In this document: one piece after another, positions 1 through 57,641 of the stretch
Layout of the letters: each line of letters opens with the position of its first letter
Numbering within the stretch: the first letter of the stretch is position 1
Assembly: GCA_024690485.1 (NCBI GenBank)
Contig: JAILPB010000109.1
Location: 1-57,641 of the forward strand
Direction: 5' to 3'
Origin: Butyrivibrio sp.
Lineage (GTDB): Bacteria; Bacillota; Clostridia; Lachnospirales; Lachnospiraceae
Length of the DNA: 57,641 bases
Made by a program: the position numbers and the translations under genes
Notes under the pieces: generated by a model
Database searches by the model: none
The model's input: only the letters and a program-made list of their open reading frames with translations
Told to the model about the DNA's origin: nothing

Positions 1-2827
1 TTCCCTTGCTTATTGTTGCAAGAGGCTTTAAAACTGTTTCTGCAAAGAACTTGCTGCTCTCTGCCTGATTAAACTTGGTATCTCCAAATGCAATCTTTTT
101 ATCATTACTTGTAACAACAATGTCAAGCTTAACCTTGTTTGCAATAAGTGCGTTGTTATCAACCTTAACAGTTACAACTTTCTCATAACCATCTCCAGTT
201 GCAGTTGCATCAGCTCTCTTTACTGTCTCAGCCTTGATTCCATTTCCGTCATCAGTATAAACTGTGAAGCTGTCGTTATCATCTGCATCTTGGTCATTTA
301 CAGTTACCTTAAGGCTTAAACTTCCGTCGCTCCAGAGAGGGACGAACTTAGCACTTAAATCACCTTTTCCGAAAGAGTATTCATTTCCTGCATCATAATT
401 ATTATTTAAATTCTGTACAAGAGTAACGCTCTTTAATTCAGGCTCAAGCTCCCCTGCATCTACCAGAGTCCAAAAAGCATTCTTTGCCTTGTAATAGTCG
501 TTAAAAAGAAGCGGATACTGTCTGGAGCTGCCATCTGAGCCGCCGCCATTATCATTTTGATCCTGAAGCCATGAATCCTTATCGATTACACCCCAGATAG
601 TCATTCCTGTAACATTTACGCCTTCTTCTTTAAGTCTTCTAAGTGTGTCATATACTGTTTTGTATCTTACAGCAAGCTGCTCATCTGTTGGACCTGAGCT
701 TCCCTTGAAATCAAGCTCTGTGATCTGAATCTGATCAACAAGCTCTGCATATCTAAGGGCTGCCTTCTTTATGAGCTCTGCAGAAGGATTATTATTTGCT
801 ATGCCATAATGAGCCTGCATACCCATACCATCGATTCTGGCACCGGGTGTAGCCTTTACATCCTTGATAAGCTGGCATATGCCCTCAACCTTGGTGCTTA
901 CTGTTTCATTGTAATCATTGTAGAAAAGTGCAATATCTGAAGGCATATATCTGTTAGCATAAACGAAAGCATTCTGAATAAATTCAGGACTCTTGTAAAC
1001 CTTCCACCAGCTTGATCGCTCGCTGTCGGTTCTGTAAGTTCCACTGCCGTCACTTACTGCCTCATTTACTACGTCCCATCCATAGAACAGATCTCTATAT
1101 TTGCTACCTTCAGCTGTGAAATGCTCAGCTACGCTTCTTATGTAAATCTCAAGACGCTTGTTCATAACTTCAGGTGTTACACAAGGCTTGTTCTCATCAT
1201 AATCCTCATGGAAGAAAAACTCAGGTGTCTGAGAGTGCCAAACAAGAACGTGACCTCTGATTCTGATCTTCTTTTCAGGATGTTTATTATTCCAATCAAC
1301 AAAGAAATCAAGATATTTCTCAGGAGTACTGAAGTCAAGCTTGGGGAAATCTACTTCCTCTCCATTAAGTTCTACCTTTTCGATATCCTTATTGCTCTTA
1401 AGCATGGAATCAGGCTTAAGCTCGTTTCCTAATGTACAGCCGTTGAAGTGCTTTGTTACAAGCTCCATTTCCATGCTGTCAGCAAATTCCTTATAACTGA
1501 TTGCTGTACCAATAATAAAGTCCTCGCCCATGAGCGCCTCAACTGCATCTCTTAAGTCAACTATGTCATACTCAACACCCTTCTGAGGTCTCTCACTTGC
1601 AGGAGTTGTATCCACAACGAACTCGATTTTCTCAACGTTTACTTCAAAGGGATAGTCCTGATTGTTCATAGCCATCATAGTGAACTCTTTTACAGGTTCA
1701 ATGTTTGATGAAGGGTACCAGGTATAACTCATTGATCCGCTTTTTCCATAAGTAACATCAAGTTCCTTGTCATTTTTTTCGCCATAGGTTTTGAATCCCA
1801 AACCCTGTGTTGCTTCTGTAAATGTAACCGTTACAGACTTAAGTGAGTCTTCAGGTATCTCTTCCTTCAGAACAAGACCATACTCATCCCATTCTTTAGC
1901 ATATTCCAAAGTAGTACCATCTACTTCATCGCGCTGCCAATGCTCGACAAACTTAAGGTCTTCACCTTCGTAAACAATAGTTCCTTCATTTACTTCTTCG
2001 CTCTTACCTGTGGTATTGGCCTCTATGGAAGTAATGTTTACGCTATAGGGGTAGTTGCCCTCGCCCGAAGCCATTGACATGATGCCTACATATCGAATGT
2101 TTGCACTGACCTTGGACGTGTTATCAACTGTATACTCGTCTTGGCCCTCATTGGTATATGAAACTACAAGTTCCTCCATTTCAGAGCTGTAAAGCTTAAA
2201 TGCAATAATTTTGTCCTGGTTTTTAACCTTTACAGTCACACTCTTCAGATTTTCTGAAGGAATTGCCTTTCCAAGGTCATAGCAATATTCCTGATACTGC
2301 GATGCAAAAGTAAGCTTTCCCTTAAGGGTTTCCGATTGATTCCATCTGTTAAAAAATACAAGACTGCTTTCCGAAGCAGGATCTTCAACAGGATCATCTA
2401 TGGGATCATCTATCGGAGTATCTATCGGAGTATCTCCTGACTCGCCCAAATCACCTGAATCATCCTTAGGTTCTGCTGCATCCTCACCCTTATCAGCATC
2501 CTGCTCATTTGTGTCTGCTTCATCTTTTATGTCAGCCTTTTTATCAGGCTCCTGTTCGCTAACTTCCTCTTTGACCTCTTCTGTAAGTTCCTTCTTTTCT
2601 TCCAAAGCAGTTCCATCTGCTTTATCCTCTTTAATTTCATCCTCAGATTTCTCTTCGGATTTTTCCTCTTTCTCCTGACTTTCGTCGTCAACAGAAAAAG
2701 GCTCTGACAATGTCTCAGTTTCTTCTATTCCAGCGGCATTAACCTGCATGGCACTCAGATTAACACTGGAAACAGCAAGAACACCTGCCATTATCAGAGC
2801 TGACAACCCTAAAAACTTTTTGTGCAT
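1..2827 (-). CDS. Secreted multidomain endo-1,4-beta-xylanase, GH10 (partial, 3' end outside window)
   Basis: The reading frame is open from an ATG at 2827 to the window edge, about 942 codons with no stop. A good ribosome site (AAGGAGG) precedes the start. The signal peptide covers residues 1-29 and ends near VNA. An acidic Glu/Asp/Lys-rich linker runs to about 143. Two related beta-rich modules (about 153-273 and 281-406, each with LKSVTV) look like tandem carbohydrate-binding modules. The GH10 barrel spans about 416-786. It carries the acid/base Glu in WDVVNEAV near 590 and the nucleophile Glu in ITELD near 704, plus HFNGCTLGNELKPDSM and HVLVWHSQTP. A C-terminal module (LWSDGSLSLKVTVND) resembles CBM9. 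The protein should be exported and cut xylan backbones. The family of the two N-terminal modules is uncertain (CBM22-like is possible). Confidence 0.93.
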   Translation of the reverse strand, partial: MHKKFLGLSALIMAGVLAVSSVNLSAMQVNAAGIEETETLSEPFSVDDESQEKEEKSEEKSEDEIKEDKADGTALEEKKELTEEVKEEVSEQEPDKKADIKDEADTNEQDADKGEDAAEPKDDSGDLGESGDTPIDTPIDDPIDDPVEDPASESSLVFFNRWNQSETLKGKLTFASQYQEYCYDLGKAIPSENLKSVTVKVKNQDKIIAFKLYSSEMEELVVSYTNEGQDEYTVDNTSKVSANIRYVGIMSMASGEGNYPYSVNITSIEANTTGKSEEVNEGTIVYEGEDLKFVEHWQRDEVDGTTLEYAKEWDEYGLVLKEEIPEDSLKSVTVTFTEATQGLGFKTYGEKNDKELDVTYGKSGSMSYTWYPSSNIEPVKEFTMMAMNNQDYPFEVNVEKIEFVVDTTPASERPQKGVEYDIVDLRDAVEALMGEDFIIGTAISYKEFADSMEMELVTKHFNGCTLGNELKPDSMLKSNKDIEKVELNGEEVDFPKLDFSTPEKYLDFFVDWNNKHPEKKIRIRGHVLVWHSQTPEFFFHEDYDENKPCVTPEVMNKRLEIYIRSVAEHFTAEGSKYRDLFYGWDVVNEAVSDGSGTYRTDSERSSWWKVYKSPEFIQNAFVYANRYMPSDIALFYNDYNETVSTKVEGICQLIKDVKATPGARIDGMGMQAHYGIANNNPSAELIKKAALRYAELVDQIQITELDFKGSSGPTDEQLAVRYKTVYDTLRRLKEEGVNVTGMTIWGVIDKDSWLQDQNDNGGGSDGSSRQYPLLFNDYYKAKNAFWTLVDAGELEPELKSVTLVQNLNNNYDAGNEYSFGKGDLSAKFVPLWSDGSLSLKVTVNDQDADDNDSFTVYTDDGNGIKAETVKRADATATGDGYEKVVTVKVDNNALIANKVKLDIVVTSNDKKIAFGDTKFNQAESSKFFAETVLKPLATISKG

Positions 2828-2957
2828 ACCCAACACAACCTCCTTAATAAAATTTTCTGATCCGCGCTTTTTCCCCATATTGCGCAGTGTGTAAGTATAT
2901 TATATTAAGGAATCGCACTTGGCTTCTTCCCAAAAAATGCTATAAAATTATCAATTT

Positions 2958-3002
2958 TTGCAAAAACAAATTCTCGATATAAAAAATATTATATCGAGAA
3001 TT
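2958..3002 (-). terminator. Rho-independent terminator after clpB-DUF4250
   Basis: A perfect 14-bp inverted repeat (AATTCTCGATATAA and its complement, 2969-3002) has a 6-nt loop. On the minus strand it is followed by TTTGTTTTTG. It lies just past the DUF4250 stop and before the xylanase promoter region. Confidence 0.8.
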
Positions 3003-3058
3003 AAATCCGGATATTTATAATAAATAAGTACCGGTTATTACATGAAAAGAACAGGTAA

Positions 3059-3241
3059 TCACAAGAATGTATTTTGTCCGGAGTCGTATTTATATCCTAT
3101 ACTTTCAAGTTTTCCTGTAATCTCTGAAAGTTCCGAGCTGCTTATATCAAGCCCTTCAGCCAGAGCCTCCAGGCTTGAATAATTATCCCTCAGCTGAGTA
3201 TTTATATAGCTTAGTAAAATAACCGGGTCCTTAGGCAGCAT
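3059..3241 (-). CDS. DUF4250 domain protein, translationally coupled to clpB
   Basis: This 60-residue protein starts [19 protein letters not shown]. It matches the pattern I know for the DUF4250 family of short Clostridia proteins, which have one small helical domain and no assigned function. Its ATG lies inside the last codons of clpB (11-bp overlap). Its ribosome site (GGAGG) is made of clpB coding sequence, so translation is probably coupled. The shared transcript would place it under the HrcA/CIRCE heat-shock promoter. There are no cysteines, membrane segments or signal peptide. Confidence 0.8.
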   Translation of the reverse strand: MLPKDPVILLSYINTQLRDNYSSLEALAEGLDISSSELSEITGKLESIGYKYDSGQNTFL

Positions 3242-5834
3242 TAGTTACCTCCTTCACAGCTCTTGCAACTAGCTTATCGCCTTCAACATCAATTTCGATA
3301 GTATCATGAGGCATAACCTTATCTTCAAGGATAAGCTTTGCTGACAAGGTCTCCACATGCTTTTGAACAAATCTCTTCACAGGTCTTGCACCAAAGCTTA
3401 CGTCATAAGCATTTTCCGCAACAAACTGTTCTGCTGCCTCTGTAAGCCTTATGCTTATCTCTCTGTCTGCAAGTCGCTTGTTCAGATCATTTACTATAAG
3501 TTTAACTATACCACTGATGTTGTCCTTTGTAAGCGGCTTAAAGAGTATCATCTCATCTAATCTGTTCAAAAACTCAGGTCTAAAATGTCCCCTAAGTTCG
3601 TTCATGGTCAGATCCTCAGCCTCTTTGCTTATTGATCCGTCAGGAGTGATACCATCCAAAAGGTAAGGTGCACCGATATTGGAAGTCATAATAAGGATCG
3701 TGTTCTTAAAGTCAACTGTTCTTCCCTGGGAATCGGTAACGCGTCCATCATCAAGTATCTGCAAAAGCACATTGAATACGTCTGGATGTGCCTTCTCAAC
3801 TTCATCAAAGAGTACTACTGCGTAGGGTTTTCTGCGCACAGCCTCTGTAAGCTGACCGCCCTCCTCATATCCAACATATCCGGGAGGTGCTCCGATAAGT
3901 CTGGACACACTGTACTTCTCCATATACTCACTCATGTCGATCCTGACTATATTATTCTCATCATCAAAAAGTGATGCTGCAAGACTCTTTGCAAGTTCTG
4001 TCTTTCCGACACCTGTAGGTCCAAGGAAAAGGAATGAACCAATAGGCTTTGTTGGATCCTTGATTCCTGCCTTTGATCTCATTATAGCTTCTGAAACCTT
4101 GGTTACAGCCTCATCCTGTCCAATGACTCTCTTGTGAAGTTCATCCTCCAAATGAAGAGTTTTGTTTCTCTCACTCTCTGTAAGTTTTGCTACAGGGATT
4201 CCTGTCCAGCGTGAGATGATCCTTGCTATCTCTTCATCAGATACTCTCTCATGAACAAGGGAGAGATCCTTTGCACCAACTCTCTGCTCCTCTTCTTCAA
4301 GCTGCTTTTTAAGTGCAGGGATAGTACCATACTGAAGTTCACTAGCCTTCTCGAAATCGCCGTTTCTCTGAGCTATTGCCAGTTCATTATTGGCGTTTTC
4401 TATCTGCTCTCTTATAACAGCAAGCTTATCAACTGCTTCCTTCTCATTGCTCCACTTAGCCTTCTGATTATCGAACTCCGCCTTAAGCTCAGCAAGTTCT
4501 TTCTGAAGGTTTACAAGTCTCTCCTTGCTAAGAGAATCATCCTCTTTCTTAAGGGCCGTCTCCTCGATCTGCATCTGAGTAACTTTTCTGTTAAGCTCAT
4601 CAAGTTCAGCAGGCATAGAATCCATCTCAGTTTTTATAAGGGCACATGCCTCGTCCACAAGGTCAATTGCCTTATCCGGAAGGAATCTGTCTGATATATA
4701 TCTGTTACTTAAAGTAGCAGCGCTTACAAGAGCTGAGTCCATGATCTTAACGCCGTGGTAAACCTCATATCTCTCTTTTAAGCCTCTAAGGATACTTATA
4801 GTGTCTTCTACTGTGGGCTCCGAAACCATAACAGGCTGGAAACGTCTCTCAAGAGCCGGATCCTTTTCTATGTACTGCCTGTACTCGTTAAGGGTTGTTG
4901 CACCTATGCAGTGAAGCTCGCCCCTTGCAAGCATGGGCTTTAGCATATTTCCTGCATCCAATGCGCCATCCGTTTTTCCTGCTCCAACTATTGTATGAAG
5001 CTCATCTATGAAAAGAATTATCTCTCCGTCAGACTCCTTAACATCCTGAAGTACTGCCTTAAGTCTCTCCTCGAATTCGCCTCTGTACTTAGCGCCTGCA
5101 ACAAGGGCTCCCATATCCAGTGAAAAAATCTTCTTATCAAGAAGTCCCTGGGGAACATCTCCCTCTGCAATTCTCTGAGCCAGAGCCTCTACAACGGCAG
5201 TCTTACCAACGCCGGGCTCACCTATAAGAACAGGGTTATTTTTGGTCTTTCTAGACAGAATTCTGATCACGTTCCTGATCTCTGCATCTCTTCCGATTAC
5301 AGGTTCAAGCTTCTGATCCTTAGCCTTCGCAACAAGCTCTGTTCCGTATTTTTCCAAAGTGTCATAGGTAGCTTCCGGGTTGTCGGATGTAACCTTCTGA
5401 TTACCTCTGACTTCTGAAAGAGCCTGAAGGAACTTATTCCTATCTATTCCAAACTCCTGAAGGATCTGCTTAACCTCTCTGTTAGGATGTCTGATGATGG
5501 AAAGCATGATATGCTCCACAGAAACATACTCATCGCCGAGAGCACGCATCTCATCCTCACTTTTAAGAAGTGCCTTGTTAAGGTCACTTCCCACGTAAGG
5601 ATTGCCACCCTCTACTCTGGTTCTCTTCCTGATTCCAGCCTCTACCCTATCTCTAAATGCCTCAGGATCGACTCCCATCTTCTCAATAAGCTTCGGTATG
5701 ATGCTATCCTCTATAGTTAGCAGGCTATATAATAGATGCTCCTGCTCGATTTCCTGATTTCCAAAATCAAGAGCCACCTTGTCCATATTCTGAACGGCTT
5801 CTATCGATTTCTGCGTAAACTTCTGAATATTCAT
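3231..5834 (-). CDS. clpB: ATP-dependent disaggregase ClpB
   Basis: The 867-residue protein is full length for ClpB/Hsp104. It works with DnaK to pull polypeptides out of aggregates as an ATP-driven cytosolic hexamer. The N-terminal repeat domain covers about 1-145. The first AAA+ module has Walker A GEPGVGKT near 206 and Walker B LFIDELH. The coiled-coil middle domain (about 410-530) separates ClpB from ClpC and ClpA. The second AAA+ module has GPTGVGKT near 607 and [14 protein letters not shown]. The GYVG pore loops are visible. A CIRCE operator overlaps the -35 box upstream, so HrcA repression is expected. Confidence 0.97.
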
Positions 5835-5875
5835 GACGCTACCTCTCTTTCGTCACTTTTATCTGTTCTACATCT

Positions 5876-5904
5876 GTTATAACACGATTGTTAGCACTCG
5901 TCAA
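5876..5904 (-). promoter_or_regulatory. clpB sigma-A promoter
   Basis: The -35 TTGACG is at 5899-5904 and the -10 TATAAC at 5876-5881 on the minus strand, with exactly 17 bp between them. The -35 lies inside the CIRCE operator, the usual arrangement for HrcA repression. Confidence 0.8.
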
Positions 5905-5917
5905 TAGTGAGTGCTAA
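5891..5917. promoter_or_regulatory. CIRCE operator (HrcA binding site)
   Basis: This is a perfect match to the CIRCE consensus: TTAGCACTC, 9 nt, GAGTGCTAA. It sits about 57 bp upstream of the clpB start and overlaps the -35 box. HrcA is known to bind this inverted repeat and repress chaperone genes. No hrcA lies in the window. Confidence 0.97.
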
Positions 5918-5945
5918 TTTGTTTACTATTCTCTTTCCCCTAATT

Positions 5946-5974
5946 AAAACGCCCGGAAATAAAGATTTCCGGGC
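5946..5974 (-). terminator. Terminator downstream of the leucine-rich-repeat remnant
   Basis: The stem GCCCGGAAAT pairs with ATTTCCGGGC (5951-5974) around a 4-nt loop. It is followed by GTTTTAATT on the minus strand. It belongs to the gene whose decayed 3' end lies at 5985-6113. Confidence 0.75.
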
Positions 5975-5984
5975 TGCATATCAT

Positions 5985-6113
5985 TTAAAGCTGAACCTTA
6001 ATTCCTGCCTTCTTAAACAATTTCTTGTAAGCTTTTTTGCACTTCTTAGGAATTTTTACTGCTGGTTTTTCTAGGTTGTCACTTTTCAGCAGTCCGAATT
6101 TGTTACATTGCTC
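5985..6113 (-). pseudogene. 3' remnant of a BspA-like leucine-rich-repeat surface protein
   Basis: The minus strand is open for about 43 codons and ends at TAA (5985-5987). The frame contains KIPKKCKKAYKKLFKKAGI. This lysine-rich tail resembles the extreme C-terminus of BspA-type leucine-rich-repeat proteins of Lachnospiraceae. A stop (6114-6116) closes the frame upstream, and no start or ribosome site is present. The following terminator is intact, so this looks like the last piece of a deleted gene. The family assignment rests on one short motif. Confidence 0.45.
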
Positions 6114-6403
6114 TTACGCATTTTCCATTATACCATTTTGCAGCAGTTACTCTTTGTTATAATTCTCTGCAGCTTTTTCTGTTTTGCCGCTTTGCGGCAG
6201 TCTAATTTAGCTGCTACAATGCCAATATTTAAATATACAGCAGTAATTCCATACTGCCGCAATATAAACAATTTGAATTTGCAGTAGTTTTCACACTCTA
6301 CAATCTACTACCGTTTTCTTATATATCGCCATTTGCAGCAGAAATTCTACGTCTACCATCACTGTCGCAAACCTCACCTACGTCACTTGTAGCATAAGGA
6401 TTG
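6087..6403. repeat. Degenerate array of inverted CAGCAGT/ACTGCCG boxes
   Basis: This gene-free stretch holds CAGCAGT-like boxes at 6087, 6141, 6195, 6238, 6282 and 6336, and possibly a decayed one at 6390. The steps are 54, 54, 43, 44, 54 and 54 bp. Most units contain an oppositely oriented xCTGCxG box after 18 nt (long units) or 8 nt (short units). A 21-22-nt linker then leads to the next unit. Arm pairing is good at 6238/6253 and 6282/6307 and partial elsewhere. No coding potential is seen. Confidence 0.55.
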
Positions 6404-6769
6404 CTACTGCTTTTCAAAATATTGTTCATAATTCCCACTTTGTACAAGCCTATATGCCAACATCTCGAGGCTTTCTACTATAACTTTCCATAACCCTACC
6501 AATGCCAGGATCATGCAAATCAGTACTCCCCAAAATATGATTCCTACGATTCCTGCTTTATAGATATCGCCTGAATCCTGGTATAAATCCCTAAGCACTA
6601 GCATCCCAATTAAAAATCCTATGCACACCGCAAGCACAAAAACATGATTTCTAACTAATCTTCTATAGTCTCTTCTTACTTCCTCTTTAATTCCTGATAT
6701 ATCAATATCCTTACCATCCAGAAGTGTCAAATTCTCCAGTCTTGCAGGATACACAACATTATTACTCAT
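6404..6769 (-). CDS. Small membrane protein of unknown function, two TM helices
   Basis: I place the start at the internal ATG 6769 (MSNNVVYPARLENL), which follows GGATGGAAAAGG. The longer frame from 6823 has no ribosome site and begins 3 nt after the previous stop. The product is 121 residues: an N-terminal cytosolic part with a basic segment (EEVRRDYRRLVRN), two hydrophobic helices (HVFVLAVCIGFLIGMLVL and IVGIIFWGVLICMILALVGL), then a short tail. It is the last gene of a three-gene minus-strand operon of unknown proteins. I do not recognise the family. Confidence 0.7.
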   Translation of the reverse strand: MSNNVVYPARLENLTLLDGKDIDISGIKEEVRRDYRRLVRNHVFVLAVCIGFLIGMLVLRDLYQDSGDIYKAGIVGIIFWGVLICMILALVGLWKVIVESLEMLAYRLVQSGNYEQYFEKQ

Positions 6770-6826
6770 CCTTTTCCATCCATTCTGTCCATTTGCTCTC
6801 TCTATAAAGCAGCCACAGCGCATAAT

Positions 6827-7279
6827 TCATTGGTACGTATAAACAATATATGCCTTGCCATTAAGCTTTGTAGCGCGGCGAAGGCCGTTCCACACTTCAT
6901 CCGTCCAGCCACCTTCAAGGAACATTATGCCGTCTGTGTCATCAAGCCATCCCGAGCACCAGAAGATCACGCTGGTGGGGCGCTTTTCAATGTACAGAAG
7001 TTTTCCCTTGAACTCACTATCAAGAAGAATGGTCTTAATTTCATTTCCTTTTTCATCCAACAAATATATGGTATTTCCTTTTATCTTGGCTGTGCTATAA
7101 TCCTCGACTTTTATCAATTCGTACACTGGCTCATAGTACCTAAGCTGCTTCTCATATTTTTCAATGTAGTGTGAATTATTGTAAGCAGAAACGATAAATG
7201 CTAGCGCAAGGGCTGCTATCGCGGTTATAACTATAATTATTACTTTGGAAAATCTATGGTTATTGTTCGCTTTTTTCAT
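6827..7279 (-). CDS. Membrane-anchored hypothetical protein
   Basis: This 150-residue protein has a GGAGAAG ribosome site. A basic N-terminus (MKKANNNHRFSK) precedes one hydrophobic helix (VIIIVITAIAALALAFIVSA). This suggests a membrane-anchored protein with an outside domain of about 120 residues (YYEPVYELIKVEDYSTAKIK, then FWCSGWLDDTDG). The helix lacks a lipobox, so it is probably an uncleaved anchor. It sits between two other unknown genes with short gaps, so they are probably co-transcribed. Function unknown. Confidence 0.7.
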   Translation of the reverse strand: MKKANNNHRFSKVIIIVITAIAALALAFIVSAYNNSHYIEKYEKQLRYYEPVYELIKVEDYSTAKIKGNTIYLLDEKGNEIKTILLDSEFKGKLLYIEKRPTSVIFWCSGWLDDTDGIMFLEGGWTDEVWNGLRRATKLNGKAYIVYTYQ

Positions 7280-7328
7280 AAGTTCTTCTCCCTTACGCAG
7301 TAGCCGGTTGTGTCCGGTGAAGCCATTA

Positions 7329-7646
7329 TCATAAATTCTCGTCCAACAAAGCCTGCTTCATTTCTGGCATCAGCCTTCCTGTTAATAGCCTGATGAGGTA
7401 TGAACTCGTGGATAATGCGGACTCTGTCATTATGCCATCCATGGTTTTTGTCATCTTCCTAAACTGCTCATTTCCAAGACAGGCATTTCGATCAAGGTAT
7501 TTTCCTTTAAAAATACCATCCAAAACAAGACCGTTTTCATCGACATTTAGGTCAAAGCCATTGTGCAATCTGTTATATCCTATTGGGTACTGGGCTTGAG
7601 CCGCCCTTTGATCATCATTATTATAAAAATCATCAAAACTTTTCAT
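7329..7646 (-). CDS. Hypothetical soluble protein, first gene of a three-gene operon
   Basis: This 105-residue protein has an AGGAGA ribosome site about 10 nt upstream. There is no signal peptide or membrane helix. It begins with an acidic stretch (MKSFDDFYNNDD) and carries GFDLNVDENGLVLDGIFKGK, a small beta-rich pattern. A candidate -10 box (TATAAT, 7672-7677) lies upstream and the terminator of the previous gene ends at 7753, so this is the likely promoter-proximal gene. Family not recognised. Confidence 0.7.
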   Translation of the reverse strand: MKSFDDFYNNDDQRAAQAQYPIGYNRLHNGFDLNVDENGLVLDGIFKGKYLDRNACLGNEQFRKMTKTMDGIMTESALSTSSYLIRLLTGRLMPEMKQALLDENL

Positions 7647-7671
7647 TTACCTAATCTCCTAACAAGACTCA

Positions 7672-7677
7672 ATTATA
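7672..7677 (-). promoter_or_regulatory. Candidate -10 box for the 7646-6404 operon
   Basis: TATAAT on the minus strand, 26 bp before the ATG at 7646. No good -35 is seen at 17 bp, so the promoter call rests on the -10 alone. Confidence 0.4.
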
Positions 7678-7712
7678 AAGCATTCTTGCTACCCGGAAAA
7701 CAGAAGCAACCG

Positions 7713-7753
7713 CAAAAATCTCCCTGCTATTTTCCAAATAATAGCAGGGAGAT
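7713..7753 (-). terminator. Terminator of the GGDEF/EAL gene
   Basis: A perfect 14-bp stem (ATCTCCCTGCTATT with its complement, 7718-7753) has an 8-nt loop and is followed by TTTTTG on the minus strand. Confidence 0.85.
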
Positions 7754-7793
7754 CTAAAACTCACTAATGAAGTATATCACACGCGAATCAGAC

Positions 7794-10700
7794 TTATTTT
7801 CTCTTGCGTTTCTTTAAACTCTTTTTGTTTTCATACATGTTTCTGTCAGCATTTTCAAATACTTCAGCCACGCAGTCTTCGTTATTATATTTAGCCATGC
7901 CACAGGCAATTTTGAGACCTCCGTTTATAAGAGCATCCTCGTTATGTTTTGCGATCAGATCCACCAATTCATCTATGCAAGCATAGTCCTCATCCTGGGA
8001 AATAACAGCAAATTCATCGCCGCCAACTCTATAGACAGGACTTCGCATAAAGATTTTACAAATTATCTCACAGGCTTCACAGATGCACTTATCTCCGGCT
8101 TCGTGGCCTTCAGTGTCATTGATCCTCTTCAGATCATTCACATCAAGAACTACGATGGCGAATTCAGGCTGCCTATGTTCCTGAATCCTTCCATTCATCA
8201 AATTCTCTCTTTCCATATATGCATTCTTATTCTTAATGCCTGTAAGAGTATCTACTTCAGCCATATTCTGGACCAGTGCAAGTTTTTCCACATATTCTCG
8301 CTTGATACGCATAGCATCCGTCACATCCTGACACAAACCAAGCAGACATTCTCTACCTGTATCGTCCATAAACTTAAGCTTTGTAGTCTGGAACTGCCTG
8401 GGGTTGCCCGCTGCATCCGGCACATCCTCAAAGAAAATATATGGCTTATCCATAGCAAGAGCTTTCTTATCGTCTTCAATAAAGTGAAGTGCCGTCTGCT
8501 CATCAAAGATCTCAAAGTCAGTAAGACCTACAACCCCCTCCGGAGTCTCTTTATGTGCATATTCCGCAAATGCCTGATTACATGCAAGATATTTCCTCGT
8601 GTTTACATCTTTTGAAAAAGTCATGGCAGGCATATTTGTTAATAAATCCGAAACTGACTTCCTTAGTTTTATGATCTTCCTGTTAGCATCAGCCTCTTCC
8701 TTAAGGCGGACATTCTCCTCCTGCAATCTGGCATACTCACCCGAAATCTTATTTATTCTCTTACTCTTTTCTTCAGTTGATGACAGCACAGCCACCATAA
8801 CTGCAGCCACTTTTGTAACCGGGTTTACTGCAATTCTCCACGCCAATATCTGTATGCTTTTTCCGGAAAACGTAACATCATCAATGATCACTCTTTTTCC
8901 ATCTTCTGCGCACATCAGAACTGCATTTAATGAACGTGCACCCGACTTTGATCTAAATTCTGAGGAGTCGAACCTGGTTTTGTCGATACTATTTGGGAAA
9001 AAATCCCTGATATAATTTTTGAAAGTCATATTAGCCCGAACAACATTAATGATCCCATCCTTACATTCCACCATGACCATTGGCCATGTATCAAAATAGT
9101 CTGCATGTTGCTCATCATCTTCGGCAGATATCGAAAGATTGTACAGATTCACCTTCCCAAGCTGAGCATAATAGCCGGATTCCTCAGGATTTTCAAAGCC
9201 GATCTGTTCTCCCTTCTTATTTTTTTCGATAATCTCCTCTAGAGGTATAGGCTTGGAGTAATAATATCCCTGCAACATCGTGCATCCGATATTCTTAAGA
9301 AAATCTGCCTGCTCCTTTGTTTCAACTCCCTCGGCTACAGTATCAAGTCCCAAGGACATAGCCATCCTGACAATTTCAGTAAGGACTATTTTAGTTTTTT
9401 CACTTTCCTCAAGTTGTCTCACAAAAAGCATATCTATCTTTATAAGATCGAAAGGCACTTTCTGAAGTATCATTGGTGAAGAATAACCGCTTCCGTAATC
9501 GTCCATCCAAACAGAGAACCCCAATTCCTTAAAGCGATTTATCTCCCTCGTCATATAATCCACATCATCAGCTACTGTGCTCTCCGTTATCTCTATTACA
9601 AGCTTATCTCTGGCAATTCCTGACTGATCTACTCTCTTTTTTACTTCTTCAACAATATCACAGGTATAAAAATCAGATCTGGATAAGTTGACTGACACAG
9701 GCACAACGTATAGACCGCTATCAGCCTGATCTCTCATTTTCTTAAGAACAGACTCCAATACAAAAAGATCCAGCTTATAAATTGTATTTGACTCCTCAAG
9801 AGTGGGAATAAAAGCAGCCGGATTAAGAAAACCACTCTTTGGATCCTCCCATCTTGCAAGAGCCTCTTCATGGCAAACTCTACCATTTGCCGTTCTGACT
9901 ATAGCCTGATAATATACCCTGATCCAGTTTTCACTTATGGCTCTATCGATGTTTTCTGCAATATACTGCCTTTGTTCAATGGCATTCATCATCTTTTGCT
10001 CAAACAGATACATCTTTGAAGCATAGTTTTTCTTTCCGGAATCACAGGCAATCTTCGCCCTGTCACATGCTCCGCTTATGCTAATATTGGAATCCTCATA
10101 GATATACATTCCTATTCGAAGCGGAATCCTCTTTTCCATTTCAATTTTGGAATTACTCTCAATTATCTGTTCTACGCCTTTATGTGCCTTATCCTCATCT
10201 GTAAAAATACAGAAATGATCTGCGCTGAACCTGCTACAGTTTTCATGGCTAAATATATTGATTATCTCATCAGAAAGGGATTTAAGAAGTTTATCCCCCT
10301 CCTCCAAACCATATCTCTGATTGTATACTTTCATTCCGTCAAAATCCATATACAGGATAACCGGAGTTTTACCGGCATTTCGAATCTGGGCGCATCCCGC
10401 ATCAGCTAATTCAAAAAAATAGGTCATGGAAGGAAGACCTGTCAGATAGTCATGCTTCATCTTAGAGTTAAGACTGTTTGCAGCCAGTTTACTCTTAAAT
10501 ATATTCAACAAGTCATCTTTTTCATCTCCGTTAAAAGCTCCACAATCTGTGTACCACACAAAAGCGAGCCTGATACCGTCTTCTTTGTAAATATGCTTCC
10601 CATTAGCATGGATTATTCTATATTCTCCATCTTTTTTTGTCCTGTAAACCACATCATAGTCTCCGCCCTCTGTTGCAAAACGATATGCTGCATCGCCTAT

Positions 10701-10919
10701 GACAGACAAGTCATCCGGATGGGTATCTCTATACATATTGTTATCCATGAGATCATATATTTCTCTTTTACCCATGCCCTTATATCCAAACAGCTCAAAA
10801 AAGCCTTCGGAAAGGACTATTGTAACCACTCTCTTATCAATAAACTGATATACCGCAAAGGGAATAGCACTGCTCTCCAAAAGCTTCTGTTCTTCATCGC
10901 TATATCTGTACTTATCCAA
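7794..10919 (-). CDS. PAS-GGDEF-EAL-PAS-GGDEF cyclic-di-GMP signalling protein
   Basis: The best start is TTG at 10919, 8 nt after GGAGG. The ATG codons farther upstream either contain or precede that ribosome site. The product is about 1041 residues. An N-terminal PAS domain (about 10-125) is followed by a degenerate GGDEF domain in which the signature reads SADHF. A complete EAL domain follows (EALARW, NLSRSDF, EITES, DDYGSGYSS, IKIDM, AEGVET, LQGYYYSKP). After this come a PAS-like stretch, a second PAS and an intact GGDEF domain (YRVGGDEFAVIS). The EAL domain should hydrolyse c-di-GMP and the last GGDEF could make it; the first may be a GTP sensor. No membrane helices are seen. It is a single-gene unit with its own terminator. 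Confidence 0.92.
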   Translation of the reverse strand: MDKYRYSDEEQKLLESSAIPFAVYQFIDKRVVTIVLSEGFFELFGYKGMGKREIYDLMDNNMYRDTHPDDLSVIGDAAYRFATEGGDYDVVYRTKKDGEYRIIHANGKHIYKEDGIRLAFVWYTDCGAFNGDEKDDLLNIFKSKLAANSLNSKMKHDYLTGLPSMTYFFELADAGCAQIRNAGKTPVILYMDFDGMKVYNQRYGLEEGDKLLKSLSDEIINIFSHENCSRFSADHFCIFTDEDKAHKGVEQIIESNSKIEMEKRIPLRIGMYIYEDSNISISGACDRAKIACDSGKKNYASKMYLFEQKMMNAIEQRQYIAENIDRAISENWIRVYYQAIVRTANGRVCHEEALARWEDPKSGFLNPAAFIPTLEESNTIYKLDLFVLESVLKKMRDQADSGLYVVPVSVNLSRSDFYTCDIVEEVKKRVDQSGIARDKLVIEITESTVADDVDYMTREINRFKELGFSVWMDDYGSGYSSPMILQKVPFDLIKIDMLFVRQLEESEKTKIVLTEIVRMAMSLGLDTVAEGVETKEQADFLKNIGCTMLQGYYYSKPIPLEEIIEKNKKGEQIGFENPEESGYYAQLGKVNLYNLSISAEDDEQHADYFDTWPMVMVECKDGIINVVRANMTFKNYIRDFFPNSIDKTRFDSSEFRSKSGARSLNAVLMCAEDGKRVIIDDVTFSGKSIQILAWRIAVNPVTKVAAVMVAVLSSTEEKSKRINKISGEYARLQEENVRLKEEADANRKIIKLRKSVSDLLTNMPAMTFSKDVNTRKYLACNQAFAEYAHKETPEGVVGLTDFEIFDEQTALHFIEDDKKALAMDKPYIFFEDVPDAAGNPRQFQTTKLKFMDDTGRECLLGLCQDVTDAMRIKREYVEKLALVQNMAEVDTLTGIKNKNAYMERENLMNGRIQEHRQPEFAIVVLDVNDLKRINDTEGHEAGDKCICEACEIICKIFMRSPVYRVGGDEFAVISQDEDYACIDELVDLIAKHNEDALINGGLKIACGMAKYNNEDCVAEVFENADRNMYENKKSLKKRKRK

Positions 10920-11039
10920 AAGAAGCACCTCCTGCATAAGACAAAATGAAACAACCAATCATACTTCATTTTATCATGCAAAAGGTGCTACTTATCATCA
11001 TTACAGTTTTTTTAGAAATAATTAACAAATGTTTTAATT

Positions 11040-11666
11040 TTACTTATTACTGTCTACGTCTATGACTTCCTGCTTGTTTTCCGGTGTAACGTCCTTACTC
11101 TCCACATCCACAACAATCTGACCATTAACCTTCTCAACCTTGTTCATTCTGGATATGATCCAAAGATTTGAAACGCCATTGTACACAAGAGCTGCGCCTA
11201 TAATGCGAACAAGATAAGCTGCAGCAAGGAAGGGCTTAAAAACAAGGAAAGCTCCTGCTGCTATGGTACCGATGGCGAGTATAAGAGCTATCCACCAGTT
11301 GCCATACTTATTCTTCCCAAGGCTTATGGTCTGTCCAAGATTTGTAAGACCACTGAAAAGAATGATCACACCTGCAATCACAGGAATGATTGATACGAAA
11401 AAGTGTGGATTAATGAGAATCCATGCACCTATTACGCTGATAATAAGTCCCACTGTAAGAGAGCTGTTCTTCTCAAGAACGTTCTGCTTCTTTGACAGGA
11501 TTCCGGAAAGAACTGCCACAGCTCCTGCAAATAATACAAGTCCGCCGATGAACTTCGTCAGAAGTTCCAGTGTGACTCCCGGCATAAAAATAAGCACAAG
11601 TCCAAGTACTACCAAAATGATAGCATCTACTAAAAAGTTCGTTTTAAGCTTAAAGAAAAAGTTCAT
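11040..11666 (-). CDS. DUF308 / HdeD-like multi-pass membrane protein
   Basis: The start is taken at ATG 11666 because TGGAGG lies 8-10 nt upstream; the longer frame runs into engB. The product is 208 residues with six hydrophobic helices in pairs (for example DAIILVVLGLVLIFMPGV, KFIGGLVLFAGAVAVLSGI, LTVGLIISVIGAWILINP). This repeated GLxLIFxP pattern is typical of DUF308/HdeD proteins, which are linked to stress in some enterobacteria but mostly uncharacterised. The charged C-terminal tail (about 45 residues) is probably cytosolic. It follows engB by 32 bp on the same strand. Confidence 0.8.
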   Translation of the reverse strand: MNFFFKLKTNFLVDAIILVVLGLVLIFMPGVTLELLTKFIGGLVLFAGAVAVLSGILSKKQNVLEKNSSLTVGLIISVIGAWILINPHFFVSIIPVIAGVIILFSGLTNLGQTISLGKNKYGNWWIALILAIGTIAAGAFLVFKPFLAAAYLVRIIGAALVYNGVSNLWIISRMNKVEKVNGQIVVDVESKDVTPENKQEVIDVDSNK

Positions 11667-11698
11667 ACCTGCTTTCCTCCATTTTTGTAACGCCCCAA

Positions 11699-12307
11699 TT
11701 ATTCTTCTGAATCCGGTCTGCACTCCTCTAAGATCTGATCCATCAAAGCATAGATTTCTTCTCTTCCTGCCTTGCTCTGAGCTGAGAAAGGAAGAACCAA
11801 GCCATCCTCAGGCATACCCAGAGTATCCTTGATCATCTTGATATGCTTTTCATGCTGACTGGGCTTAATCTTATCTGACTTAGTCGCAATGATTATGGGC
11901 TCTGCGCCGTTTGCCACAATCCACTCATACATCATCTTGTCATTTGAAGAGGGCTCGTGACGGATATCAATAAGCAAAAATACCTGCTTAAGCATACGGG
12001 ATTTGTTTAGATAATTCTCTATCATCTTTCCCCACTGCTTCTTAACTGATTCAGGCACCTTAGCAAAGCCGTAGCCCGGCAGATCTACAAGATAAAACTC
12101 GTTGTTTATATTGTAATAGTTAATGGTCTGAGTTTTTCCGGGTTCCTGACTTACTCTGGCATAATGCTTTCTGTTCATAAGCCCGTTTATAAGTGAGGAT
12201 TTACCTACATTACTCTTTCCGGCAAAAGCAAACTCCGGCTTATCGTTCTGTGGAAGCTTGCTTGTTATTCCTATTACTGTTTCCAGGTTTACGTTCTTAA
12301 TTACCAT
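11699..12307 (-). CDS. engB: Ribosome-biogenesis GTP-binding protein EngB/YsxC
   Basis: This 202-residue protein belongs to the TrmE-Era-EngA-like GTPase class. G1 is GKSNVGKSS (30-38), G3 is DLPGYGF and G4 is TKSDK. The KTQTINYY switch region is typical of YsxC/EngB, which helps late assembly of the 50S subunit. The ribosome site (AAAGG) is 7 nt before the ATG. It lies downstream of clpX, a common order in Clostridia (tig-clpP-clpX-engB, sometimes with lon between). A terminator-like stem-loop in the clpX gap could reduce read-through. Confidence 0.95.
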   Translation of the reverse strand: MVIKNVNLETVIGITSKLPQNDKPEFAFAGKSNVGKSSLINGLMNRKHYARVSQEPGKTQTINYYNINNEFYLVDLPGYGFAKVPESVKKQWGKMIENYLNKSRMLKQVFLLIDIRHEPSSNDKMMYEWIVANGAEPIIIATKSDKIKPSQHEKHIKMIKDTLGMPEDGLVLPFSAQSKAGREEIYALMDQILEECRPDSEE

Positions 12308-12374
12308 CTTATAACCTTTCTGATAACTGCTAATACTTTTCTCTAGCTCCGGGAAATCCGGAAACCCTCATGAG

Positions 12375-12410
12375 ATAATAATAGGCAGAAATGCACTGCA
12401 TCTCTGCCTA
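12375..12410 (-). terminator. Stem-loop between clpX and engB, terminator-like
   Basis: The arms TAGGCAGAGATGCA and TGCATTTCTGCCTA (minus strand, 12382-12410) pair fully only if a G-U pair is allowed. The plus strand would have an A-C mismatch. TTATTATCT follows on the minus strand. This asymmetry supports a minus-strand RNA structure, either a terminator or an attenuator before engB. Confidence 0.65.
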
Positions 12411-12442
12411 TGTGTTAGCTGTATTGCAGCTTTAATTCCTTA

Positions 12443-13717
12443 TTACTTTGCAGGCTTAAGTCTCTTAGCTTCATCCTTATATACGATAAGGGGCTGAGAC
12501 TCACCGGTTACTGATTCCTCAGTAACAACACATTCTGTAATGGATTCATCAGAAGGAATCTCATACATAACATCCATCATAGCTTTCTCCATAATGGATC
12601 TTAAGCCTCTTGCACCGGTCTTACGCTCGTGAGCCATCTCAGCAATCTTGGAAATAGCATCTTCCTCGAATGAAAGACTTACATTATCAAAATCAAAGAG
12701 CTTCTGATACTGCTTTACAAGCGCGTTCTTAGGCTCAGTAAGGATTCTTACAAGAGCTTCCTTGCCAAGTCCCTCAAGTGTTACACAAATCGGCACACGA
12801 CCTACAAACTCAGGTATAAGACCGAACTTAGTAAGATCCTGAGGTGTTACTTCCTTAAGAACTTCACCGATTTCTCTCTCACTCTTATCAGCTATCTCTG
12901 CATTAAATCCGATAGAATTGCGGTCAAGACGAGCCTCTACGATCTTATCAAGGCCATCAAATGCACCACCACAGATAAACAGAATGTTTGAAGTATCAAT
13001 CTGAATAAGTTCCTGGTGAGGATGCTTTCTTCCACCCTGAGGAGGAACACTAGCAGTTGTACCCTCTATGATCTTAAGAAGTGCCTGCTGAACGCCTTCA
13101 CCTGATACATCTCGGGTGATTGATACGTTCTCACTCTTCTTAGTTATCTTATCAATCTCATCGATATAAACGATTCCATACTCAGCTCTCTCGACATCAT
13201 AATCAGCTGCCTGAATAAGCTTAAGCAGAATGTTCTCAACGTCTTCACCTACATATCCGGCTTCGGTAAGTGTTGTAGCATCAGCAATTGCAAAAGGAAC
13301 ATTGATGATCTTCGCAAGAGTCTGTGCAAGATATGTCTTACCTGAACCAGTAGGTCCAACCATTATGATATTACTCTTCTGCAGCTCTACCTCATCCTCA
13401 ACATTGTGAGCTTTGGGTGCCATTACCCTCTTGTAATGGTTATAAACTGCTACAGATAAAACTTTTTTTGCCTCATCCTGTCCGATTACATAATCATCAA
13501 GGAAGTTCTTGATCTCAACAGGCTTTAAAAGATTGATATCTTTGTCGTTATGGCTGACCGGCTCATCTTCAAATTCCTCTTCGATGATATCGGCACAGAT
13601 ATCTACGCACTCGTCGCAGATATATACACCTGCAGGTCCTGCAATCAACTTCTTTACCTGATTCTGAGTCTTATTGCAAAAAGAGCAGCGGATTTCTCCG
13701 GAGTTTTTTCCTGCCAT
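12443..13717 (-). CDS. clpX: ClpXP unfoldase subunit ClpX
   Basis: This 424-residue protein is full length. An N-terminal zinc-binding domain has C11-x2-C14 and C34-x2-C37. The AAA+ module has Walker A GPTGSGKT near 119-126, Walker [10 protein letters not shown] and the sensor region [10 protein letters not shown]. It unfolds tagged substrates and feeds them to ClpP. It follows clpP by 62 bp on the same strand without a clear terminator, so co-transcription is likely. GAGGA precedes the ATG. Confidence 0.97.
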
Positions 13718-13779
13718 TTATTACTATCCTCTTAATTTCTACAATAGAGCATGATTGTCATACTCATCCACGTTACATA

Positions 13780-14385
13780 TTATTTCTTATCTACGTCATC
13801 CTTAGGTCTGGATTCAACGATAGAATCGATAAGGCCATACTCAAGAGCTTCCTTAGCTGAGAGCCAGTTATCACGCTCTGTATCAGCAGCAATCTGCTCG
13901 TAGGGCTTACCTGTGTTTTCTGCCAGTAATGTATTCAATTTTTCCTTAGTACGGATGATATGCTTTGCAGCAATCTCAATCTCGGTAGCCTGACCCTGAG
14001 CACCGCCAAGAGGCTGATGAATCATGATCTCTGCATTAGGAAGAGCCATTCTCTTACCCTTTGCACCGCCCGCAAGAAGGAATGCACCCATACTTGCAGC
14101 CATACCGATACAAATTGTACTAACATCGCACTTAATGTAGTGCATTGTGTCATAAATCGCCATACCGGATGTGATTTCACCTCCGGGACTATTTATATAC
14201 ATATGGATATCTTTGCTGGGATCCTCAGCTTCAAGGAAAAGGAGCTGAGCAACAACTACGCTTGCAGATACTGAATTAACTTCTTCACCTAAGAATACAA
14301 TTCTCTCTTTTAACAGTCTTGAATAAATATCGTATGAGCGCTCGCCACGGCTAGTCTGCTCAATGACATAAGGTATTAAACTCAT
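13780..14385 (-). CDS. clpP: ClpP serine protease subunit
   Basis: This 201-residue protein has the complete catalytic triad: Ser98 in GMAASMGA, His123 in IMIHQP and Asp172 in TERDNW. The N-terminal [16 protein letters not shown] is the usual processed leader. It forms the barrel peptidase that works with ClpX (next gene) or ClpC. A good promoter lies directly upstream (14421-14449), so clpP can be expressed apart from tig, whose terminator lies between them. Confidence 0.97.
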
Positions 14386-14404
14386 ATCTACATCCTCTCA
14401 ATCT

Positions 14405-14449
14405 CTAGTTTTACTAGTCTATTATACCTATATCCTTTTGTTTACGCAA
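14405..14449 (-). promoter_or_regulatory. clpP promoter with nearby inverted repeat
   Basis: The -35 TTGCGT (14444-14449) and -10 TATAAT (14421-14426) are separated by 17 bp on the minus strand. A small inverted repeat (CTAGT-TTT-ACTAG, 14405-14417) begins 3 bp past the -10 and could be an operator. It does not match the CtsR heptad repeat. Confidence 0.75.
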
Positions 14450-14460
14450 CCTAACACAAA

Positions 14461-14492
14461 TACCCCAGCGTTTCTTTATGAACACTGGGGTA
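14461..14492 (-). terminator. Terminator of tig
   Basis: The hairpin TACCCCAGxGTTC pairs with GAACxCTGGGGTA around TTTAT-type loop sequence. ATTTGTGTT follows on the minus strand; the U-tract is weak. Confidence 0.65.
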
Positions 14493-14515
14493 TCACATAT
14501 TAACTACAAACTAAA

Positions 14516-16000
14516 TTACTCTTCAGTCTTCTTTGCAGCTGTCTTACGTGTGCGCTTAGGCTTCTCTTCACCTTCAGCTGTCTCAGCCTTCTTTGTTGTC
14601 TTTCTTGTAGTTGTCTTCTTAGGCTTCTCTTCGTCCTTAGCTGCGTCTGCCTTCTTAGTTGTTGTCTTCTTTGCAGTTGTCTTTGTTGCAGTCTTCTTAG
14701 CTGTCTTCTTAGCAGCTACTTCCTTAACGTTCTCAACAAGGAAGTTAGCAGCCTTCTGAACTGCAAGGTCGTCCTTCATGGACTTAAGCTCACGGTCACC
14801 CATAAGCTCCTTAACCTTATCAAGCTCCATCTTGTACTGATCAGCCATCTTCTTGAGTTCTTCCTCAACCTCTGCATCAGAAACCTCAAGCTTCTCAGCT
14901 GCTGCAACAGCCTCAAGAACGAGTCTTGACTGGATTCTCTCGATAGCCTGGGGCTTAACCTGCTCCATAAGCTGCTCTACAGTGTTGCCTGTGTACTGCA
15001 TGTACTGCTGCATGTTCATGCCCTGGTACTGAAGTCTCTGAGCAAAATCGTTAACGATCTGCTTCTGCTGAGTCTCGATCATCTTCTCAGGAAGTTCCAT
15101 CTCAGAATCCTCGATAACAGCCTTAACTACAGCGTTCTCACGATCAGCCTTAGCCTGTGCTTCCTTACGCTCAGCAAGCTTCTTCTTAACATCTTCCTTG
15201 TACTCAGCAACTGTCTCGAACTCAGAAACATCACTTGCGAACTCGTCGTTAAGCTCAGGAAGCTCTCTTGTCTTGATAGCCTTTACTGTGCACTTGAAAG
15301 TAGCGTCCTTACCGGCAAGCTCCTCTGCCTGATATTCCTTAGGGAATGTTACGTTAACTTCGCCTTCCTTACCGATCTCAAATCCGATAAGCTGATCCTC
15401 GAATCCGGGGATGAAAGCACCTGAACCGATTGTAAGAGGATAATCTGTACCCTTACCGCCGTCGAATGCAACACCATCAACAAATCCCTCGAAATCAAGA
15501 GTAACGATATCGTCCTTCTGAACCTTACGGTCTGTAACTTCGATTGTTCTGGCGTTTCTGCTACGCTCCTGGTCGATCTCTGCGTTAATCTCGTCTTCTG
15601 TAACGTCGAGATCCATCTTCTCAGCCTCTACACCCTTGTACTTACCAAGCTTTACTTCAGGTTTAAGAGCAACTGTAGCTGTGAAGATGAATGACTTACC
15701 AGCCTCGATCTGTGTAACCTCGATCTCAGGGCTTGATACGATGTCCTCACCGCACTCCTCAGCAGCCTTGGGATATTCCTCATTGATAAGCTCGTTAGCA
15801 GCATCCTCAAAGAAGATCTCCTTACCATACATACGCTCTACCATGTTACGGGGAGCCTTACCCTTACGGAAGCCGGGGATCTGAATCTTGCCCTTCTGCT
15901 TGTTGTATACCTTATCAATAGCCTTGTCAAAATCCTTTGCAGAAACTTCGATTGTAAGCTTTGCTTCGTTCTTCTCAAGCTTTTCTACGTTTACGCTCAT
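14516..16000 (-). CDS. tig: Trigger factor with histone-H1-like basic C-terminal tail
   Basis: The start is ATG 16000 (MSVNVEKLEKNEAK), downstream of AGGAGG; the frame extension to 16048 is not needed. The product is 494 residues. The ribosome-docking loop GFRKGKAPRNMVERMYG is followed by a PPIase (FKBP) domain (KDDIVTLDFEGFVDG to FKCTVKAI) and the chaperone C-domain. It binds nascent chains at the 50S exit tunnel. Unusually, the last 66 residues (about 429-494) are a low-complexity Lys/Thr/Ala tail with 21 Lys and 3 Arg. It has two EEKPKxT repeats and resembles histone H1 tails. Trigger factors normally end near 430 residues. It heads the tig-clpP-clpX cluster. Confidence 0.96.
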   Translation of the reverse strand: MSVNVEKLEKNEAKLTIEVSAKDFDKAIDKVYNKQKGKIQIPGFRKGKAPRNMVERMYGKEIFFEDAANELINEEYPKAAEECGEDIVSSPEIEVTQIEAGKSFIFTATVALKPEVKLGKYKGVEAEKMDLDVTEDEINAEIDQERSRNARTIEVTDRKVQKDDIVTLDFEGFVDGVAFDGGKGTDYPLTIGSGAFIPGFEDQLIGFEIGKEGEVNVTFPKEYQAEELAGKDATFKCTVKAIKTRELPELNDEFASDVSEFETVAEYKEDVKKKLAERKEAQAKADRENAVVKAVIEDSEMELPEKMIETQQKQIVNDFAQRLQYQGMNMQQYMQYTGNTVEQLMEQVKPQAIERIQSRLVLEAVAAAEKLEVSDAEVEEELKKMADQYKMELDKVKELMGDRELKSMKDDLAVQKAANFLVENVKEVAAKKTAKKTATKTTAKKTTTKKADAAKDEEKPKKTTTRKTTKKAETAEGEEKPKRTRKTAAKKTEE

Positions 16001-16073
16001 TACTCTAAAAATCCTCCTATTTCTATATAAAGAATAATATTTACACATTTACGTGCTATTTATCTATATAAAG

Positions 16074-16118
16074 CAACCTGTGCTAAATCTACCTTGGCAC
16101 AGTTGCCTACAGATTATA
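16074..16118 (-). promoter_or_regulatory. tig upstream region: extended -10 and leader hairpin
   Basis: On the minus strand TGC-TATAAT (16113-16118) is an extended -10 with no good -35. Just downstream, GCAACTGTGC and GCACAGGTTGC (16074-16106) form a stem followed by TTTATAT. The stem could terminate transcripts from the upstream LytTR gene or act as a leader structure for tig. Confidence 0.45.
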
Positions 16119-16171
16119 GCACAGGTCGTCAATAATTTCTACACAATTTTTCCCCAGTATTTATCAGGGTT

Positions 16172-16882
16172 TTATCTTGAGTCCAGATCATATTTTATCC
16201 ATTCCTGGATCAGCTCTCTCCTCCTCCTTCTGGAAACAGGAATAACATCTCCGGTGGATAAAATAGTCTTGGTATCTTTTATATCAGTAACGTATTTAAG
16301 ATTTACCACGTAGCTCTTATGGCACATGAAAAATCCGTCATCTTTAAGCTCTTTTGCCTGATCGTTAAGTGACCCCCACCTATCGAATTTCCGCCCGTTA
16401 CTGTATAGTTTCATAAATCCGCCGTAGCTTCTTATAAAAGAAACCTCCGAAGCCGGCAAAACAACATATTCTCCCTCATATACAGCCTGTATCCCGGTTG
16501 AACGCTTAAGAGAGAAAATCGCATCCCCAAGCGCGCTGTAAAATTCAGCCTCATCTATGGGTTTTGTAACATATCTGTATGCCCCTATCTGGAAAGCCTC
16601 CTTGAATCTCTCGGAGTTCCCCGTGAGCATCACTATCTTAGTCTTGTCCGGATTGTAATCTAAATTTCTTGCGGTTTCTATTCCGTCCATACCGGGCATC
16701 TCAATATCAAGAAACAAAATATCTGTTTTGTCCCCCGAGGATAATAGTTCTCTTGAGGATAAATAGGATTTTGTCTGTATCTGACACTGCTTTTCCAGAC
16801 TGTACTTTTTCAGATGTCCCATTACCTCATCGTGAACCCAGGCTTCATCATCACATATAGCCACATTTATGCAAGCACTCAT
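16172..16882 (-). CDS. LytTR-family response regulator (AgrA/LytR type)
   Basis: This 236-residue protein has a receiver domain (1-125) with acidic pocket D11/D12, phospho-acceptor D59 in LFLDIEMPGMDG and Lys in VTKPID. A LytTR DNA-binding domain follows (about 140-232; ASEVSFIRSYGGFMKLY, MCHKSYVVNLKYV, ending RRRRRELIQEW). LytTR regulators bind pairs of 9-bp direct repeats. Two such pairs lie at 19567-19595 and 20271-20299 in this locus. The gene is the last of an operon with the solute-binding lipoprotein and the propeller-like protein (12-nt gap). The GHKL kinase at 20316-21605 is the likely partner. Confidence 0.93.
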   Translation of the reverse strand: MSACINVAICDDEAWVHDEVMGHLKKYSLEKQCQIQTKSYLSSRELLSSGDKTDILFLDIEMPGMDGIETARNLDYNPDKTKIVMLTGNSERFKEAFQIGAYRYVTKPIDEAEFYSALGDAIFSLKRSTGIQAVYEGEYVVLPASEVSFIRSYGGFMKLYSNGRKFDRWGSLNDQAKELKDDGFFMCHKSYVVNLKYVTDIKDTKTILSTGDVIPVSRRRRRELIQEWIKYDLDSR

Positions 16883-16894
16883 CCCTTTACCCCA

Positions 16895-17854
16895 TCACAA
16901 ATCTTTATATCTGACATGTCTGACACTGTACTTTTCATCCACATTTAAAAGGATACACAATTCTCCTTCCGATGAAAGGTCCTCCCCGTCCATAAATCTT
17001 CTGGTGTCTGTGATATTATCGTCTTTGTACAGACACTCCTGTGTGTCGTTACTATATTTAAAAAGTCCCTCTCTGCTATACAGATACAGATCATCGCCTG
17101 ATTTGGATATGGATCTGTAATCCTCATTAAAAGTCTCTAGTTCCGCAACCTTGCTTATTTCCCCATCTTCTATTAATGAAAGGAAAGTTTTCTCGGCAGA
17201 ATAGTCGTAGTACACAGTATATGCCTTTCCATTTTCACACATTACTGTTTCATAATATCCGTCTATTATAAATTTCTCAATCTTATCTTTGATTGAAAAA
17301 TGCATCAGGACACTTCCGACGTTAACATAAAAGTTGTCACCCTCATCTGCTTCAAATATCAGCGGGATTTCCTCAGCCTTCTTAAACTCATCGCTTATAT
17401 CAAGAGAGTATTTAAGCTGTCCGTCAGTGCCGATTCTGTCGATTCGCGTAGTATTAAAATCTATAAATGTGGCCTTTTCTCCCTCAAAGTCTTCCTCATG
17501 AAAAGTGGATAACAGCAGACTACACTCCCCTGATGAGTCTGCACTTATACGAAGCACCTTCATATTCTCCGGTATTTCATAGTGAAGCTTTTCCAGGACA
17601 TTACTGTTTATGGGTGCCTTTGCAATATAGTAATCGCTCTCATCCTTACTGAAAGCGCACATATAAATATAGTCACTTCCCACTGAAAAACAGGATTTCC
17701 TGAAGTCATCATCTTCAAATGTCACATCCTTAATATCAACAGGATACGCATAACTATTCCCCTTAAAGCAAAAACACACAACTGCTATGACAACGGTAGC
17801 TGTCGCCACGCAAATCGCCAGCAACCCCTTAATTACTTCTTTGTTCTTATGCAT
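16895..17854 (-). CDS. Secreted or membrane-anchored beta-propeller-like protein
   Basis: The start is ATG 17854, one base after the stop of the preceding solute-binding gene and preceded by AAGG; the longer frame from 17878 overlaps that gene. The product is 319 residues. A hydrophobic segment (LLAICVATATVVIAVVCFCF) is followed by about 285 residues of repeated short beta patterns (YIYMCAFSKDESDYYIAKAP, DDLYLYSREGLFKYSND) suggesting propeller blades. No catalytic motif is seen. In related bacteria similar propeller segments may be fused to solute-binding domains; here they are separate adjacent genes. Ligand unknown; operon context suggests extracellular sensing. Confidence 0.7.
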   Translation of the reverse strand: MHKNKEVIKGLLAICVATATVVIAVVCFCFKGNSYAYPVDIKDVTFEDDDFRKSCFSVGSDYIYMCAFSKDESDYYIAKAPINSNVLEKLHYEIPENMKVLRISADSSGECSLLLSTFHEEDFEGEKATFIDFNTTRIDRIGTDGQLKYSLDISDEFKKAEEIPLIFEADEGDNFYVNVGSVLMHFSIKDKIEKFIIDGYYETVMCENGKAYTVYYDYSAEKTFLSLIEDGEISKVAELETFNEDYRSISKSGDDLYLYSREGLFKYSNDTQECLYKDDNITDTRRFMDGEDLSSEGELCILLNVDEKYSVRHVRYKDL

Positions 17855-17855
17855 T

Positions 17856-19247
17856 TTACATACCTTTCTCCGCCACATATATTGATACCCTGCTTTGAAT
17901 GTTTTCTATAGTCTTATCAATATCCTGCTTATTATCAAAGTATTCGTTTGCTTCATCCAAAATCACAAAATAAAGATTCCAATCTATATTACATGAATAT
18001 AATTTCCCACTCAGTAACTCTTCCGTCTCTAAAGCATCTTCTTCAGAAATATTGTAAATATCAATAATCTCATCGTCAGACAATTCAACAGTGTCTTTTA
18101 CGCACAATCCCTTTTCTCCGTCTGAATCTGTTGCATATTCTTGAATTTGTGCATTCTGAATCAGATCGTTTACAACTTTCCTGTTAACTGAAAAGCCGTC
18201 CATTACTTTCTTTTGTACACTTTCGCTCAGAACAAACTTAATAAATTCAAACGCTCCATCTTTATTCTTCGAAGCTGAACTAATCCCTAAAACTGTAGCC
18301 CCTGTTTGTACCTTTGTTCCTTCATTATTATCAGATGGATAACCAATAAACAACAAATCATCCTTTCCAAAAAGTGTTCGAATTTTGGCCACCTCAAATT
18401 CACTACCGGTATTTACGTTATATAAAAGGACTTTATCTTCACCAAACTCCTTATAGGAGACTTTTTCTCCGGGGGAAGTAGGTAGTTCTTTACTGTACTC
18501 CAATAGTTTCCTGAAAGATTCACTATCAAAAAGGGATTTTCCATTTTCCCAGTCTATATATTGTTCCATGTTCGCAGTAAGTACTTCCGAAAAAACATCC
18601 ATCCGGGAAGCATTAGGCCATAATGACATACCCTTCTTTTTAGAAATAGATTCCAGCATCTGATCCAGATTCCATGAATCCATACCATCCAGATTCTTTT
18701 TCTTTCCTACAAGGGTTTCTATAAAAAAAGATGTAGGGACGCAGTATAATTTCCCCTTATACGAAAACGCATCAAAAACATTTTCATAAAAGCCTTCATC
18801 GATACTTCCATATTCTTTTATAAAATAATCTCTAAGGTCTTCCGTATACTCACCACATATATCAGAAGTTGTGAAGGATTCCCCATAATCAATAATATCC
18901 GGTCCCTTTCCGGAAACTATTTCTCGTTGAAGCTTGGCAATCCCATCATCCAGCTGTACGGAAAGGTCTTCATCTGCTTCAGTTATATCCAACCGGTTAT
19001 ATTCAACCGTTTCAATATAATAATCCTTCTGTGTTTTATTAAACTCCAATATAAGTTCAGAAAGATTGTAATCTTCACCGACTACAGCCAGTTCCAGCCT
19101 GGTTCGACCTTGTGAATCCAGCATTTCCTCTTTTTTGTTTCCACATCCGCAAATTGCTGAAGTCAAAACTAAAATACTTACCCCAAAAAGACTAATATTT
19201 TTCTTTATTCTATTATTTCTAAACACCCTATACAAATTGTTAACCAT
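17856..19247 (-). CDS. Family 1 extracellular solute-binding lipoprotein
   Basis: The start is uncertain. The frame opens at TTG 19268; ATG 19247 (MVNNLYRVFRNNRIKKN) is chosen, though neither has a clear ribosome site. A signal peptide ends in a lipobox-like LTSAICGCG, so the protein is probably lipid-anchored outside the membrane. The body has the cluster-1 binding-protein features: an early strand (TRLELAVVG), GPDIIDYGE, KLYCVPTSFFIETLVGKK, and late KNKDGAFEFIKFVLSESVQKKV. No ABC permease or ATPase is nearby. Together with the adjacent LytTR regulator this suggests a sensing role rather than uptake. It may overlap the degraded small ORF upstream. Confidence 0.85.
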   Translation of the reverse strand: MVNNLYRVFRNNRIKKNISLFGVSILVLTSAICGCGNKKEEMLDSQGRTRLELAVVGEDYNLSELILEFNKTQKDYYIETVEYNRLDITEADEDLSVQLDDGIAKLQREIVSGKGPDIIDYGESFTTSDICGEYTEDLRDYFIKEYGSIDEGFYENVFDAFSYKGKLYCVPTSFFIETLVGKKKNLDGMDSWNLDQMLESISKKKGMSLWPNASRMDVFSEVLTANMEQYIDWENGKSLFDSESFRKLLEYSKELPTSPGEKVSYKEFGEDKVLLYNVNTGSEFEVAKIRTLFGKDDLLFIGYPSDNNEGTKVQTGATVLGISSASKNKDGAFEFIKFVLSESVQKKVMDGFSVNRKVVNDLIQNAQIQEYATDSDGEKGLCVKDTVELSDDEIIDIYNISEEDALETEELLSGKLYSCNIDWNLYFVILDEANEYFDNKQDIDKTIENIQSRVSIYVAEKGM

Positions 19248-19399
19248 ACCAATCTCAAATGATACCAAAACTCTACATTATCTTCTGAGCAATATCGAGT
19301 ACACTCACCCCATTTAGCCTCGACATTTCCCATAGAAAAAACTGATGAAGCAGTAATAACTGCTGCTCCTAACAATGCTATAAAACGACCTTTTTACAT
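19205..19399 (-). pseudogene. Small signal-peptide ORF with a stop at codon 2
   Basis: GGAGG lies 9 nt before ATG (19397-19399), but the next codon is TAA. The following frame reads KGRFIALLGAAVITASSVFS, then VEA and KWGECTRYCSED, and runs to a stop at 19205. This is a clean signal peptide followed by a short Cys-containing segment. One change, AAA to TAA at codon 2, would explain the loss, giving an original MKKGRF start. The 3' part overlaps the N-terminus of the solute-binding gene. A sequencing error at 19396 is possible. The product family is not recognised. Confidence 0.5.
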
Positions 19400-19420
19400 C
19401 TTAATCAACCTCCAATACTA

Positions 19421-19483
19421 TTAGTTATTACCTATGATGATTCTCCAGAGATCTCCTAAATCAAATGAACTAGTAGAATACAA
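19421..19483 (-). CDS. Possible 20-residue peptide ORF under the LytTR promoter
   Basis: TTG (19481-19483) stands 9 nt after GGAGG and opens a 20-codon frame ending at TAA 19421. The product ends DLWRIIIGNN, a short amphipathic segment. It is the first ORF downstream of the operator/promoter at 19528-19595. It could be a signalling peptide, a leader peptide or chance. There is no family match, so expression needs proof. Confidence 0.3.
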   Translation of the reverse strand: MYSTSSFDLGDLWRIIIGNN

Positions 19484-19527
19484 AGCTTTTTACCTCCATA
19501 ATTATTCACACGTGTGTTGCTAATAAA

Positions 19528-19599
19528 ATAATATTAAGTTGTTATCACATTCTCAATCATCATCTAATGAACGGTCAAATTATTGAACGAACGGTATGT
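19528..19599 (-). promoter_or_regulatory. LytTR-type operator and promoter, copy 1
   Basis: On the minus strand ACCGTTCGT (19587-19595) and ACCGTTCAT (19567-19575) are direct repeats with an 11-bp spacer. Each fits the published LytTR consensus [TA][AC][CA]GTTN[AG][TG]. A -35 TTGAGA (19551-19556) and -10 TATTAT (19528-19533) follow with 17-bp spacing. The 44-bp block 19556-19599 recurs at 20260-20303 with a single mismatch. It should drive the small ORFs, solute-binding gene, propeller gene and regulator, so the regulator would control its own operon. Confidence 0.8.
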
Positions 19600-19640
19600 A
19601 ACCCTTTAACTTTTAATAATTGTCCACCCATATCATTTTG

Positions 19641-20177
19641 TTAATATGCCAGTTTGCGTTTCCTCTTCTCACAAATGGCAGTTTTATCATTAGTAACAGC
19701 ATATCCGATTACTGCACCCAAGATATTCATTACTATGTCATCTATGTCAAAGCATCGACCACCACATAGTTGCAACATCTCTATAGTTGTCGATACTAAT
19801 AACGCATATACAATGATTATAGTTAGATTCTTTTTTTTCTTATTGAAAACCTTAGGCACCAAAATTCCAAACGGTACAAATAATAAAACATTCATGGCCC
19901 CCTGCTTTATATTGATATTTATAAAAGGAATCAAATTTGGCATTACATATCCATCTCTAAATAATGAAGAAATGCTTATTTTCATTTCAAGCAAGCCTAC
20001 AATATCTATTAGTGCGGATAAATATAGAATAAATGCTGCATTGATAAGCATTTTTTTCCTACAAATTCCTCTTTTTTTCAAAAAAATGTTTTCAAGAAGA
20101 AAAGTGATTAAAAATACTGGAACATATTTCAATATAATAAAGAACGCTCTAAGTAAATAAACAATTATTTCTGTCAT
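19641..20177 (-). CDS. VanZ-like membrane protein
   Basis: The start is ATG 20177 with GAGG 9 nt upstream; the frame opens at TTG 20186. The product is 178 residues with about four hydrophobic helices and the VanZ pattern NLIPF, NVLLFVPFGILVP, TTIEMLQL, CFDIDDIVMNILGAVIGY. VanZ relatives give low-level teicoplanin resistance in enterococci, but most have unknown roles and often sit beside signalling or envelope-stress genes. It directly follows operator copy 2, so control by the LytTR regulator is likely. The gene ends with a basic tail (EKRKRKLAY). Confidence 0.88.
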   Translation of the reverse strand: MTEIIVYLLRAFFIILKYVPVFLITFLLENIFLKKRGICRKKMLINAAFILYLSALIDIVGLLEMKISISSLFRDGYVMPNLIPFININIKQGAMNVLLFVPFGILVPKVFNKKKKNLTIIIVYALLVSTTIEMLQLCGGRCFDIDDIVMNILGAVIGYAVTNDKTAICEKRKRKLAY

Positions 20178-20230
20178 AACCGTCAACCTCAGACTTCTCC
20201 CCTTCGATTTGATAATTTATATTCCTAAAC

Positions 20231-20303
20231 ATTATGCAAAGAATAATACCCAGATATAGATCATCATCTAACGAACGGTCAAATTATTGAACGAACGGTA
20301 TGT
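20231..20303 (-). promoter_or_regulatory. LytTR-type operator and promoter, copy 2 (upstream of vanZ)
   Basis: Two perfect ACCGTTCGT boxes (20291-20299 and 20271-20279, minus strand) are separated by 11 bp. The place occupied by -35 TTGAGA in copy 1 reads TCTATA here. A -10 CATAAT lies at 20231-20236 with 18-bp spacing. The poor -35 is what an activator-dependent promoter would show. The block differs from copy 1 at one base (20272 versus 19568). Confidence 0.8.
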
Positions 20304-20315
20304 TTTTATAAACAA

Positions 20316-21605
20316 TCATTTCCCATCGCCGTATCTTAAGACGACTTCTGCTCTGAAGACCTCGCCGTCGGCTTCGAAGCTATAGTCTCCGCCGTATTTT
20401 TCGATGAGGTTAATCACGTTGGAGATTCCGTGGCCGTGCTCGTCGGAGTTTTTCTCGGAAACAGGGAGCTTTCCTTCACGGAGCTTCATCTTCTTGCAAC
20501 AGGTGTTCTCAACTATGATAGCCGCAAAGATGTCGCCTCGCTTAACGTTTACTCTGATAAAAGGATCCTCATATTCATGGCGGTTTATCTCATCAACGGC
20601 ATTGCTCAAGAGGTTAGACACTATAACGCACAGATCCCTGTCTTTTATGGACACATTCCCAAGGTAGCCCTTAACAGAAATCCTGCAGAGATCAGGATTT
20701 AAATAGTGATTTAGCATCACATCGACTATCTCATTTCCCACCTGATAGCGCTTTTCAGTGACACGAATCAGCTCATCGGATACTTCTGATAAAAAGCTCT
20801 CTGCCTTGTCATACTCCTTGCTGCTTAAATAGCTCTTTATTGCTGCAAGCTGGGCGGAGATATCATGCCTGAACTTCCTTGTCTTTTCTTCCCTCTTAAG
20901 GAGCTGCTCAAAATATTCTCTCTGTTTGTCATTAATCTGTTCCTGTATGTATCTTTCGCTTTGCTCTCTCTGGTACTTGGAAAAATAATTGGCAAGTTCA
21001 TAAACAATAAACGCAAGAACTATTCCGCCCACACACCAAAAGCTCTTTCCTATTCTTTTTACCTTTAGACTGGAAACCATGTTCAACGAGAATGAAGCAA
21101 ATGACACTCCCAAGACCAGAAGTACCTCCGTTATAAAAATCAGAAGTACAAGTTTCCCCGATCTGGGAATCTCTATTTTCTCTCTTTTTCTATTAATAAA
21201 TCCAATAAGGCATAGAACAATTACTATGCTAATAGAAATTGTAATTGACTTCCACTGTGGTGCCATGGAATATCTTCTCTCCATAAAATCATATAGGTTT
21301 TCGAAGGACACCTCGACAAAAGCCTCCAGAGGAAAGATTAGCGCAAAATGCTTCAGGCTATCCAAAGGCTTCATTTCATTTATCCCATGCAATGCCAGCA
21401 AAATACATAGCCACCTCAAAGGAATAACCACTTGCCATATACCTGTAACATTTAACGTAGCTACAAAAAAAACAGACATAAATAAATAACAAAAACAAGC
21501 CTTCTTAGATTTCCTAAGGCTTGTTTTAAACAATACATTATAAAAAGACTGCGTCTCTGCTACAGAACATAGAAACTCAATTAGACTTATCCCCAAACTA
21601 TTCAC
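20316..21605 (-). CDS. GHKL sensor histidine kinase (AgrC-like, HPK10 class)
   Basis: The preferred start is GTG 21605, with GGAGA upstream; an ATG at 21620 lacks a ribosome site. The product is 429 residues. About five to six hydrophobic helices fill residues 40-205 (for example CYLFMSVFFVATLNVTGIW and LVLLIFITEVLLVLGVSF). A linker helix then leads to the H-box KFRHDISAQL, whose His is near residue 247. The N-box VSNLLSNAVDEI and G-box HGHGISNVI complete the ATPase domain. Kinases of this class usually signal to LytTR regulators, and the only one in the window is at 16172-16882. The multi-pass sensor could detect a peptide or lipid ligand. Confidence 0.9.
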   Translation of the reverse strand: MNSLGISLIEFLCSVAETQSFYNVLFKTSLRKSKKACFCYLFMSVFFVATLNVTGIWQVVIPLRWLCILLALHGINEMKPLDSLKHFALIFPLEAFVEVSFENLYDFMERRYSMAPQWKSITISISIVIVLCLIGFINRKREKIEIPRSGKLVLLIFITEVLLVLGVSFASFSLNMVSSLKVKRIGKSFWCVGGIVLAFIVYELANYFSKYQREQSERYIQEQINDKQREYFEQLLKREEKTRKFRHDISAQLAAIKSYLSSKEYDKAESFLSEVSDELIRVTEKRYQVGNEIVDVMLNHYLNPDLCRISVKGYLGNVSIKDRDLCVIVSNLLSNAVDEINRHEYEDPFIRVNVKRGDIFAAIIVENTCCKKMKLREGKLPVSEKNSDEHGHGISNVINLIEKYGGDYSFEADGEVFRAEVVLRYGDGK

Positions 21606-21656
21606 GCCTTCTTCTCCCATATGATCTGATAAATAAAAATCTCAGGTCATAATAAA

Positions 21657-22232
21657 TCAAAGCTCTTCAAGACTCATATGAGCGTTACTGTATCTGACAT
21701 CCCCCGTCACATCTTCCAAAAACCACTCTGCAGGCCTGTATCCTGCAGCAGATTCCTCATCCGGAAACTCCACCTCTGCAAGGATCCTTCCATCAAATGG
21801 AGCCTCAAAAACATCCAGCTCTATTTTCATTCCGGAAAGTTTTTCCTTGAGTCCGTGGTGGTTATCCACAAAATCGCCGCTAAAAGCATCTTCGTTAAGT
21901 GGAATAATATATCTTTTCTTCCTTATCACATTGCCGTCGGCTTTTTCTGCAAGGTGCTCATAGGACTTCTTATCAAGAGGCATATTGTACTCAGTTTTGC
22001 CAATGCCACCCTCTGCATCTGCTGCCGCACTCGTTCCTGCTCCTTCAGAGGCGTTTTCCCTGCAAAACTCTTTTCCTGCCTTGTAGGTCATATAATACCT
22101 GTCGTCCTCTCGGCGCACCCTGACTGCAGGAATTACGCTGAGATACCCCTGCTCTATTATGTGAAAAGGATACTTATCCACATTTTGGGGCAAATCCTTC
22201 ACAGTAAACTTTCTTTCAATTTCAAATCCCAT
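21657..22232 (-). CDS. CYTH domain protein (triphosphatase-like)
   Basis: The start is ATG 22232 (MGFEIERKF), preceded by GAGAGG. The longer frame reaches into the DJ-1 terminator and cannot be right. The product is 191 residues. The N-terminal EIERKF is the signature of CYTH enzymes (adenylate cyclase IV / thiamine triphosphatase / inorganic triphosphatase). Alternating basic and acidic strands of the tunnel follow (AVRVRREDDRYYMTYK, VIRKKRYIIP, MKIELDVFEAPFDGRILAEVEF). Members cut triphosphates such as PPPi; the substrate here is unknown. A Ser/Ala/Gly-rich insertion (SEGAGTSAAADAEGG) lies in the middle. Confidence 0.85.
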   Translation of the reverse strand: MGFEIERKFTVKDLPQNVDKYPFHIIEQGYLSVIPAVRVRREDDRYYMTYKAGKEFCRENASEGAGTSAAADAEGGIGKTEYNMPLDKKSYEHLAEKADGNVIRKKRYIIPLNEDAFSGDFVDNHHGLKEKLSGMKIELDVFEAPFDGRILAEVEFPDEESAAGYRPAEWFLEDVTGDVRYSNAHMSLEEL

Positions 22233-22288
22233 GCCGTACCTCTCATTCAGGAAAAATCTTAGACAATCCTCGCGGAGCGTTTTTATAT

Positions 22289-22313
22289 CATAGGAAAGAA
22301 ATTTCCTATGATA
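22289..22313. other. Perfect hairpin upstream of the CYTH gene
   Basis: ATCATAGGAAA pairs with TTTCCTATGAT around a 3-nt loop. It lies between the DJ-1 terminator and the CYTH start and lacks a U-tract on the plus strand. It may be a second terminator stem or part of the CYTH leader. Confidence 0.5.
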
Positions 22314-22353
22314 CAAAAATATGCCTCTTTCCCAATACGGAAAAGAAGGCATA
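22314..22353 (-). terminator. Terminator of the DJ-1 gene
   Basis: On the minus strand a stem of ATATGCCTTCTTTTCC and GGGAAAGAGGCATAT has a 5-nt loop and is followed by TTTTTG. Confidence 0.75.
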
Positions 22354-22399
22354 TCTGCTTGCATTACTTATACTTTCCAGTTGGCTGTGCTCATGCAAC

Positions 22400-22951
22400 T
22401 TACTGTCTGTATACTATCTTGTTTCCAAGCTCTGTGGCAGCTTCTTTTCCGCAGAATCTCTCGACAATCGCAAGTCCGAAAGGAATTGCTGTGCCCATTC
22501 CTCTGCTTGTAAGGATATGTCCGTCAACTGTTGTCTCGCTCATCTGAACATCGGCGCCCTTGAGTTCTCCTTCGAGTCCCGGGAATACACATGCCTTTTT
22601 ACCCTGCAAAATACCGGCCCTTCCAAATACTCCGGGAGCTGCACAGATAGCACTTATATACTTACCAGCAGCATTAAAAGCTCTCACCTGCTCCATCAAA
22701 GGTTCTGTGCTCTCGAGATTGGTAGTTCCCGGCATTCCTCCGGGAAGAACCAGCATATCCACCTTGTCAAACTCAACCTCAGATATAAGCTTGTCAGCCT
22801 TAACTTCTATTCCATGGGAGCCTGTTACGGTATCCTTCCTGTTAACCGCTACCATATCGATATTAAGTCCTGCTCTTCTGCAGAGATCAACTACAGTAAG
22901 AGCCTCAATCTCTTCAAATCCATCCGCCAAAAAAAGTGCAATATTCGCCAT
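22400..22951 (-). CDS. DJ-1/PfpI family protein (YajL/ThiJ type)
   Basis: This 183-residue protein has a GGAGGAAGGT ribosome site. It has the DJ-1 fold markers: Glu15 in DGFEEIEA, VLPGGMPGT, and the nucleophile elbow Cys103 in SAICAAPGVFG, then SRGMGTAIPFGLAIVE. Family members act as protein chaperones or deglycases in oxidative or carbonyl stress; the exact activity is debated. It lies 23 bp after the solute-binding gene on the same strand and has its own terminator, so it probably ends the malQ-lacI-SBP transcript. Confidence 0.9.
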   Translation of the reverse strand: MANIALFLADGFEEIEALTVVDLCRRAGLNIDMVAVNRKDTVTGSHGIEVKADKLISEVEFDKVDMLVLPGGMPGTTNLESTEPLMEQVRAFNAAGKYISAICAAPGVFGRAGILQGKKACVFPGLEGELKGADVQMSETTVDGHILTSRGMGTAIPFGLAIVERFCGKEAATELGNKIVYRQ

Positions 22952-22974
22952 ACCTTCCTCCTTCGCTTGAAGCC

Positions 22975-24552
22975 TTATTCTCCAAGTCTTATTTCTCTGC
23001 TGTCATAATAACCGGCCCTTTCGTTTAAAACTTCCTCAAGGCCATGTTCTTTTAACTGATCATATGCATATACCCACTCATTATCAAAATCAACAGTGGG
23101 ACAGCCTATAAGGTTATATACAGACTGCACGATCAGATGCTCCAGATCTTCCTGATACAATGCCTCTGACTCAAGCACAGTACTGGTAGCAGGATAAACA
23201 AACTGATTTGTTACACATATATCATAGAAATTATCAAACCAGGCCTTATCCTCAAAAGTCCAGGCACTTGTCAGTGTTGAAACCTGTTTTTCCTTTTCAT
23301 CTACAAAATGGAAATGCCCGTTTACTATGCAATAATCATCCGGATTAAGTGGATATCCCTTCGCCTTAAGTTCATTCTCTGAAAGAGCCATAGGCGCACC
23401 CTGATCTGTGTCCTCATGATCCGGGGTAAAATTAACAACCTCAGCAATCTCAGGATCCGCAAGCCAGTTAAGATATTTCATTATAGAAGGAAGCTTCTCC
23501 TTGCTATAAGCAGGAACCATTATATACATGCCGTACAAGGGCTCTGTTATATTCCTGTATTCGCCTGTTTCTGTTTCAAAACACTGCAGGGGAACAAGCT
23601 CAGCAGTTGGAACATTCTCCTTAAGCTCAGCTATATAGCTAAAGGGATTAGTGCAATCATCTATAAAAAATCCGGCATTTCCGTTTACAATATCTTTCTT
23701 AAATTTGCTGTTATCAACATCCGCCACGAAATCAAGTGAGATGATTCCATCGTTATAGAGCTCATTCATCTTCCTTACGCCGTCTATGGCACCTTTTGCA
23801 AGGAACATGAACTTCTCGGAATAAATATATGAATCCCTCTCAGAAAGCTTCGGAACATAAGAGCATATCATGTTCTGGTAAAATCTCTCCGAATAAACAT
23901 TGCCGCCCATGGCCCAGGGCACAACCTTATCCACATTTCCGGGATTCTTTTCCTTTACAGCATATAGATACTCAAATAATTCTTCCTTGGTTTTCGGAAT
24001 ATCAATTCCAAGGGCTTCGCACCAGTCTTTTCTGATATAAGCAAGGTGCCTTGGAGACTGAAAACCTCTCCTTTTCATAACAGCAACACGCTTATCGTTG
24101 TACATTCCCATGTACTGTATTTCGCCGATATTCGCCTTGATATTGTTTCCATAGGTCTCGTAGGCCTCATCTATCTCAGCTACTCTTCCGCGCTTTGTAA
24201 GGGATCCAAACACTCCTGATGAATAGGTAAAAATTATGTCCGGAGCAGTTCCCTTTTCTACCATCTTCTCAAGCTCAGCATCAGATGTCTCACGTGGAAT
24301 CGATACAAAAGACACAGCTATGCCAAGCTCTTCCTTGACCTGCGCTTTGATCCAGTTCGCAAGGGTATTATCATCTGCAGTCTTACCTTCCGGGAAAGTT
24401 CCTCTGTCCCAGACCATACAGGTAATAGCATTCACGTCTCCGTCGTACATGCCTGCATAATAATCATCATTATTTGCACAGGCAGTGCATCCCATAACCA
24501 AAGAAATGACTGCCAGATTAAAAATGATTCTTTTCCCGATTTTGCGTATCAT
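22975..24552 (-). CDS. Extracellular solute-binding lipoprotein (sugar type)
   Basis: This 525-residue protein has a signal peptide ending in a lipobox-like LVMGC/CTAC, giving a lipid-anchored protein. The body resembles large LipO-type family 1 binding proteins of Firmicutes: WIKAQVKEELGIAVSFVSIP, APDIIFTYSSGVFG, HLAYIRKDWCEALGIDIPKT, GAPMALSENELKAKGYPLNP. These usually bind oligosaccharides for an ABC importer, but no permease genes are adjacent. The ribosome site overlaps the lacI stop codon (GAGGATTAA). The operon order malQ-lacI-SBP suggests an alpha-glucan or starch breakdown product as ligand; this is inference. Confidence 0.88.
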   Translation of the reverse strand: MIRKIGKRIIFNLAVISLVMGCTACANNDDYYAGMYDGDVNAITCMVWDRGTFPEGKTADDNTLANWIKAQVKEELGIAVSFVSIPRETSDAELEKMVEKGTAPDIIFTYSSGVFGSLTKRGRVAEIDEAYETYGNNIKANIGEIQYMGMYNDKRVAVMKRRGFQSPRHLAYIRKDWCEALGIDIPKTKEELFEYLYAVKEKNPGNVDKVVPWAMGGNVYSERFYQNMICSYVPKLSERDSYIYSEKFMFLAKGAIDGVRKMNELYNDGIISLDFVADVDNSKFKKDIVNGNAGFFIDDCTNPFSYIAELKENVPTAELVPLQCFETETGEYRNITEPLYGMYIMVPAYSKEKLPSIMKYLNWLADPEIAEVVNFTPDHEDTDQGAPMALSENELKAKGYPLNPDDYCIVNGHFHFVDEKEKQVSTLTSAWTFEDKAWFDNFYDICVTNQFVYPATSTVLESEALYQEDLEHLIVQSVYNLIGCPTVDFDNEWVYAYDQLKEHGLEEVLNERAGYYDSREIRLGE

Positions 24553-24555
24553 TGA

Positions 24556-25599
24556 TTAATCCTCATAGCGCTTAATAGTTGATTCCCCAATACTAAGCTC
24601 CCCCGGAAAAACGATATGCCTGTGGCTGCTTCTCGACTCAATGATGTCAAACAAAAGCTTAACGGTTTCCCTTGATATCTGATCCAGCGGCTGCTTTATG
24701 GTTGTCAGCCTCGGATTGTAATATCTTCCTATCTCCATGCCATCGAACCCGCACACGCTGATATCCTCAGGAATCCTAAGACCCGCATCGGATATGGCAC
24801 GCATAGCTCCTACAGCTAATAGATCTGTTACACAAAATACTGCCGTAACCTTATGACCGGAGGACAAAATCCTCTGGGTCGTCCTGTAGCCATTTGCAAT
24901 AGAGAAATGCTCCATGTTCTGATCAACGTAAAAGATCATATCTTCCCTGACGGGCATATCCCTCTCTATAAAGGCATCCTTGTAGCCCTCAAGCCGCAAA
25001 TGTCCTACAGATCTTCGGCCCATGGCCTCGGTTATAATGGCGATATCCTTATGCCCTAAATTCATAAGGTACTGAGTAATGTGCTTTGCTTCAAGCCTGT
25101 CATCGACGGAGACTGTTGAAAAGTCCGCCATGTCTTTTTCATCAATTACAGATGATCCTATAGTTGAAAAAACCACCGGAACCTTAAGCTGTCTTAGCTT
25201 GTCTGCAGACTGCTCCGCACCGCCGCCAAGAAAAATAATTCCTCTTAACCTTTTTTCATTTTCAAGTTCCAGTGCAACATCTGCCTCATCATCATCTGCT
25301 GAAGCATGTCTTAAAATAAGCGCGTACTTTTGTCTGTCTATTTCTTTTTCGATAATATCTATTACCGGTGAAAAGAAGGGATTGGTTATTCCCTTGATCA
25401 GCACGCCGATGCACTTTGCATCTGTTCTTTTTAAATTTCTTGCACTGTCATTTGGCACGTATCCTGTTTCCTTTATAACTTTCAGGATACGCTCCCTGGT
25501 CTTTTGGCCAACGTCAGGGTGCCCGTTTAACACTCTGGACACCGTACTGACTGCCACACCGCTCATTTTAGCTATATCTACAATAGTTATTTTAGACAT
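24556..25599 (-). CDS. LacI-family transcriptional repressor
   Basis: This 347-residue protein has the N-terminal helix-turn-helix and hinge (ITIVDIAKMSGVAVSTVSRV, then NGHPDVGQKTRERI and GYVPNDSARNLKR). The periplasmic-binding-like effector domain follows (IGVLIKGITNPFFSPVIDII, DDRLEAKHITQYLMNLGHKD, VCGFDGMEIGRYYNPRLTTI). Its start overlaps the malQ stop by 13 bp, so translation is coupled. It probably controls the malQ-lacI-SBP operon in response to a maltodextrin-type sugar. I could not find a clear LacI operator palindrome upstream of malQ. Confidence 0.93.
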   Translation of the reverse strand: MSKITIVDIAKMSGVAVSTVSRVLNGHPDVGQKTRERILKVIKETGYVPNDSARNLKRTDAKCIGVLIKGITNPFFSPVIDIIEKEIDRQKYALILRHASADDDEADVALELENEKRLRGIIFLGGGAEQSADKLRQLKVPVVFSTIGSSVIDEKDMADFSTVSVDDRLEAKHITQYLMNLGHKDIAIITEAMGRRSVGHLRLEGYKDAFIERDMPVREDMIFYVDQNMEHFSIANGYRTTQRILSSGHKVTAVFCVTDLLAVGAMRAISDAGLRIPEDISVCGFDGMEIGRYYNPRLTTIKQPLDQISRETVKLLFDIIESRSSHRHIVFPGELSIGESTIKRYED

Positions 25600-27128
25600 T
25601 CATTTTTTCTTCCATATGTCTTTGCCAGATCAAGCATGCGCTCTGCGAGTTCATCTGTACATGCATCGCTCTTCATCCTCCAAACCCAGTTACCGCCAAG
25701 GGTTGAAGGAGTGTTGATTCTTGCTTCTTTTCCAAGCTCCAGATAATCCTGCATAGGAATGATTGCTGTATCTGAAACGCTTGCGAATGTAGCTCTGATG
25801 AATTCCCAGGTTACATTCTTATTACTTCTAAGACCCAGATACTTCTTAGCGAAGTTTCTGTCTGCTCTCGGAATAGTCTTGTACCATGAAAGTGTTGTGT
25901 CATTATCATGGGTTCCTGTGTAAACAATACTGTTCTTTACATAGTTGTGAGGAAGGTAGTCACTTTCCTCTCTTGCATCAAAGGCAAACTGTAAGATCTT
26001 CATTCCGGGGAAGCCTGTCTTCTTCACAAGTGCAATAACTGAAGGTGTGAGATATCCGAGGTCTTCCGCGATAACTCTGATCTTACCGAATTCCTTCTTC
26101 ATGACATCAAAGAGGTCATATCCGGGTCCCTTCTTCCATGAGCCGTTCTCTGCTGTAGGATCGCCGAAAGGAATTGCATAGTACTCATCAAAGCCTCTGA
26201 AATGATCGATTCTAACCACGTCATAAAGCTTGTAGCACTGACGGATTCTGTTCATCCACCACTTAAAGCCGGTCTTTTTGTGATACTCCCACTTATACAG
26301 AGGATTACCCCAAAGCTGTCCTGTTTTGCTGAAAGCATCCGGAGGACATCCTGCTACTGCTGTTGGCAGATTCTTTTTATCCAGCTGGAAAAGTTCGGGA
26401 TTTGCCCATGTATCAGCTGAATCAAACGCAACATAGATCGGGATATCGCCGATTATGTCTATTCCCTTTTTATTTGCATAGGCTTTAAGTTCAAACCACT
26501 GCTCCATGAAAAGATACTGAATAAACTCGTAGAATCTGCTTGAATCAGCATATTTCTCGCGAGCTTCCTTAAGGGCATCCTTTTTGCGAAGTCGAATCTC
26601 TTCAGGCCACTCTATCCAGCTAAGTCCGTCATATCTTTTCTTAAGAGCTGTATACAAAGCATAATCTTCAAGCCACCATGCATTTTCTTTTACGAATGCA
26701 TCGAAGGCCTTTTTAAGCTCAGCGCTTGGCTTTTTTTTGTTTTCATCTGATAATCCGGAATTTACGTAAGCCTTGTGAAGGACATCAAATCTTGCCTTGA
26801 AGAGTCTTGCATAGTCAACCTTCTCGGGATCAGCGCCGAAATTAACCTTATCTACCTCAGCTCTGTCAAGAAGTCCCTTGTCTATAAGCTTTTCAAGGTC
26901 TACAAAATATGGATTTCCTGCGTAAGTTGAGAAGGACTGATAAGGTGAATCTCCATAACTTGTTGGTCCAAGAGGCAGAATCTGCCAGTAGCTCTGTCCT
27001 GATTTTTCCAAAAAGTCCACGAAATCATAGGCTTCCTTAGAAAAACATCCGATTCCATACTTTGACGGCAGACTAAATACCGGCATAAGTACGCCACATT
27101 TTCTGTTGTTTTTTACTTTCTTTGCCAT
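25587..27128 (-). CDS. malQ: 4-alpha-glucanotransferase (amylomaltase, GH77)
   Basis: This 513-residue protein is normal length for MalQ. It transfers alpha-1,4-glucan segments between maltodextrins in the cytosol. Hallmarks are GVLMPVFSLPSKYGIG, LPLGPTSYGDSPYQ and GDIPIYVA. The catalytic nucleophile is Asp308 in VRIDHFRGF, the acid/base Glu355 in IAEDLGYL, and the stabiliser Asp408 in GTHDND. A lysine-rich start and AAAAGG ribosome site are seen. It is the first gene of the lacI/SBP operon and follows the PfkB-like gene by 32 bp on the same strand, possibly co-transcribed. Confidence 0.96.
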   Translation of the reverse strand: MAKKVKNNRKCGVLMPVFSLPSKYGIGCFSKEAYDFVDFLEKSGQSYWQILPLGPTSYGDSPYQSFSTYAGNPYFVDLEKLIDKGLLDRAEVDKVNFGADPEKVDYARLFKARFDVLHKAYVNSGLSDENKKKPSAELKKAFDAFVKENAWWLEDYALYTALKKRYDGLSWIEWPEEIRLRKKDALKEAREKYADSSRFYEFIQYLFMEQWFELKAYANKKGIDIIGDIPIYVAFDSADTWANPELFQLDKKNLPTAVAGCPPDAFSKTGQLWGNPLYKWEYHKKTGFKWWMNRIRQCYKLYDVVRIDHFRGFDEYYAIPFGDPTAENGSWKKGPGYDLFDVMKKEFGKIRVIAEDLGYLTPSVIALVKKTGFPGMKILQFAFDAREESDYLPHNYVKNSIVYTGTHDNDTTLSWYKTIPRADRNFAKKYLGLRSNKNVTWEFIRATFASVSDTAIIPMQDYLELGKEARINTPSTLGGNWVWRMKSDACTDELAERMLDLAKTYGRKNECLK

Positions 27129-27160
27129 TTACTTATCATCCTTTTCATAACTAAAAATTT

Positions 27161-28087
27161 TTATAAACCGTTTGGACGAATCCCCCAAATAAGGTTACGC
27201 CACTGATCCATCTGTTCTGTGGTCATGAAACCGTTTGAAGTTCCCATATATCCAATCTTGTAAGAGGAGAACAAAAGCGCATTCTTAATAGCATTAACAG
27301 AATCGCCGGTCTCCTGATAATAGTGAAGGAAGCATGCGAACAAAGCGTTACCTGCTCCGACTGTATTCACTATTTCGTTGGTCTTTACTGTATTGTAATG
27401 TGCAATGAGGTCTCTGTTTTTATCAAACAGAATAACGCCTTCTGCACCCTGACCCATAATTACTATATCCGTTCCATAGGTCTTACTCATACCCTTAATA
27501 AAATCATATGGATCCTCATCCAGAGTATCATCAGAGAAATACAGGATAGAAGCCACTTCAAGGAAATCCTTGTTGTATTTTTCCTTCTCTCTGTTGAAGT
27601 TACGGATATTTACTGCGATTTTCTTTTTATACTCGGCTGCTGCCTTTGCAAAAGGTCTGCAGAAATTAGCATTTGCAAGCACAACCATGTCTGCCCATCC
27701 ACCAAGTGGCGGGAACATGGACATATCATAAACCTTATCTCTAAGATCTTTGATATCCTCGAAAATCTGTCTTCTGCGATCCTTGTCATAAAGGATTACG
27801 CAAGTCGGAGTTTCTTCCATCTGCTGAACTACATACTTGGTAGAGAGTTCTATATTACTGCCCACCGGATTGAGGTCACTTGCTGATCTGTCGCGTCCGA
27901 TGATAGACATGAACTCCACTTCATCTCCAAGCCATCTAAGGGCTAATGACTCGTTATAAGCATCTCCACCAAGACCGGTGTAAATTGAGTTAACTTCCGT
28001 TGTCAAAGGTGCGTATGTTATCGGCACTTTATCCACTCTGACAATGGTTTCTACCTGTGTTATACCTGCTACAACGAATTTTCCCAT
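27161..28087 (-). CDS. PfkB-family carbohydrate kinase-like protein with altered catalytic motif
   Basis: This 308-residue protein has the ribokinase-like fold. An N-terminal Gly-rich motif (GLGGDAYNESLALRWLG) is followed by ATP-site strands (DIVIMGQGAEGVILFD). The second PfkB signature reads NTVGAGNALFACF (241-253). The usual catalytic base is the Asp of GAGD; here it is Asn247 (codon AAC). So this is either a non-catalytic sensor or a kinase with another base. AAAGGAGA precedes the ATG. It sits upstream of malQ and downstream of the TetR gene, each on the same strand. Confidence 0.88.
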   Translation of the reverse strand: MGKFVVAGITQVETIVRVDKVPITYAPLTTEVNSIYTGLGGDAYNESLALRWLGDEVEFMSIIGRDRSASDLNPVGSNIELSTKYVVQQMEETPTCVILYDKDRRRQIFEDIKDLRDKVYDMSMFPPLGGWADMVVLANANFCRPFAKAAAEYKKKIAVNIRNFNREKEKYNKDFLEVASILYFSDDTLDEDPYDFIKGMSKTYGTDIVIMGQGAEGVILFDKNRDLIAHYNTVKTNEIVNTVGAGNALFACFLHYYQETGDSVNAIKNALLFSSYKIGYMGTSNGFMTTEQMDQWRNLIWGIRPNGL

Positions 28088-28172
28088 GCTCTTTCTCCTT
28101 TACTCAAAACAAGTTAATGGAATCTATGAAAAAATATGATTTGTACAGTAAATTTAGGCCTGAAAAAACTAG

Positions 28173-28775
28173 TTAATTATATGAAAGCTTCCTCATCATA
28201 TCCATATACCTTAGGCTCTCTTCCAAATACACTTCCGGCTGGAATACTCCCTCCTGGAACATCTTTTCCAAAATACCTCTTCTTGTCATATCCACCACAT
28301 TGCTGACAAGTTCGTAGTTCGCACCATCCTTAAACCTTGTTATGTCACCCCTTGCCAAAACTCCGTCCATGATGCGCTCATAGCTTTGTCTTGTCTGAAG
28401 GATAGCTGAAGCAGCCTCCGGCACATTCTCAACCTCTGCCCTATACATAAAGAGCTGAATGTAAGGATACTGCTGCATACACAAGGATATGGTCTTTTCA
28501 ATCTGTTCTCTTATGGTGAAAAAATCCGTGACGTCCTTAGATATCCCCGTTGTCATTTCCAATAGAATAACTCGGGTACTGTAGTCGTAGACAAACTGGT
28601 ATAATCCCAGTTTCGTATCAAAATAATGGAAAATCAGTCCCTTGCTAATTCCGGCCATCTTAACGATATCATCTGTACTGGCATGCATGTATCCCCCAAG
28701 TGCAAATGCCTTGAGTGCAGCATTGATTATACGATCTTGTTTTTCTTTCTTGAGGTCAAAAAACTTCTCGTTCAT
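28173..28775 (-). CDS. TetR-family transcriptional regulator
   Basis: The start is ATG 28775 (MNEKFFDLKKEKQDRI) with GGAGA upstream; the frame extends further but crosses the promoter. The product is 200 residues. The DNA-binding helices read RIINAALKAFALGGYMHAST and MAGISKGLIFHYFDTKLGLY, typical of TetR. The rest is an all-helical ligand and dimer domain. A palindrome just past its own -10 box suggests autorepression. Effector unknown. The PfkB-like gene downstream may share the transcript. Confidence 0.92.
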   Translation of the reverse strand: MNEKFFDLKKEKQDRIINAALKAFALGGYMHASTDDIVKMAGISKGLIFHYFDTKLGLYQFVYDYSTRVILLEMTTGISKDVTDFFTIREQIEKTISLCMQQYPYIQLFMYRAEVENVPEAASAILQTRQSYERIMDGVLARGDITRFKDGANYELVSNVVDMTRRGILEKMFQEGVFQPEVYLEESLRYMDMMRKLSYN

Positions 28776-28801
28776 TAAAAATCTATCTCCTATGATTGAC
28801 C

Positions 28802-28845
28802 GGACTAGTCCATTTAAATATACCATTTGGGAGGGATTTTTTCAA
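28802..28845 (-). promoter_or_regulatory. TetR gene promoter with operator-like palindrome
   Basis: The -35 TTGAAA (28840-28845) and -10 TATATT (28817-28822) are spaced 17 bp on the minus strand. The perfect palindrome GGACTAGTCC (28802-28811) begins 5 bp past the -10, at the expected transcription start. This fits autorepression by the TetR protein. Confidence 0.7.
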
Positions 28846-28931
28846 CGATTTGGCTTTAAGTGCTTTTCTTATCAGACTATTTGTATTAAAATGAGATTTG
28901 AACTTTGAAATTCTCTTGCGAGGAGGAAATT

Positions 28932-29249
28932 ATGGCAAAACATTTTGGAAAAGTCATACTGTTTGCAGCCGCTGCAGGAGCTGCTGCTGCAGGAGTATAC
29001 TACTATTTAACACAGAAGGATACTGAACTCGATGATGACTTCGATGAATTCGAAGATTACGATGATTTTGAAAATGACTCCGTAACAGAGACATCAGGTG
29101 CCTTTAAGAGACGCTATGTAAGCCTTGACAAGGACAACGCTGATGATCAGGAATCGTCTGAGCCATCTCCGGATAAGACCGAAGAATTCTTTGATGACGG
29201 CGAAGATGATGATGTAAGCGAACTAAAAAAAATGGACGGAGCAGTATAA
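28932..29249 (+). CDS. Membrane-anchored acidic small protein
   Basis: The start is ATG 28932 behind a strong AGGAGG; the frame opens at 28905. The product is 105 residues. One Ala/Gly-rich helix near the N-terminus (VILFAAAAGAAAAGVYYYL) is followed by a strongly acidic, probably disordered tail (DDDFDEFEDYDDFENDS, then DDGEDDDVSELKK). No enzyme motif is seen. It is transcribed opposite to both neighbours and ends at a shared bidirectional terminator. Function unknown; such proteins are common in Lachnospiraceae. Confidence 0.75.
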   Translation: MAKHFGKVILFAAAAGAAAAGVYYYLTQKDTELDDDFDEFEDYDDFENDSVTETSGAFKRRYVSLDKDNADDQESSEPSPDKTEEFFDDGEDDDVSELKKMDGAV

Positions 29250-29280
29250 GTAAAGTCCACAAGCTCCTATGATAGGCAAA

Positions 29281-29318
29281 GCGGAACAGGATGACCTGCT
29301 CCGCTCTTTTATTTAAAT
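29281..29318. terminator. Bidirectional terminator between convergent genes
   Basis: GCGGAACAGG and CCTGCTCCGC (29281-29304) form a 10-bp stem. The minus strand pairs through a G-U and is followed by TTTGCC. The plus strand has one mismatch and is followed by TCTTTTATTT. It serves the small acidic protein (plus) and the DUF2225 gene (minus). Confidence 0.75.
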
Positions 29319-29324
29319 ATTATC

Positions 29325-30182
29325 TTAAGTTGCATTAACCTTCTTTACTTCTTCGTTGATGAGTTCCTTAAGATCCTTAGCTTTTTCCTTGAGTCTGGAA
29401 TTAGCTGTTCTGGAAGTAATGATAGAACCAACCATCTTAAGTGCTGTCTCATAATCCTTTGTCTCCAGTGCAAGAGCTGACATAAGATAATCAAGAGTCA
29501 TCTCATCCATTCCGGCAATAGGCGGGGTCTCGCTCTGTCTAGCAATTACAAATCCATCAAGAGCTTTCTTCAAAAGCTCCATTTCCTGTTCATCATTGGA
29601 TTTTTTCTTAGCCTCATAACCCTCAGCCTCAGGATCAAGTCTCTGAGTCTCACCTCTAAGCAGCCATGCCATCTTCAGGCACAGATATGCTTTCTCGGAA
29701 TTCTTGGCTTTTTTCACCATAGCTGTAGCAATAGCAAGCTCATATCTGATGTGAGCTTCTTCATAGCTATAAGTAGTTCCGGAAAATTCCTGCTTTTTAT
29801 AATTGGCGCTGATCTTGTTTCTGATCTCGTCGCACTGGAATTTTGTAAGGTTGCCGTAATATCTTGCCAAAGCAGAATATCCACAGTTAGGGCAGGTTAT
29901 GATGTCATACTTAATCTGATCGATTTCATCATAATCAGGTCTAAGATCAACATCTACGCCCTTAGTCCTTACCTTTCCGGAGCGAACCGTCTTAGAATTG
30001 AAAGTACCGTCACAAATAGGGCATGTGTATTTTTTATCAAAAAGAAGCGTCTCCTCATTAAGCGGAACTACCTCTTTCTTAGCCTCTTCCTTCTTGGCGG
30101 TATTCTTTTTAGGATCATCATACAGCTCTTCTTCTTCAAGATCACCAAGTCCAAACTTTTTTAATCCGTCCAAAAATCCCAT
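29325..30182 (-). CDS. DUF2225 zinc-ribbon protein
   Basis: This 285-residue protein has an acidic and lysine-rich N-terminus. A CPIC motif (KKYTCPICDGTFNSKTV) and a CPNC motif (DIITCPNCGYSALARYY) about 50 residues later should bind zinc. The C-terminal half is helical (AHIRYELAIATAMVKKAKNS, LCLKMAWLLRGE), similar to TPR-like repeats. This matches the DUF2225 family of Firmicutes, whose function is unknown. GAGGGG precedes the ATG. Confidence 0.88.
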   Translation of the reverse strand: MGFLDGLKKFGLGDLEEEELYDDPKKNTAKKEEAKKEVVPLNEETLLFDKKYTCPICDGTFNSKTVRSGKVRTKGVDVDLRPDYDEIDQIKYDIITCPNCGYSALARYYGNLTKFQCDEIRNKISANYKKQEFSGTTYSYEEAHIRYELAIATAMVKKAKNSEKAYLCLKMAWLLRGETQRLDPEAEGYEAKKKSNDEQEMELLKKALDGFVIARQSETPPIAGMDEMTLDYLMSALALETKDYETALKMVGSIITSRTANSRLKEKAKDLKELINEEVKKVNAT

Positions 30183-30268
30183 ATGCTTACCCCTCGCTTG
30201 TCAGCAGACCGGAAACATTTTTACATGCATCCACAATTGTTAATTGTCACAATTCCAAACATATTTTA

Positions 30269-32929
30269 TCATGTTTTGTATTTCTTCTCAAATTCCTCTG
30301 CGGGAATAGCTTCATCAAAAAGTATTCCCTGGGCAAGAGGAACTGAAAGTTTCTTTAAGATTTCAAGCTGCTTCTTTGTTTCCACACCCTCTGCGCACAC
30401 ATAAGAAGATAATGCGCCTGAAAGGTCTATAAGTGAAGTAATAAGAGAACTTGCGTAAGTCTCTTTTCCAAGAGCATGTGTTATTGACTCATGCACCTTA
30501 ACTGCTGCGAATTTATATGCTCTAAGTCCACTTATGGAGCTATAGCCTGTTCCGAAGTCATCAAGCGAAAGCCTTACGCCCATCTCACTTATTTTCTTCA
30601 TGGCGCCGCTGGTTCTTTCGGTATTGTTCATTGTAAGAGCTTCTCTCACATCAAGTATCATCTGCACAGGTTTTATGCCTGCTGTTTCAATGGCTTCCTT
30701 TAGCTTATCGGAAACGTTTGGCTCCATAAGCTGAACAACCGACATATTGACGTGAAGATTAATATCTCTTCCGAATTTCTTGCAAAGCTTTCCGCAGAAT
30801 ATTGCCGCCTCTTTAAAGACATGCTCTCCGATAGGATTAATAAGCCCCAGGTATTCAGCAAGCGATATAAACTCAGAGGGGCTGACATTTCCAAGGATTC
30901 TGCTCTTCCACCTGACAAGAGCTTCAACGGCCACAAGTTTTGGCGTTTTGCCTGAAATATCCATAATTGGCTGATAGTAAACCACAAATTCTTTGCAGCC
31001 CTCTTCAACCGACTTATACATAGCCTTTTCCATATCAAGCCTTCTGATAGTGGATGCATCTATGCTCTCGGAGTATTGTGAGATGCGGTTCTTTCCGGAC
31101 TTCTTTGCCTCGTACATGGCAATATCGGATTTTCTTATAAGCTCTTCGACCGTATCTCCCGCCGTAGGAAACTCAACGGTTCCCATACTCATGGTACAGT
31201 AATACTCTCCATCCTTAAGATACCAGGGTGTTGCAAAAGCTCTCTTTATTCCCTCTAAAATACTATCCAGTTTGTGATAATTCTCAGGAGGAACAATTAT
31301 TACAAATTCATCGCCGCCCATTCTGTAGCAGGAATCCTGAACTCCGTCTATGGATTTAATGGCAGTGGATATATCCTGCAAAAGCACATCGCCATATTGA
31401 TGGCCAAGACCGTCATTGATCTTTTTAAAATCATCAAGATCAAGATACATTAACATTCCCTTGGAATTTGTATTCTTGGCTTTTTCAACATATGCGACCA
31501 GATCTCTCTCACAGCAAAGTCTGTTATATAATCCTGTCAGGAAGTCTGTATAAGCCTGCTGCTCTATTCGTTTCTGATAAATCTTCTTTTCAGTGATCTC
31601 ATATAGTGCGCAAAGGGAAACCAGCCTTCCATCTACCCATTTGATTCTGGTGTAGTAAAGCTCATACCATCTGTCCTTTGCCTCATAATATATCTCGCAG
31701 TTTCCGCTGTGACTCCTTGGCGGAATATTAGCTTCAAACAGTTCTTTCAGAACATTTTTCTGAAGTTCCTTTGCAAAATGCTTCCTAAGGCTCCTGTTTG
31801 CAAAAAGCATCTCGTCTGTCTTCATGCAGCGAACATAGATGGAACTTCCCACATTATCAAGAACAGCCTCCAGAGAGTTAAAGGAGCTTGCAATGGAATT
31901 CCTCTGAATTCTCTTGGTGATAATGTTCTGCAAAATCTTGATGGAATCGTTGATGAATTTTATATCATTTACGACCCATTCTTTGTTTTCTCTTGTCTCT
32001 GCAAAGCAGGCATAGAAAGGAATCTGCTCGGCGATGACAATTGGAATAGATACTACTGCGTATATTCCAAGGTCTTCAAGTTCTTCTTTTTCACCTGCAT
32101 TCATGGTGGTGCTGCCGGATACAGCAGTAAGCTGGGTTCTACCTAAAAACCAGCATTTATCCACATCCTTGGTGTCTTCATATATTTTATAGATGCCGTT
32201 TGCTGTCCATTCCACAACAATGTCCATCAGGTCATCTTCTGTATGCATACGACAGATAAAAGCATTGCTTATATCCACATATTCACATATCTTTCTCAGA
32301 ATCTGCTCCATGACAGCTTCAATTTCATCATCGCTGTCAAGCATGGAGACAATTTCTGTCATTATCTCAGCTCTTCGGAAAGACAGTCTGAAATCCTCGG
32401 AGCGTTTAAAGTTTTCCGCAGTGGAGGCTGCTGCCTCATTCTGTGATCTGTAGGCCTTGGCAAGAGCAAGAGAAGTCATGCTTAAAAAGTCCAGAGAATG
32501 ATAGAACTTTTTCTCTGTAGTTTGCAGCGAAAATCCCTCTACAGGAGCCTCATCGTATAGCTCAGGCTCGTACTCTGCATCTTTTAATACAGCACAAATA
32601 AGCCACACTAAAGTAACCTGACCATCAACCTTTGGAGCAACTGCAGCAACCTTAATATTGGGCACAAGTGTCCGCTCCACAGCCTGATCTTCAAGATCAC
32701 TTTCTGTGACTCTCTGTAAAATGTTCCTGATGTGTACATCCGGAACAGCTTTTTTTATTGTAGCTATTTCTAAGGGATTCCCTGAGAAATCCAGGACTTT
32801 TTCAAAAGAGGCATCAAAACAGCACAAGTAGACCCCCGCCATGGCACAATAACTATCCTGCCATTTACGCAGTTCCTTGTCCCTGATTTTTATGGAATTT
32901 AAAGGACCTCTTACTCCTTCACTTTCCAA
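30269..32929 (-). CDS. GAF-PAS-GGDEF-EAL cyclic-di-GMP protein with altered EAL site
   Basis: The start is TTG 32929 with GGAGG 6 nt upstream, giving 886 residues. After an N-terminal region of no clear family come a GAF domain (about 200-345) and a PAS domain (about 350-455). A complete GGDEF domain follows (DFLTGLYNRLCCERDL, YRMGGDEFVIIV), so it can probably make c-di-GMP. The EAL domain keeps VEALVRW, HVNMSVV, DDFGTGYSS and AEGVET. The metal-binding ExT motif reads LDVREA (Glu to Asp) and KxD reads KVH, so phosphodiesterase activity is doubtful. There is no membrane helix. Confidence 0.9.
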   Translation of the reverse strand: MESEGVRGPLNSIKIRDKELRKWQDSYCAMAGVYLCCFDASFEKVLDFSGNPLEIATIKKAVPDVHIRNILQRVTESDLEDQAVERTLVPNIKVAAVAPKVDGQVTLVWLICAVLKDAEYEPELYDEAPVEGFSLQTTEKKFYHSLDFLSMTSLALAKAYRSQNEAAASTAENFKRSEDFRLSFRRAEIMTEIVSMLDSDDEIEAVMEQILRKICEYVDISNAFICRMHTEDDLMDIVVEWTANGIYKIYEDTKDVDKCWFLGRTQLTAVSGSTTMNAGEKEELEDLGIYAVVSIPIVIAEQIPFYACFAETRENKEWVVNDIKFINDSIKILQNIITKRIQRNSIASSFNSLEAVLDNVGSSIYVRCMKTDEMLFANRSLRKHFAKELQKNVLKELFEANIPPRSHSGNCEIYYEAKDRWYELYYTRIKWVDGRLVSLCALYEITEKKIYQKRIEQQAYTDFLTGLYNRLCCERDLVAYVEKAKNTNSKGMLMYLDLDDFKKINDGLGHQYGDVLLQDISTAIKSIDGVQDSCYRMGGDEFVIIVPPENYHKLDSILEGIKRAFATPWYLKDGEYYCTMSMGTVEFPTAGDTVEELIRKSDIAMYEAKKSGKNRISQYSESIDASTIRRLDMEKAMYKSVEEGCKEFVVYYQPIMDISGKTPKLVAVEALVRWKSRILGNVSPSEFISLAEYLGLINPIGEHVFKEAAIFCGKLCKKFGRDINLHVNMSVVQLMEPNVSDKLKEAIETAGIKPVQMILDVREALTMNNTERTSGAMKKISEMGVRLSLDDFGTGYSSISGLRAYKFAAVKVHESITHALGKETYASSLITSLIDLSGALSSYVCAEGVETKKQLEILKKLSVPLAQGILFDEAIPAEEFEKKYKT

Positions 32930-32955
32930 ATCCCGCCTCCAAGAATATAGATATT

Positions 32956-32988
32956 ATGATAACCCGGCACCACAAAAAGTGGCACCGG
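32956..32988 (-). terminator. Terminator of guaB
   Basis: CCGGTGCCAC pairs with GTGGTGCCGG (32964-32988) around TTTTT. The minus strand continues GTTATCATAATAT, a modest U-rich tract. Confidence 0.75.
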
Positions 32989-32997
32989 AAATATATT

Positions 32998-34455
<1,458 letters not shown>

Positions 34456-34470
34456 TTAAAATCTCCTATA

Positions 34471-34974
34471 TTAATCAGTGAAAACCTTACGTGGTGCAAC
34501 ATTCTTTAAAGCATTAATGAAATCATCATTTAATTCAAAAATGACCTTTTCGCGACCATCGTAGTACATTGTGTAGGTAACGTCAGGCTGCTGTTCGATG
34601 CCTGATGAAAAATCAAGTTTTCTGTAGTTTGTCTTGTTACGATACTCGTCCAGATGATAAGACCTTGATGGCGCAATTGCTTCCATGCGCTCCGTCTCGA
34701 AAGTGGCCACCTTTTTTCTCCTGCTCTTATTCAGGATCTTGTCCACTGTGATCTCTCGCTCGCAGTACGAATACTCATATTCGATCGACGCATTAAGCGA
34801 CACGAAATAAGCACCCACGGCAAAAGCGATAAATGCAATTACAAAAATGATGTTTCCCAACCCCAAAAGAAAAGAAAGTGCTGCCAGAAGGATAAGCAGA
34901 TACTTAAGAAAAAGCATCAGCGGAGAAGCTTTCCTGGCAACCAAAAGCTCCACGTAACTATTGTCACTCATCAT
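34471..34974 (-). CDS. Small two-TM membrane protein, DUF6106-like
   Basis: This 167-residue protein has two adjacent hydrophobic helices near the N-terminus (MLFLKYLLILLAALSFLLGL and IIFVIAFIAFAVGAYFV). A soluble, PH-like beta region follows (EYEYSYCEREITVDKILNKS). The layout fits the DUF6106 family found in Lachnospiraceae; this assignment is from memory of the pattern. It precedes guaB by 18 bp and has its own promoter. Confidence 0.65.
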   Translation of the reverse strand: MMSDNSYVELLVARKASPLMLFLKYLLILLAALSFLLGLGNIIFVIAFIAFAVGAYFVSLNASIEYEYSYCEREITVDKILNKSRRKKVATFETERMEAIAPSRSYHLDEYRNKTNYRKLDFSSGIEQQPDVTYTMYYDGREKVIFELNDDFINALKNVAPRKVFTD

Positions 34975-35045
34975 TTTTCCTTTTTCCTTCCTCGAATATT
35001 TGTCTGACGCGCTCGTAATATATATCCATCAGACCGTTAAAGGAT

Positions 35046-35074
35046 ATGATATATTATGAAATTTATTCTTGCAA
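35046..35074 (-). promoter_or_regulatory. Promoter for the DUF6106-like gene and guaB
   Basis: The -35 TTGCAA (35069-35074) and -10 TATCAT (35046-35051) are 17 bp apart on the minus strand. No purine-box or riboswitch was recognised in the leader. Confidence 0.65.
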
Positions 35075-35166
35075 GAACTATCATATCACATTTTTATGAC
35101 TTCATTTTAACCATAAGGCAAAATTAACCATTTAGACATATTTTTATTATAAATTACTTTTTGTGA

Positions 35167-35172
35167 TATAAT
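35167..35172 (+). promoter_or_regulatory. Extended -10 box for the gene at 35201
   Basis: TGA-TATAAT on the plus strand is an extended -10, 28 bp before the ATG. No convincing -35 is visible. Confidence 0.5.
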
Positions 35173-35200
35173 CGATAAGTATTTTTGGAGGTAGTAAAAA

Positions 35201-35974
35201 ATGAATATTAACGAAGAGAAGAGAAGCCAGTGGCAAGCCTTGAAGGGAATGGGATTTAAAGCCCATTGGGACTACTTCTGGGATTATTATAAAGTTCACG
35301 TATTAGTAGCTGTTATCGGCATCGCTTTTGTGGTAATGCTGATAAAAGATATCGCAAACAACCTACCCTTTGCGATAAATGCGATCTTCATAAACGCCAA
35401 TTCTATGCAGACTACAGAAGCTCTGGAAGCTGAATTTGCTGAGCATGAAGGCATCGATACCAAGGAAGCCGATGTTTCAATCGATGTTACAACAACCCTT
35501 TCACTTACAGCCTACGACAGCATGAATGTCACTACAGGTCAGAAGATCTACGCCATGATTGCTGCAAACGACCTGGATCTCATGATGGCTGACTCAGAAG
35601 TATTTGAAAATTATGCTAAAAACGAGGTTTTTGAAGATCTTAGAAATTATCTTAGTGAAGATGAGCTTTCTTCCCTTGGGGATAAGGTTTTCTATGTGGA
35701 TCAGGTTCAGATAGATAAGCTTCGAGAAGAAAAAGATTCCGCAACTCTCGACGATGTTGTTGCCGAAGAGACAGCACCTGCAGAATATGTATTTGAAAGA
35801 AAAGATCCTTCTGAAATGGAACAGCCGGTTCCTGTAGGAATCATCATGGAAGGAAACAAAACTCTTACAGATCTTGAATGCTACTATGGAACAACTCCGA
35901 TTGCAGGAATCGTAACCGGAACCCAGAGAGGCGAAACCGCTGCAGACCTTATCAGATTTTTACTTAATAAATAA
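35201..35974 (+). CDS. Membrane-anchored protein of unknown function
   Basis: This 257-residue protein has a GGAGG ribosome site. A cytosolic N-terminus of about 33 residues rich in Trp and Lys (WQALKGMGFKAHWDYFWDYY) precedes one membrane helix (VHVLVAVIGIAFVVMLIK). An outside domain of about 200 residues follows with TGQKIYAMIAANDLDLMMAD and VFEDLRNYLSEDELSSLGDK. That stretch recalls the hinge region of solute-binding proteins, so it may be a degenerate binding domain tethered to the membrane. It is transcribed alone and ends at a strong hairpin. Confidence 0.75.
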   Translation: MNINEEKRSQWQALKGMGFKAHWDYFWDYYKVHVLVAVIGIAFVVMLIKDIANNLPFAINAIFINANSMQTTEALEAEFAEHEGIDTKEADVSIDVTTTLSLTAYDSMNVTTGQKIYAMIAANDLDLMMADSEVFENYAKNEVFEDLRNYLSEDELSSLGDKVFYVDQVQIDKLREEKDSATLDDVVAEETAPAEYVFERKDPSEMEQPVPVGIIMEGNKTLTDLECYYGTTPIAGIVTGTQRGETAADLIRFLLNK

Positions 35975-35984
35975 TTAATACGAA

Positions 35985-36037
35985 AACCCTCATCCGTTTG
36001 ATGTAATGTAATTCAAAATACGGATGAGGGTTATTTT
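35985..36037. terminator. Bidirectional terminator between the 35201 gene and lysC
   Basis: AACCCTCATCCGT pairs with ACGGATGAGGGTT (13 bp) over a 22-nt loop. ATTTTT follows on the plus strand and TTCG on the minus. It serves the convergent genes, most strongly the plus-strand gene. Confidence 0.8.
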
Positions 36038-37357
36038 TCATAACTGTGTTACTACGAAGATGTCGTAGATAGCTTTTATTGCCTTTTCGAAATCTCTGTT
36101 CTCAACACCGATGATGATGTTAAGCTCTGAAGATCCCTGATCGATCATTCGAACATTGACACTTACGTGAGCCAGCGCAGAGAAAATTCTTGCAGCCGTT
36201 CCTCGTGTTCTCTTCATGCCTCGACCAACAACAGCGATAAGTGCAAGATCTGATTCAATTTCAAGAAGGTCAGGCTTAGCAAGTCTATGAATTTCTGAAA
36301 CTACTGCCTGCTCCTTGTCGATGAACTCGTCCTGAGCAACAAATACTGTCATGGTATCTATTCCTGAAGGAACGTGCTCGATTGAAATGTTCTGATCTTC
36401 AAATGCCTGAAGGACTCTTCTTACAAATCCAACCTCTGCATTCATCATATCCTTGGATACGTTCACGCAGCAGAAGCCCTTCCTTCCGGCAATGCCGGTG
36501 ATAGTAAAGGTTGACTTCTTAGCTGTTGACTCAACGATCCATGTTCCCGGATCCTCGGGCTTATTGGTATTTCTGATATTAATCGGGATACCCTCTTTTC
36601 TTACAGGGAAGATTGCATCCTCGTGAAGAACAGAAGCGCCCATGTATGCAAGCTCGCGAAGCTCTGTATATGTAATTGTCTCGATGGGCTGAGGTCTGTC
36701 GATGATTCTGGGGTCAGCTACAAGGAATCCTGAAACATCTGTCCAGTTCTCATAGACATCAGCATGGATTGCTCTTGCTACGATTGAACCTGTTATATCG
36801 GAACCGCCCCTTGAGAAGGTCTTGATCTTGCCATCCTCGAAGGCTCCGTAGAAACCTGAAATAACTGCCTTTTCAACACTTCTAAGTTTCTTTGCGACCT
36901 TTCTGTTTGTGATCTCTGCATCAAAGCTTCCGTCATCATCAAACAGTATGATCTCTGCAGGATCGATGAATTCGAATCCAAGGTAGTTGGACATCACTAT
37001 TCCGTTAAGGTACTCTCCTCTTGAAGCTGCATAGTCGCTACCTGCCTTTGCTTCAAAGTTGGATTTTATCTTTTCAAATTCTTCCTTAAGTGAAAGCTTA
37101 AGCTTAAGGCCTTTAATGATCTCATTGTATCTGGCTTCGATTGCTGCCAGTTCCTTACTAAAGTCCTTACCTTCTTCTGCAAGTTCATAGGTCTGATAAA
37201 GCATATCAGTAACCTTGGTATCCTTGCTGTTTCTCTTACCCGGAGCAGAAACCACTACGTATTTTCTCTCCTCGTCAGCTCTTATGATGTCTGCTACTTT
37301 TTGGAACTGTTTTGCGTCCGCAAGTGAGCTGCCGCCAAACTTAACTACCTTACTCAT
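36038..37357 (-). CDS. lysC: Aspartate kinase
   Basis: This 439-residue monofunctional enzyme phosphorylates aspartate, the first step to lysine, threonine and methionine. The N-terminal KFGGSSLAD motif, VVSAPGKR and FSRGGSDITGS are seen. Two ACT domains near the C-terminus (TITGIAGRKGFCCVNVS, LALIAVVGRGMKRTRGTAAR) should mediate feedback by lysine or threonine. It is the third gene of the ACT-hom-lysC set on the minus strand, 83 bp after hom. No lysine riboswitch was recognised. Confidence 0.94.
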   Translation of the reverse strand: MSKVVKFGGSSLADAKQFQKVADIIRADEERKYVVVSAPGKRNSKDTKVTDMLYQTYELAEEGKDFSKELAAIEARYNEIIKGLKLKLSLKEEFEKIKSNFEAKAGSDYAASRGEYLNGIVMSNYLGFEFIDPAEIILFDDDGSFDAEITNRKVAKKLRSVEKAVISGFYGAFEDGKIKTFSRGGSDITGSIVARAIHADVYENWTDVSGFLVADPRIIDRPQPIETITYTELRELAYMGASVLHEDAIFPVRKEGIPINIRNTNKPEDPGTWIVESTAKKSTFTITGIAGRKGFCCVNVSKDMMNAEVGFVRRVLQAFEDQNISIEHVPSGIDTMTVFVAQDEFIDKEQAVVSEIHRLAKPDLLEIESDLALIAVVGRGMKRTRGTAARIFSALAHVSVNVRMIDQGSSELNIIIGVENRDFEKAIKAIYDIFVVTQL

Positions 37358-37440
37358 TTTCTCATAATCTCCTGCACTTATTATTGTTACTATTCATTTC
37401 TGAGTCTTGGCTCTGAATAGCACCTTTCATATTTTCAAAA

Positions 37441-38646
37441 TCAAAGCATTCTGATATAGCCTTTTACGCCTGTAAGCTCTGAAAGCTTTGCTTCGAAGTC
37501 CTTCTCTGTGATCTCCTTAGTGATAAATGCAAACTCACCGGAAACCTTATCTGCCTTAACTTCCTTAAGACCGTCAAATAGTGCCTTTGCCTTGTCTGCA
37601 TTTCCTGCATCTGTTCTTACAAAGAAACATCTTACATCATCATCCTTTGATGCAACTTCTGCGGGAACGTTTCTGAGGTTCCAGTCAATGTGTCTGCCCT
37701 TGTGCTTAACGATGTCGATAACATCTGCAACAACAGCTGATGCAGTAGCCTCTTTTCCTGCACCCTTTCCGTAATACATTACGTCGCCGAGCATGTTGCC
37801 GTGAACATCTATGGCATTGAATACACCGTTAACTGTAGCAAGTGAATTGTCAAAAGGAATAAGGAAAGGTGCCACCATTGCAAAGAACTTACCATTCTCT
37901 CTCTTGCAGCTTCCAAGAAGCTTGATAGCCATCTTAAGGGATTTTGCATACTCAAAATCCTCTCCTGTTATCTTGGTGATACCCTCTGTGTAGATATCCT
38001 CGTATTTTACGAACTGACCGCTCATTATTGAAGCAAGGATTGCTGTCTTTCTGCAGGCATCGTGGCCTTCGATATCAGCCTCAGGATTTCTCTCAGCATA
38101 GCCCTTATCCTGCGCAACCTTAAGCACAGAATCAAAATCAGCACCTTCCTGATCCATCTTTGTCAGTATATAGTTTGTTGTTCCATTGAGAATTCCGGTA
38201 ATAGAGTCGACTTTCTCATGTCTTATAGAATCGTTCATTGAACGAAGAACAGGAATTCCGCCGCCTACGCTGGCTTCGAAAAGGTAGCTTGCGTTGTTCT
38301 TTTTTGCAAGCTCCACAAGCTCAGGGCCGTGAGCAGCTACAAGTTCCTTGTTAGATGTGCATACGCTTTTGCCCTTCATAAGAGCATTCTTTTCAAAAGT
38401 AAAAGCAGGTTCGATTCCTCCCATGGTTTCGCATATTACTTCCACCTCAGGATCGTTTAAGATTACATCAATATCATGTACAACCTGTGATTCATGCTTA
38501 TCTCCCGGAAAATCACGTAAATCCAGGATATATTTGATCTCAACCTTGTCACCGGCACTGTCTGCGACCTGCGCACCGTTTTCATCCAAAACCTTGGCAA
38601 CCCCGCTTCCAACTGTACCGTAGCCAAGCACTGCAATTTTAGTCAT
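37441..38646 (-). CDS. hom: Homoserine dehydrogenase
   Basis: This 401-residue protein reduces aspartate semialdehyde to homoserine. The NAD(P)-binding GYGTVGSGVAKVLDENG lies at the N-terminus. The catalytic core includes GGGIPVLRSMNDSI, LNGTTNYILTKM and DIEGHDACRK. The C-terminal part (VRCFFVRTDAGNADKAKALF) is a short ACT-type regulatory domain. A GAGGAGG site precedes the ATG. The gene lies between the ACT regulator and lysC, a threonine-branch operon lacking thrB and thrC here. Confidence 0.96.
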   Translation of the reverse strand: MTKIAVLGYGTVGSGVAKVLDENGAQVADSAGDKVEIKYILDLRDFPGDKHESQVVHDIDVILNDPEVEVICETMGGIEPAFTFEKNALMKGKSVCTSNKELVAAHGPELVELAKKNNASYLFEASVGGGIPVLRSMNDSIRHEKVDSITGILNGTTNYILTKMDQEGADFDSVLKVAQDKGYAERNPEADIEGHDACRKTAILASIMSGQFVKYEDIYTEGITKITGEDFEYAKSLKMAIKLLGSCKRENGKFFAMVAPFLIPFDNSLATVNGVFNAIDVHGNMLGDVMYYGKGAGKEATASAVVADVIDIVKHKGRHIDWNLRNVPAEVASKDDDVRCFFVRTDAGNADKAKALFDGLKEVKADKVSGEFAFITKEITEKDFEAKLSELTGVKGYIRML

Positions 38647-38706
38647 TTCATAATCCTCCTCGTTCCTGCTTTATATGTATATTCTTCGAATATTTTACGT
38701 TTTTAA

Positions 38707-39153
38707 TCAGCTAACTCTACCAACAATCTGTACTTTATGTACTCCCTGGGTCTCCTCGAGTTTAGCTATCATTTCAGAAATATCTCCGGTGGTGGGCAAA
38801 ACCTGTATAGCTACAGATAATGCAGCCACACCGTTATAGGGTATAGCCTGATGTATTGTGAGGATATTTGCTCCGCAATCTGCAATGATCTTAAGGACAA
38901 CTGATAAAAGACCAAGCTCGTCATCCATCTGAAGATTCAGAGTCAGTGTTGTTCCCTGCAGACTGTCATGAAATTCATAAATATCATCCTTGTACTTATA
39001 AAAAGAACTTCGGCTGATTCCAAGCCTCTCTGAAGCCTCGTTTACAGTTTTGCACTTGCCTGAATCAACAAGTTTCTTAGCCTCTAAGACCTTCAGCAAA
39101 ACTTCCGGAACTGCCTGCTTTTTAAGTACGTAGTATCCAGTTTCTTCGTTCAT
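38707..39153 (-). CDS. ACT-domain regulator, UPF0735/PheB family
   Basis: This 148-residue protein has an N-terminal helical, HTH-like segment (KCKTVNEASERLGISRSSFYK). A C-terminal ACT domain follows (LTLNLQMDDELGLLSVVLKI, ILTIHQAIPYNGVAALSVAI). This is the UPF0735 (PheB-like) family, often found upstream of hom. It probably senses an amino acid and adjusts the downstream genes, but the mechanism is not established. Its own promoter lies at 39210-39238. Confidence 0.9.
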   Translation of the reverse strand: MNEETGYYVLKKQAVPEVLLKVLEAKKLVDSGKCKTVNEASERLGISRSSFYKYKDDIYEFHDSLQGTTLTLNLQMDDELGLLSVVLKIIADCGANILTIHQAIPYNGVAALSVAIQVLPTTGDISEMIAKLEETQGVHKVQIVGRVS

Positions 39154-39195
39154 ATCTTTCCTCTTGGGATTGTTTTTGTAGCACGGACATTTGTG

Positions 39196-39238
39196 CGCTC
39201 ATGAGCGATATTCTATCACAACCAAGAGGTGTATGCAA
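39196..39238 (-). promoter_or_regulatory. Promoter of the ACT-hom-lysC operon with palindrome
   Basis: The -35 TTGCAT (39233-39238) and -10 TAGAAT (39210-39215) are 17 bp apart on the minus strand. The perfect 12-bp palindrome CGCTCATGAGCG (39196-39207) follows the -10 within 2 bp, a good place for an operator. Confidence 0.65.
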
Positions 39239-39309
39239 GCAGCATCTATGAATTTTTATGCAAAAAATATTTTTCCTCGAAATATGAAAAAAGGAACATT
39301 TCTGTTCCT

Positions 39310-40176
39310 TTAGATGTCTCCTTCAAATACAGTTGTAGCAGGCCCCGTCATATATACTGTTCCCGCTTCTCTATCCCAGTGGCATTGTATATCTCCGCCT
39401 CTGACATGAACCGTAATATTATCTGAAGTATGATCATTTAAGACGCAGGCAACAACCGTTGCACAGCATCCCGTTCCACAAGCCAGGGTCTCGCCAGTTC
39501 CGCGCTCCCATACACGCATGTGAACATTTTCTCTGTCATCTATAGAAACAAACTCAGTATTTATACAATTAGGGAAAAAGGGATGATGCTCGAATCTTGG
39601 CCCTATTTTTTCAAGATCAAGTGTATCAAGGCTTTCTCCTCTGTTTAAGAAAACAACTGCGTGTGGATTTCCCATGGACACGCAGGTCATAGCATATTCT
39701 TTATCAAGGACAGTAATCGGATAGTTCACGACACTGTCCTTAAGCATGGCTTTTTCATCGGGCAGTGCCACAGGTATGCTGGCCGGATTAAGAATCGGCA
39801 TACCCATGTTTACCCTGACACTGGTAACCATGTTATCCTCAGTTGTAAGATCAAGAAGTCTGACTCTTCCGCCGCTTATGATCTTAAGCTTCTTCTTATC
39901 TGTAAGACCTTTGTCGTACACAAACTTAGCAACGCATCTGATACCGTTTCCGCACATCTCGGAATAGGAACCGTCTGCGTTGTACATTTCCATCTCAAAA
40001 TCAGCCATCTCACCATCCATGGTGTTAATAAAGATCACACCATCTCCACCGATGCCAAAATGTCTGTCACTAAGAAGCCTGATAAGATCTGGCTTTTCCT
40101 CATTACTTATATGTTCTTTGCTGCTATCTATATAGATGTAGTCGTTTCCACATCCATGCATCTTTGTAAAATGCAT
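39310..40176 (-). CDS. dapF: Diaminopimelate epimerase
   Basis: This 288-residue protein converts LL-DAP to meso-DAP for peptidoglycan and lysine. The two catalytic cysteines are Cys75 in SEMCGNGIRC and the Cys of LACGTGCCATV near 233. MHGCGNDY at the N-terminus and GGDGVIF fit the family. GGAGG precedes the ATG. It is transcribed away from dapL, with which it shares a 182-bp divergent control region. The pairing marks the DAP-aminotransferase variant of the lysine pathway. Confidence 0.97.
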   Translation of the reverse strand: MHFTKMHGCGNDYIYIDSSKEHISNEEKPDLIRLLSDRHFGIGGDGVIFINTMDGEMADFEMEMYNADGSYSEMCGNGIRCVAKFVYDKGLTDKKKLKIISGGRVRLLDLTTEDNMVTSVRVNMGMPILNPASIPVALPDEKAMLKDSVVNYPITVLDKEYAMTCVSMGNPHAVVFLNRGESLDTLDLEKIGPRFEHHPFFPNCINTEFVSIDDRENVHMRVWERGTGETLACGTGCCATVVACVLNDHTSDNITVHVRGGDIQCHWDREAGTVYMTGPATTVFEGDI

Positions 40177-40234
40177 TTATATTCCTCCAAAAAATCCGCC
40201 GTTTGCGTAATCTTTTATCTTTACGATAAAAAGA

Positions 40235-40264
40235 ATTATACATTCAGTTTTTTATAACTGTCAA
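40235..40264 (-). promoter_or_regulatory. dapF promoter
   Basis: A consensus -35 TTGACA (40259-40264) and -10 TATAAT (40235-40240) are 18 bp apart on the minus strand, about 60 bp upstream of the start codon. Confidence 0.8.
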
Positions 40265-40273
40265 AAAAAATGT

Positions 40274-40303
40274 TTGCCATAAGTAACTATTTATGCGTAT
40301 TAT
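40274..40303 (+). promoter_or_regulatory. dapL promoter
   Basis: The -35 TTGCCA (40274-40279) and -10 TATTAT (40298-40303) are 18 bp apart on the plus strand. The -35 lies 9 bp from the dapF -35, so the two promoters are nearly back to back and may share control. Confidence 0.65.
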
Positions 40304-40358
40304 GGAAAAGAATTTTTGTATAAATACACATTTGTCTAATAAAAATTGGGAGGAAGTC

Positions 40359-41576
40359 ATGTTTGAACTTAATGAGAACTATTTAAAACTCCCCGGAAGC
40401 TACCTTTTTTCCACAATCGCTAAAAAGGTTTCCGCTTTCCAGGAAGCCAATCCGGATAAAAAAATAATTCGTCTTGGTATAGGCGATGTCACACAGCCCC
40501 TTTGCCCAGCAGTTATCTCTGCTCTTCACAAGGCCGTAGATGAGATGGCAGACGGTGCTACTTTCAAGGGCTACGCTCCCGACCTTGGTTATGAATTCCT
40601 TCGCCACGCAATGGCTGAGGATGATTTCAGAAGCCGCGGATGCGATATTGCAGATGATGAGATTTTTATCTCTGACGGTGCAAAGAGCGACTCCGCTAAT
40701 ATTCAGGAAATCTTTGGAGCAGACAGCAAGATTGCCGTTTGTGATCCTGTATATCCCGTATATGTGGATTCAAATGTAATGGCAGGAAGAACAGGCGAGT
40801 ATGATACAAATACAGAGACCTGGAGCAATGTAATATACATGCCCTGTCTTGCAGAGAATAACTTCGCGCCGGAGCTTCCTAATGAAACTCCCGACCTTAT
40901 CTACCTCTGCTTCCCCAACAATCCTACAGGAGCTACAATCACCAAGGCTCAGCTTCAGGAATGGGTTGATTACGCCAATAAAGTAGGTGCTGTGATCATC
41001 TATGATGCAGCCTACGAAGCATATATCTCAGAGGCAGACGTTCCTCATTCAATCTTTGAGTGCGAGGGTGCAAGAAGCTGCGCAATCGAGCTTAGATCCT
41101 TCTCAAAGAATGCAGGCTTTACAGGTCTTCGTCTTGGAGCAACAATCATTCCTCATGACTTAAAGAACAAGAACGGCGTAGAACTCCACAGTTTATGGGC
41201 TCGCCGCCACGGCACAAAATACAACGGTGCTCCCTACATCGTTCAGCGCGCAGGAGAAGCCTGCTACACAGCTGAAGGTAAGGCACAGCTTAAGGAACAG
41301 GTCTCCTACTACATGAAAAATGCATCCTACATCTACAATGGATTAAAGGACGCAGGATACACTGTTTCAGGCGGAGTTAACTCTCCTTACATCTGGCTTA
41401 GAACTCCCGGAGATATGACCAGCTGGGAATTCTTTGATCACCTTCTTGAAAAAGCAAATGTAGTAGGAACTCCCGGTTCAGGCTTTGGCCCCAGCGGAGA
41501 ACACTACTTCAGACTTACAGCCTTCGGTACATATGAAAACACCGTTGAAGCTGTTGAGAGATTTAAGGCTCTGTAA
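40359..41576 (+). CDS. dapL: LL-diaminopimelate aminotransferase
   Basis: The start is ATG 40359 (MFELNENYLKLPGSYLFS), with GGGAGG upstream; the frame opens earlier without a ribosome site. The product is 405 residues. It converts tetrahydrodipicolinate directly to LL-DAP using glutamate and PLP. Class I/II aminotransferase markers are FPNNPTGATITKAQL, IIYDAAYEAYI and the PLP lysine in ELRSFSKNAGFTGLRLG. The DapL start motif (LFSTIAKKVSAF) and KGYAPDLGYEFLR are clear. It lies opposite dapF. Confidence 0.96.
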   Translation: MFELNENYLKLPGSYLFSTIAKKVSAFQEANPDKKIIRLGIGDVTQPLCPAVISALHKAVDEMADGATFKGYAPDLGYEFLRHAMAEDDFRSRGCDIADDEIFISDGAKSDSANIQEIFGADSKIAVCDPVYPVYVDSNVMAGRTGEYDTNTETWSNVIYMPCLAENNFAPELPNETPDLIYLCFPNNPTGATITKAQLQEWVDYANKVGAVIIYDAAYEAYISEADVPHSIFECEGARSCAIELRSFSKNAGFTGLRLGATIIPHDLKNKNGVELHSLWARRHGTKYNGAPYIVQRAGEACYTAEGKAQLKEQVSYYMKNASYIYNGLKDAGYTVSGGVNSPYIWLRTPGDMTSWEFFDHLLEKANVVGTPGSGFGPSGEHYFRLTAFGTYENTVEAVERFKAL

Positions 41577-41603
41577 TTATATAGGCAAAAGAAAAACGCA
41601 AAG

Positions 41604-41650
41604 AGGCGTAAGATCATCCATTTACGGGTATTCTTACGCCTATATTTTTA
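41604..41650. terminator. Bidirectional terminator between dapL and nadE
   Basis: AGGCGTAAGA pairs with TCTTACGCCT (41604-41641) and is followed by ATATTTTTA on the plus strand. It also lies at the 3' end of the convergent nadE gene. Confidence 0.75.
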
Positions 41651-43825
41651 CATCCAGAGAATTGAACTTGCATCTGATGGCATACGAAGGTCTCCTCTTG
41701 GAGATACTGCAACCGATCCGACTTTTGGTCCGTCAGGAAGGCAGCTTCTCTTAAACTGCTGGGAGAAGAACCTCTTGCAGAAAACATCAAGCCATTTATC
41801 TATAGTCTTGTGATCATAGACAGAGATGTATGCAGGATCATAGGGATTTAAATCCTTTGCGTTCTTGCTCTGTCTCTTTTTTGTGCTGCCTTTTACATCG
41901 TCGCAGAAGGTCTTATATGCAATCCTTCTTATCTTCTCCTTGGAGAATCCGCATCTAAGAAGATAATACAGGAAGAAATCGTGAAGCTCATATGGGCCGA
42001 CAATTGATTCTGTCTCCTGAGAGATCACTCCGTCTGTGGGAGGTAAAAGCTCAGGGCTTACGGGAGTATCAAGAACGTCAAGAAGTATATTCCTTACTTC
42101 TGCGCTGCTCTTTGAACCATTATCCTTTAAGGGATTTGATATAAATCCGATCCATACAGTATCGCCCTCGGTTTCCACAGCCTTGCCTGCCTTTTTTACG
42201 CCTTTTTTCGGAGCACCGGGTTCGCAGCATTCATCTGCATAATATCTTACGAGATGTCTTACAAGGGTTTTTGGAACGCCACAGTTTACGCCGTACATGG
42301 ACATATGATCTCCGTTGTAAGTAGCCCATCCAAGAGCAAGCTCTGAGAGGTCGCCTGTTCCGATGACCATTCCGTTCATCTTATTTGCAATATCCATAAG
42401 GACCTGAGTGCGCTCACGGGCTTGTCCATTCTCGTAGGTCACGTCATGGGTTTTCATGCTCTGTCCGATATCTTTAAAATGCTGAGTCACAGCCTTCTTG
42501 ATATCAACCTCTTTTAAGGTTGTGCCAAGGGATTTTGCAAGGTTACATGCATTCTGATATGTCCTGTCTGTTGTTCCAAAGCAGGGCATTGTAACAGCGA
42601 TAATTCCACTTCTGTCAAGACCAAGCTTATCAAAGGCTCTTACTGTCACAAGAAAAGCCAGGGTTGAATCAAGGCCTCCTGAGACACCGATAACCGCAGT
42701 CTTACAGCCTGTGTGCTCAAGTCTCTTTTTAAGACCATTTGCCTGAATTGAGAGAATCTGCTCGCAGCGCCTTGTTCTCTCCATAGGATTTGCAGGAACG
42801 AAGGGCTTTTGAGGGAAGGTTCTATCCAGTCTAGTGACTTCCTTTTCAAAGCTTTCTGGATATTCCTCTTCAATGTCTTCAAAGAGGTTCTTATTTACTT
42901 CAAAGGTGTTCATTCTGCGGCGCTCGTGGCAAAGCCTTGATACATCGATATCCGCGTAGGTTATGCCGTTTTCAAATAGCTTCTGTTCAGAGAGGATGGT
43001 TCCATTTTCAGCTATTATGTTATGTCCTCCAAAAACCAGATCCTGTGTGGATTCTCCATCACCTGCAGATGCATAAACATAACCTGCAACCAGTCGTCCA
43101 CTGGTGGATTTAACCAGTTCTTTTCTATAACTGTCTTTTCCAACAATATCGTTAGAAGCAGAGAGGTTAACAATAAGAGTTGCTCCTGCCAGGGCATAAC
43201 TTGTGCTTGGGGGATTAGGCACCCACAGATCCTCGCAGATCTCGCAGGCAACCTTAAGGCCCTTTACAGAGCTTGTAAGATCCAGGATTACCTTTCCAAA
43301 GGTTACGCTCTCGCTATCTGTATCTCCATCCTCGTCAAAGTCATCGTCCTCATCGTAGTCTTCATCATCGTCATCGTAGAATCTGATGCCGTGAAGGTCG
43401 ATATAGGCATCCTTTTCCACAGTATCTCCGCTTGCAAAATATCTCTTTTCATAGAACTCGCCGTAGTTTGGCAGATTGTACTTAGGTACTATGCCAAGTA
43501 TTGAGCCCTTCTGAACTATAGCTGCGCAGTTATAGAGCTTTCCGTCATGTTCAAAGGGAAGTCCCACAAAAGAAATCAGGTCGTAGCTTCTGCTATGCTC
43601 TACAATTAGCTGCAATGCCTTTAACGCAGCATCTATCAGCGTGTCATGTAAAAACAGATCGTTACAGGTATATCCTGTAAGTACAAGTTCTGGAAATACC
43701 AGTATCTTAGCTCCTCTATCTGCTGCCTCATCCATCTGCGCCATAACCTGATTTGCATTATAAAATGGATCAGCTACTTTAATCTTTGGTGTTGCTGCCG
43801 CAACCTTGATAAATCCGTCCTTCAT
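41648..43825 (-). CDS. nadE: Glutamine-dependent NAD+ synthetase with an acidic insertion
   Basis: The start is ATG 43825 after GAGGAGG; the frame opens 21 bp upstream. The product is 725 residues, long for the family (about 640). The N-terminal nitrilase-type glutaminase has Glu in LVFPELVLTGY, Lys in GIVPKYNLP and Cys in ACEICEDLWVP. The C-terminal synthetase has the P-loop GVSGGLDSTLAF. It amidates nicotinate adenine dinucleotide to NAD+. Residues about 151-171 are a run of mostly Asp and Glu inside the glutaminase domain (43313-43375), an unusual insertion. A palindrome overlies the ribosome site upstream. Confidence 0.95.
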   Translation of the reverse strand: MKDGFIKVAAATPKIKVADPFYNANQVMAQMDEAADRGAKILVFPELVLTGYTCNDLFLHDTLIDAALKALQLIVEHSRSYDLISFVGLPFEHDGKLYNCAAIVQKGSILGIVPKYNLPNYGEFYEKRYFASGDTVEKDAYIDLHGIRFYDDDDEDYDEDDDFDEDGDTDSESVTFGKVILDLTSSVKGLKVACEICEDLWVPNPPSTSYALAGATLIVNLSASNDIVGKDSYRKELVKSTSGRLVAGYVYASAGDGESTQDLVFGGHNIIAENGTILSEQKLFENGITYADIDVSRLCHERRRMNTFEVNKNLFEDIEEEYPESFEKEVTRLDRTFPQKPFVPANPMERTRRCEQILSIQANGLKKRLEHTGCKTAVIGVSGGLDSTLAFLVTVRAFDKLGLDRSGIIAVTMPCFGTTDRTYQNACNLAKSLGTTLKEVDIKKAVTQHFKDIGQSMKTHDVTYENGQARERTQVLMDIANKMNGMVIGTGDLSELALGWATYNGDHMSMYGVNCGVPKTLVRHLVRYYADECCEPGAPKKGVKKAGKAVETEGDTVWIGFISNPLKDNGSKSSAEVRNILLDVLDTPVSPELLPPTDGVISQETESIVGPYELHDFFLYYLLRCGFSKEKIRRIAYKTFCDDVKGSTKKRQSKNAKDLNPYDPAYISVYDHKTIDKWLDVFCKRFFSQQFKRSCLPDGPKVGSVAVSPRGDLRMPSDASSILWM

Positions 43826-43830
43826 GTATT

Positions 43831-43861
43831 CCTCCTCTATAAACACCAGTTTATAGCTAAT
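43831..43861. promoter_or_regulatory. Palindrome abutting the nadE ribosome site
   Basis: CTATAAAC, 4 nt, GTTTATAG (43837-43856) touches the AGGAGG of nadE on the minus strand. The same palindrome with the same flanks (ATTAG before, AGGAGG after) precedes hisC at 46702-46721. Either a DNA operator or an RNA hairpin that masks the ribosome site would fit. Confidence 0.6.
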
Positions 43862-43877
43862 GTTCCAAAACTTTTTG

Positions 43878-44708
43878 TCAGTTTACTTCTTCCTTGCCGT
43901 GCTCTCTTGCAAGGATGTATATTCTCTCGCTGTCCTCTGCAGGTTCTCCGTGGGTATCCGCATCAATAGCTGTTATAAAAAGCATTCCCGCTTCTTCCAC
44001 AAATTCCTTCATCTGCTCTAAGGTGTAGCCCCTCTGAAGGTGAGTTTCGATAGAGCGCTCAAAGAGGTCTTTACTGGAATCATCCTTACATTTTACAAAA
44101 ATTGTAAGGTCATATTCATTGATATCCGTATCCACATCATAGAAATTTTCCCAGATAAAACTGCAATCATCGCGGTTTTCAGCTATTGTCACATCTCCTA
44201 TGACGTCCTTGTATTTGTGCTTCGTATTAAAATCAAAAAGAAACAGTCCTCCGGGATACAGATAGTTATTAACCAGCGTAAATGCTTTCCTTATCTGCTC
44301 ATCCTCAATTAGATAATTTATACTGTCGCAGACGCTGACTATGGTTCCCGCTGTGCAGAAGAGATCAAGCTCGCACATATCCTGCTCAAGGTACATGATA
44401 TCAAGGCCTGACTCCTCCTTCTTTTTCCTTGCTATTCCAAGCATATCTCCGGAGTTATCTACGCCCACCATATCGTAGCCAAGACCAGCCATCTCCTCTG
44501 TAAAACTTCCAGTGCCGCAGCCAAGCTCAACCACAAGGTTTTTTTCCTGCAGCAGAGGATCCTTATCTTCAGATGAATCCTCCTTGTCGTAGGGCTTTGA
44601 AATACCGTAGTCTCCAATCAGCTGGGATATAAATTCTGCCCACTGTTTATATGGAGTCTCATCCATAAATTCATCATAAACTTTTGCAAAGTCTGTATAC
44701 TGTTCCAT
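43878..44708 (-). CDS. Class I SAM-dependent methyltransferase
   Basis: This 276-residue protein has the SAM-binding motif I LVVELGCGTGSFTEEMA, motif II GYDMVGVDNSGDML, and a later acidic loop (EQDMCELDLFCTAGTIVSVC). The N-terminus (FAKVYDEFMDETPYKQWAEF) fits the group of small-molecule methyltransferases of Firmicutes with a TehB-like C-terminal half. Substrate unknown. It lies 52 bp upstream of nadE on the same strand and may be co-transcribed with it. A -10 box is at 44756-44761. Confidence 0.88.
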   Translation of the reverse strand: MEQYTDFAKVYDEFMDETPYKQWAEFISQLIGDYGISKPYDKEDSSEDKDPLLQEKNLVVELGCGTGSFTEEMAGLGYDMVGVDNSGDMLGIARKKKEESGLDIMYLEQDMCELDLFCTAGTIVSVCDSINYLIEDEQIRKAFTLVNNYLYPGGLFLFDFNTKHKYKDVIGDVTIAENRDDCSFIWENFYDVDTDINEYDLTIFVKCKDDSSKDLFERSIETHLQRGYTLEQMKEFVEEAGMLFITAIDADTHGEPAEDSERIYILAREHGKEEVN

Positions 44709-44755
44709 ACTTAAACTCGCTTTTGTCTCCTGTCTTATAATCTCTATATGGGCTT

Positions 44756-44761
44756 ATTATA
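44756..44761 (-). promoter_or_regulatory. Candidate -10 box of the methyltransferase gene
   Basis: TATAAT on the minus strand lies 48 bp before the ATG. No good -35 was found. Confidence 0.4.
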
Positions 44762-44795
44762 CAACAAAATCAGCATGTGCACCTTGCAGAGCGTT

Positions 44796-44828
44796 TTTTA
44801 TTTGATAGGATTTTCCTATCAAATAAAA
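44796..44828. other. Perfect 15-bp hairpin upstream of the methyltransferase gene
   Basis: The arms TTTTATTTGATAGGA and TCCTATCAAATAAAA are exact complements with a 3-nt loop. It is AT-rich with T/A tracts on both sides, so it could terminate in either direction. It belongs to a dense run of hairpins filling 44796-44984. Confidence 0.6.
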
Positions 44829-44857
44829 ATGAGGCACTACAAAATCTGTAATGCCTC
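44824..44857 (-). terminator. Terminator-like hairpin downstream of the small exporter gene
   Basis: GAGGCATTACA and TGTAGTGCCTC (44831-44857, minus strand) pair with one G-U and are followed by ATTTTTATTTG. This is the best candidate terminator for the gene ending at 45042. Confidence 0.65.
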
Positions 44858-44868
44858 ATGTTCTATAC

Positions 44869-44984
44869 ATTTTTGAATCAAAGATTCAAAAATGCCGCAA
44901 ACAAGCCATCCTAGAGCGACTACGTCGCGGGCTTGTTTGCCTCTAGTATCATGTTCTCACGAAACCCGCAGAAAATGCGGGTTT
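44869..44984. repeat. Structured intergenic element, copy A
   Basis: The plus-strand order is as follows. Hairpin 1 (11-bp stem, 3-nt loop, 44869-44893), then a 3-nt linker. Outer arm GCAAACAAGCC (44897-44907), ATCCTA (44908-44913), and a 5-bp inner hairpin with TAC loop (44916-44928). One G, closing arm GGCTTGTTTGC (44930-44940), and a 9-nt spacer. CATGTTCTCACG (44950-44961), then hairpin 3 (9-bp stem, 44962-44984). The same order with different stem sequences occurs at 54959-55061. The active strand is unknown. Confidence 0.7.
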
Positions 44985-45041
44985 CTGCATGAACGTTCAA
45001 GAAGTCATACAACCATTAACCTATACCGGTTACCTGGCCTA

Positions 45042-45536
45042 TCAGCCTTTGATTCCGGCGATTGCTCCAAATCCAAGGAAGCTTGCAAGACCGATGATCG
45101 TGCCTGCAAGGGCAATTCCGCCGATTACTGCAAGAACGCTCTTCTTAAAGTCCATATCAAGGATACTTGCAGCAAGTGTTCCTGTCCATGCGCCTGTTCC
45201 GGGAACAGGGATTCCAACGAACAGTAAAAGTGCAACATAGAGGCCGCGTCCAGCCTTCTCCTGAAGCTTCATGCCACCCTTTTCACCCTTCTCAAGACAG
45301 AACGTGAAGAACTTGCCGATAACAGGCTTATCCTTACCCCACTCAAGTACTTTTCTTGCGAAGAAAAAGATAAAAGGCATAGGAACCATATTACCTATTG
45401 CAATAACGATATATGCAAGAAGGAGATTGAACTCCGGATTGTTAGTATGTATATAATGAGCGATCGGAATAGCTCCTCTAAGTTCAACAAGGGGAACCAT
45501 GCTCCACAAAAATACGACTATAAAATTTTTCAGCAT
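45042..45536 (-). CDS. Putative small multidrug export protein (Sm_multidrug_ex family)
   Basis: This 164-residue protein has four hydrophobic segments. It opens with MLKNFIVVFLWSMVPLVELRGAIPIA, whose PxxELRGAIP motif marks the COG2426/Sm_multidrug_ex family. GIPVPGTGAWTGTLAASIL follows, and then two C-terminal helices. The export role is only a family label; no substrate is proven. The gene lies after hisC on the same strand but behind a strong terminator. Confidence 0.85.
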   Translation of the reverse strand: MLKNFIVVFLWSMVPLVELRGAIPIAHYIHTNNPEFNLLLAYIVIAIGNMVPMPFIFFFARKVLEWGKDKPVIGKFFTFCLEKGEKGGMKLQEKAGRGLYVALLLFVGIPVPGTGAWTGTLAASILDMDFKKSVLAVIGGIALAGTIIGLASFLGFGAIAGIKG

Positions 45537-45547
45537 AACTGTAACCT

Positions 45548-45602
45548 TTCAAAATATAAATCTGATAGAATTAACACTTCAGTGCACAATTCTATCAGAT
45601 TT
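45548..45602 (-). terminator. Terminator of hisC
   Basis: A perfect 15-bp stem (AAATCTGATAGAATT, 45558-45602) encloses a 15-nt loop that itself contains CACT/AGTG. TATATTTTG follows on the minus strand. Confidence 0.85.
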
Positions 45603-45627
45603 AAAGCTCTTAAACAACAAAACTTTT

Positions 45628-46689
45628 TTACTTCAGATATTCTCTGAGGAAACCGATCATTTTATCCATCTGCTCATCGGTTCCTATGGTAATCCTGAGG
45701 TAGTCTCCTATTCTGTCCTTATTCCAGTGTCTTACGAATATCTTCTGCTCCCTAAGGGCATTGAAGAGTTCCTCACCGGATACCTTTTCGTGCTTTGCAA
45801 AGAGGAAGTTCGTCTTGGAATCAGGGAAGCTAAATCCAAGTTCAGAGAGTTCCTTCTTTACGCGCTCTCTTGTATTAACAATTTTTGCGCAGGTCTCCTT
45901 GAAATACTTATCATCGCTGATTGCAGCGGCGCCCATCTCGATAGACGGAATATTCATGGTATATGAATTGAAGGAGAACTTTACATCCTTCATGTACTTA
46001 ATGAGCTTTTTACAGCCAAAGGCAAAGCCTATACGCATTCCGGCCATAGCTCTTGATTTGGAAAAGGTCTGAACCACCAGCAGGTTGTCATACTTTTCAA
46101 TAAGGGGAAGAGCGCTTTCTCCGCCAAAATCTATGTAAGCCTCATCCACAATGACGACGCTGTCCTTATTATGGGCAACAACCTCTTCAATCTTGGATAC
46201 AGGCTCAAATATACCAACAGGAGCGTTGGGATTAGCTATTATGACGCCTCCGTTTGGTGTATTTTCAGAATAGAACTTCTCAAGGGGAATCATAAAGTCA
46301 TCATCCAATGGAATAGTCTTATAAGGGACCCTGTAAAGCTCAGCCCATACATCATAGAAGGAATAGGTTATATCAGGGAAAATAACAGGCTTATCGGAAC
46401 CAAAGAAGGTAAGATATGCCATTGAAAGGACATCATCTGAGCCAACTCCGACAAATATCTGGTCCTCAGGAACTTTGTAGTAACAAGAGATAGCTTCTAC
46501 AAGCTTTGAAGCCTCAGGGTCTGAGTAGAGTCTCATGTCCTCATAATTCATGTTATCAAGAATCTTTTTCACTGCAGGAGCAGGGGGATATGGGCATTCG
46601 TTGGTATTTAACTTGATAATATCCTTATCCTTTGGCTGCTCTCCGGGCACGTAGGGAACTACGGTCCTGACAAACTTTTCATAACTCAT
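45628..46689 (-). CDS. hisC: Histidinol-phosphate aminotransferase
   Basis: This 353-residue class I/II PLP enzyme makes histidinol phosphate from imidazole acetol phosphate. Markers are LNTNECPYPPAP, VGVGSDDVL, ANPNAPVGI, VIVDEAYIDF, the PLP lysine in VVQTFSKSRAMAGMRIGFA and YLRITIGTDEQM. It stands apart from other his genes. Its ribosome site (GAGGAGG) is touched by a palindrome shared with nadE. Strong 3' terminator. Confidence 0.93.
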   Translation of the reverse strand: MSYEKFVRTVVPYVPGEQPKDKDIIKLNTNECPYPPAPAVKKILDNMNYEDMRLYSDPEASKLVEAISCYYKVPEDQIFVGVGSDDVLSMAYLTFFGSDKPVIFPDITYSFYDVWAELYRVPYKTIPLDDDFMIPLEKFYSENTPNGGVIIANPNAPVGIFEPVSKIEEVVAHNKDSVVIVDEAYIDFGGESALPLIEKYDNLLVVQTFSKSRAMAGMRIGFAFGCKKLIKYMKDVKFSFNSYTMNIPSIEMGAAAISDDKYFKETCAKIVNTRERVKKELSELGFSFPDSKTNFLFAKHEKVSGEELFNALREQKIFVRHWNKDRIGDYLRITIGTDEQMDKMIGFLREYLK

Positions 46690-46695
46690 TTTACT

Positions 46696-46726
46696 CCTCC
46701 TCTATAAACGTAGGTTTATAGCTAAT
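46696..46726. promoter_or_regulatory. Palindrome abutting the hisC ribosome site
   Basis: CTATAAAC, 4 nt, GTTTATAG (46702-46721) is identical in its arms, and in the flanking ATTAG and AGGAGG, to the site upstream of nadE. Only the 4-nt loop differs (ACCA versus GTAG on the plus strand). Confidence 0.6.
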
Positions 46727-46783
46727 TCAAGTCCCGTCGGATAAAGATATCGTAAGCGAAAAAACTTCATCTGTTCTCCGCAT

Positions 46784-47908
46784 CTAATACACCGACTTTA
46801 CATCTGTTATATCACCGGTTTCTCCTATCTTAAAGCTCCAGATCGCGTGGGCAGGAAGTCTGTGCTCCGTGAGATAATACTCGCCATCTACCTGATAGAA
46901 ATTATAGGGCGTTCCTCCGCCCACAAAGTAGGTGGCATATATATCCTCATATTCTCCACCAGATAGGCCTTCAAGGGACCTGGCGCGTATCATAGTGGCC
47001 GCATCCTGACTGCCTGTCACATCTGTAGAAACCGTGATGAAATAATATCCATTAGCATACCCCATCGCAGCCATTCCTGCCAGTGTATCAGGCACAGAAA
47101 ACTTCTTTTTTACTTTAAGTGTCCTCTTGTCGCACTTCAAAATACCGGAGGAAGTGCCATCTGCTGCAATTCCGGAGACAAAATATATATCATTCCCATC
47201 AAGATAAAATGACCTTATATAAGTGCCGTTTAATTCATCTATTTTCCTTACTTCCGTCAGATACATGCTGCCATCGCCGTCATGGTGCCTGAAAACATAC
47301 ATCTCTCCTGTAGTGGAACTCCATACGTAGAAGGCTTTTTCCACATCATCATAGACGGTATAATGGGGCCTGTTTCCTATATCATTAAAGACCTGCGTTC
47401 GCACGTAGGAATTCCCCTGCTTTTCAAAGACCAGAACTCTGTTATTCTCCGTATCATCCACCAGAATAACAGTGCCATCTCCCGCCATTGTATGGGGTTT
47501 ATCCACATCCTCAGTCAAAACATTCCACTGATTCAATGGATCCGTAAGGTTATCGTTATAAATAATCCTGTTGTGATAGCAATCCACAATAAACCAGGTG
47601 CCATCTATTTTATCTATATATGTAGGAACGCTAAGTGAGCTCTCAGGATTTTTTTGTATATCTGTGTCAGCAATTTCTTCTGCGACCTGCTCTTTACTCT
47701 GGACGGATTCATCTGCAGTTTTTATATAGTCACTGCTCTCTTCCCACTTTTTATAGCTTTCTCCGGGCTCAGGCTCTTTTTCACATCCAAGAAGGCCCAC
47801 CATAACAAGAACCATTGAAAAAAAGATCAAGAAAGGCTTACATCTATGGCATGCTGCCCTCCCCACGGCAAAATATGCTCCAGTATTTTTGCTAAAACCT
47901 AATCTCAT
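46784..47908 (-). CDS. Lipoprotein with beta-propeller-like body
   Basis: The start is ATG 47908 (MRLGFSKNTG), with GAGG upstream; the frame opens at TTG 47920. The product is 374 residues. A long signal peptide ends in the lipobox LLGC (FSMVLVMVGLLGCEKEPEPGE). A charged linker of about 60 residues is followed by repeated six- to eight-strand motifs (TWFIVDCYHNRIIYNDN, GTVILVDDTENNRVLVFEKQ, NDIYFVSGIAADG) typical of NHL-like or YVTN-type propellers. Probably surface-anchored. It lies 94 bp upstream of hisC, with no clear functional link. Confidence 0.8.
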   Translation of the reverse strand: MRLGFSKNTGAYFAVGRAACHRCKPFLIFFSMVLVMVGLLGCEKEPEPGESYKKWEESSDYIKTADESVQSKEQVAEEIADTDIQKNPESSLSVPTYIDKIDGTWFIVDCYHNRIIYNDNLTDPLNQWNVLTEDVDKPHTMAGDGTVILVDDTENNRVLVFEKQGNSYVRTQVFNDIGNRPHYTVYDDVEKAFYVWSSTTGEMYVFRHHDGDGSMYLTEVRKIDELNGTYIRSFYLDGNDIYFVSGIAADGTSSGILKCDKRTLKVKKKFSVPDTLAGMAAMGYANGYYFITVSTDVTGSQDAATMIRARSLEGLSGGEYEDIYATYFVGGGTPYNFYQVDGEYYLTEHRLPAHAIWSFKIGETGDITDVKSVY

Positions 47909-47923
47909 ACCCAACCTCAAGAT

Positions 47924-47958
47924 AAGTACAGTATTTATATACAGACTAATATGTACTT
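47924..47958. promoter_or_regulatory. Inverted repeat upstream of the lipoprotein gene
   Basis: AAGTACA and TGTACTT are 7-bp arms separated by 21 nt, in the leader/promoter region between the divergent lipoprotein and glycosyltransferase genes. Confidence 0.35.
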
Positions 47959-48028
47959 TTTTGTAAAACCATATATGTATTCTATCAGAAAAGCCAAAGA
48001 ATATGTATAAATCTATGTTCTTTGAAGT

Positions 48029-48057
48029 TTGACACTCTTACGGTTTTTAGGTAACAT
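48029..48057 (+). promoter_or_regulatory. Promoter of the glycosyltransferase gene
   Basis: The -35 TTGACA (48029-48034) and -10 TAACAT (48052-48057) are 17 bp apart. A perfect 10-bp palindrome CGAAATTTCG (48074-48083) lies in the early transcribed region. Confidence 0.65.
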
Positions 48058-48105
48058 AAAAGTGTAATATTAGCGAAATTTCGAACAGAAATGAGGGGTA
48101 TAGCT

Positions 48106-49131
48106 ATGGTTACAGTCAGTTTATGCATGATAGTCAAAAATGAGGAGGACAAGCTTAAAGCTTGCCTGGACTCTGTAAAGGATCTGGTTGATGAGATGAT
48201 CATCGTGGATACCGGATCCACAGATAAAACAGTGGAGATTGCAGAGTCCTACGGAGCAAAGGTCTTCCACTTCGAATGGACCGGCAATTTTTCAGATGCA
48301 AGAAACTATTCCTTTGAGCAGGCAACCTGCGACTTCATCTATAGCGCTGATGCAGATGAGACTATCGATGAAGAGAATCAGGAACGTTTTAAGAAATTAA
48401 AAGAAGACATAGATCTCCTTGATATAGATGTAGTTCAGATGTACTACTGTAATCAGCTAAGCTATAACACAGTATATAACTACGACAGAGAACTCAGACC
48501 AAAGCTTTTTAGGCGAATCAGAAAATTCGTCTGGGAAGATCCCATTCATGAAATGGTAAAGGTTGATTCCGTTGTTTGTAACAGCGACGTGGAAATTCAG
48601 CACAATCCATCAGAGAATCATGGTGAGAGAGACTTAATAGCCTTTAGAAACACCATAAACAGCGGAGAATATATCTCCAAGAGGCTCCATAACTTATATG
48701 CCAGAGAGCTATTCATGGTAGGAACAGATACAGATTTCTTACTTGCTAAAAAGTTCTTCGAGGAATCAGCTGCAGATAATACCAGAGACCTGGATCAGAT
48801 AAAGGAAGCAAGCTGCGTACTTGCACATATAGCTGCAATGGAAAACAACGCAGAACTGCTCCTAAAGTACTCACTTAAAGATCTTACAACCATCCCTTCC
48901 AGCGAGATGTGCTACGAGCTTGGTAATTACTACAGGAAAAAGGGAGACCTGGATGAGGCTATCGTCTGGTACTACAACGCAGTCTACGAATCAACACCTA
49001 TCTTAAACATCCACATAGGTGGCGATTATGCCCTTCAGAAAATCTCAGAGTGCTACAGAGAGCTGGGAAATCTGGAGCAGGCTGAGGACTACGAAAAAGA
49101 AGCAAATAAATGGACAATTCCAAGTAATTAG
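48106..49131 (+). CDS. GT2 glycosyltransferase with TPR-like C-terminal region
   Basis: The start is ATG 48106 (MVTVSLCMIVKNEEDKL), with GAGGGG upstream. The product is 341 residues. The GT-A fold shows the family 2 start (LCMIVKNEE), EMIIVDTGSTDKTVEIA, and DXD-like SADADE near 90. The C-terminal half has helical repeats (SSEMCYELGNYYRKKGDLDE, ALQKISECYRELGNLEQAED) like TPRs. Such SunS-related glycosyltransferases may modify proteins or wall sugars; acceptor unknown. It is transcribed divergently from the lipoprotein gene and ends at a long hairpin. Confidence 0.88.
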   Translation: MVTVSLCMIVKNEEDKLKACLDSVKDLVDEMIIVDTGSTDKTVEIAESYGAKVFHFEWTGNFSDARNYSFEQATCDFIYSADADETIDEENQERFKKLKEDIDLLDIDVVQMYYCNQLSYNTVYNYDRELRPKLFRRIRKFVWEDPIHEMVKVDSVVCNSDVEIQHNPSENHGERDLIAFRNTINSGEYISKRLHNLYARELFMVGTDTDFLLAKKFFEESAADNTRDLDQIKEASCVLAHIAAMENNAELLLKYSLKDLTTIPSSEMCYELGNYYRKKGDLDEAIVWYYNAVYESTPILNIHIGGDYALQKISECYRELGNLEQAEDYEKEANKWTIPSN

Positions 49132-49137
49132 TATAGT

Positions 49138-49220
49138 AAACCCCTGGATTTATGTTATATCAGAACCTCATTTCACAAGCTCAAAATCGGTTCTGTTCTA
49201 ACATAAACCCAGGGGTTTTT
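49138..49220. terminator. Long bidirectional terminator between glycosyltransferase and prfB
   Basis: AAACCCCTGG (49138-49147) pairs with CCAGGGGTTT (49209-49218), with inner stems TTTATGTTA and AGAACC. TTTTTCTT follows on the plus strand. It serves the convergent genes. Confidence 0.85.
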
Positions 49221-49250
49221 CTTAATCTCTTTATTATTTAAATATAACGA

Positions 49251-50396
49251 TTACTCTTCATCTCCTGAGTCACCAACGGGCTTTCCGCCTGTTGCGAGCC
49301 ACTTAAGATATGCATTGATGAAGGGATCAAGATCTCCGTCAAGAACGCCGTCAGCGTTTGAAGCCTTGAAACCTGTACGAGTATCATTGACCATTGTGTA
49401 AGGCTGAAGAACGTAGGAGCGAATCTGGCTACCCCATGCGTTATCCATTACCTCACCTCTGATACCTGCAAGCTTTGCAGCCTGCTCTTCCTGTTTCATA
49501 ATAAAGAGCTTTGCTTTAAGCATCTGCATAGCCTTGTCCTTGTTCTGGAACTGAGAACGCTCATTCTGACAAGCAACTACAACGCCTGTAGGAATATGTG
49601 TGATACGTACAGCAGATGATGTCTTATTGATGTGCTGTCCACCGGCACCACTTGAACGGTATGTATCTACTCTGAGGTCATCAGGGTTGATGTCGATATC
49701 AATATCTTCCTCAATATCAGGCATGATATCGCAGGAAACAAATGAAGTCTGTCTCTTAGCCTGTGCATTGAAAGGGCTGATACGAACAAGTCTGTGTACT
49801 CCGTGCTCTGACTTAAGAAGTCCGTAAGCATTGGTTCCTGAAATCTGGAATGTAACTGACTTAATTCCTGCTTCATCACCATCGAGAATGTCAAGAACCT
49901 CTGTTGAAAAGCCCTTTCTCTCTGCCCATCTGGTGTACATTCTGTAAAGCATTGATGCCCAGTCACAGGCCTCTGTTCCGCCTGCACCTGCATTAAGTCT
50001 AAGGATTACATCATATTTATCATAAGGTCCGTTCAAAAGGTTGCTGATACGGATCTTCTCAAGAGTATCTTCAAACTCATCAAGCTCAGATCTGATCTCT
50101 GTAGCCATATCGTCATCATCAACACCCTCAGCGTTCTGAAGGTCGATGAGGTCCATCATATCATCGTACTGCTTGTGAAGGCCTTCTACCTCTTCTACAA
50201 GATCCTGCATGTTCTTGAGGTTTCTTGTCTTCTTATTAGCCTTATCAGCGTCATCCCAGAAGTTAGGCTCTTCCATCTCGCGGGATAACTCTTCAATCAT
50301 TTTCTTTTTAGAGTCAAGATCAAGAGATGCTGTGACTTCATCCAATGTTCCGCGAAGGTTAGAAAGCTCAACCTTCATCTGATCAAGTATTACCAT
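49251..50396 (-). CDS. prfB: Peptide chain release factor 2, no programmed frameshift
   Basis: This 381-residue RF2 ends translation at UGA and UAA. The anticodon-like tripeptide SPF lies in VRISPFNAQ and the catalytic GGQ in SGAGGQHINKT. The frame is continuous from MVILDQMKVELSNL through SLDLDSKKKM, so the usual in-frame UGA and +1 frameshift of prfB are absent. The protein is full length. GAGAGG precedes the ATG. It follows secA by about 100 bp on the same strand, the usual secA-prfB order in Firmicutes. Confidence 0.96.
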   Translation of the reverse strand: MVILDQMKVELSNLRGTLDEVTASLDLDSKKKMIEELSREMEEPNFWDDADKANKKTRNLKNMQDLVEEVEGLHKQYDDMMDLIDLQNAEGVDDDDMATEIRSELDEFEDTLEKIRISNLLNGPYDKYDVILRLNAGAGGTEACDWASMLYRMYTRWAERKGFSTEVLDILDGDEAGIKSVTFQISGTNAYGLLKSEHGVHRLVRISPFNAQAKRQTSFVSCDIMPDIEEDIDIDINPDDLRVDTYRSSGAGGQHINKTSSAVRITHIPTGVVVACQNERSQFQNKDKAMQMLKAKLFIMKQEEQAAKLAGIRGEVMDNAWGSQIRSYVLQPYTMVNDTRTGFKASNADGVLDGDLDPFINAYLKWLATGGKPVGDSGDEE

Positions 50397-50404
50397 AAAA
50401 TTTT

Positions 50405-50441
50405 CCTCTCAAAGAATGCAGAGTCTGTAAAAACTCTGCAT
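50405..50441 (-). other. Hairpin between secA and prfB
   Basis: GCAGAGT and ACTCTGC-type arms (about 50418-50441) form a short stem followed by ATTCTTTGAG on the minus strand. It may be a weak terminator or a leader structure. Confidence 0.4.
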
Positions 50442-50497
50442 CCCCACACTAAATCATTGTTAACTACTTCAAATCCCGTTTATCAGAATCAGTCCTC

Positions 50498-53065
50498 TTA
50501 CTGCATTCTGCCGTGGCAGTTCTTGAACTTCTTACCACTTCCGCAAGGGCATGGATCATTAGGATAAACCTTGGCTTCCATACGCTTTACAGGCTCTTTT
50601 GCTGCGGAATCGTCCTTGTTCGTACCTGTAACCTTAGCTACCTGCTCACGCTCAACCTTCTCCTCAATATGAACATGGAAGAGAAGTCTTACTGTTTCTT
50701 CCTTGATGTTTCTGGTCATATCATCGAACATCTCGAAACCTGCAAGCTTGTACTCAATCTTAGGATCACGCTGAGCAAATGCCTGAAGACCGATACCCTG
50801 ACGAAGCTGATCCATATCGTCGATATGATCCATCCACTTTCTATCAATTACCTTAAGAAGGATTACACGCTCGATCTCTCTGATGGTCTCTGCCTCAGGG
50901 AACTCTGCTTCCTTCTCCTCATAGAGCTTTACAGCCTCTTCCTTAAGCTGCTGCTTAAGTCCGTTCTTGGTGAGCTTTGTGATTCTTCCGCGGTTGATCT
51001 TCTTAAGAGGAATAACCGGAAGAAGAAGCTCGTTAAGCTCTGTAAGATCCCACTCATCAGAATCTGTAACTTCACCTACAACAGTCTCAACAGATTCCTC
51101 AACTATGTCTGTGATCATCTTATAAACTGTATCGCGCATGCTGTCTCCGTTAAGAACTCTCTTACGCTCGTCATAGATGATCTCTCTCTGCTCGTTATTA
51201 ACCTGGTCATACTCAAGAAGGTTCTTACGGATACCATAGTTGTTATCCTCAATCTTCTTCTGAGCTGACTCAATAGCCTTTGAAAGAGCCTTGTGCTCAA
51301 TCTCCTGTCCTTCAGGAATTCCAAGAGAATTGAACATGGAAATAAGTCTCTCGGAACCAAACAGTCTAAGGAGGTTATCCTCAAGTGAAAGATAGAACTT
51401 TGATTCACCGGGATCTCCCTGACGTCCTGAACGTCCACGGAGCTGATTATCTATACGTCTACTTTCGTGACGCTCTGTACCAATGATCTTAAGACCACCG
51501 GCTGCAAGTGCTTCATCATCAAGCTTAATATCGGTACCACGACCTGCCATGTTGGTTGCGATTGTAACAGCGCCATGTTTTCCGGCCTCTGCCACGATCT
51601 GAGCTTCCATCTCATGGAACTTGGCATTTAAGACGTTGTGCTGGATACCGCGCTTCTTAAGGAGCTTACTTACTTCCTCAGAAGACTCGATTGTGATAGT
51701 ACCAACGAGAACAGGCTGTCCTTTCTCGTGAGCTGCCTGAACTGCATCAGCTACGGCATTAAGCTTTTCCTTCTTGGTCTTATAAACAGCATCCTGTAAA
51801 TCCTTTCGGATAACGGGCTTGTTTGTAGGAATCTCGATAACGTCCATTCCGTAGATATCACGGAATTCTCTCTCCTCAGTAAGAGCTGTACCTGTCATAC
51901 CGCACTTCTTCTCGAACTTGTTAAAGAAGTTCTGGAATGTGATTGTAGCAAGTGTCTTACTTTCTCTCTTAACCTTAACATGCTCTTTTGCTTCGATAGC
52001 CTGGTGGAGACCGTCTGAATAACGACGTCCGGGCATTACACGACCGGTAAACTCATCGACGTTAAGAACCTCATCGTCCTTTACGATATAGTCGTGATCC
52101 TTCTGCATAAGGTTGTTTGCACGAAGAGCAAGAATAATGTTGTGCTGGATCTCAAGGTTTTCAGGATCTGCAAGGTTATCAATACGGAAGAAGTTCTCAA
52201 CCTTTGATACACCCTGAGCTGTAAGGTTAACAAGCTTGTCCTTCTCATTTACGATGAAGTCTCCTGTCTCTTCCTGCTCAATACCCATGATAGCGTCCAT
52301 CTTGGAGAACTCTTCCATGTCCTCACCACGAGTCATCTGCTTAGCAAGAATGTCACAAGCCTCGTAAAGCTTGGTGGACTTATCACTCTGTCCTGAAATA
52401 ATAAGAGGAGTACGTGCCTCATCGATAAGGATTGAGTCTATCTCATCGATGATAGCGTAGTTAAGTCCGCGAAGAACGCACTGCTCTTTGTAAATTGCCA
52501 TATTGTCACGGAGGTAATCAAATCCAAGTTCATTGTTTGTAACATATGTGATGTCACAGCCATAAGCTTCTTTTCTCTCTTCACTTGTCATGCTGTTTAA
52601 GACAACACCAACCTTAAGTCCAAGGAACTCATGTACCTTACCCATCCACTCAGCATCACGCTTAGCAAGGTAATCATTAACTGTAACAACATGAACACCC
52701 TTACCCTCAAGGGCATCAAGATATGAAGGAAGTGTAGCAACAAGTGTCTTACCTTCACCGGTACGCATCTCTGCGATACGTCCCTGATGGAGAATAACTC
52801 CACCGATAAGCTGTACCCTAAAGTGCTCCATTCCAAGTACTCTGCAAGCAGCCTCTCTTACTGTTGCATAAGCCTCGGGAAGAATATCATCAAGAGTCTC
52901 ACCGTTTTCAAGTCTCTTTTTGAACTCATCTGTCTTAGCTCTAAGCTCATCATCAGAAAGCTTCTTCATATCAGGCTGAAGACTCTCAATTTTGTCCACG
53001 GTACCCTGGATACGCTTGAGCTCTCTCTCACTGTGTGTTCCGATAATCTTATCAATAATACTCAT
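50498..53065 (-). CDS. secA: Preprotein translocase ATPase SecA
   Basis: This 855-residue motor drives protein export through SecYEG. Walker [15 protein letters not shown] lies near residue 100. The DEAD-type motif is [17 protein letters not shown]. The helicase motif [14 protein letters not shown] and [10 protein letters not shown] are present. The C-terminal zinc motif ([14 protein letters not shown]) that binds SecB or phospholipids is complete. GGAG precedes the ATG. Full-length, typical of Firmicutes. Confidence 0.98.
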
Positions 53066-53099
53066 TTGATAAACGCTCCAATACTTTTCTATTTAAAAA

Positions 53100-53138
53100 C
53101 ACTCAAAAAAAGTAGGAGGCGGTTTCGCCTCCTACTTT
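53100..53138 (-). terminator. Terminator of the DUF4234 gene
   Basis: AAAGTAGGAGGCG pairs perfectly with CGCCTCCTACTTT (53109-53138) around 4 nt. A run of eight T's, including the last stem bases, follows on the minus strand. Confidence 0.9.
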
Positions 53139-53202
53139 ATATTTAAGACAAAATCACAAATGACATTTTAGCAAATATCACTCATTTTATCAACCATGCG
53201 TA

Positions 53203-53751
53203 TTATCTAACTCTTACAGCATTATTGATAGTATCCTGCATAAGTGCATAGTTAATTATTTGAAGTCCAAAGATAGCAAGGATAAGATACAAAATACTGC
53301 TGCTTCCGCCGTAAACTCCCTTAATTCTGTCTACTCTGTCACCCATCTTGAAGTTCCAGTAAAGTCCATAAATACCGCAAGTAATGATTGTAAAGAGAAT
53401 TACAAGGCCGCCACTTGTAGCATTCTGCTCGCCTGAAAGAGCGTTGATCTCTTCATTGAGGCAGTATACCCAGTAAATAGCATAAATACCGCATGTAATA
53501 ATTGAGAAAATGATACATAATGCGATATTTCTCTCTGAAATAAAGCCTCCGTTATATCCATTTCCCATCTGATTGTTTGCATACTGAGCATTAGGGTCAA
53601 ATCCCTGAGGGTTTGAGTTATATGCCTGGTTATTAGCATCAAATCCCATAGCAGGTGCTGCATTAGCTGCAGCTGCCCCAAGATCAGCTCCGCAATTAGG
53701 GCAGAATCTCTGTCCATCCTCTACCTGTGCGCCACAATTTGTACAAAACAT
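53203..53751 (-). CDS. Zinc-ribbon DUF4234 membrane protein
   Basis: This 182-residue protein opens with a double CxxC zinc ribbon (MFCTNCGAQVEDGQRFCPNC). A low-complexity Asn/Gln/Gly/Ala linker (about 27-70) follows. Three hydrophobic segments then carry the repeated TCGIYxxYW motif (SIITCGIYAIYWVYCL, TIITCGIYGLYWNF) that marks DUF4234. GAAGGAGA precedes the ATG. Function unknown; the gene stands alone with its own terminator. Confidence 0.88.
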   Translation of the reverse strand: MFCTNCGAQVEDGQRFCPNCGADLGAAAANAAPAMGFDANNQAYNSNPQGFDPNAQYANNQMGNGYNGGFISERNIALCIIFSIITCGIYAIYWVYCLNEEINALSGEQNATSGGLVILFTIITCGIYGLYWNFKMGDRVDRIKGVYGGSSSILYLILAIFGLQIINYALMQDTINNAVRVR

Positions 53752-53792
53752 TTTTCAAAAATCTCCTTCTATAATAATTTAGTAACTAAATA

Positions 53793-54860
53793 TTACTCGT
53801 AAATCTTAGCCTTCTCTTCACCGTTCATAACACGAAGTGCACCCTGTGCAAGAGCAAGAAGCTCGTCCTCACCGGGATATACTGTTACAGGTGCGATAAA
53901 GCCTACGCGTTCTGTGATAGCGTCTGTGATTACTTTTCCATACGCAATACCACCTGTAAGGATGATTGTGTCTACCTTACCCTTAAGAACTGTTGCAGAA
54001 GCACCGATGTTCTTACAGATCTGATAGATAAATGCATCACGAACAAGGATTGCCTTCTCGTCGCCATCTTCACACATCTTGTTAATTGTTCTCATGTCGT
54101 TGCAGCCAAGATAAGCATTGAATCCGCCGCCGCCGACAATCTTCTTTTTCATCTCTTCGTATGTGTACTTACCTGAGAAGCACATATCTACAAGAGCAAG
54201 TGCAGGAACACCGTTCGTTCTCTCAGGTGAAAATGCACCGTCGCCGTTAAGGGCTGCAAATACGTCAATCATCTTACCGTTCTTGTGAACACCACAGGAT
54301 GTACCACCACCCATGTGTACAACGATAACATTGACATCTTCATATTTCTTACCATTCTCTTTAGCATAGCGTCTTGCAACTGCCTTCTGGTTAAGAGGAT
54401 GGTCGATTGATACTCTCTCGATCTCCGGAATACCTGAAATACGTGCAACAGGCTCCATCTCATCTACTACAACGGGATCAACGATGTAGCTCTTTACACC
54501 GATTTCATCAGCAATCTCTCTTGCAAGGATACCGCCGAGGTTTGATGCGTGCTGTCCCTGAACACCCTTGTGAAGGTCTGCAAGAAGAGCATCTGTACAC
54601 TCATAAGTGCCACCCGGAATGGGCTTTAAGAGTCCGCCTCTACCAACGATAACGTCGAAAGACTTGATATCGATGTTTTCTTTTTTAAGGAAATCAAGAA
54701 TGATGTTCTTTCTGAAATCCTTCTGATCTATGATACTTGCGTACTGGTTGATCTCCTCAGTACTGTGTCTTAAAGTTTCTTCCTTTGTAAGAGTTTCATC
54801 CTCAAAGATACCTACCTTTGTTGATGTTGAACCGGGATTGATAATTAAACTTTTGATCAT
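53793..54860 (-). CDS. buk: Butyrate kinase
   Basis: This 355-residue protein makes ATP and butyrate from butyryl phosphate. The acetate/butyrate kinase fold shows LIINPGSTSTKVGIF, VGRGGLLKPIPGGTYEC, HASNLGGILAREIA, VHMGGGTSCGVHKNG and ILTGGIAYG. Length and motifs fit Buk rather than acetate kinase (about 400). AAAGGAGA precedes the ATG. It lies 205 bp after ptb on the same strand; in most butyrate producers the two are nearly adjacent. A structured repeat fills the gap. Confidence 0.95.
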   Translation of the reverse strand: MIKSLIINPGSTSTKVGIFEDETLTKEETLRHSTEEINQYASIIDQKDFRKNIILDFLKKENIDIKSFDVIVGRGGLLKPIPGGTYECTDALLADLHKGVQGQHASNLGGILAREIADEIGVKSYIVDPVVVDEMEPVARISGIPEIERVSIDHPLNQKAVARRYAKENGKKYEDVNVIVVHMGGGTSCGVHKNGKMIDVFAALNGDGAFSPERTNGVPALALVDMCFSGKYTYEEMKKKIVGGGGFNAYLGCNDMRTINKMCEDGDEKAILVRDAFIYQICKNIGASATVLKGKVDTIILTGGIAYGKVITDAITERVGFIAPVTVYPGEDELLALAQGALRVMNGEEKAKIYE

Positions 54861-54937
54861 GTTTTTCTCCTTTAAAAGAATGATGAAAATAAGTTTTGTA
54901 TCTTTTATAAAATAGCCTGCAAATATCAGCTATTAAA

Positions 54938-54962
54938 TTATAAGTTCTTCTCCTCAGCTACT
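54938..54962 (-). repeat. Duplicated 3' end of ptb, downstream copy
   Basis: This segment repeats the ptb coding end at 55066-55090. The 18 bp 54945-54962 are identical to 55073-55090. On the minus strand both read A-E-E-K-N-L-stop, but with different codons for the last residues (AAC TTA TAA here, AAT CTT TAA in ptb). It lies on the far side of the structured element. Confidence 0.75.
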
Positions 54963-55061
54963 CACTTCGTGAGTACTTGCTTTGCGCATCCTAAATTGCT
55001 TCGCAATGGCGCAAAGCTTGTTTTTCATAATCTCACGCAGTTGTCAGCATGTGCCAACTGC
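54959..55061. repeat. Structured intergenic element, copy B (between ptb and buk)
   Basis: The order is the same as copy A. Hairpin 1 TACTCAC-TTC-GTGAGTA (54959-54975), then a 3-nt linker. Outer arm GCTTTGCGC (54979-54987), ATCCTA (54988-54993), and inner hairpin ATTGC-TTC-GCAAT (54995-55007). One G, closing arm GCGCAAAGC (55009-55017), and an 8-nt spacer. CATAATCTCACG (55026-55037) and hairpin 3 with GCAGTTG/CAACTGC arms (55037-55061). Stems differ from copy A but pair perfectly. Confidence 0.7.
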
Positions 55062-55065
55062 TGAG

Positions 55066-55983
55066 TTAAAGATTCTTCTCCTCAGCTACTACTGCTGCAA
55101 GTGCAATAGAGTTGAGCTTAACCTCAACAGAGTCAGAACGTGATGTAAGGATTACAGGAGCCTTTGTACCTGTAAGGATGTTACCGTTCTTAACTGTTGC
55201 AAGACGAACGATTGTCTTGTATGTAAGGTTACCTGCGTGGATGTCAGGGAAAAGAAGAATATCAGCATCACCGACAATCTTACGGTCCTTGGCACCAGCC
55301 TTGTGCTCAGCAGCAGAAGGATCGATAGCAAGGTCCATTGAAAGAGGTCCGTCTACGATACAATTCTTGATCTCACCAGCCTCGTTGAGACGTGTAAGCT
55401 CAGCAGCCTCTACTGTTACAGGCATCTTGTCGTTAACTACTTCTACAGCTGCAAGAGGAGCAACCTTAGGGCACTCAACGCCACAAGCTCTGGCTACGTT
55501 AACCGTGTACTCAATGATAACCTTCTTATCCTCAAGTGTAGGATAAGGCATGAAAGCAACGTCTGTAAGGAAAAGAAGACGATCAATGCCGGGAATCTCA
55601 AATACGCAAACGTGTGAAAGAGGACGACCTGTACGAAGTCCAACTTCCTTATTAAGAACTGACTTTAAGAATGTCTTGGAATCAAGCTGACCCTTCATAT
55701 AAATATCAGCCTTGCCATCATGTACAAGCTGTACAGCAGTTGTTGCAGCTTCTACCGTATCCTTTACATCGATGATCTCGAACTGTGAAAGATCCATTCC
55801 CATACCTGCAGCGATCTTCTCAATCTCATCCTTGTCTCCTACAAGAATTGCATCTGCAATGCCGCGCTCCTTAGCAAGTTTAACTGCCTCAAGAACAGGC
55901 TCATCCTGTGCACATGCTACAGCAAGCTTCTTTGTGCTGGCTGTCTTAAGCTTTGCAAGGATTTCATCGAAACTCTTACTCAT
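55066..55983 (-). CDS. ptb: Phosphate butyryltransferase
   Basis: This 305-residue protein converts butyryl-CoA and phosphate to butyryl phosphate, the substrate of Buk. The PTA/PTB family shows AILVGDKDEIEKIAAGMGMD, ADIYMKGQLDSKTFLKSVLN, VGLRTGRPLSHVCVFEIPG, DGPLSMDLAIDPSAAEHKAG and DILLFPDIHAGNLTYKTI. AGGAGG precedes the ATG. The last codons (AEEKNL-stop) are duplicated 128 bp downstream past a structured element. Confidence 0.95.
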   Translation of the reverse strand: MSKSFDEILAKLKTASTKKLAVACAQDEPVLEAVKLAKERGIADAILVGDKDEIEKIAAGMGMDLSQFEIIDVKDTVEAATTAVQLVHDGKADIYMKGQLDSKTFLKSVLNKEVGLRTGRPLSHVCVFEIPGIDRLLFLTDVAFMPYPTLEDKKVIIEYTVNVARACGVECPKVAPLAAVEVVNDKMPVTVEAAELTRLNEAGEIKNCIVDGPLSMDLAIDPSAAEHKAGAKDRKIVGDADILLFPDIHAGNLTYKTIVRLATVKNGNILTGTKAPVILTSRSDSVEVKLNSIALAAVVAEEKNL

Positions 55984-56071
55984 CAGTAGTACCTCCTAAA
56001 ATACATATATAAACATTATGTTTTGATAATTCATTTTGATGTCCGGCTTATTTAATAGATATATAAATAAG

Positions 56072-56106
56072 AAAAGCCGCATCGCTTTATGATACCACGA
56101 TGCGGC
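56072..56106 (-). terminator. Terminator downstream of the oppF remnant
   Basis: GCCGCATCG and CGATGCGGC (about 56084-56106) form a 9-bp stem over 5-6 nt loops. TTTTCTTATTT follows on the minus strand. Confidence 0.8.
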
Positions 56107-56195
56107 ATATAATTCAATTTTCAGCCCACGTTTATTGAAGCATTTTAACACTATAACAAATAATTTTACTGTTCTATTCTAAATTATCAATACCA

Positions 56196-56561
56196 TTACA
56201 TCTCGCAGCAAAAGCATGCAACCTTGTGTCCGTTTTCGTATTCCTTAAGCTCCGGAGCTTCATTTTTGCACCTCTCGGTAGCGTAGGGACACCTTGTGTG
56301 GAACCTGCAGCCGGATGGAATATTTAAGGGGCTTGGGATATTTCCGTCAATTATGTCCTTATCAAGATCAAGGATGTTTTCAGGCTCAATTCCCGGAACA
56401 ACCTCCAAAAGCGCCCTGGTATAAGGATGCTTTGGTTCAAAGTAGACATCATCGCTGTTTCCCACTTCCACCAGCTTTCCTAGGTACATAACGCCTATCT
56501 TATCAGAGATATGCCTTACCATATTAAGGTCATGGGCTATGAAAAGATATGTATATCTTCT
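56196..56561 (-). pseudogene. Oligopeptide ABC transporter ATPase OppF, C-terminal remnant
   Basis: The frame reads RRYTYLFIAHDLNMVRHISD, then GVMYLGKLVEVG, HPYTRALLEVVPGIEP and a cysteine-rich end (CRFHTRCPYATERC, CFCCEM). This is the C-terminal third of an OppF/DppF ATPase, from the switch His in IAHDL onward. Walker A, the signature motif and Walker B are missing. Homology stops near 56555, and a TAG closes the frame near 56615. The ATG at 56522 is internal. The break coincides with palindromes at 56591-56625, so a deletion or insertion there is likely. Confidence 0.85.
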
Positions 56562-56590
56562 GCCGCAGAACCTGTATAATACGCATATTT

Positions 56591-56625
56591 TATAGCATGC
56601 TATAGGCGTAGCCTATATCCAAACC
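56591..56625. repeat. Palindromes at the oppF breakpoint
   Basis: TATAGCATGCTATA is followed directly by an overlapping TATAGGC-GTA-GCCTATA stem with a 3-nt loop. They sit about 30 bp beyond the last oppF homology and may mark a recombination or insertion scar. Confidence 0.5.
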
Positions 56626-56940
56626 CCTTTAATATTGGATGCGCATTCACTGTTTTCAGTAGTTTATGCCAATATATAAATAATAACCTGAATACTTTGG
56701 CGATTTAAAGTAGCGCAGAGATGTTGCAAAAAGAAGTGTATCAGCGTTTATCACGAATTTCAATGGTTTTTGCTTTGGTTTTTTAATATTGTTTTCCCTA
56801 ATTACATCAAGAAAAACATGCTTCCTAACCCTATGGCGCTGTCGCTTTATCATTTTAGCGTCATGTATCCTTCTTTATTTCGTCACCTTGTAAATATATG
56901 CCATTTTAATGCTCTGGTTACCCCAAATAACACCCCTTCC

Positions 56941-56978
56941 CATGGTAACCCCATGATTTTTTCACCATATATTTCCAA
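56941..56978. repeat. Direct repeat, copy 1 (38 bp, period 72)
   Basis: It begins CATGGTAACC and ends TATATTTCCA. Copy 2 lies at 57013-57050 with about four to six differences in 38 bp. A related GGTTACCCC lies just upstream near 56916. Confidence 0.75.
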
Positions 56979-57012
56979 ATCCCTTCAAAAACTCCCGAAA
57001 AAGCCTTGATTT

Positions 57013-57050
57013 CATGGTAACCTCAGGATTTTTTCATCGTATATTTCCAC
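57013..57050. repeat. Direct repeat, copy 2 (38 bp, period 72)
   Basis: Matches copy 1 at 56941-56978, including CATGGTAACC, GATTTTTTCA and TATATTTCCA. Confidence 0.75.
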
Positions 57051-57192
57051 GCTATCAAAATATAGAAATAGAGCGTACGTTCACACGTTAATATTGTTCC
57101 ATCCCAGAGGATTTCAACCCGAATCATCATTTTCAAGCGCAGTATTTATCACTTTTCCGTACACTTTGGCATAATATGCAATATTAATTTTC

Positions 57193-57380
57193 AAGGTACC
57201 ACAAATCAGCCTTATTCCGACATGTTTTCATCAAGTTTGGCATGTAAGCGCAAATTAATTCTGAAGGTCCCACGAAAACAACGGAAAAAGTGGTGCCTTA
57301 AAATATAATTTGCCTTCACAGCCCAAACTAACGAAATACAAATCCCAAATAGGCTATATACTGATAAAAAGTGGAACCTT
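57193..57380. repeat. Four AAGGTnCCAC-type boxes, two in each direction
   Basis: AAGGTACCAC (57193-57202) and AAGGTCCCAC (57264-57273) are in one direction. GTGGTGCCTT (57290-57299) and GTGGAACCTT (57371-57380) are in the other. Each has an AT-rich flank of the type AATTAATTCTG. The outer pair CTGAAGGT/ACCTTCAG extends the inverted match. Confidence 0.6.
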
Positions 57381-57406
57381 CAGAATTATTTCTCGTTCTC
57401 AGCCCA
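57287..57406. repeat. Imperfect direct repeat pair ending CAGCCCAAA (period 81)
   Basis: The segments 57287-57325 and 57368-57406 share AAAGTGGnnCCTT, an AT-rich middle and TTCnCAGCCCAAA. Confidence 0.55.
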
Positions 57407-57451
57407 AAACACCTAAGGACTGCCACGCCAAAGCCACGCCAACGCTCAGCT

Positions 57452-57641
57452 GACAGTAACTTTATCAATTTTTTAATATTCACTGTCGCTTAATTCATCT
57501 ATAGACAGTGATATTCTTTCTTTTTCATGATTCACTGCTATACACAAGCTCTGCCAGCAGTGATGTTATCATTTCTTTCTATTTAACTGCCTTTTACAGA
57601 TTACTCAGGCAGTGATATCTTCATTTTCCCCATAATTCACT
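57452..57641. repeat. Array of alternating inverted boxes, 52-bp period (continues past the window)
   Basis: The arms in order are GACAGTA (57452), CACTGTC (57481), GACAGTG (57504), CACTGCT (57533), AGCAGTG (57556), AACTGCC (57585), GGCAGTG (57608) and CACT at the edge. Gaps alternate 22 and 16 nt exactly, with a last gap of 23. The arms flanking each 16-nt gap pair, and their outer two bases change together (TC/GA, CT/AG, CC/GG). The 16-nt segments are unrelated in sequence. The 22-nt segments are alike (T-rich, often ending ATT). Confidence 0.75.

Follow-up and report, generated by a model that had tools for sequence, protein, structure and literature searches.

In a 57,641-nucleotide stretch of Butyrivibrio DNA, which we call the window, two structured sequences (copies A and B) very probably represent a family of mobile structured repeats. 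The family is apparently undescribed, its members are small, and its hosts are Lachnospiraceae, which are abundant gut and rumen bacteria. It is rather more probable than otherwise, in our judgement, that the family is non-autonomous and works as an intercistronic mRNA element inside operons, and it is likely that the minus-strand form is the one that is transcribed and relevant.

An initial annotation of the window had given both copies a common architecture (three hairpins, ATCCTA, a 5-bp inner hairpin, a single G, a spacer and a motif), and every one of these items is present in the sequence. In copy A, the second hairpin has an 11-bp outer stem (44897-44907/44930-44940) with ATCCTA on its 5' side, and a 5-bp inner stem (44916-44920/44924-44928) with a 3-nt loop, followed by one G. 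The folding energy is -51.2 kcal/mol (z -7.35) for copy A and -39.0 kcal/mol (z -3.89) for copy B, with none of 200 shuffles as stable in either case. Two details of the annotation need correction. ATCCTA is not fixed, as relatives carry ATTCCA, ATTTAAA and others, and the span given to the element, 44869-44984, is too short. The sequence CATnnTCTCACG has seven mismatch-free occurrences in the genome, with the core architecture in four of the seven (copies A and B and one copy each on contigs C66 and C81). The C66 copy lacks hairpin 1; over 123 bases it has 97.6% identity with copy A, and it runs past hairpin 3 to ...AAGAAGTCATAC, a tail common to copy A, so that the unit reaches 45010.

Table. 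Features of the two copies, their neighbourhood in the window, and solo copies in other loci
Feature	Position in window, or locus	Strand	Basis or remark
Copy A, whole mobile unit, ATTTTTGAATC...GTCATAC	44869..45010	- (strand transcribed by neighbouring co-directional genes)	ends from 97.6% identical copy, relatives, tandem copies and empty sites of the same end type
Possible target tetranucleotide (ATAC) on the left of copy A	44865..44868	+	ATAC/ATGC in 15/26 type i copies; same or one-base variant at three empty sites
Copy A hairpin 1 (P1), end sequence plus its own inverted copy	44868..44894	-	arms 44868-44879/44883-44894, 12 bp, loop AAA
Copy A hairpin 2 (P2)	44897..44940	-	one-sided bulge; minus-strand C(GNA)G triloop
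Copy A conserved single-stranded linker with CATGTTCTCACG (minus strand CGTGAGAACATG)	44941..44961	-	column counts; CATGTTCTCACG at 44950-44961
Copy A hairpin 3 (P3)	44961..44985	-	arms 44961-44970/44976-44985
Copy B	54959..55066 (about)	-	P1 54959-54975; core 54976-55066; element order as in copy A
Direct repeat (18 bp) flanking copy B, left copy	54945..54962	.	sequence
Direct repeat (18 bp) flanking copy B, right copy, within ptb 3' end	55073..55090	.	sequence
Gene upstream of copy A in reading direction (Pfam Sm_multidrug_ex)	45042..45536	-	stop codon to element, 31 bases
Methyltransferase-domain gene, downstream of copy A in reading direction	43878..44708	-	domain assignment
ptb, phosphate butyryltransferase gene	55066..55983	-	TIGR02706 above cut-off; stop codon touches copy B
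buk, butyrate kinase gene, downstream of copy B	53793..54860	-	TIGR02707 above cut-off
Solo copy, purM/purN	L226		
Solo copy, sufC/sufB	L232		
Solo copy, rpoA/rplQ	L233		
Solo copy, ftsK/formate-THF ligase (fhs)	L234, L244		two genomes
Solo copy, flaG/fliD	L238		
Solo copy, rimI/ribonuclease Z	L239		
Solo copy, atpF/atpH	L243, L055		two genomes
Solo copy, hydrogenase pair	L047		
Solo copy, mreB/flagellar rod gene	L065		
Solo copies, neighbour relation less clear	L229, L054, L053, L227		

Some local features of the two sites deserve mention in their own right. A perfect 16-bp AT-rich inverted repeat with a loop of 3 lies near copy A at 44795-44829, beside a terminator-like hairpin at 44829-44859. 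The 18-bp repeats at copy B duplicate the 3' end of the upstream coding sequence, and where the two versions differ beyond the 18 bases the amino acids are unchanged. A relative at L052 (1350-1750, minus strand) also has flanking direct repeats, exact over 26 bp and about 36 bp long with one mismatch, and there too the 3' end of the upstream coding sequence is duplicated. Long flanking repeats that a neighbouring copy does not explain were seen in 2 of 238 copies, and shuffled flank pairings gave long matches now and then as well. Given where copy B lies, genes of the terminal butyrate pathway may have a mobile RNA element between them.

The stems remain paired although their sequences change, as the initial annotation had proposed from two copies. 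Across 118 aligned copies (104 distinct), double changes occur at 25 of 26 base pairs; 94.1% of cells are paired, against a shuffled mean of 67.1%, and the covariation score is 0.614, against 0.147 for shuffled alignments and at most 0.084 for slid structures, in an alignment that was fitted to the structure and hence favours the pairing and covariation scores. Between lineages the stem sequences have little in common. In the linker, counting back from its ACG end, C at -12, A at -11 and T at -8, -7 and -5 are kept in 70-72 of 80 copies, the invariance of ACG itself being uninformative because the search required it. A conserved pseudoknot between bulge and spacer was considered and set aside: 8 of 9 bases pair in copy A, but several relatives lack it by eye.

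Read on the minus strand, 64 of the 71 P2 loops that have three bases are GNA triloops, with a closing C-G pair in 61, and P3 has tandem G-A pairs between its covarying stems in 13 of 84 non-redundant copies. Since GNA loops and G-A pairs also form stably in DNA, they indicate the strand rather than RNA over DNA. Among 1069 stem cells (42 non-redundant rows) there are 6 G-U, 8 A-C and 76 other mismatches, whereas 28 tRNAs of the same loci have G-U at 40 of 602 pairs, drawn by ARAGORN, which gives standard and G-U pairs only. G-U is about ten times rarer in the element's stems than in tRNA stems: these are almost pure Watson-Crick palindromes, which is unusual for an RNA kept by selection alone and suggests that hairpin upkeep at the DNA level has a part in maintaining them. 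The claim that the two copies show selection on structure is therefore upheld as regards stem covariation, which is strong, and weakened by the near absence of G-U pairs, which fits palindrome upkeep in DNA as well. The attempt to read the strand from G-U versus A-C counts was uninformative (6 versus 8 in the 42 non-redundant rows, 15 versus 31 in all 118).

How large is the family? The covariance-model search that the initial annotation had recommended was run with two models, R1 (P2, linker and P3, from 22 copies including A and B) and R2 (118 copies), and it found many more covarying copies in Lachnospiraceae. Searching the window with the 22-copy model returns copy A (E 2e-22) and copy B (E 5e-13), and two other matches, one on the back of copy A hairpin 3 (E 0.07) and one at chance level (E 3.3). 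Under R2 the source genome has 11 matches, which include copies A and B. A nucleotide search with 44869-45008 as query matched 14 of 41 genomes, all of them Butyrivibrio and some with many copies; R1 matched 19 of the same number, namely 19 of 25 Butyrivibrio and none of 16 genomes from other families of the order. In one genome R1 counts at least 105 copies, all 105 scored candidates having matched. When one genome per genus was surveyed with R2, with 27 candidates scored per genome, 25 of 160 Lachnospiraceae genomes had matches (the source genome included), several with 15-25 each; class-wide, R2 matched 3 of 196 genomes, all three Butyrivibrio. The annotation had held that a lack of further copies with covarying stems would speak against it, and the 19 Butyrivibrio genomes and 25 genera answer that point. 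A linker pattern scan of named genomes gave at least 119 stretches, with Butyrivibrio in every title among the matches listed; note that our sample of loci is biased towards one linker, many loci having come from a single exact pattern.

At the gathering score, no Rfam 15 family matches the element, whether in the window or in the loci of 17 relatives, and around copy A there are sub-threshold matches only. Among the matches listed, the accessible literature on Butyrivibrio or Lachnospiraceae repeats, MITEs, structured RNA or the end sequence gave no description of the family, although it may figure as an unnamed motif in the supplementary tables of RNA-motif surveys. In the accessible portion of the B. 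proteoclasticus genome paper (PMC2914790) such a repeat goes unmentioned, and 'Clostridi-', 'Butyrivibrio' and 'Lachnospir-' are absent from the main text of a 2024 review of prokaryotic MITEs (PMC10969869). The covariance models can serve to annotate such repeats, of which a genome may hold 100 copies or more.

The ends of the element tell of its mobility. We label them types i, ii and iii for the present analysis, having assigned them by loose patterns. Type ii elements run from GTTACTGTTCA to TGAACAGTAAC and have 8-bp direct repeats outside. Among 50 fetched copies with the core motif and both 11-base ends exact (a GTAAC variant being allowed), the repeat is exact over 8 bp in 42, one base off in seven and three bases off in one. 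By genome, it is exact in 19 of 22 distinct, nearly identical copies with both ends exact in G020 (a count that leaves out five loci without an element with both ends exact and takes an element under two ids once) and in 11 of 12 copies in G012. Copies were also fetched from other genera, 67 in all, and by a loose rule 48 of these carry type ii-like sequence at both ends; repeats are exact in 19 of the 48 and have one mismatch in 12, compared with exact repeats in 2.8% of shuffled pairings. At 130-148 bp, with no protein, terminal inverted repeats and a target duplication, type ii has the general features of a bacterial MITE. Mini-derivatives of 51-54 bp from one genome, with type ii ends and little core, have 8-bp repeats in the three compared (two exact, one 7/8), so most of the core is not needed for type ii movement.

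Copy A is of type i, ATTCTTGAATC...GTCATRC, often located after ATRC and with an imperfect inverted repeat; the left tetranucleotide is ATAC or ATGC in 15 of 26 copies. Querying the joined flanks of ten G012 copies in a related genome revealed three empty sites (L101, L115, L141), whose length equals left plus right flank, i.e. without duplication, and all three have ATAC/ATGC or a one-base variant, the parse of type i empty sites being ambiguous by a few bases. Another copy (L185) has an occupied orthologous site in the related genome, and the remaining six gave no informative junction. Non-autonomous elements of the IS200/IS605 type and REP/BIME have hairpins near both ends, insert 3' of a short motif and produce no duplication. 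Such insertion is what the three empty sites among the ten type i copies display, and at these three testable sites the end type of copy A is consistent with insertion 3' of ATRC and no duplication. A TA target duplication was rejected for type i, given that a scan of 26 copies found no clear duplication and the three empty sites exceed the length expected from a TA model. Type iii ends begin with TATAGATTTTTGTCA. The same core is found on type i and type ii ends, and tandem copies of the element occur.

What might move these elements? Searches for end pairs in G012, G020, G146 (among the matches listed), G174 and G043 brought up no transposase gene with matching ends. Neither did two transposase families, each searched in 8 genomes; Y1 transposases matched in 7 of 8 genomes, and a pattern scan of 30 loci showed none with matching hairpin ends. 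Individual candidates fared no better. IS66 was dismissed as the source of GTTACTGTTCA since IS66 has no match in the genome that holds 200 such ends, and none of these ends is seen at the two best-matching IS66 loci; GTTACTGTTCA end pairs 0.9-2.5 kb apart enclose what look by eye like ordinary genes; and a Y1 gene near one G007 copy has neighbours that suggest part of a separate IS605-like element. Movement would be in trans, by transposases of other elements.

Several further observations concern the ends and their surroundings. Genome G146 has 200 exact copies of GTTACTGTTCA, some in mini-elements of ~50 bp made of the ends and part of P3 (e.g. L409, L410, L411). Solo GTTACTGTTCA end hairpins without a core stand before a DnaC-like gene (L194) and before a phosphoribosyl pyrophosphokinase-like gene (L270), both named by eye. 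At L044 and at the L115 insertion site, the copy occupies the middle of a host palindrome, one such palindrome being the empty site GATTGTATACAATC. In G041 (C103, C76, C132 and others) a second dispersed repeat has many occurrences, and parts of it flank two G012 copies. Rfam matches to Clostridiales-1 RNA and the ZTP riboswitch (L115 639-838 and L116 5087-5170, both minus) share their loci with two copies. Hairpin 1 had been suspected of being inverted host sequence at L004 and L053; at L004 it is explained by an ordinary end of the ATGATATCTTG kind (cf. L098), and at L053 it may be such a sequence.

The transcribed role rests on placement and orientation. Of the 237 distinct Butyrivibrio copies, 182 entered the count; 53 were dropped for lying too close to the end of a sequence and 2 for lying within ORFs. 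With flanking genes called by a longest-ORF rule, 140 of the 182 have co-directional neighbours, which read the minus-strand form in 104 cases and the plus-strand form in 36; another 25 copies have divergent and 17 have convergent neighbours. The minus-strand form is thus the one read in 104 of 140 co-directional placements (binomial p 7.6e-9). By end type the bias is 41/57 for type i, 34/43 for type ii, 8/16, i.e. none, for type iii, and 21/24 for solo copies, meaning copies with no recognised ends, some of which are possibly decayed type i. The 62 classified copies from other genera show less bias (26 of 39 co-directional placements, with 19 divergent and 4 convergent). Type iii and these other genera argue against the intercistronic reading. 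Replication direction is not an obvious cause of the orientation, GC skew being followed in 7 of 18 convergent or divergent copies, a small sample.

Both window copies follow the prevailing arrangement, copy A lying between two co-directional minus-strand genes and copy B separating ptb from buk. For antisense solo copies the median distance is 17 nt from the preceding stop codon and 30 nt to the following start codon. The neighbours of solo copies, as named by family search, are in many cases operon partners (see Table). By eye, the P1 loop contains a Shine-Dalgarno-like stretch in four solo copies (two before atpH, one before purN and one before sufB), which would suit translational gating. 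The initial annotation had offered a noncoding RNA, a regulatory leader and a mobile element as options. Mobility is borne out by 8-bp target duplications and empty sites; a transcribed role is backed by orientation and position, but is putative and concerns the strand opposite to the one described.

For most co-directional Butyrivibrio copies, the order predicted in the mRNA is gene 1 stop - P3 - CGUGAGAAnAUGA linker - P2 - P1 - gene 2 start. We propose that P3 shields the 3' end of the upstream message, that the open linker offers a site for an endonuclease or a protein, and that P2 and P1 protect the downstream message at its 5' end or gate it there, so that the element would set the ratio of the two cistrons, in a way similar to what is reported of ERIC. 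Copies without recognised mobile ends would be those kept by the host. We advance a specific post-transcriptional mechanism of this kind tentatively, at somewhat less than even confidence. A broader and slightly more doubtful version holds that the core is a self-spreading intercistronic RNA module that, carried on at least two unrelated kinds of mobile end, seeded Lachnospiraceae operons and sets the ratios of neighbouring products, hosts having retained copies in atp, suf, pur, rpoA-rplQ and ptb-buk.

Much of this evidence can also be read in terms of a purely selfish element, whose core serves transposition or copy maintenance through ssDNA hairpins, cruciforms, or the binding of a transposase or host factor. 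Hairpin correction in DNA would keep the stems perfect, and the orientation bias would reflect the less harmful way to lie in an operon. The scarcity of G-U pairs, which counts against an RNA kept by selection alone, is to be expected under such a model; the make-up of P1 from end sequence and its inverted copy, the GNA loops, the many near-identical recent copies, and the absence of bias in type iii together with its weakness in other genera all agree with it. If the core existed to promote transposition, however, the three 51-54-bp GTTACTGTTCA-ended derivatives would be hard to understand, as the core seems dispensable for that movement. Nor would we expect the same core to be kept on unrelated ends, or solo cores to stand at the same operon junction in two genomes. 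On balance, we regard the purely selfish account as rather unlikely.

Two other models fare considerably worse. An orientation-specific transcription attenuator or terminator behind genes would explain the close spacing after stop codons and the stable hairpins, and the inner P2 hairpin of copy A does pass a loose terminator scan on the plus strand. Hairpin 3 of copy A fails that scan on both strands, however, and on neither has the form of an intrinsic terminator, a GC-rich hairpin with a T run behind it; downstream of copy A, the transcribed strand has a distinct terminator-like hairpin that does carry a T run (44859-44829); and full termination would be costly inside the atp, suf, pur and rpoA-rplQ operons, where copies reside. 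We therefore judge this model improbable. Less credible still, to the point of being very improbable, is a ligand-binding riboswitch or trans-acting small RNA that was mobilised by chance: a conserved unpaired linker and bulge among covarying helices would be in keeping with it, but the named neighbour genes have no common pathway, Rfam has no match at the element, and one genome holds at least 105 copies.

If the intercistronic reading is true, essential operons would widely have gained new post-transcriptional control from a mobile element. With one core on two insertion modes, and the same junction occupied by core copies in more than one species, it becomes possible to test directly whether such an element is parasite or regulator.

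Insertion of ERIC, an enterobacterial repeat, duplicates TA. Also known as IRU, ERIC is a 127-bp non-autonomous repeat with strong hairpins that is co-transcribed with its neighbours and, depending on orientation, destabilises upstream mRNA, according to the part of the source available to us (PMC2229807). By analogy, it is the nearest worked example for the mechanism we propose: the present element, too, is a small non-autonomous repeat with strong hairpins, and is probably co-transcribed. The likeness considered is one of description, and the hosts belong to another group; ERIC ends carry TA, again from that portion (PMC2229807), whereas the present element has an 8-bp duplication or none. 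The BOX, RUP and SPRITE repeats of Streptococcus pneumoniae are likewise small, structured, partly modular and able to be co-transcribed, but they are over-represented between convergent genes (PMC3049150, as far as the text available goes), whereas the present element is mostly found between co-directional genes in one orientation. The bcr1-bcr18 repeats of the Bacillus cereus group, some of them MITE-like, lie in UTRs and intergenic parts of operons and have conserved RNA structure in some cases; they have other hosts, and a single core on several end types, as found here, goes unmentioned in the accessible part of that account (PMC3446304). YPAL/RU-2 of Yersinia contains inverted repeats, duplicates 3 to 26 bp of its target and has targets near dyad symmetry (PMC2229807, same portion); its duplications recall copy B and L052, but core and ends differ, and long flanking repeats are confined here to the two copies in 238 noted above. 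As to insertion, copy A's end type resembles elements of the IS200/IS605 type and REP/BIME, whereas the other end type has DDE-like 8-bp duplications.
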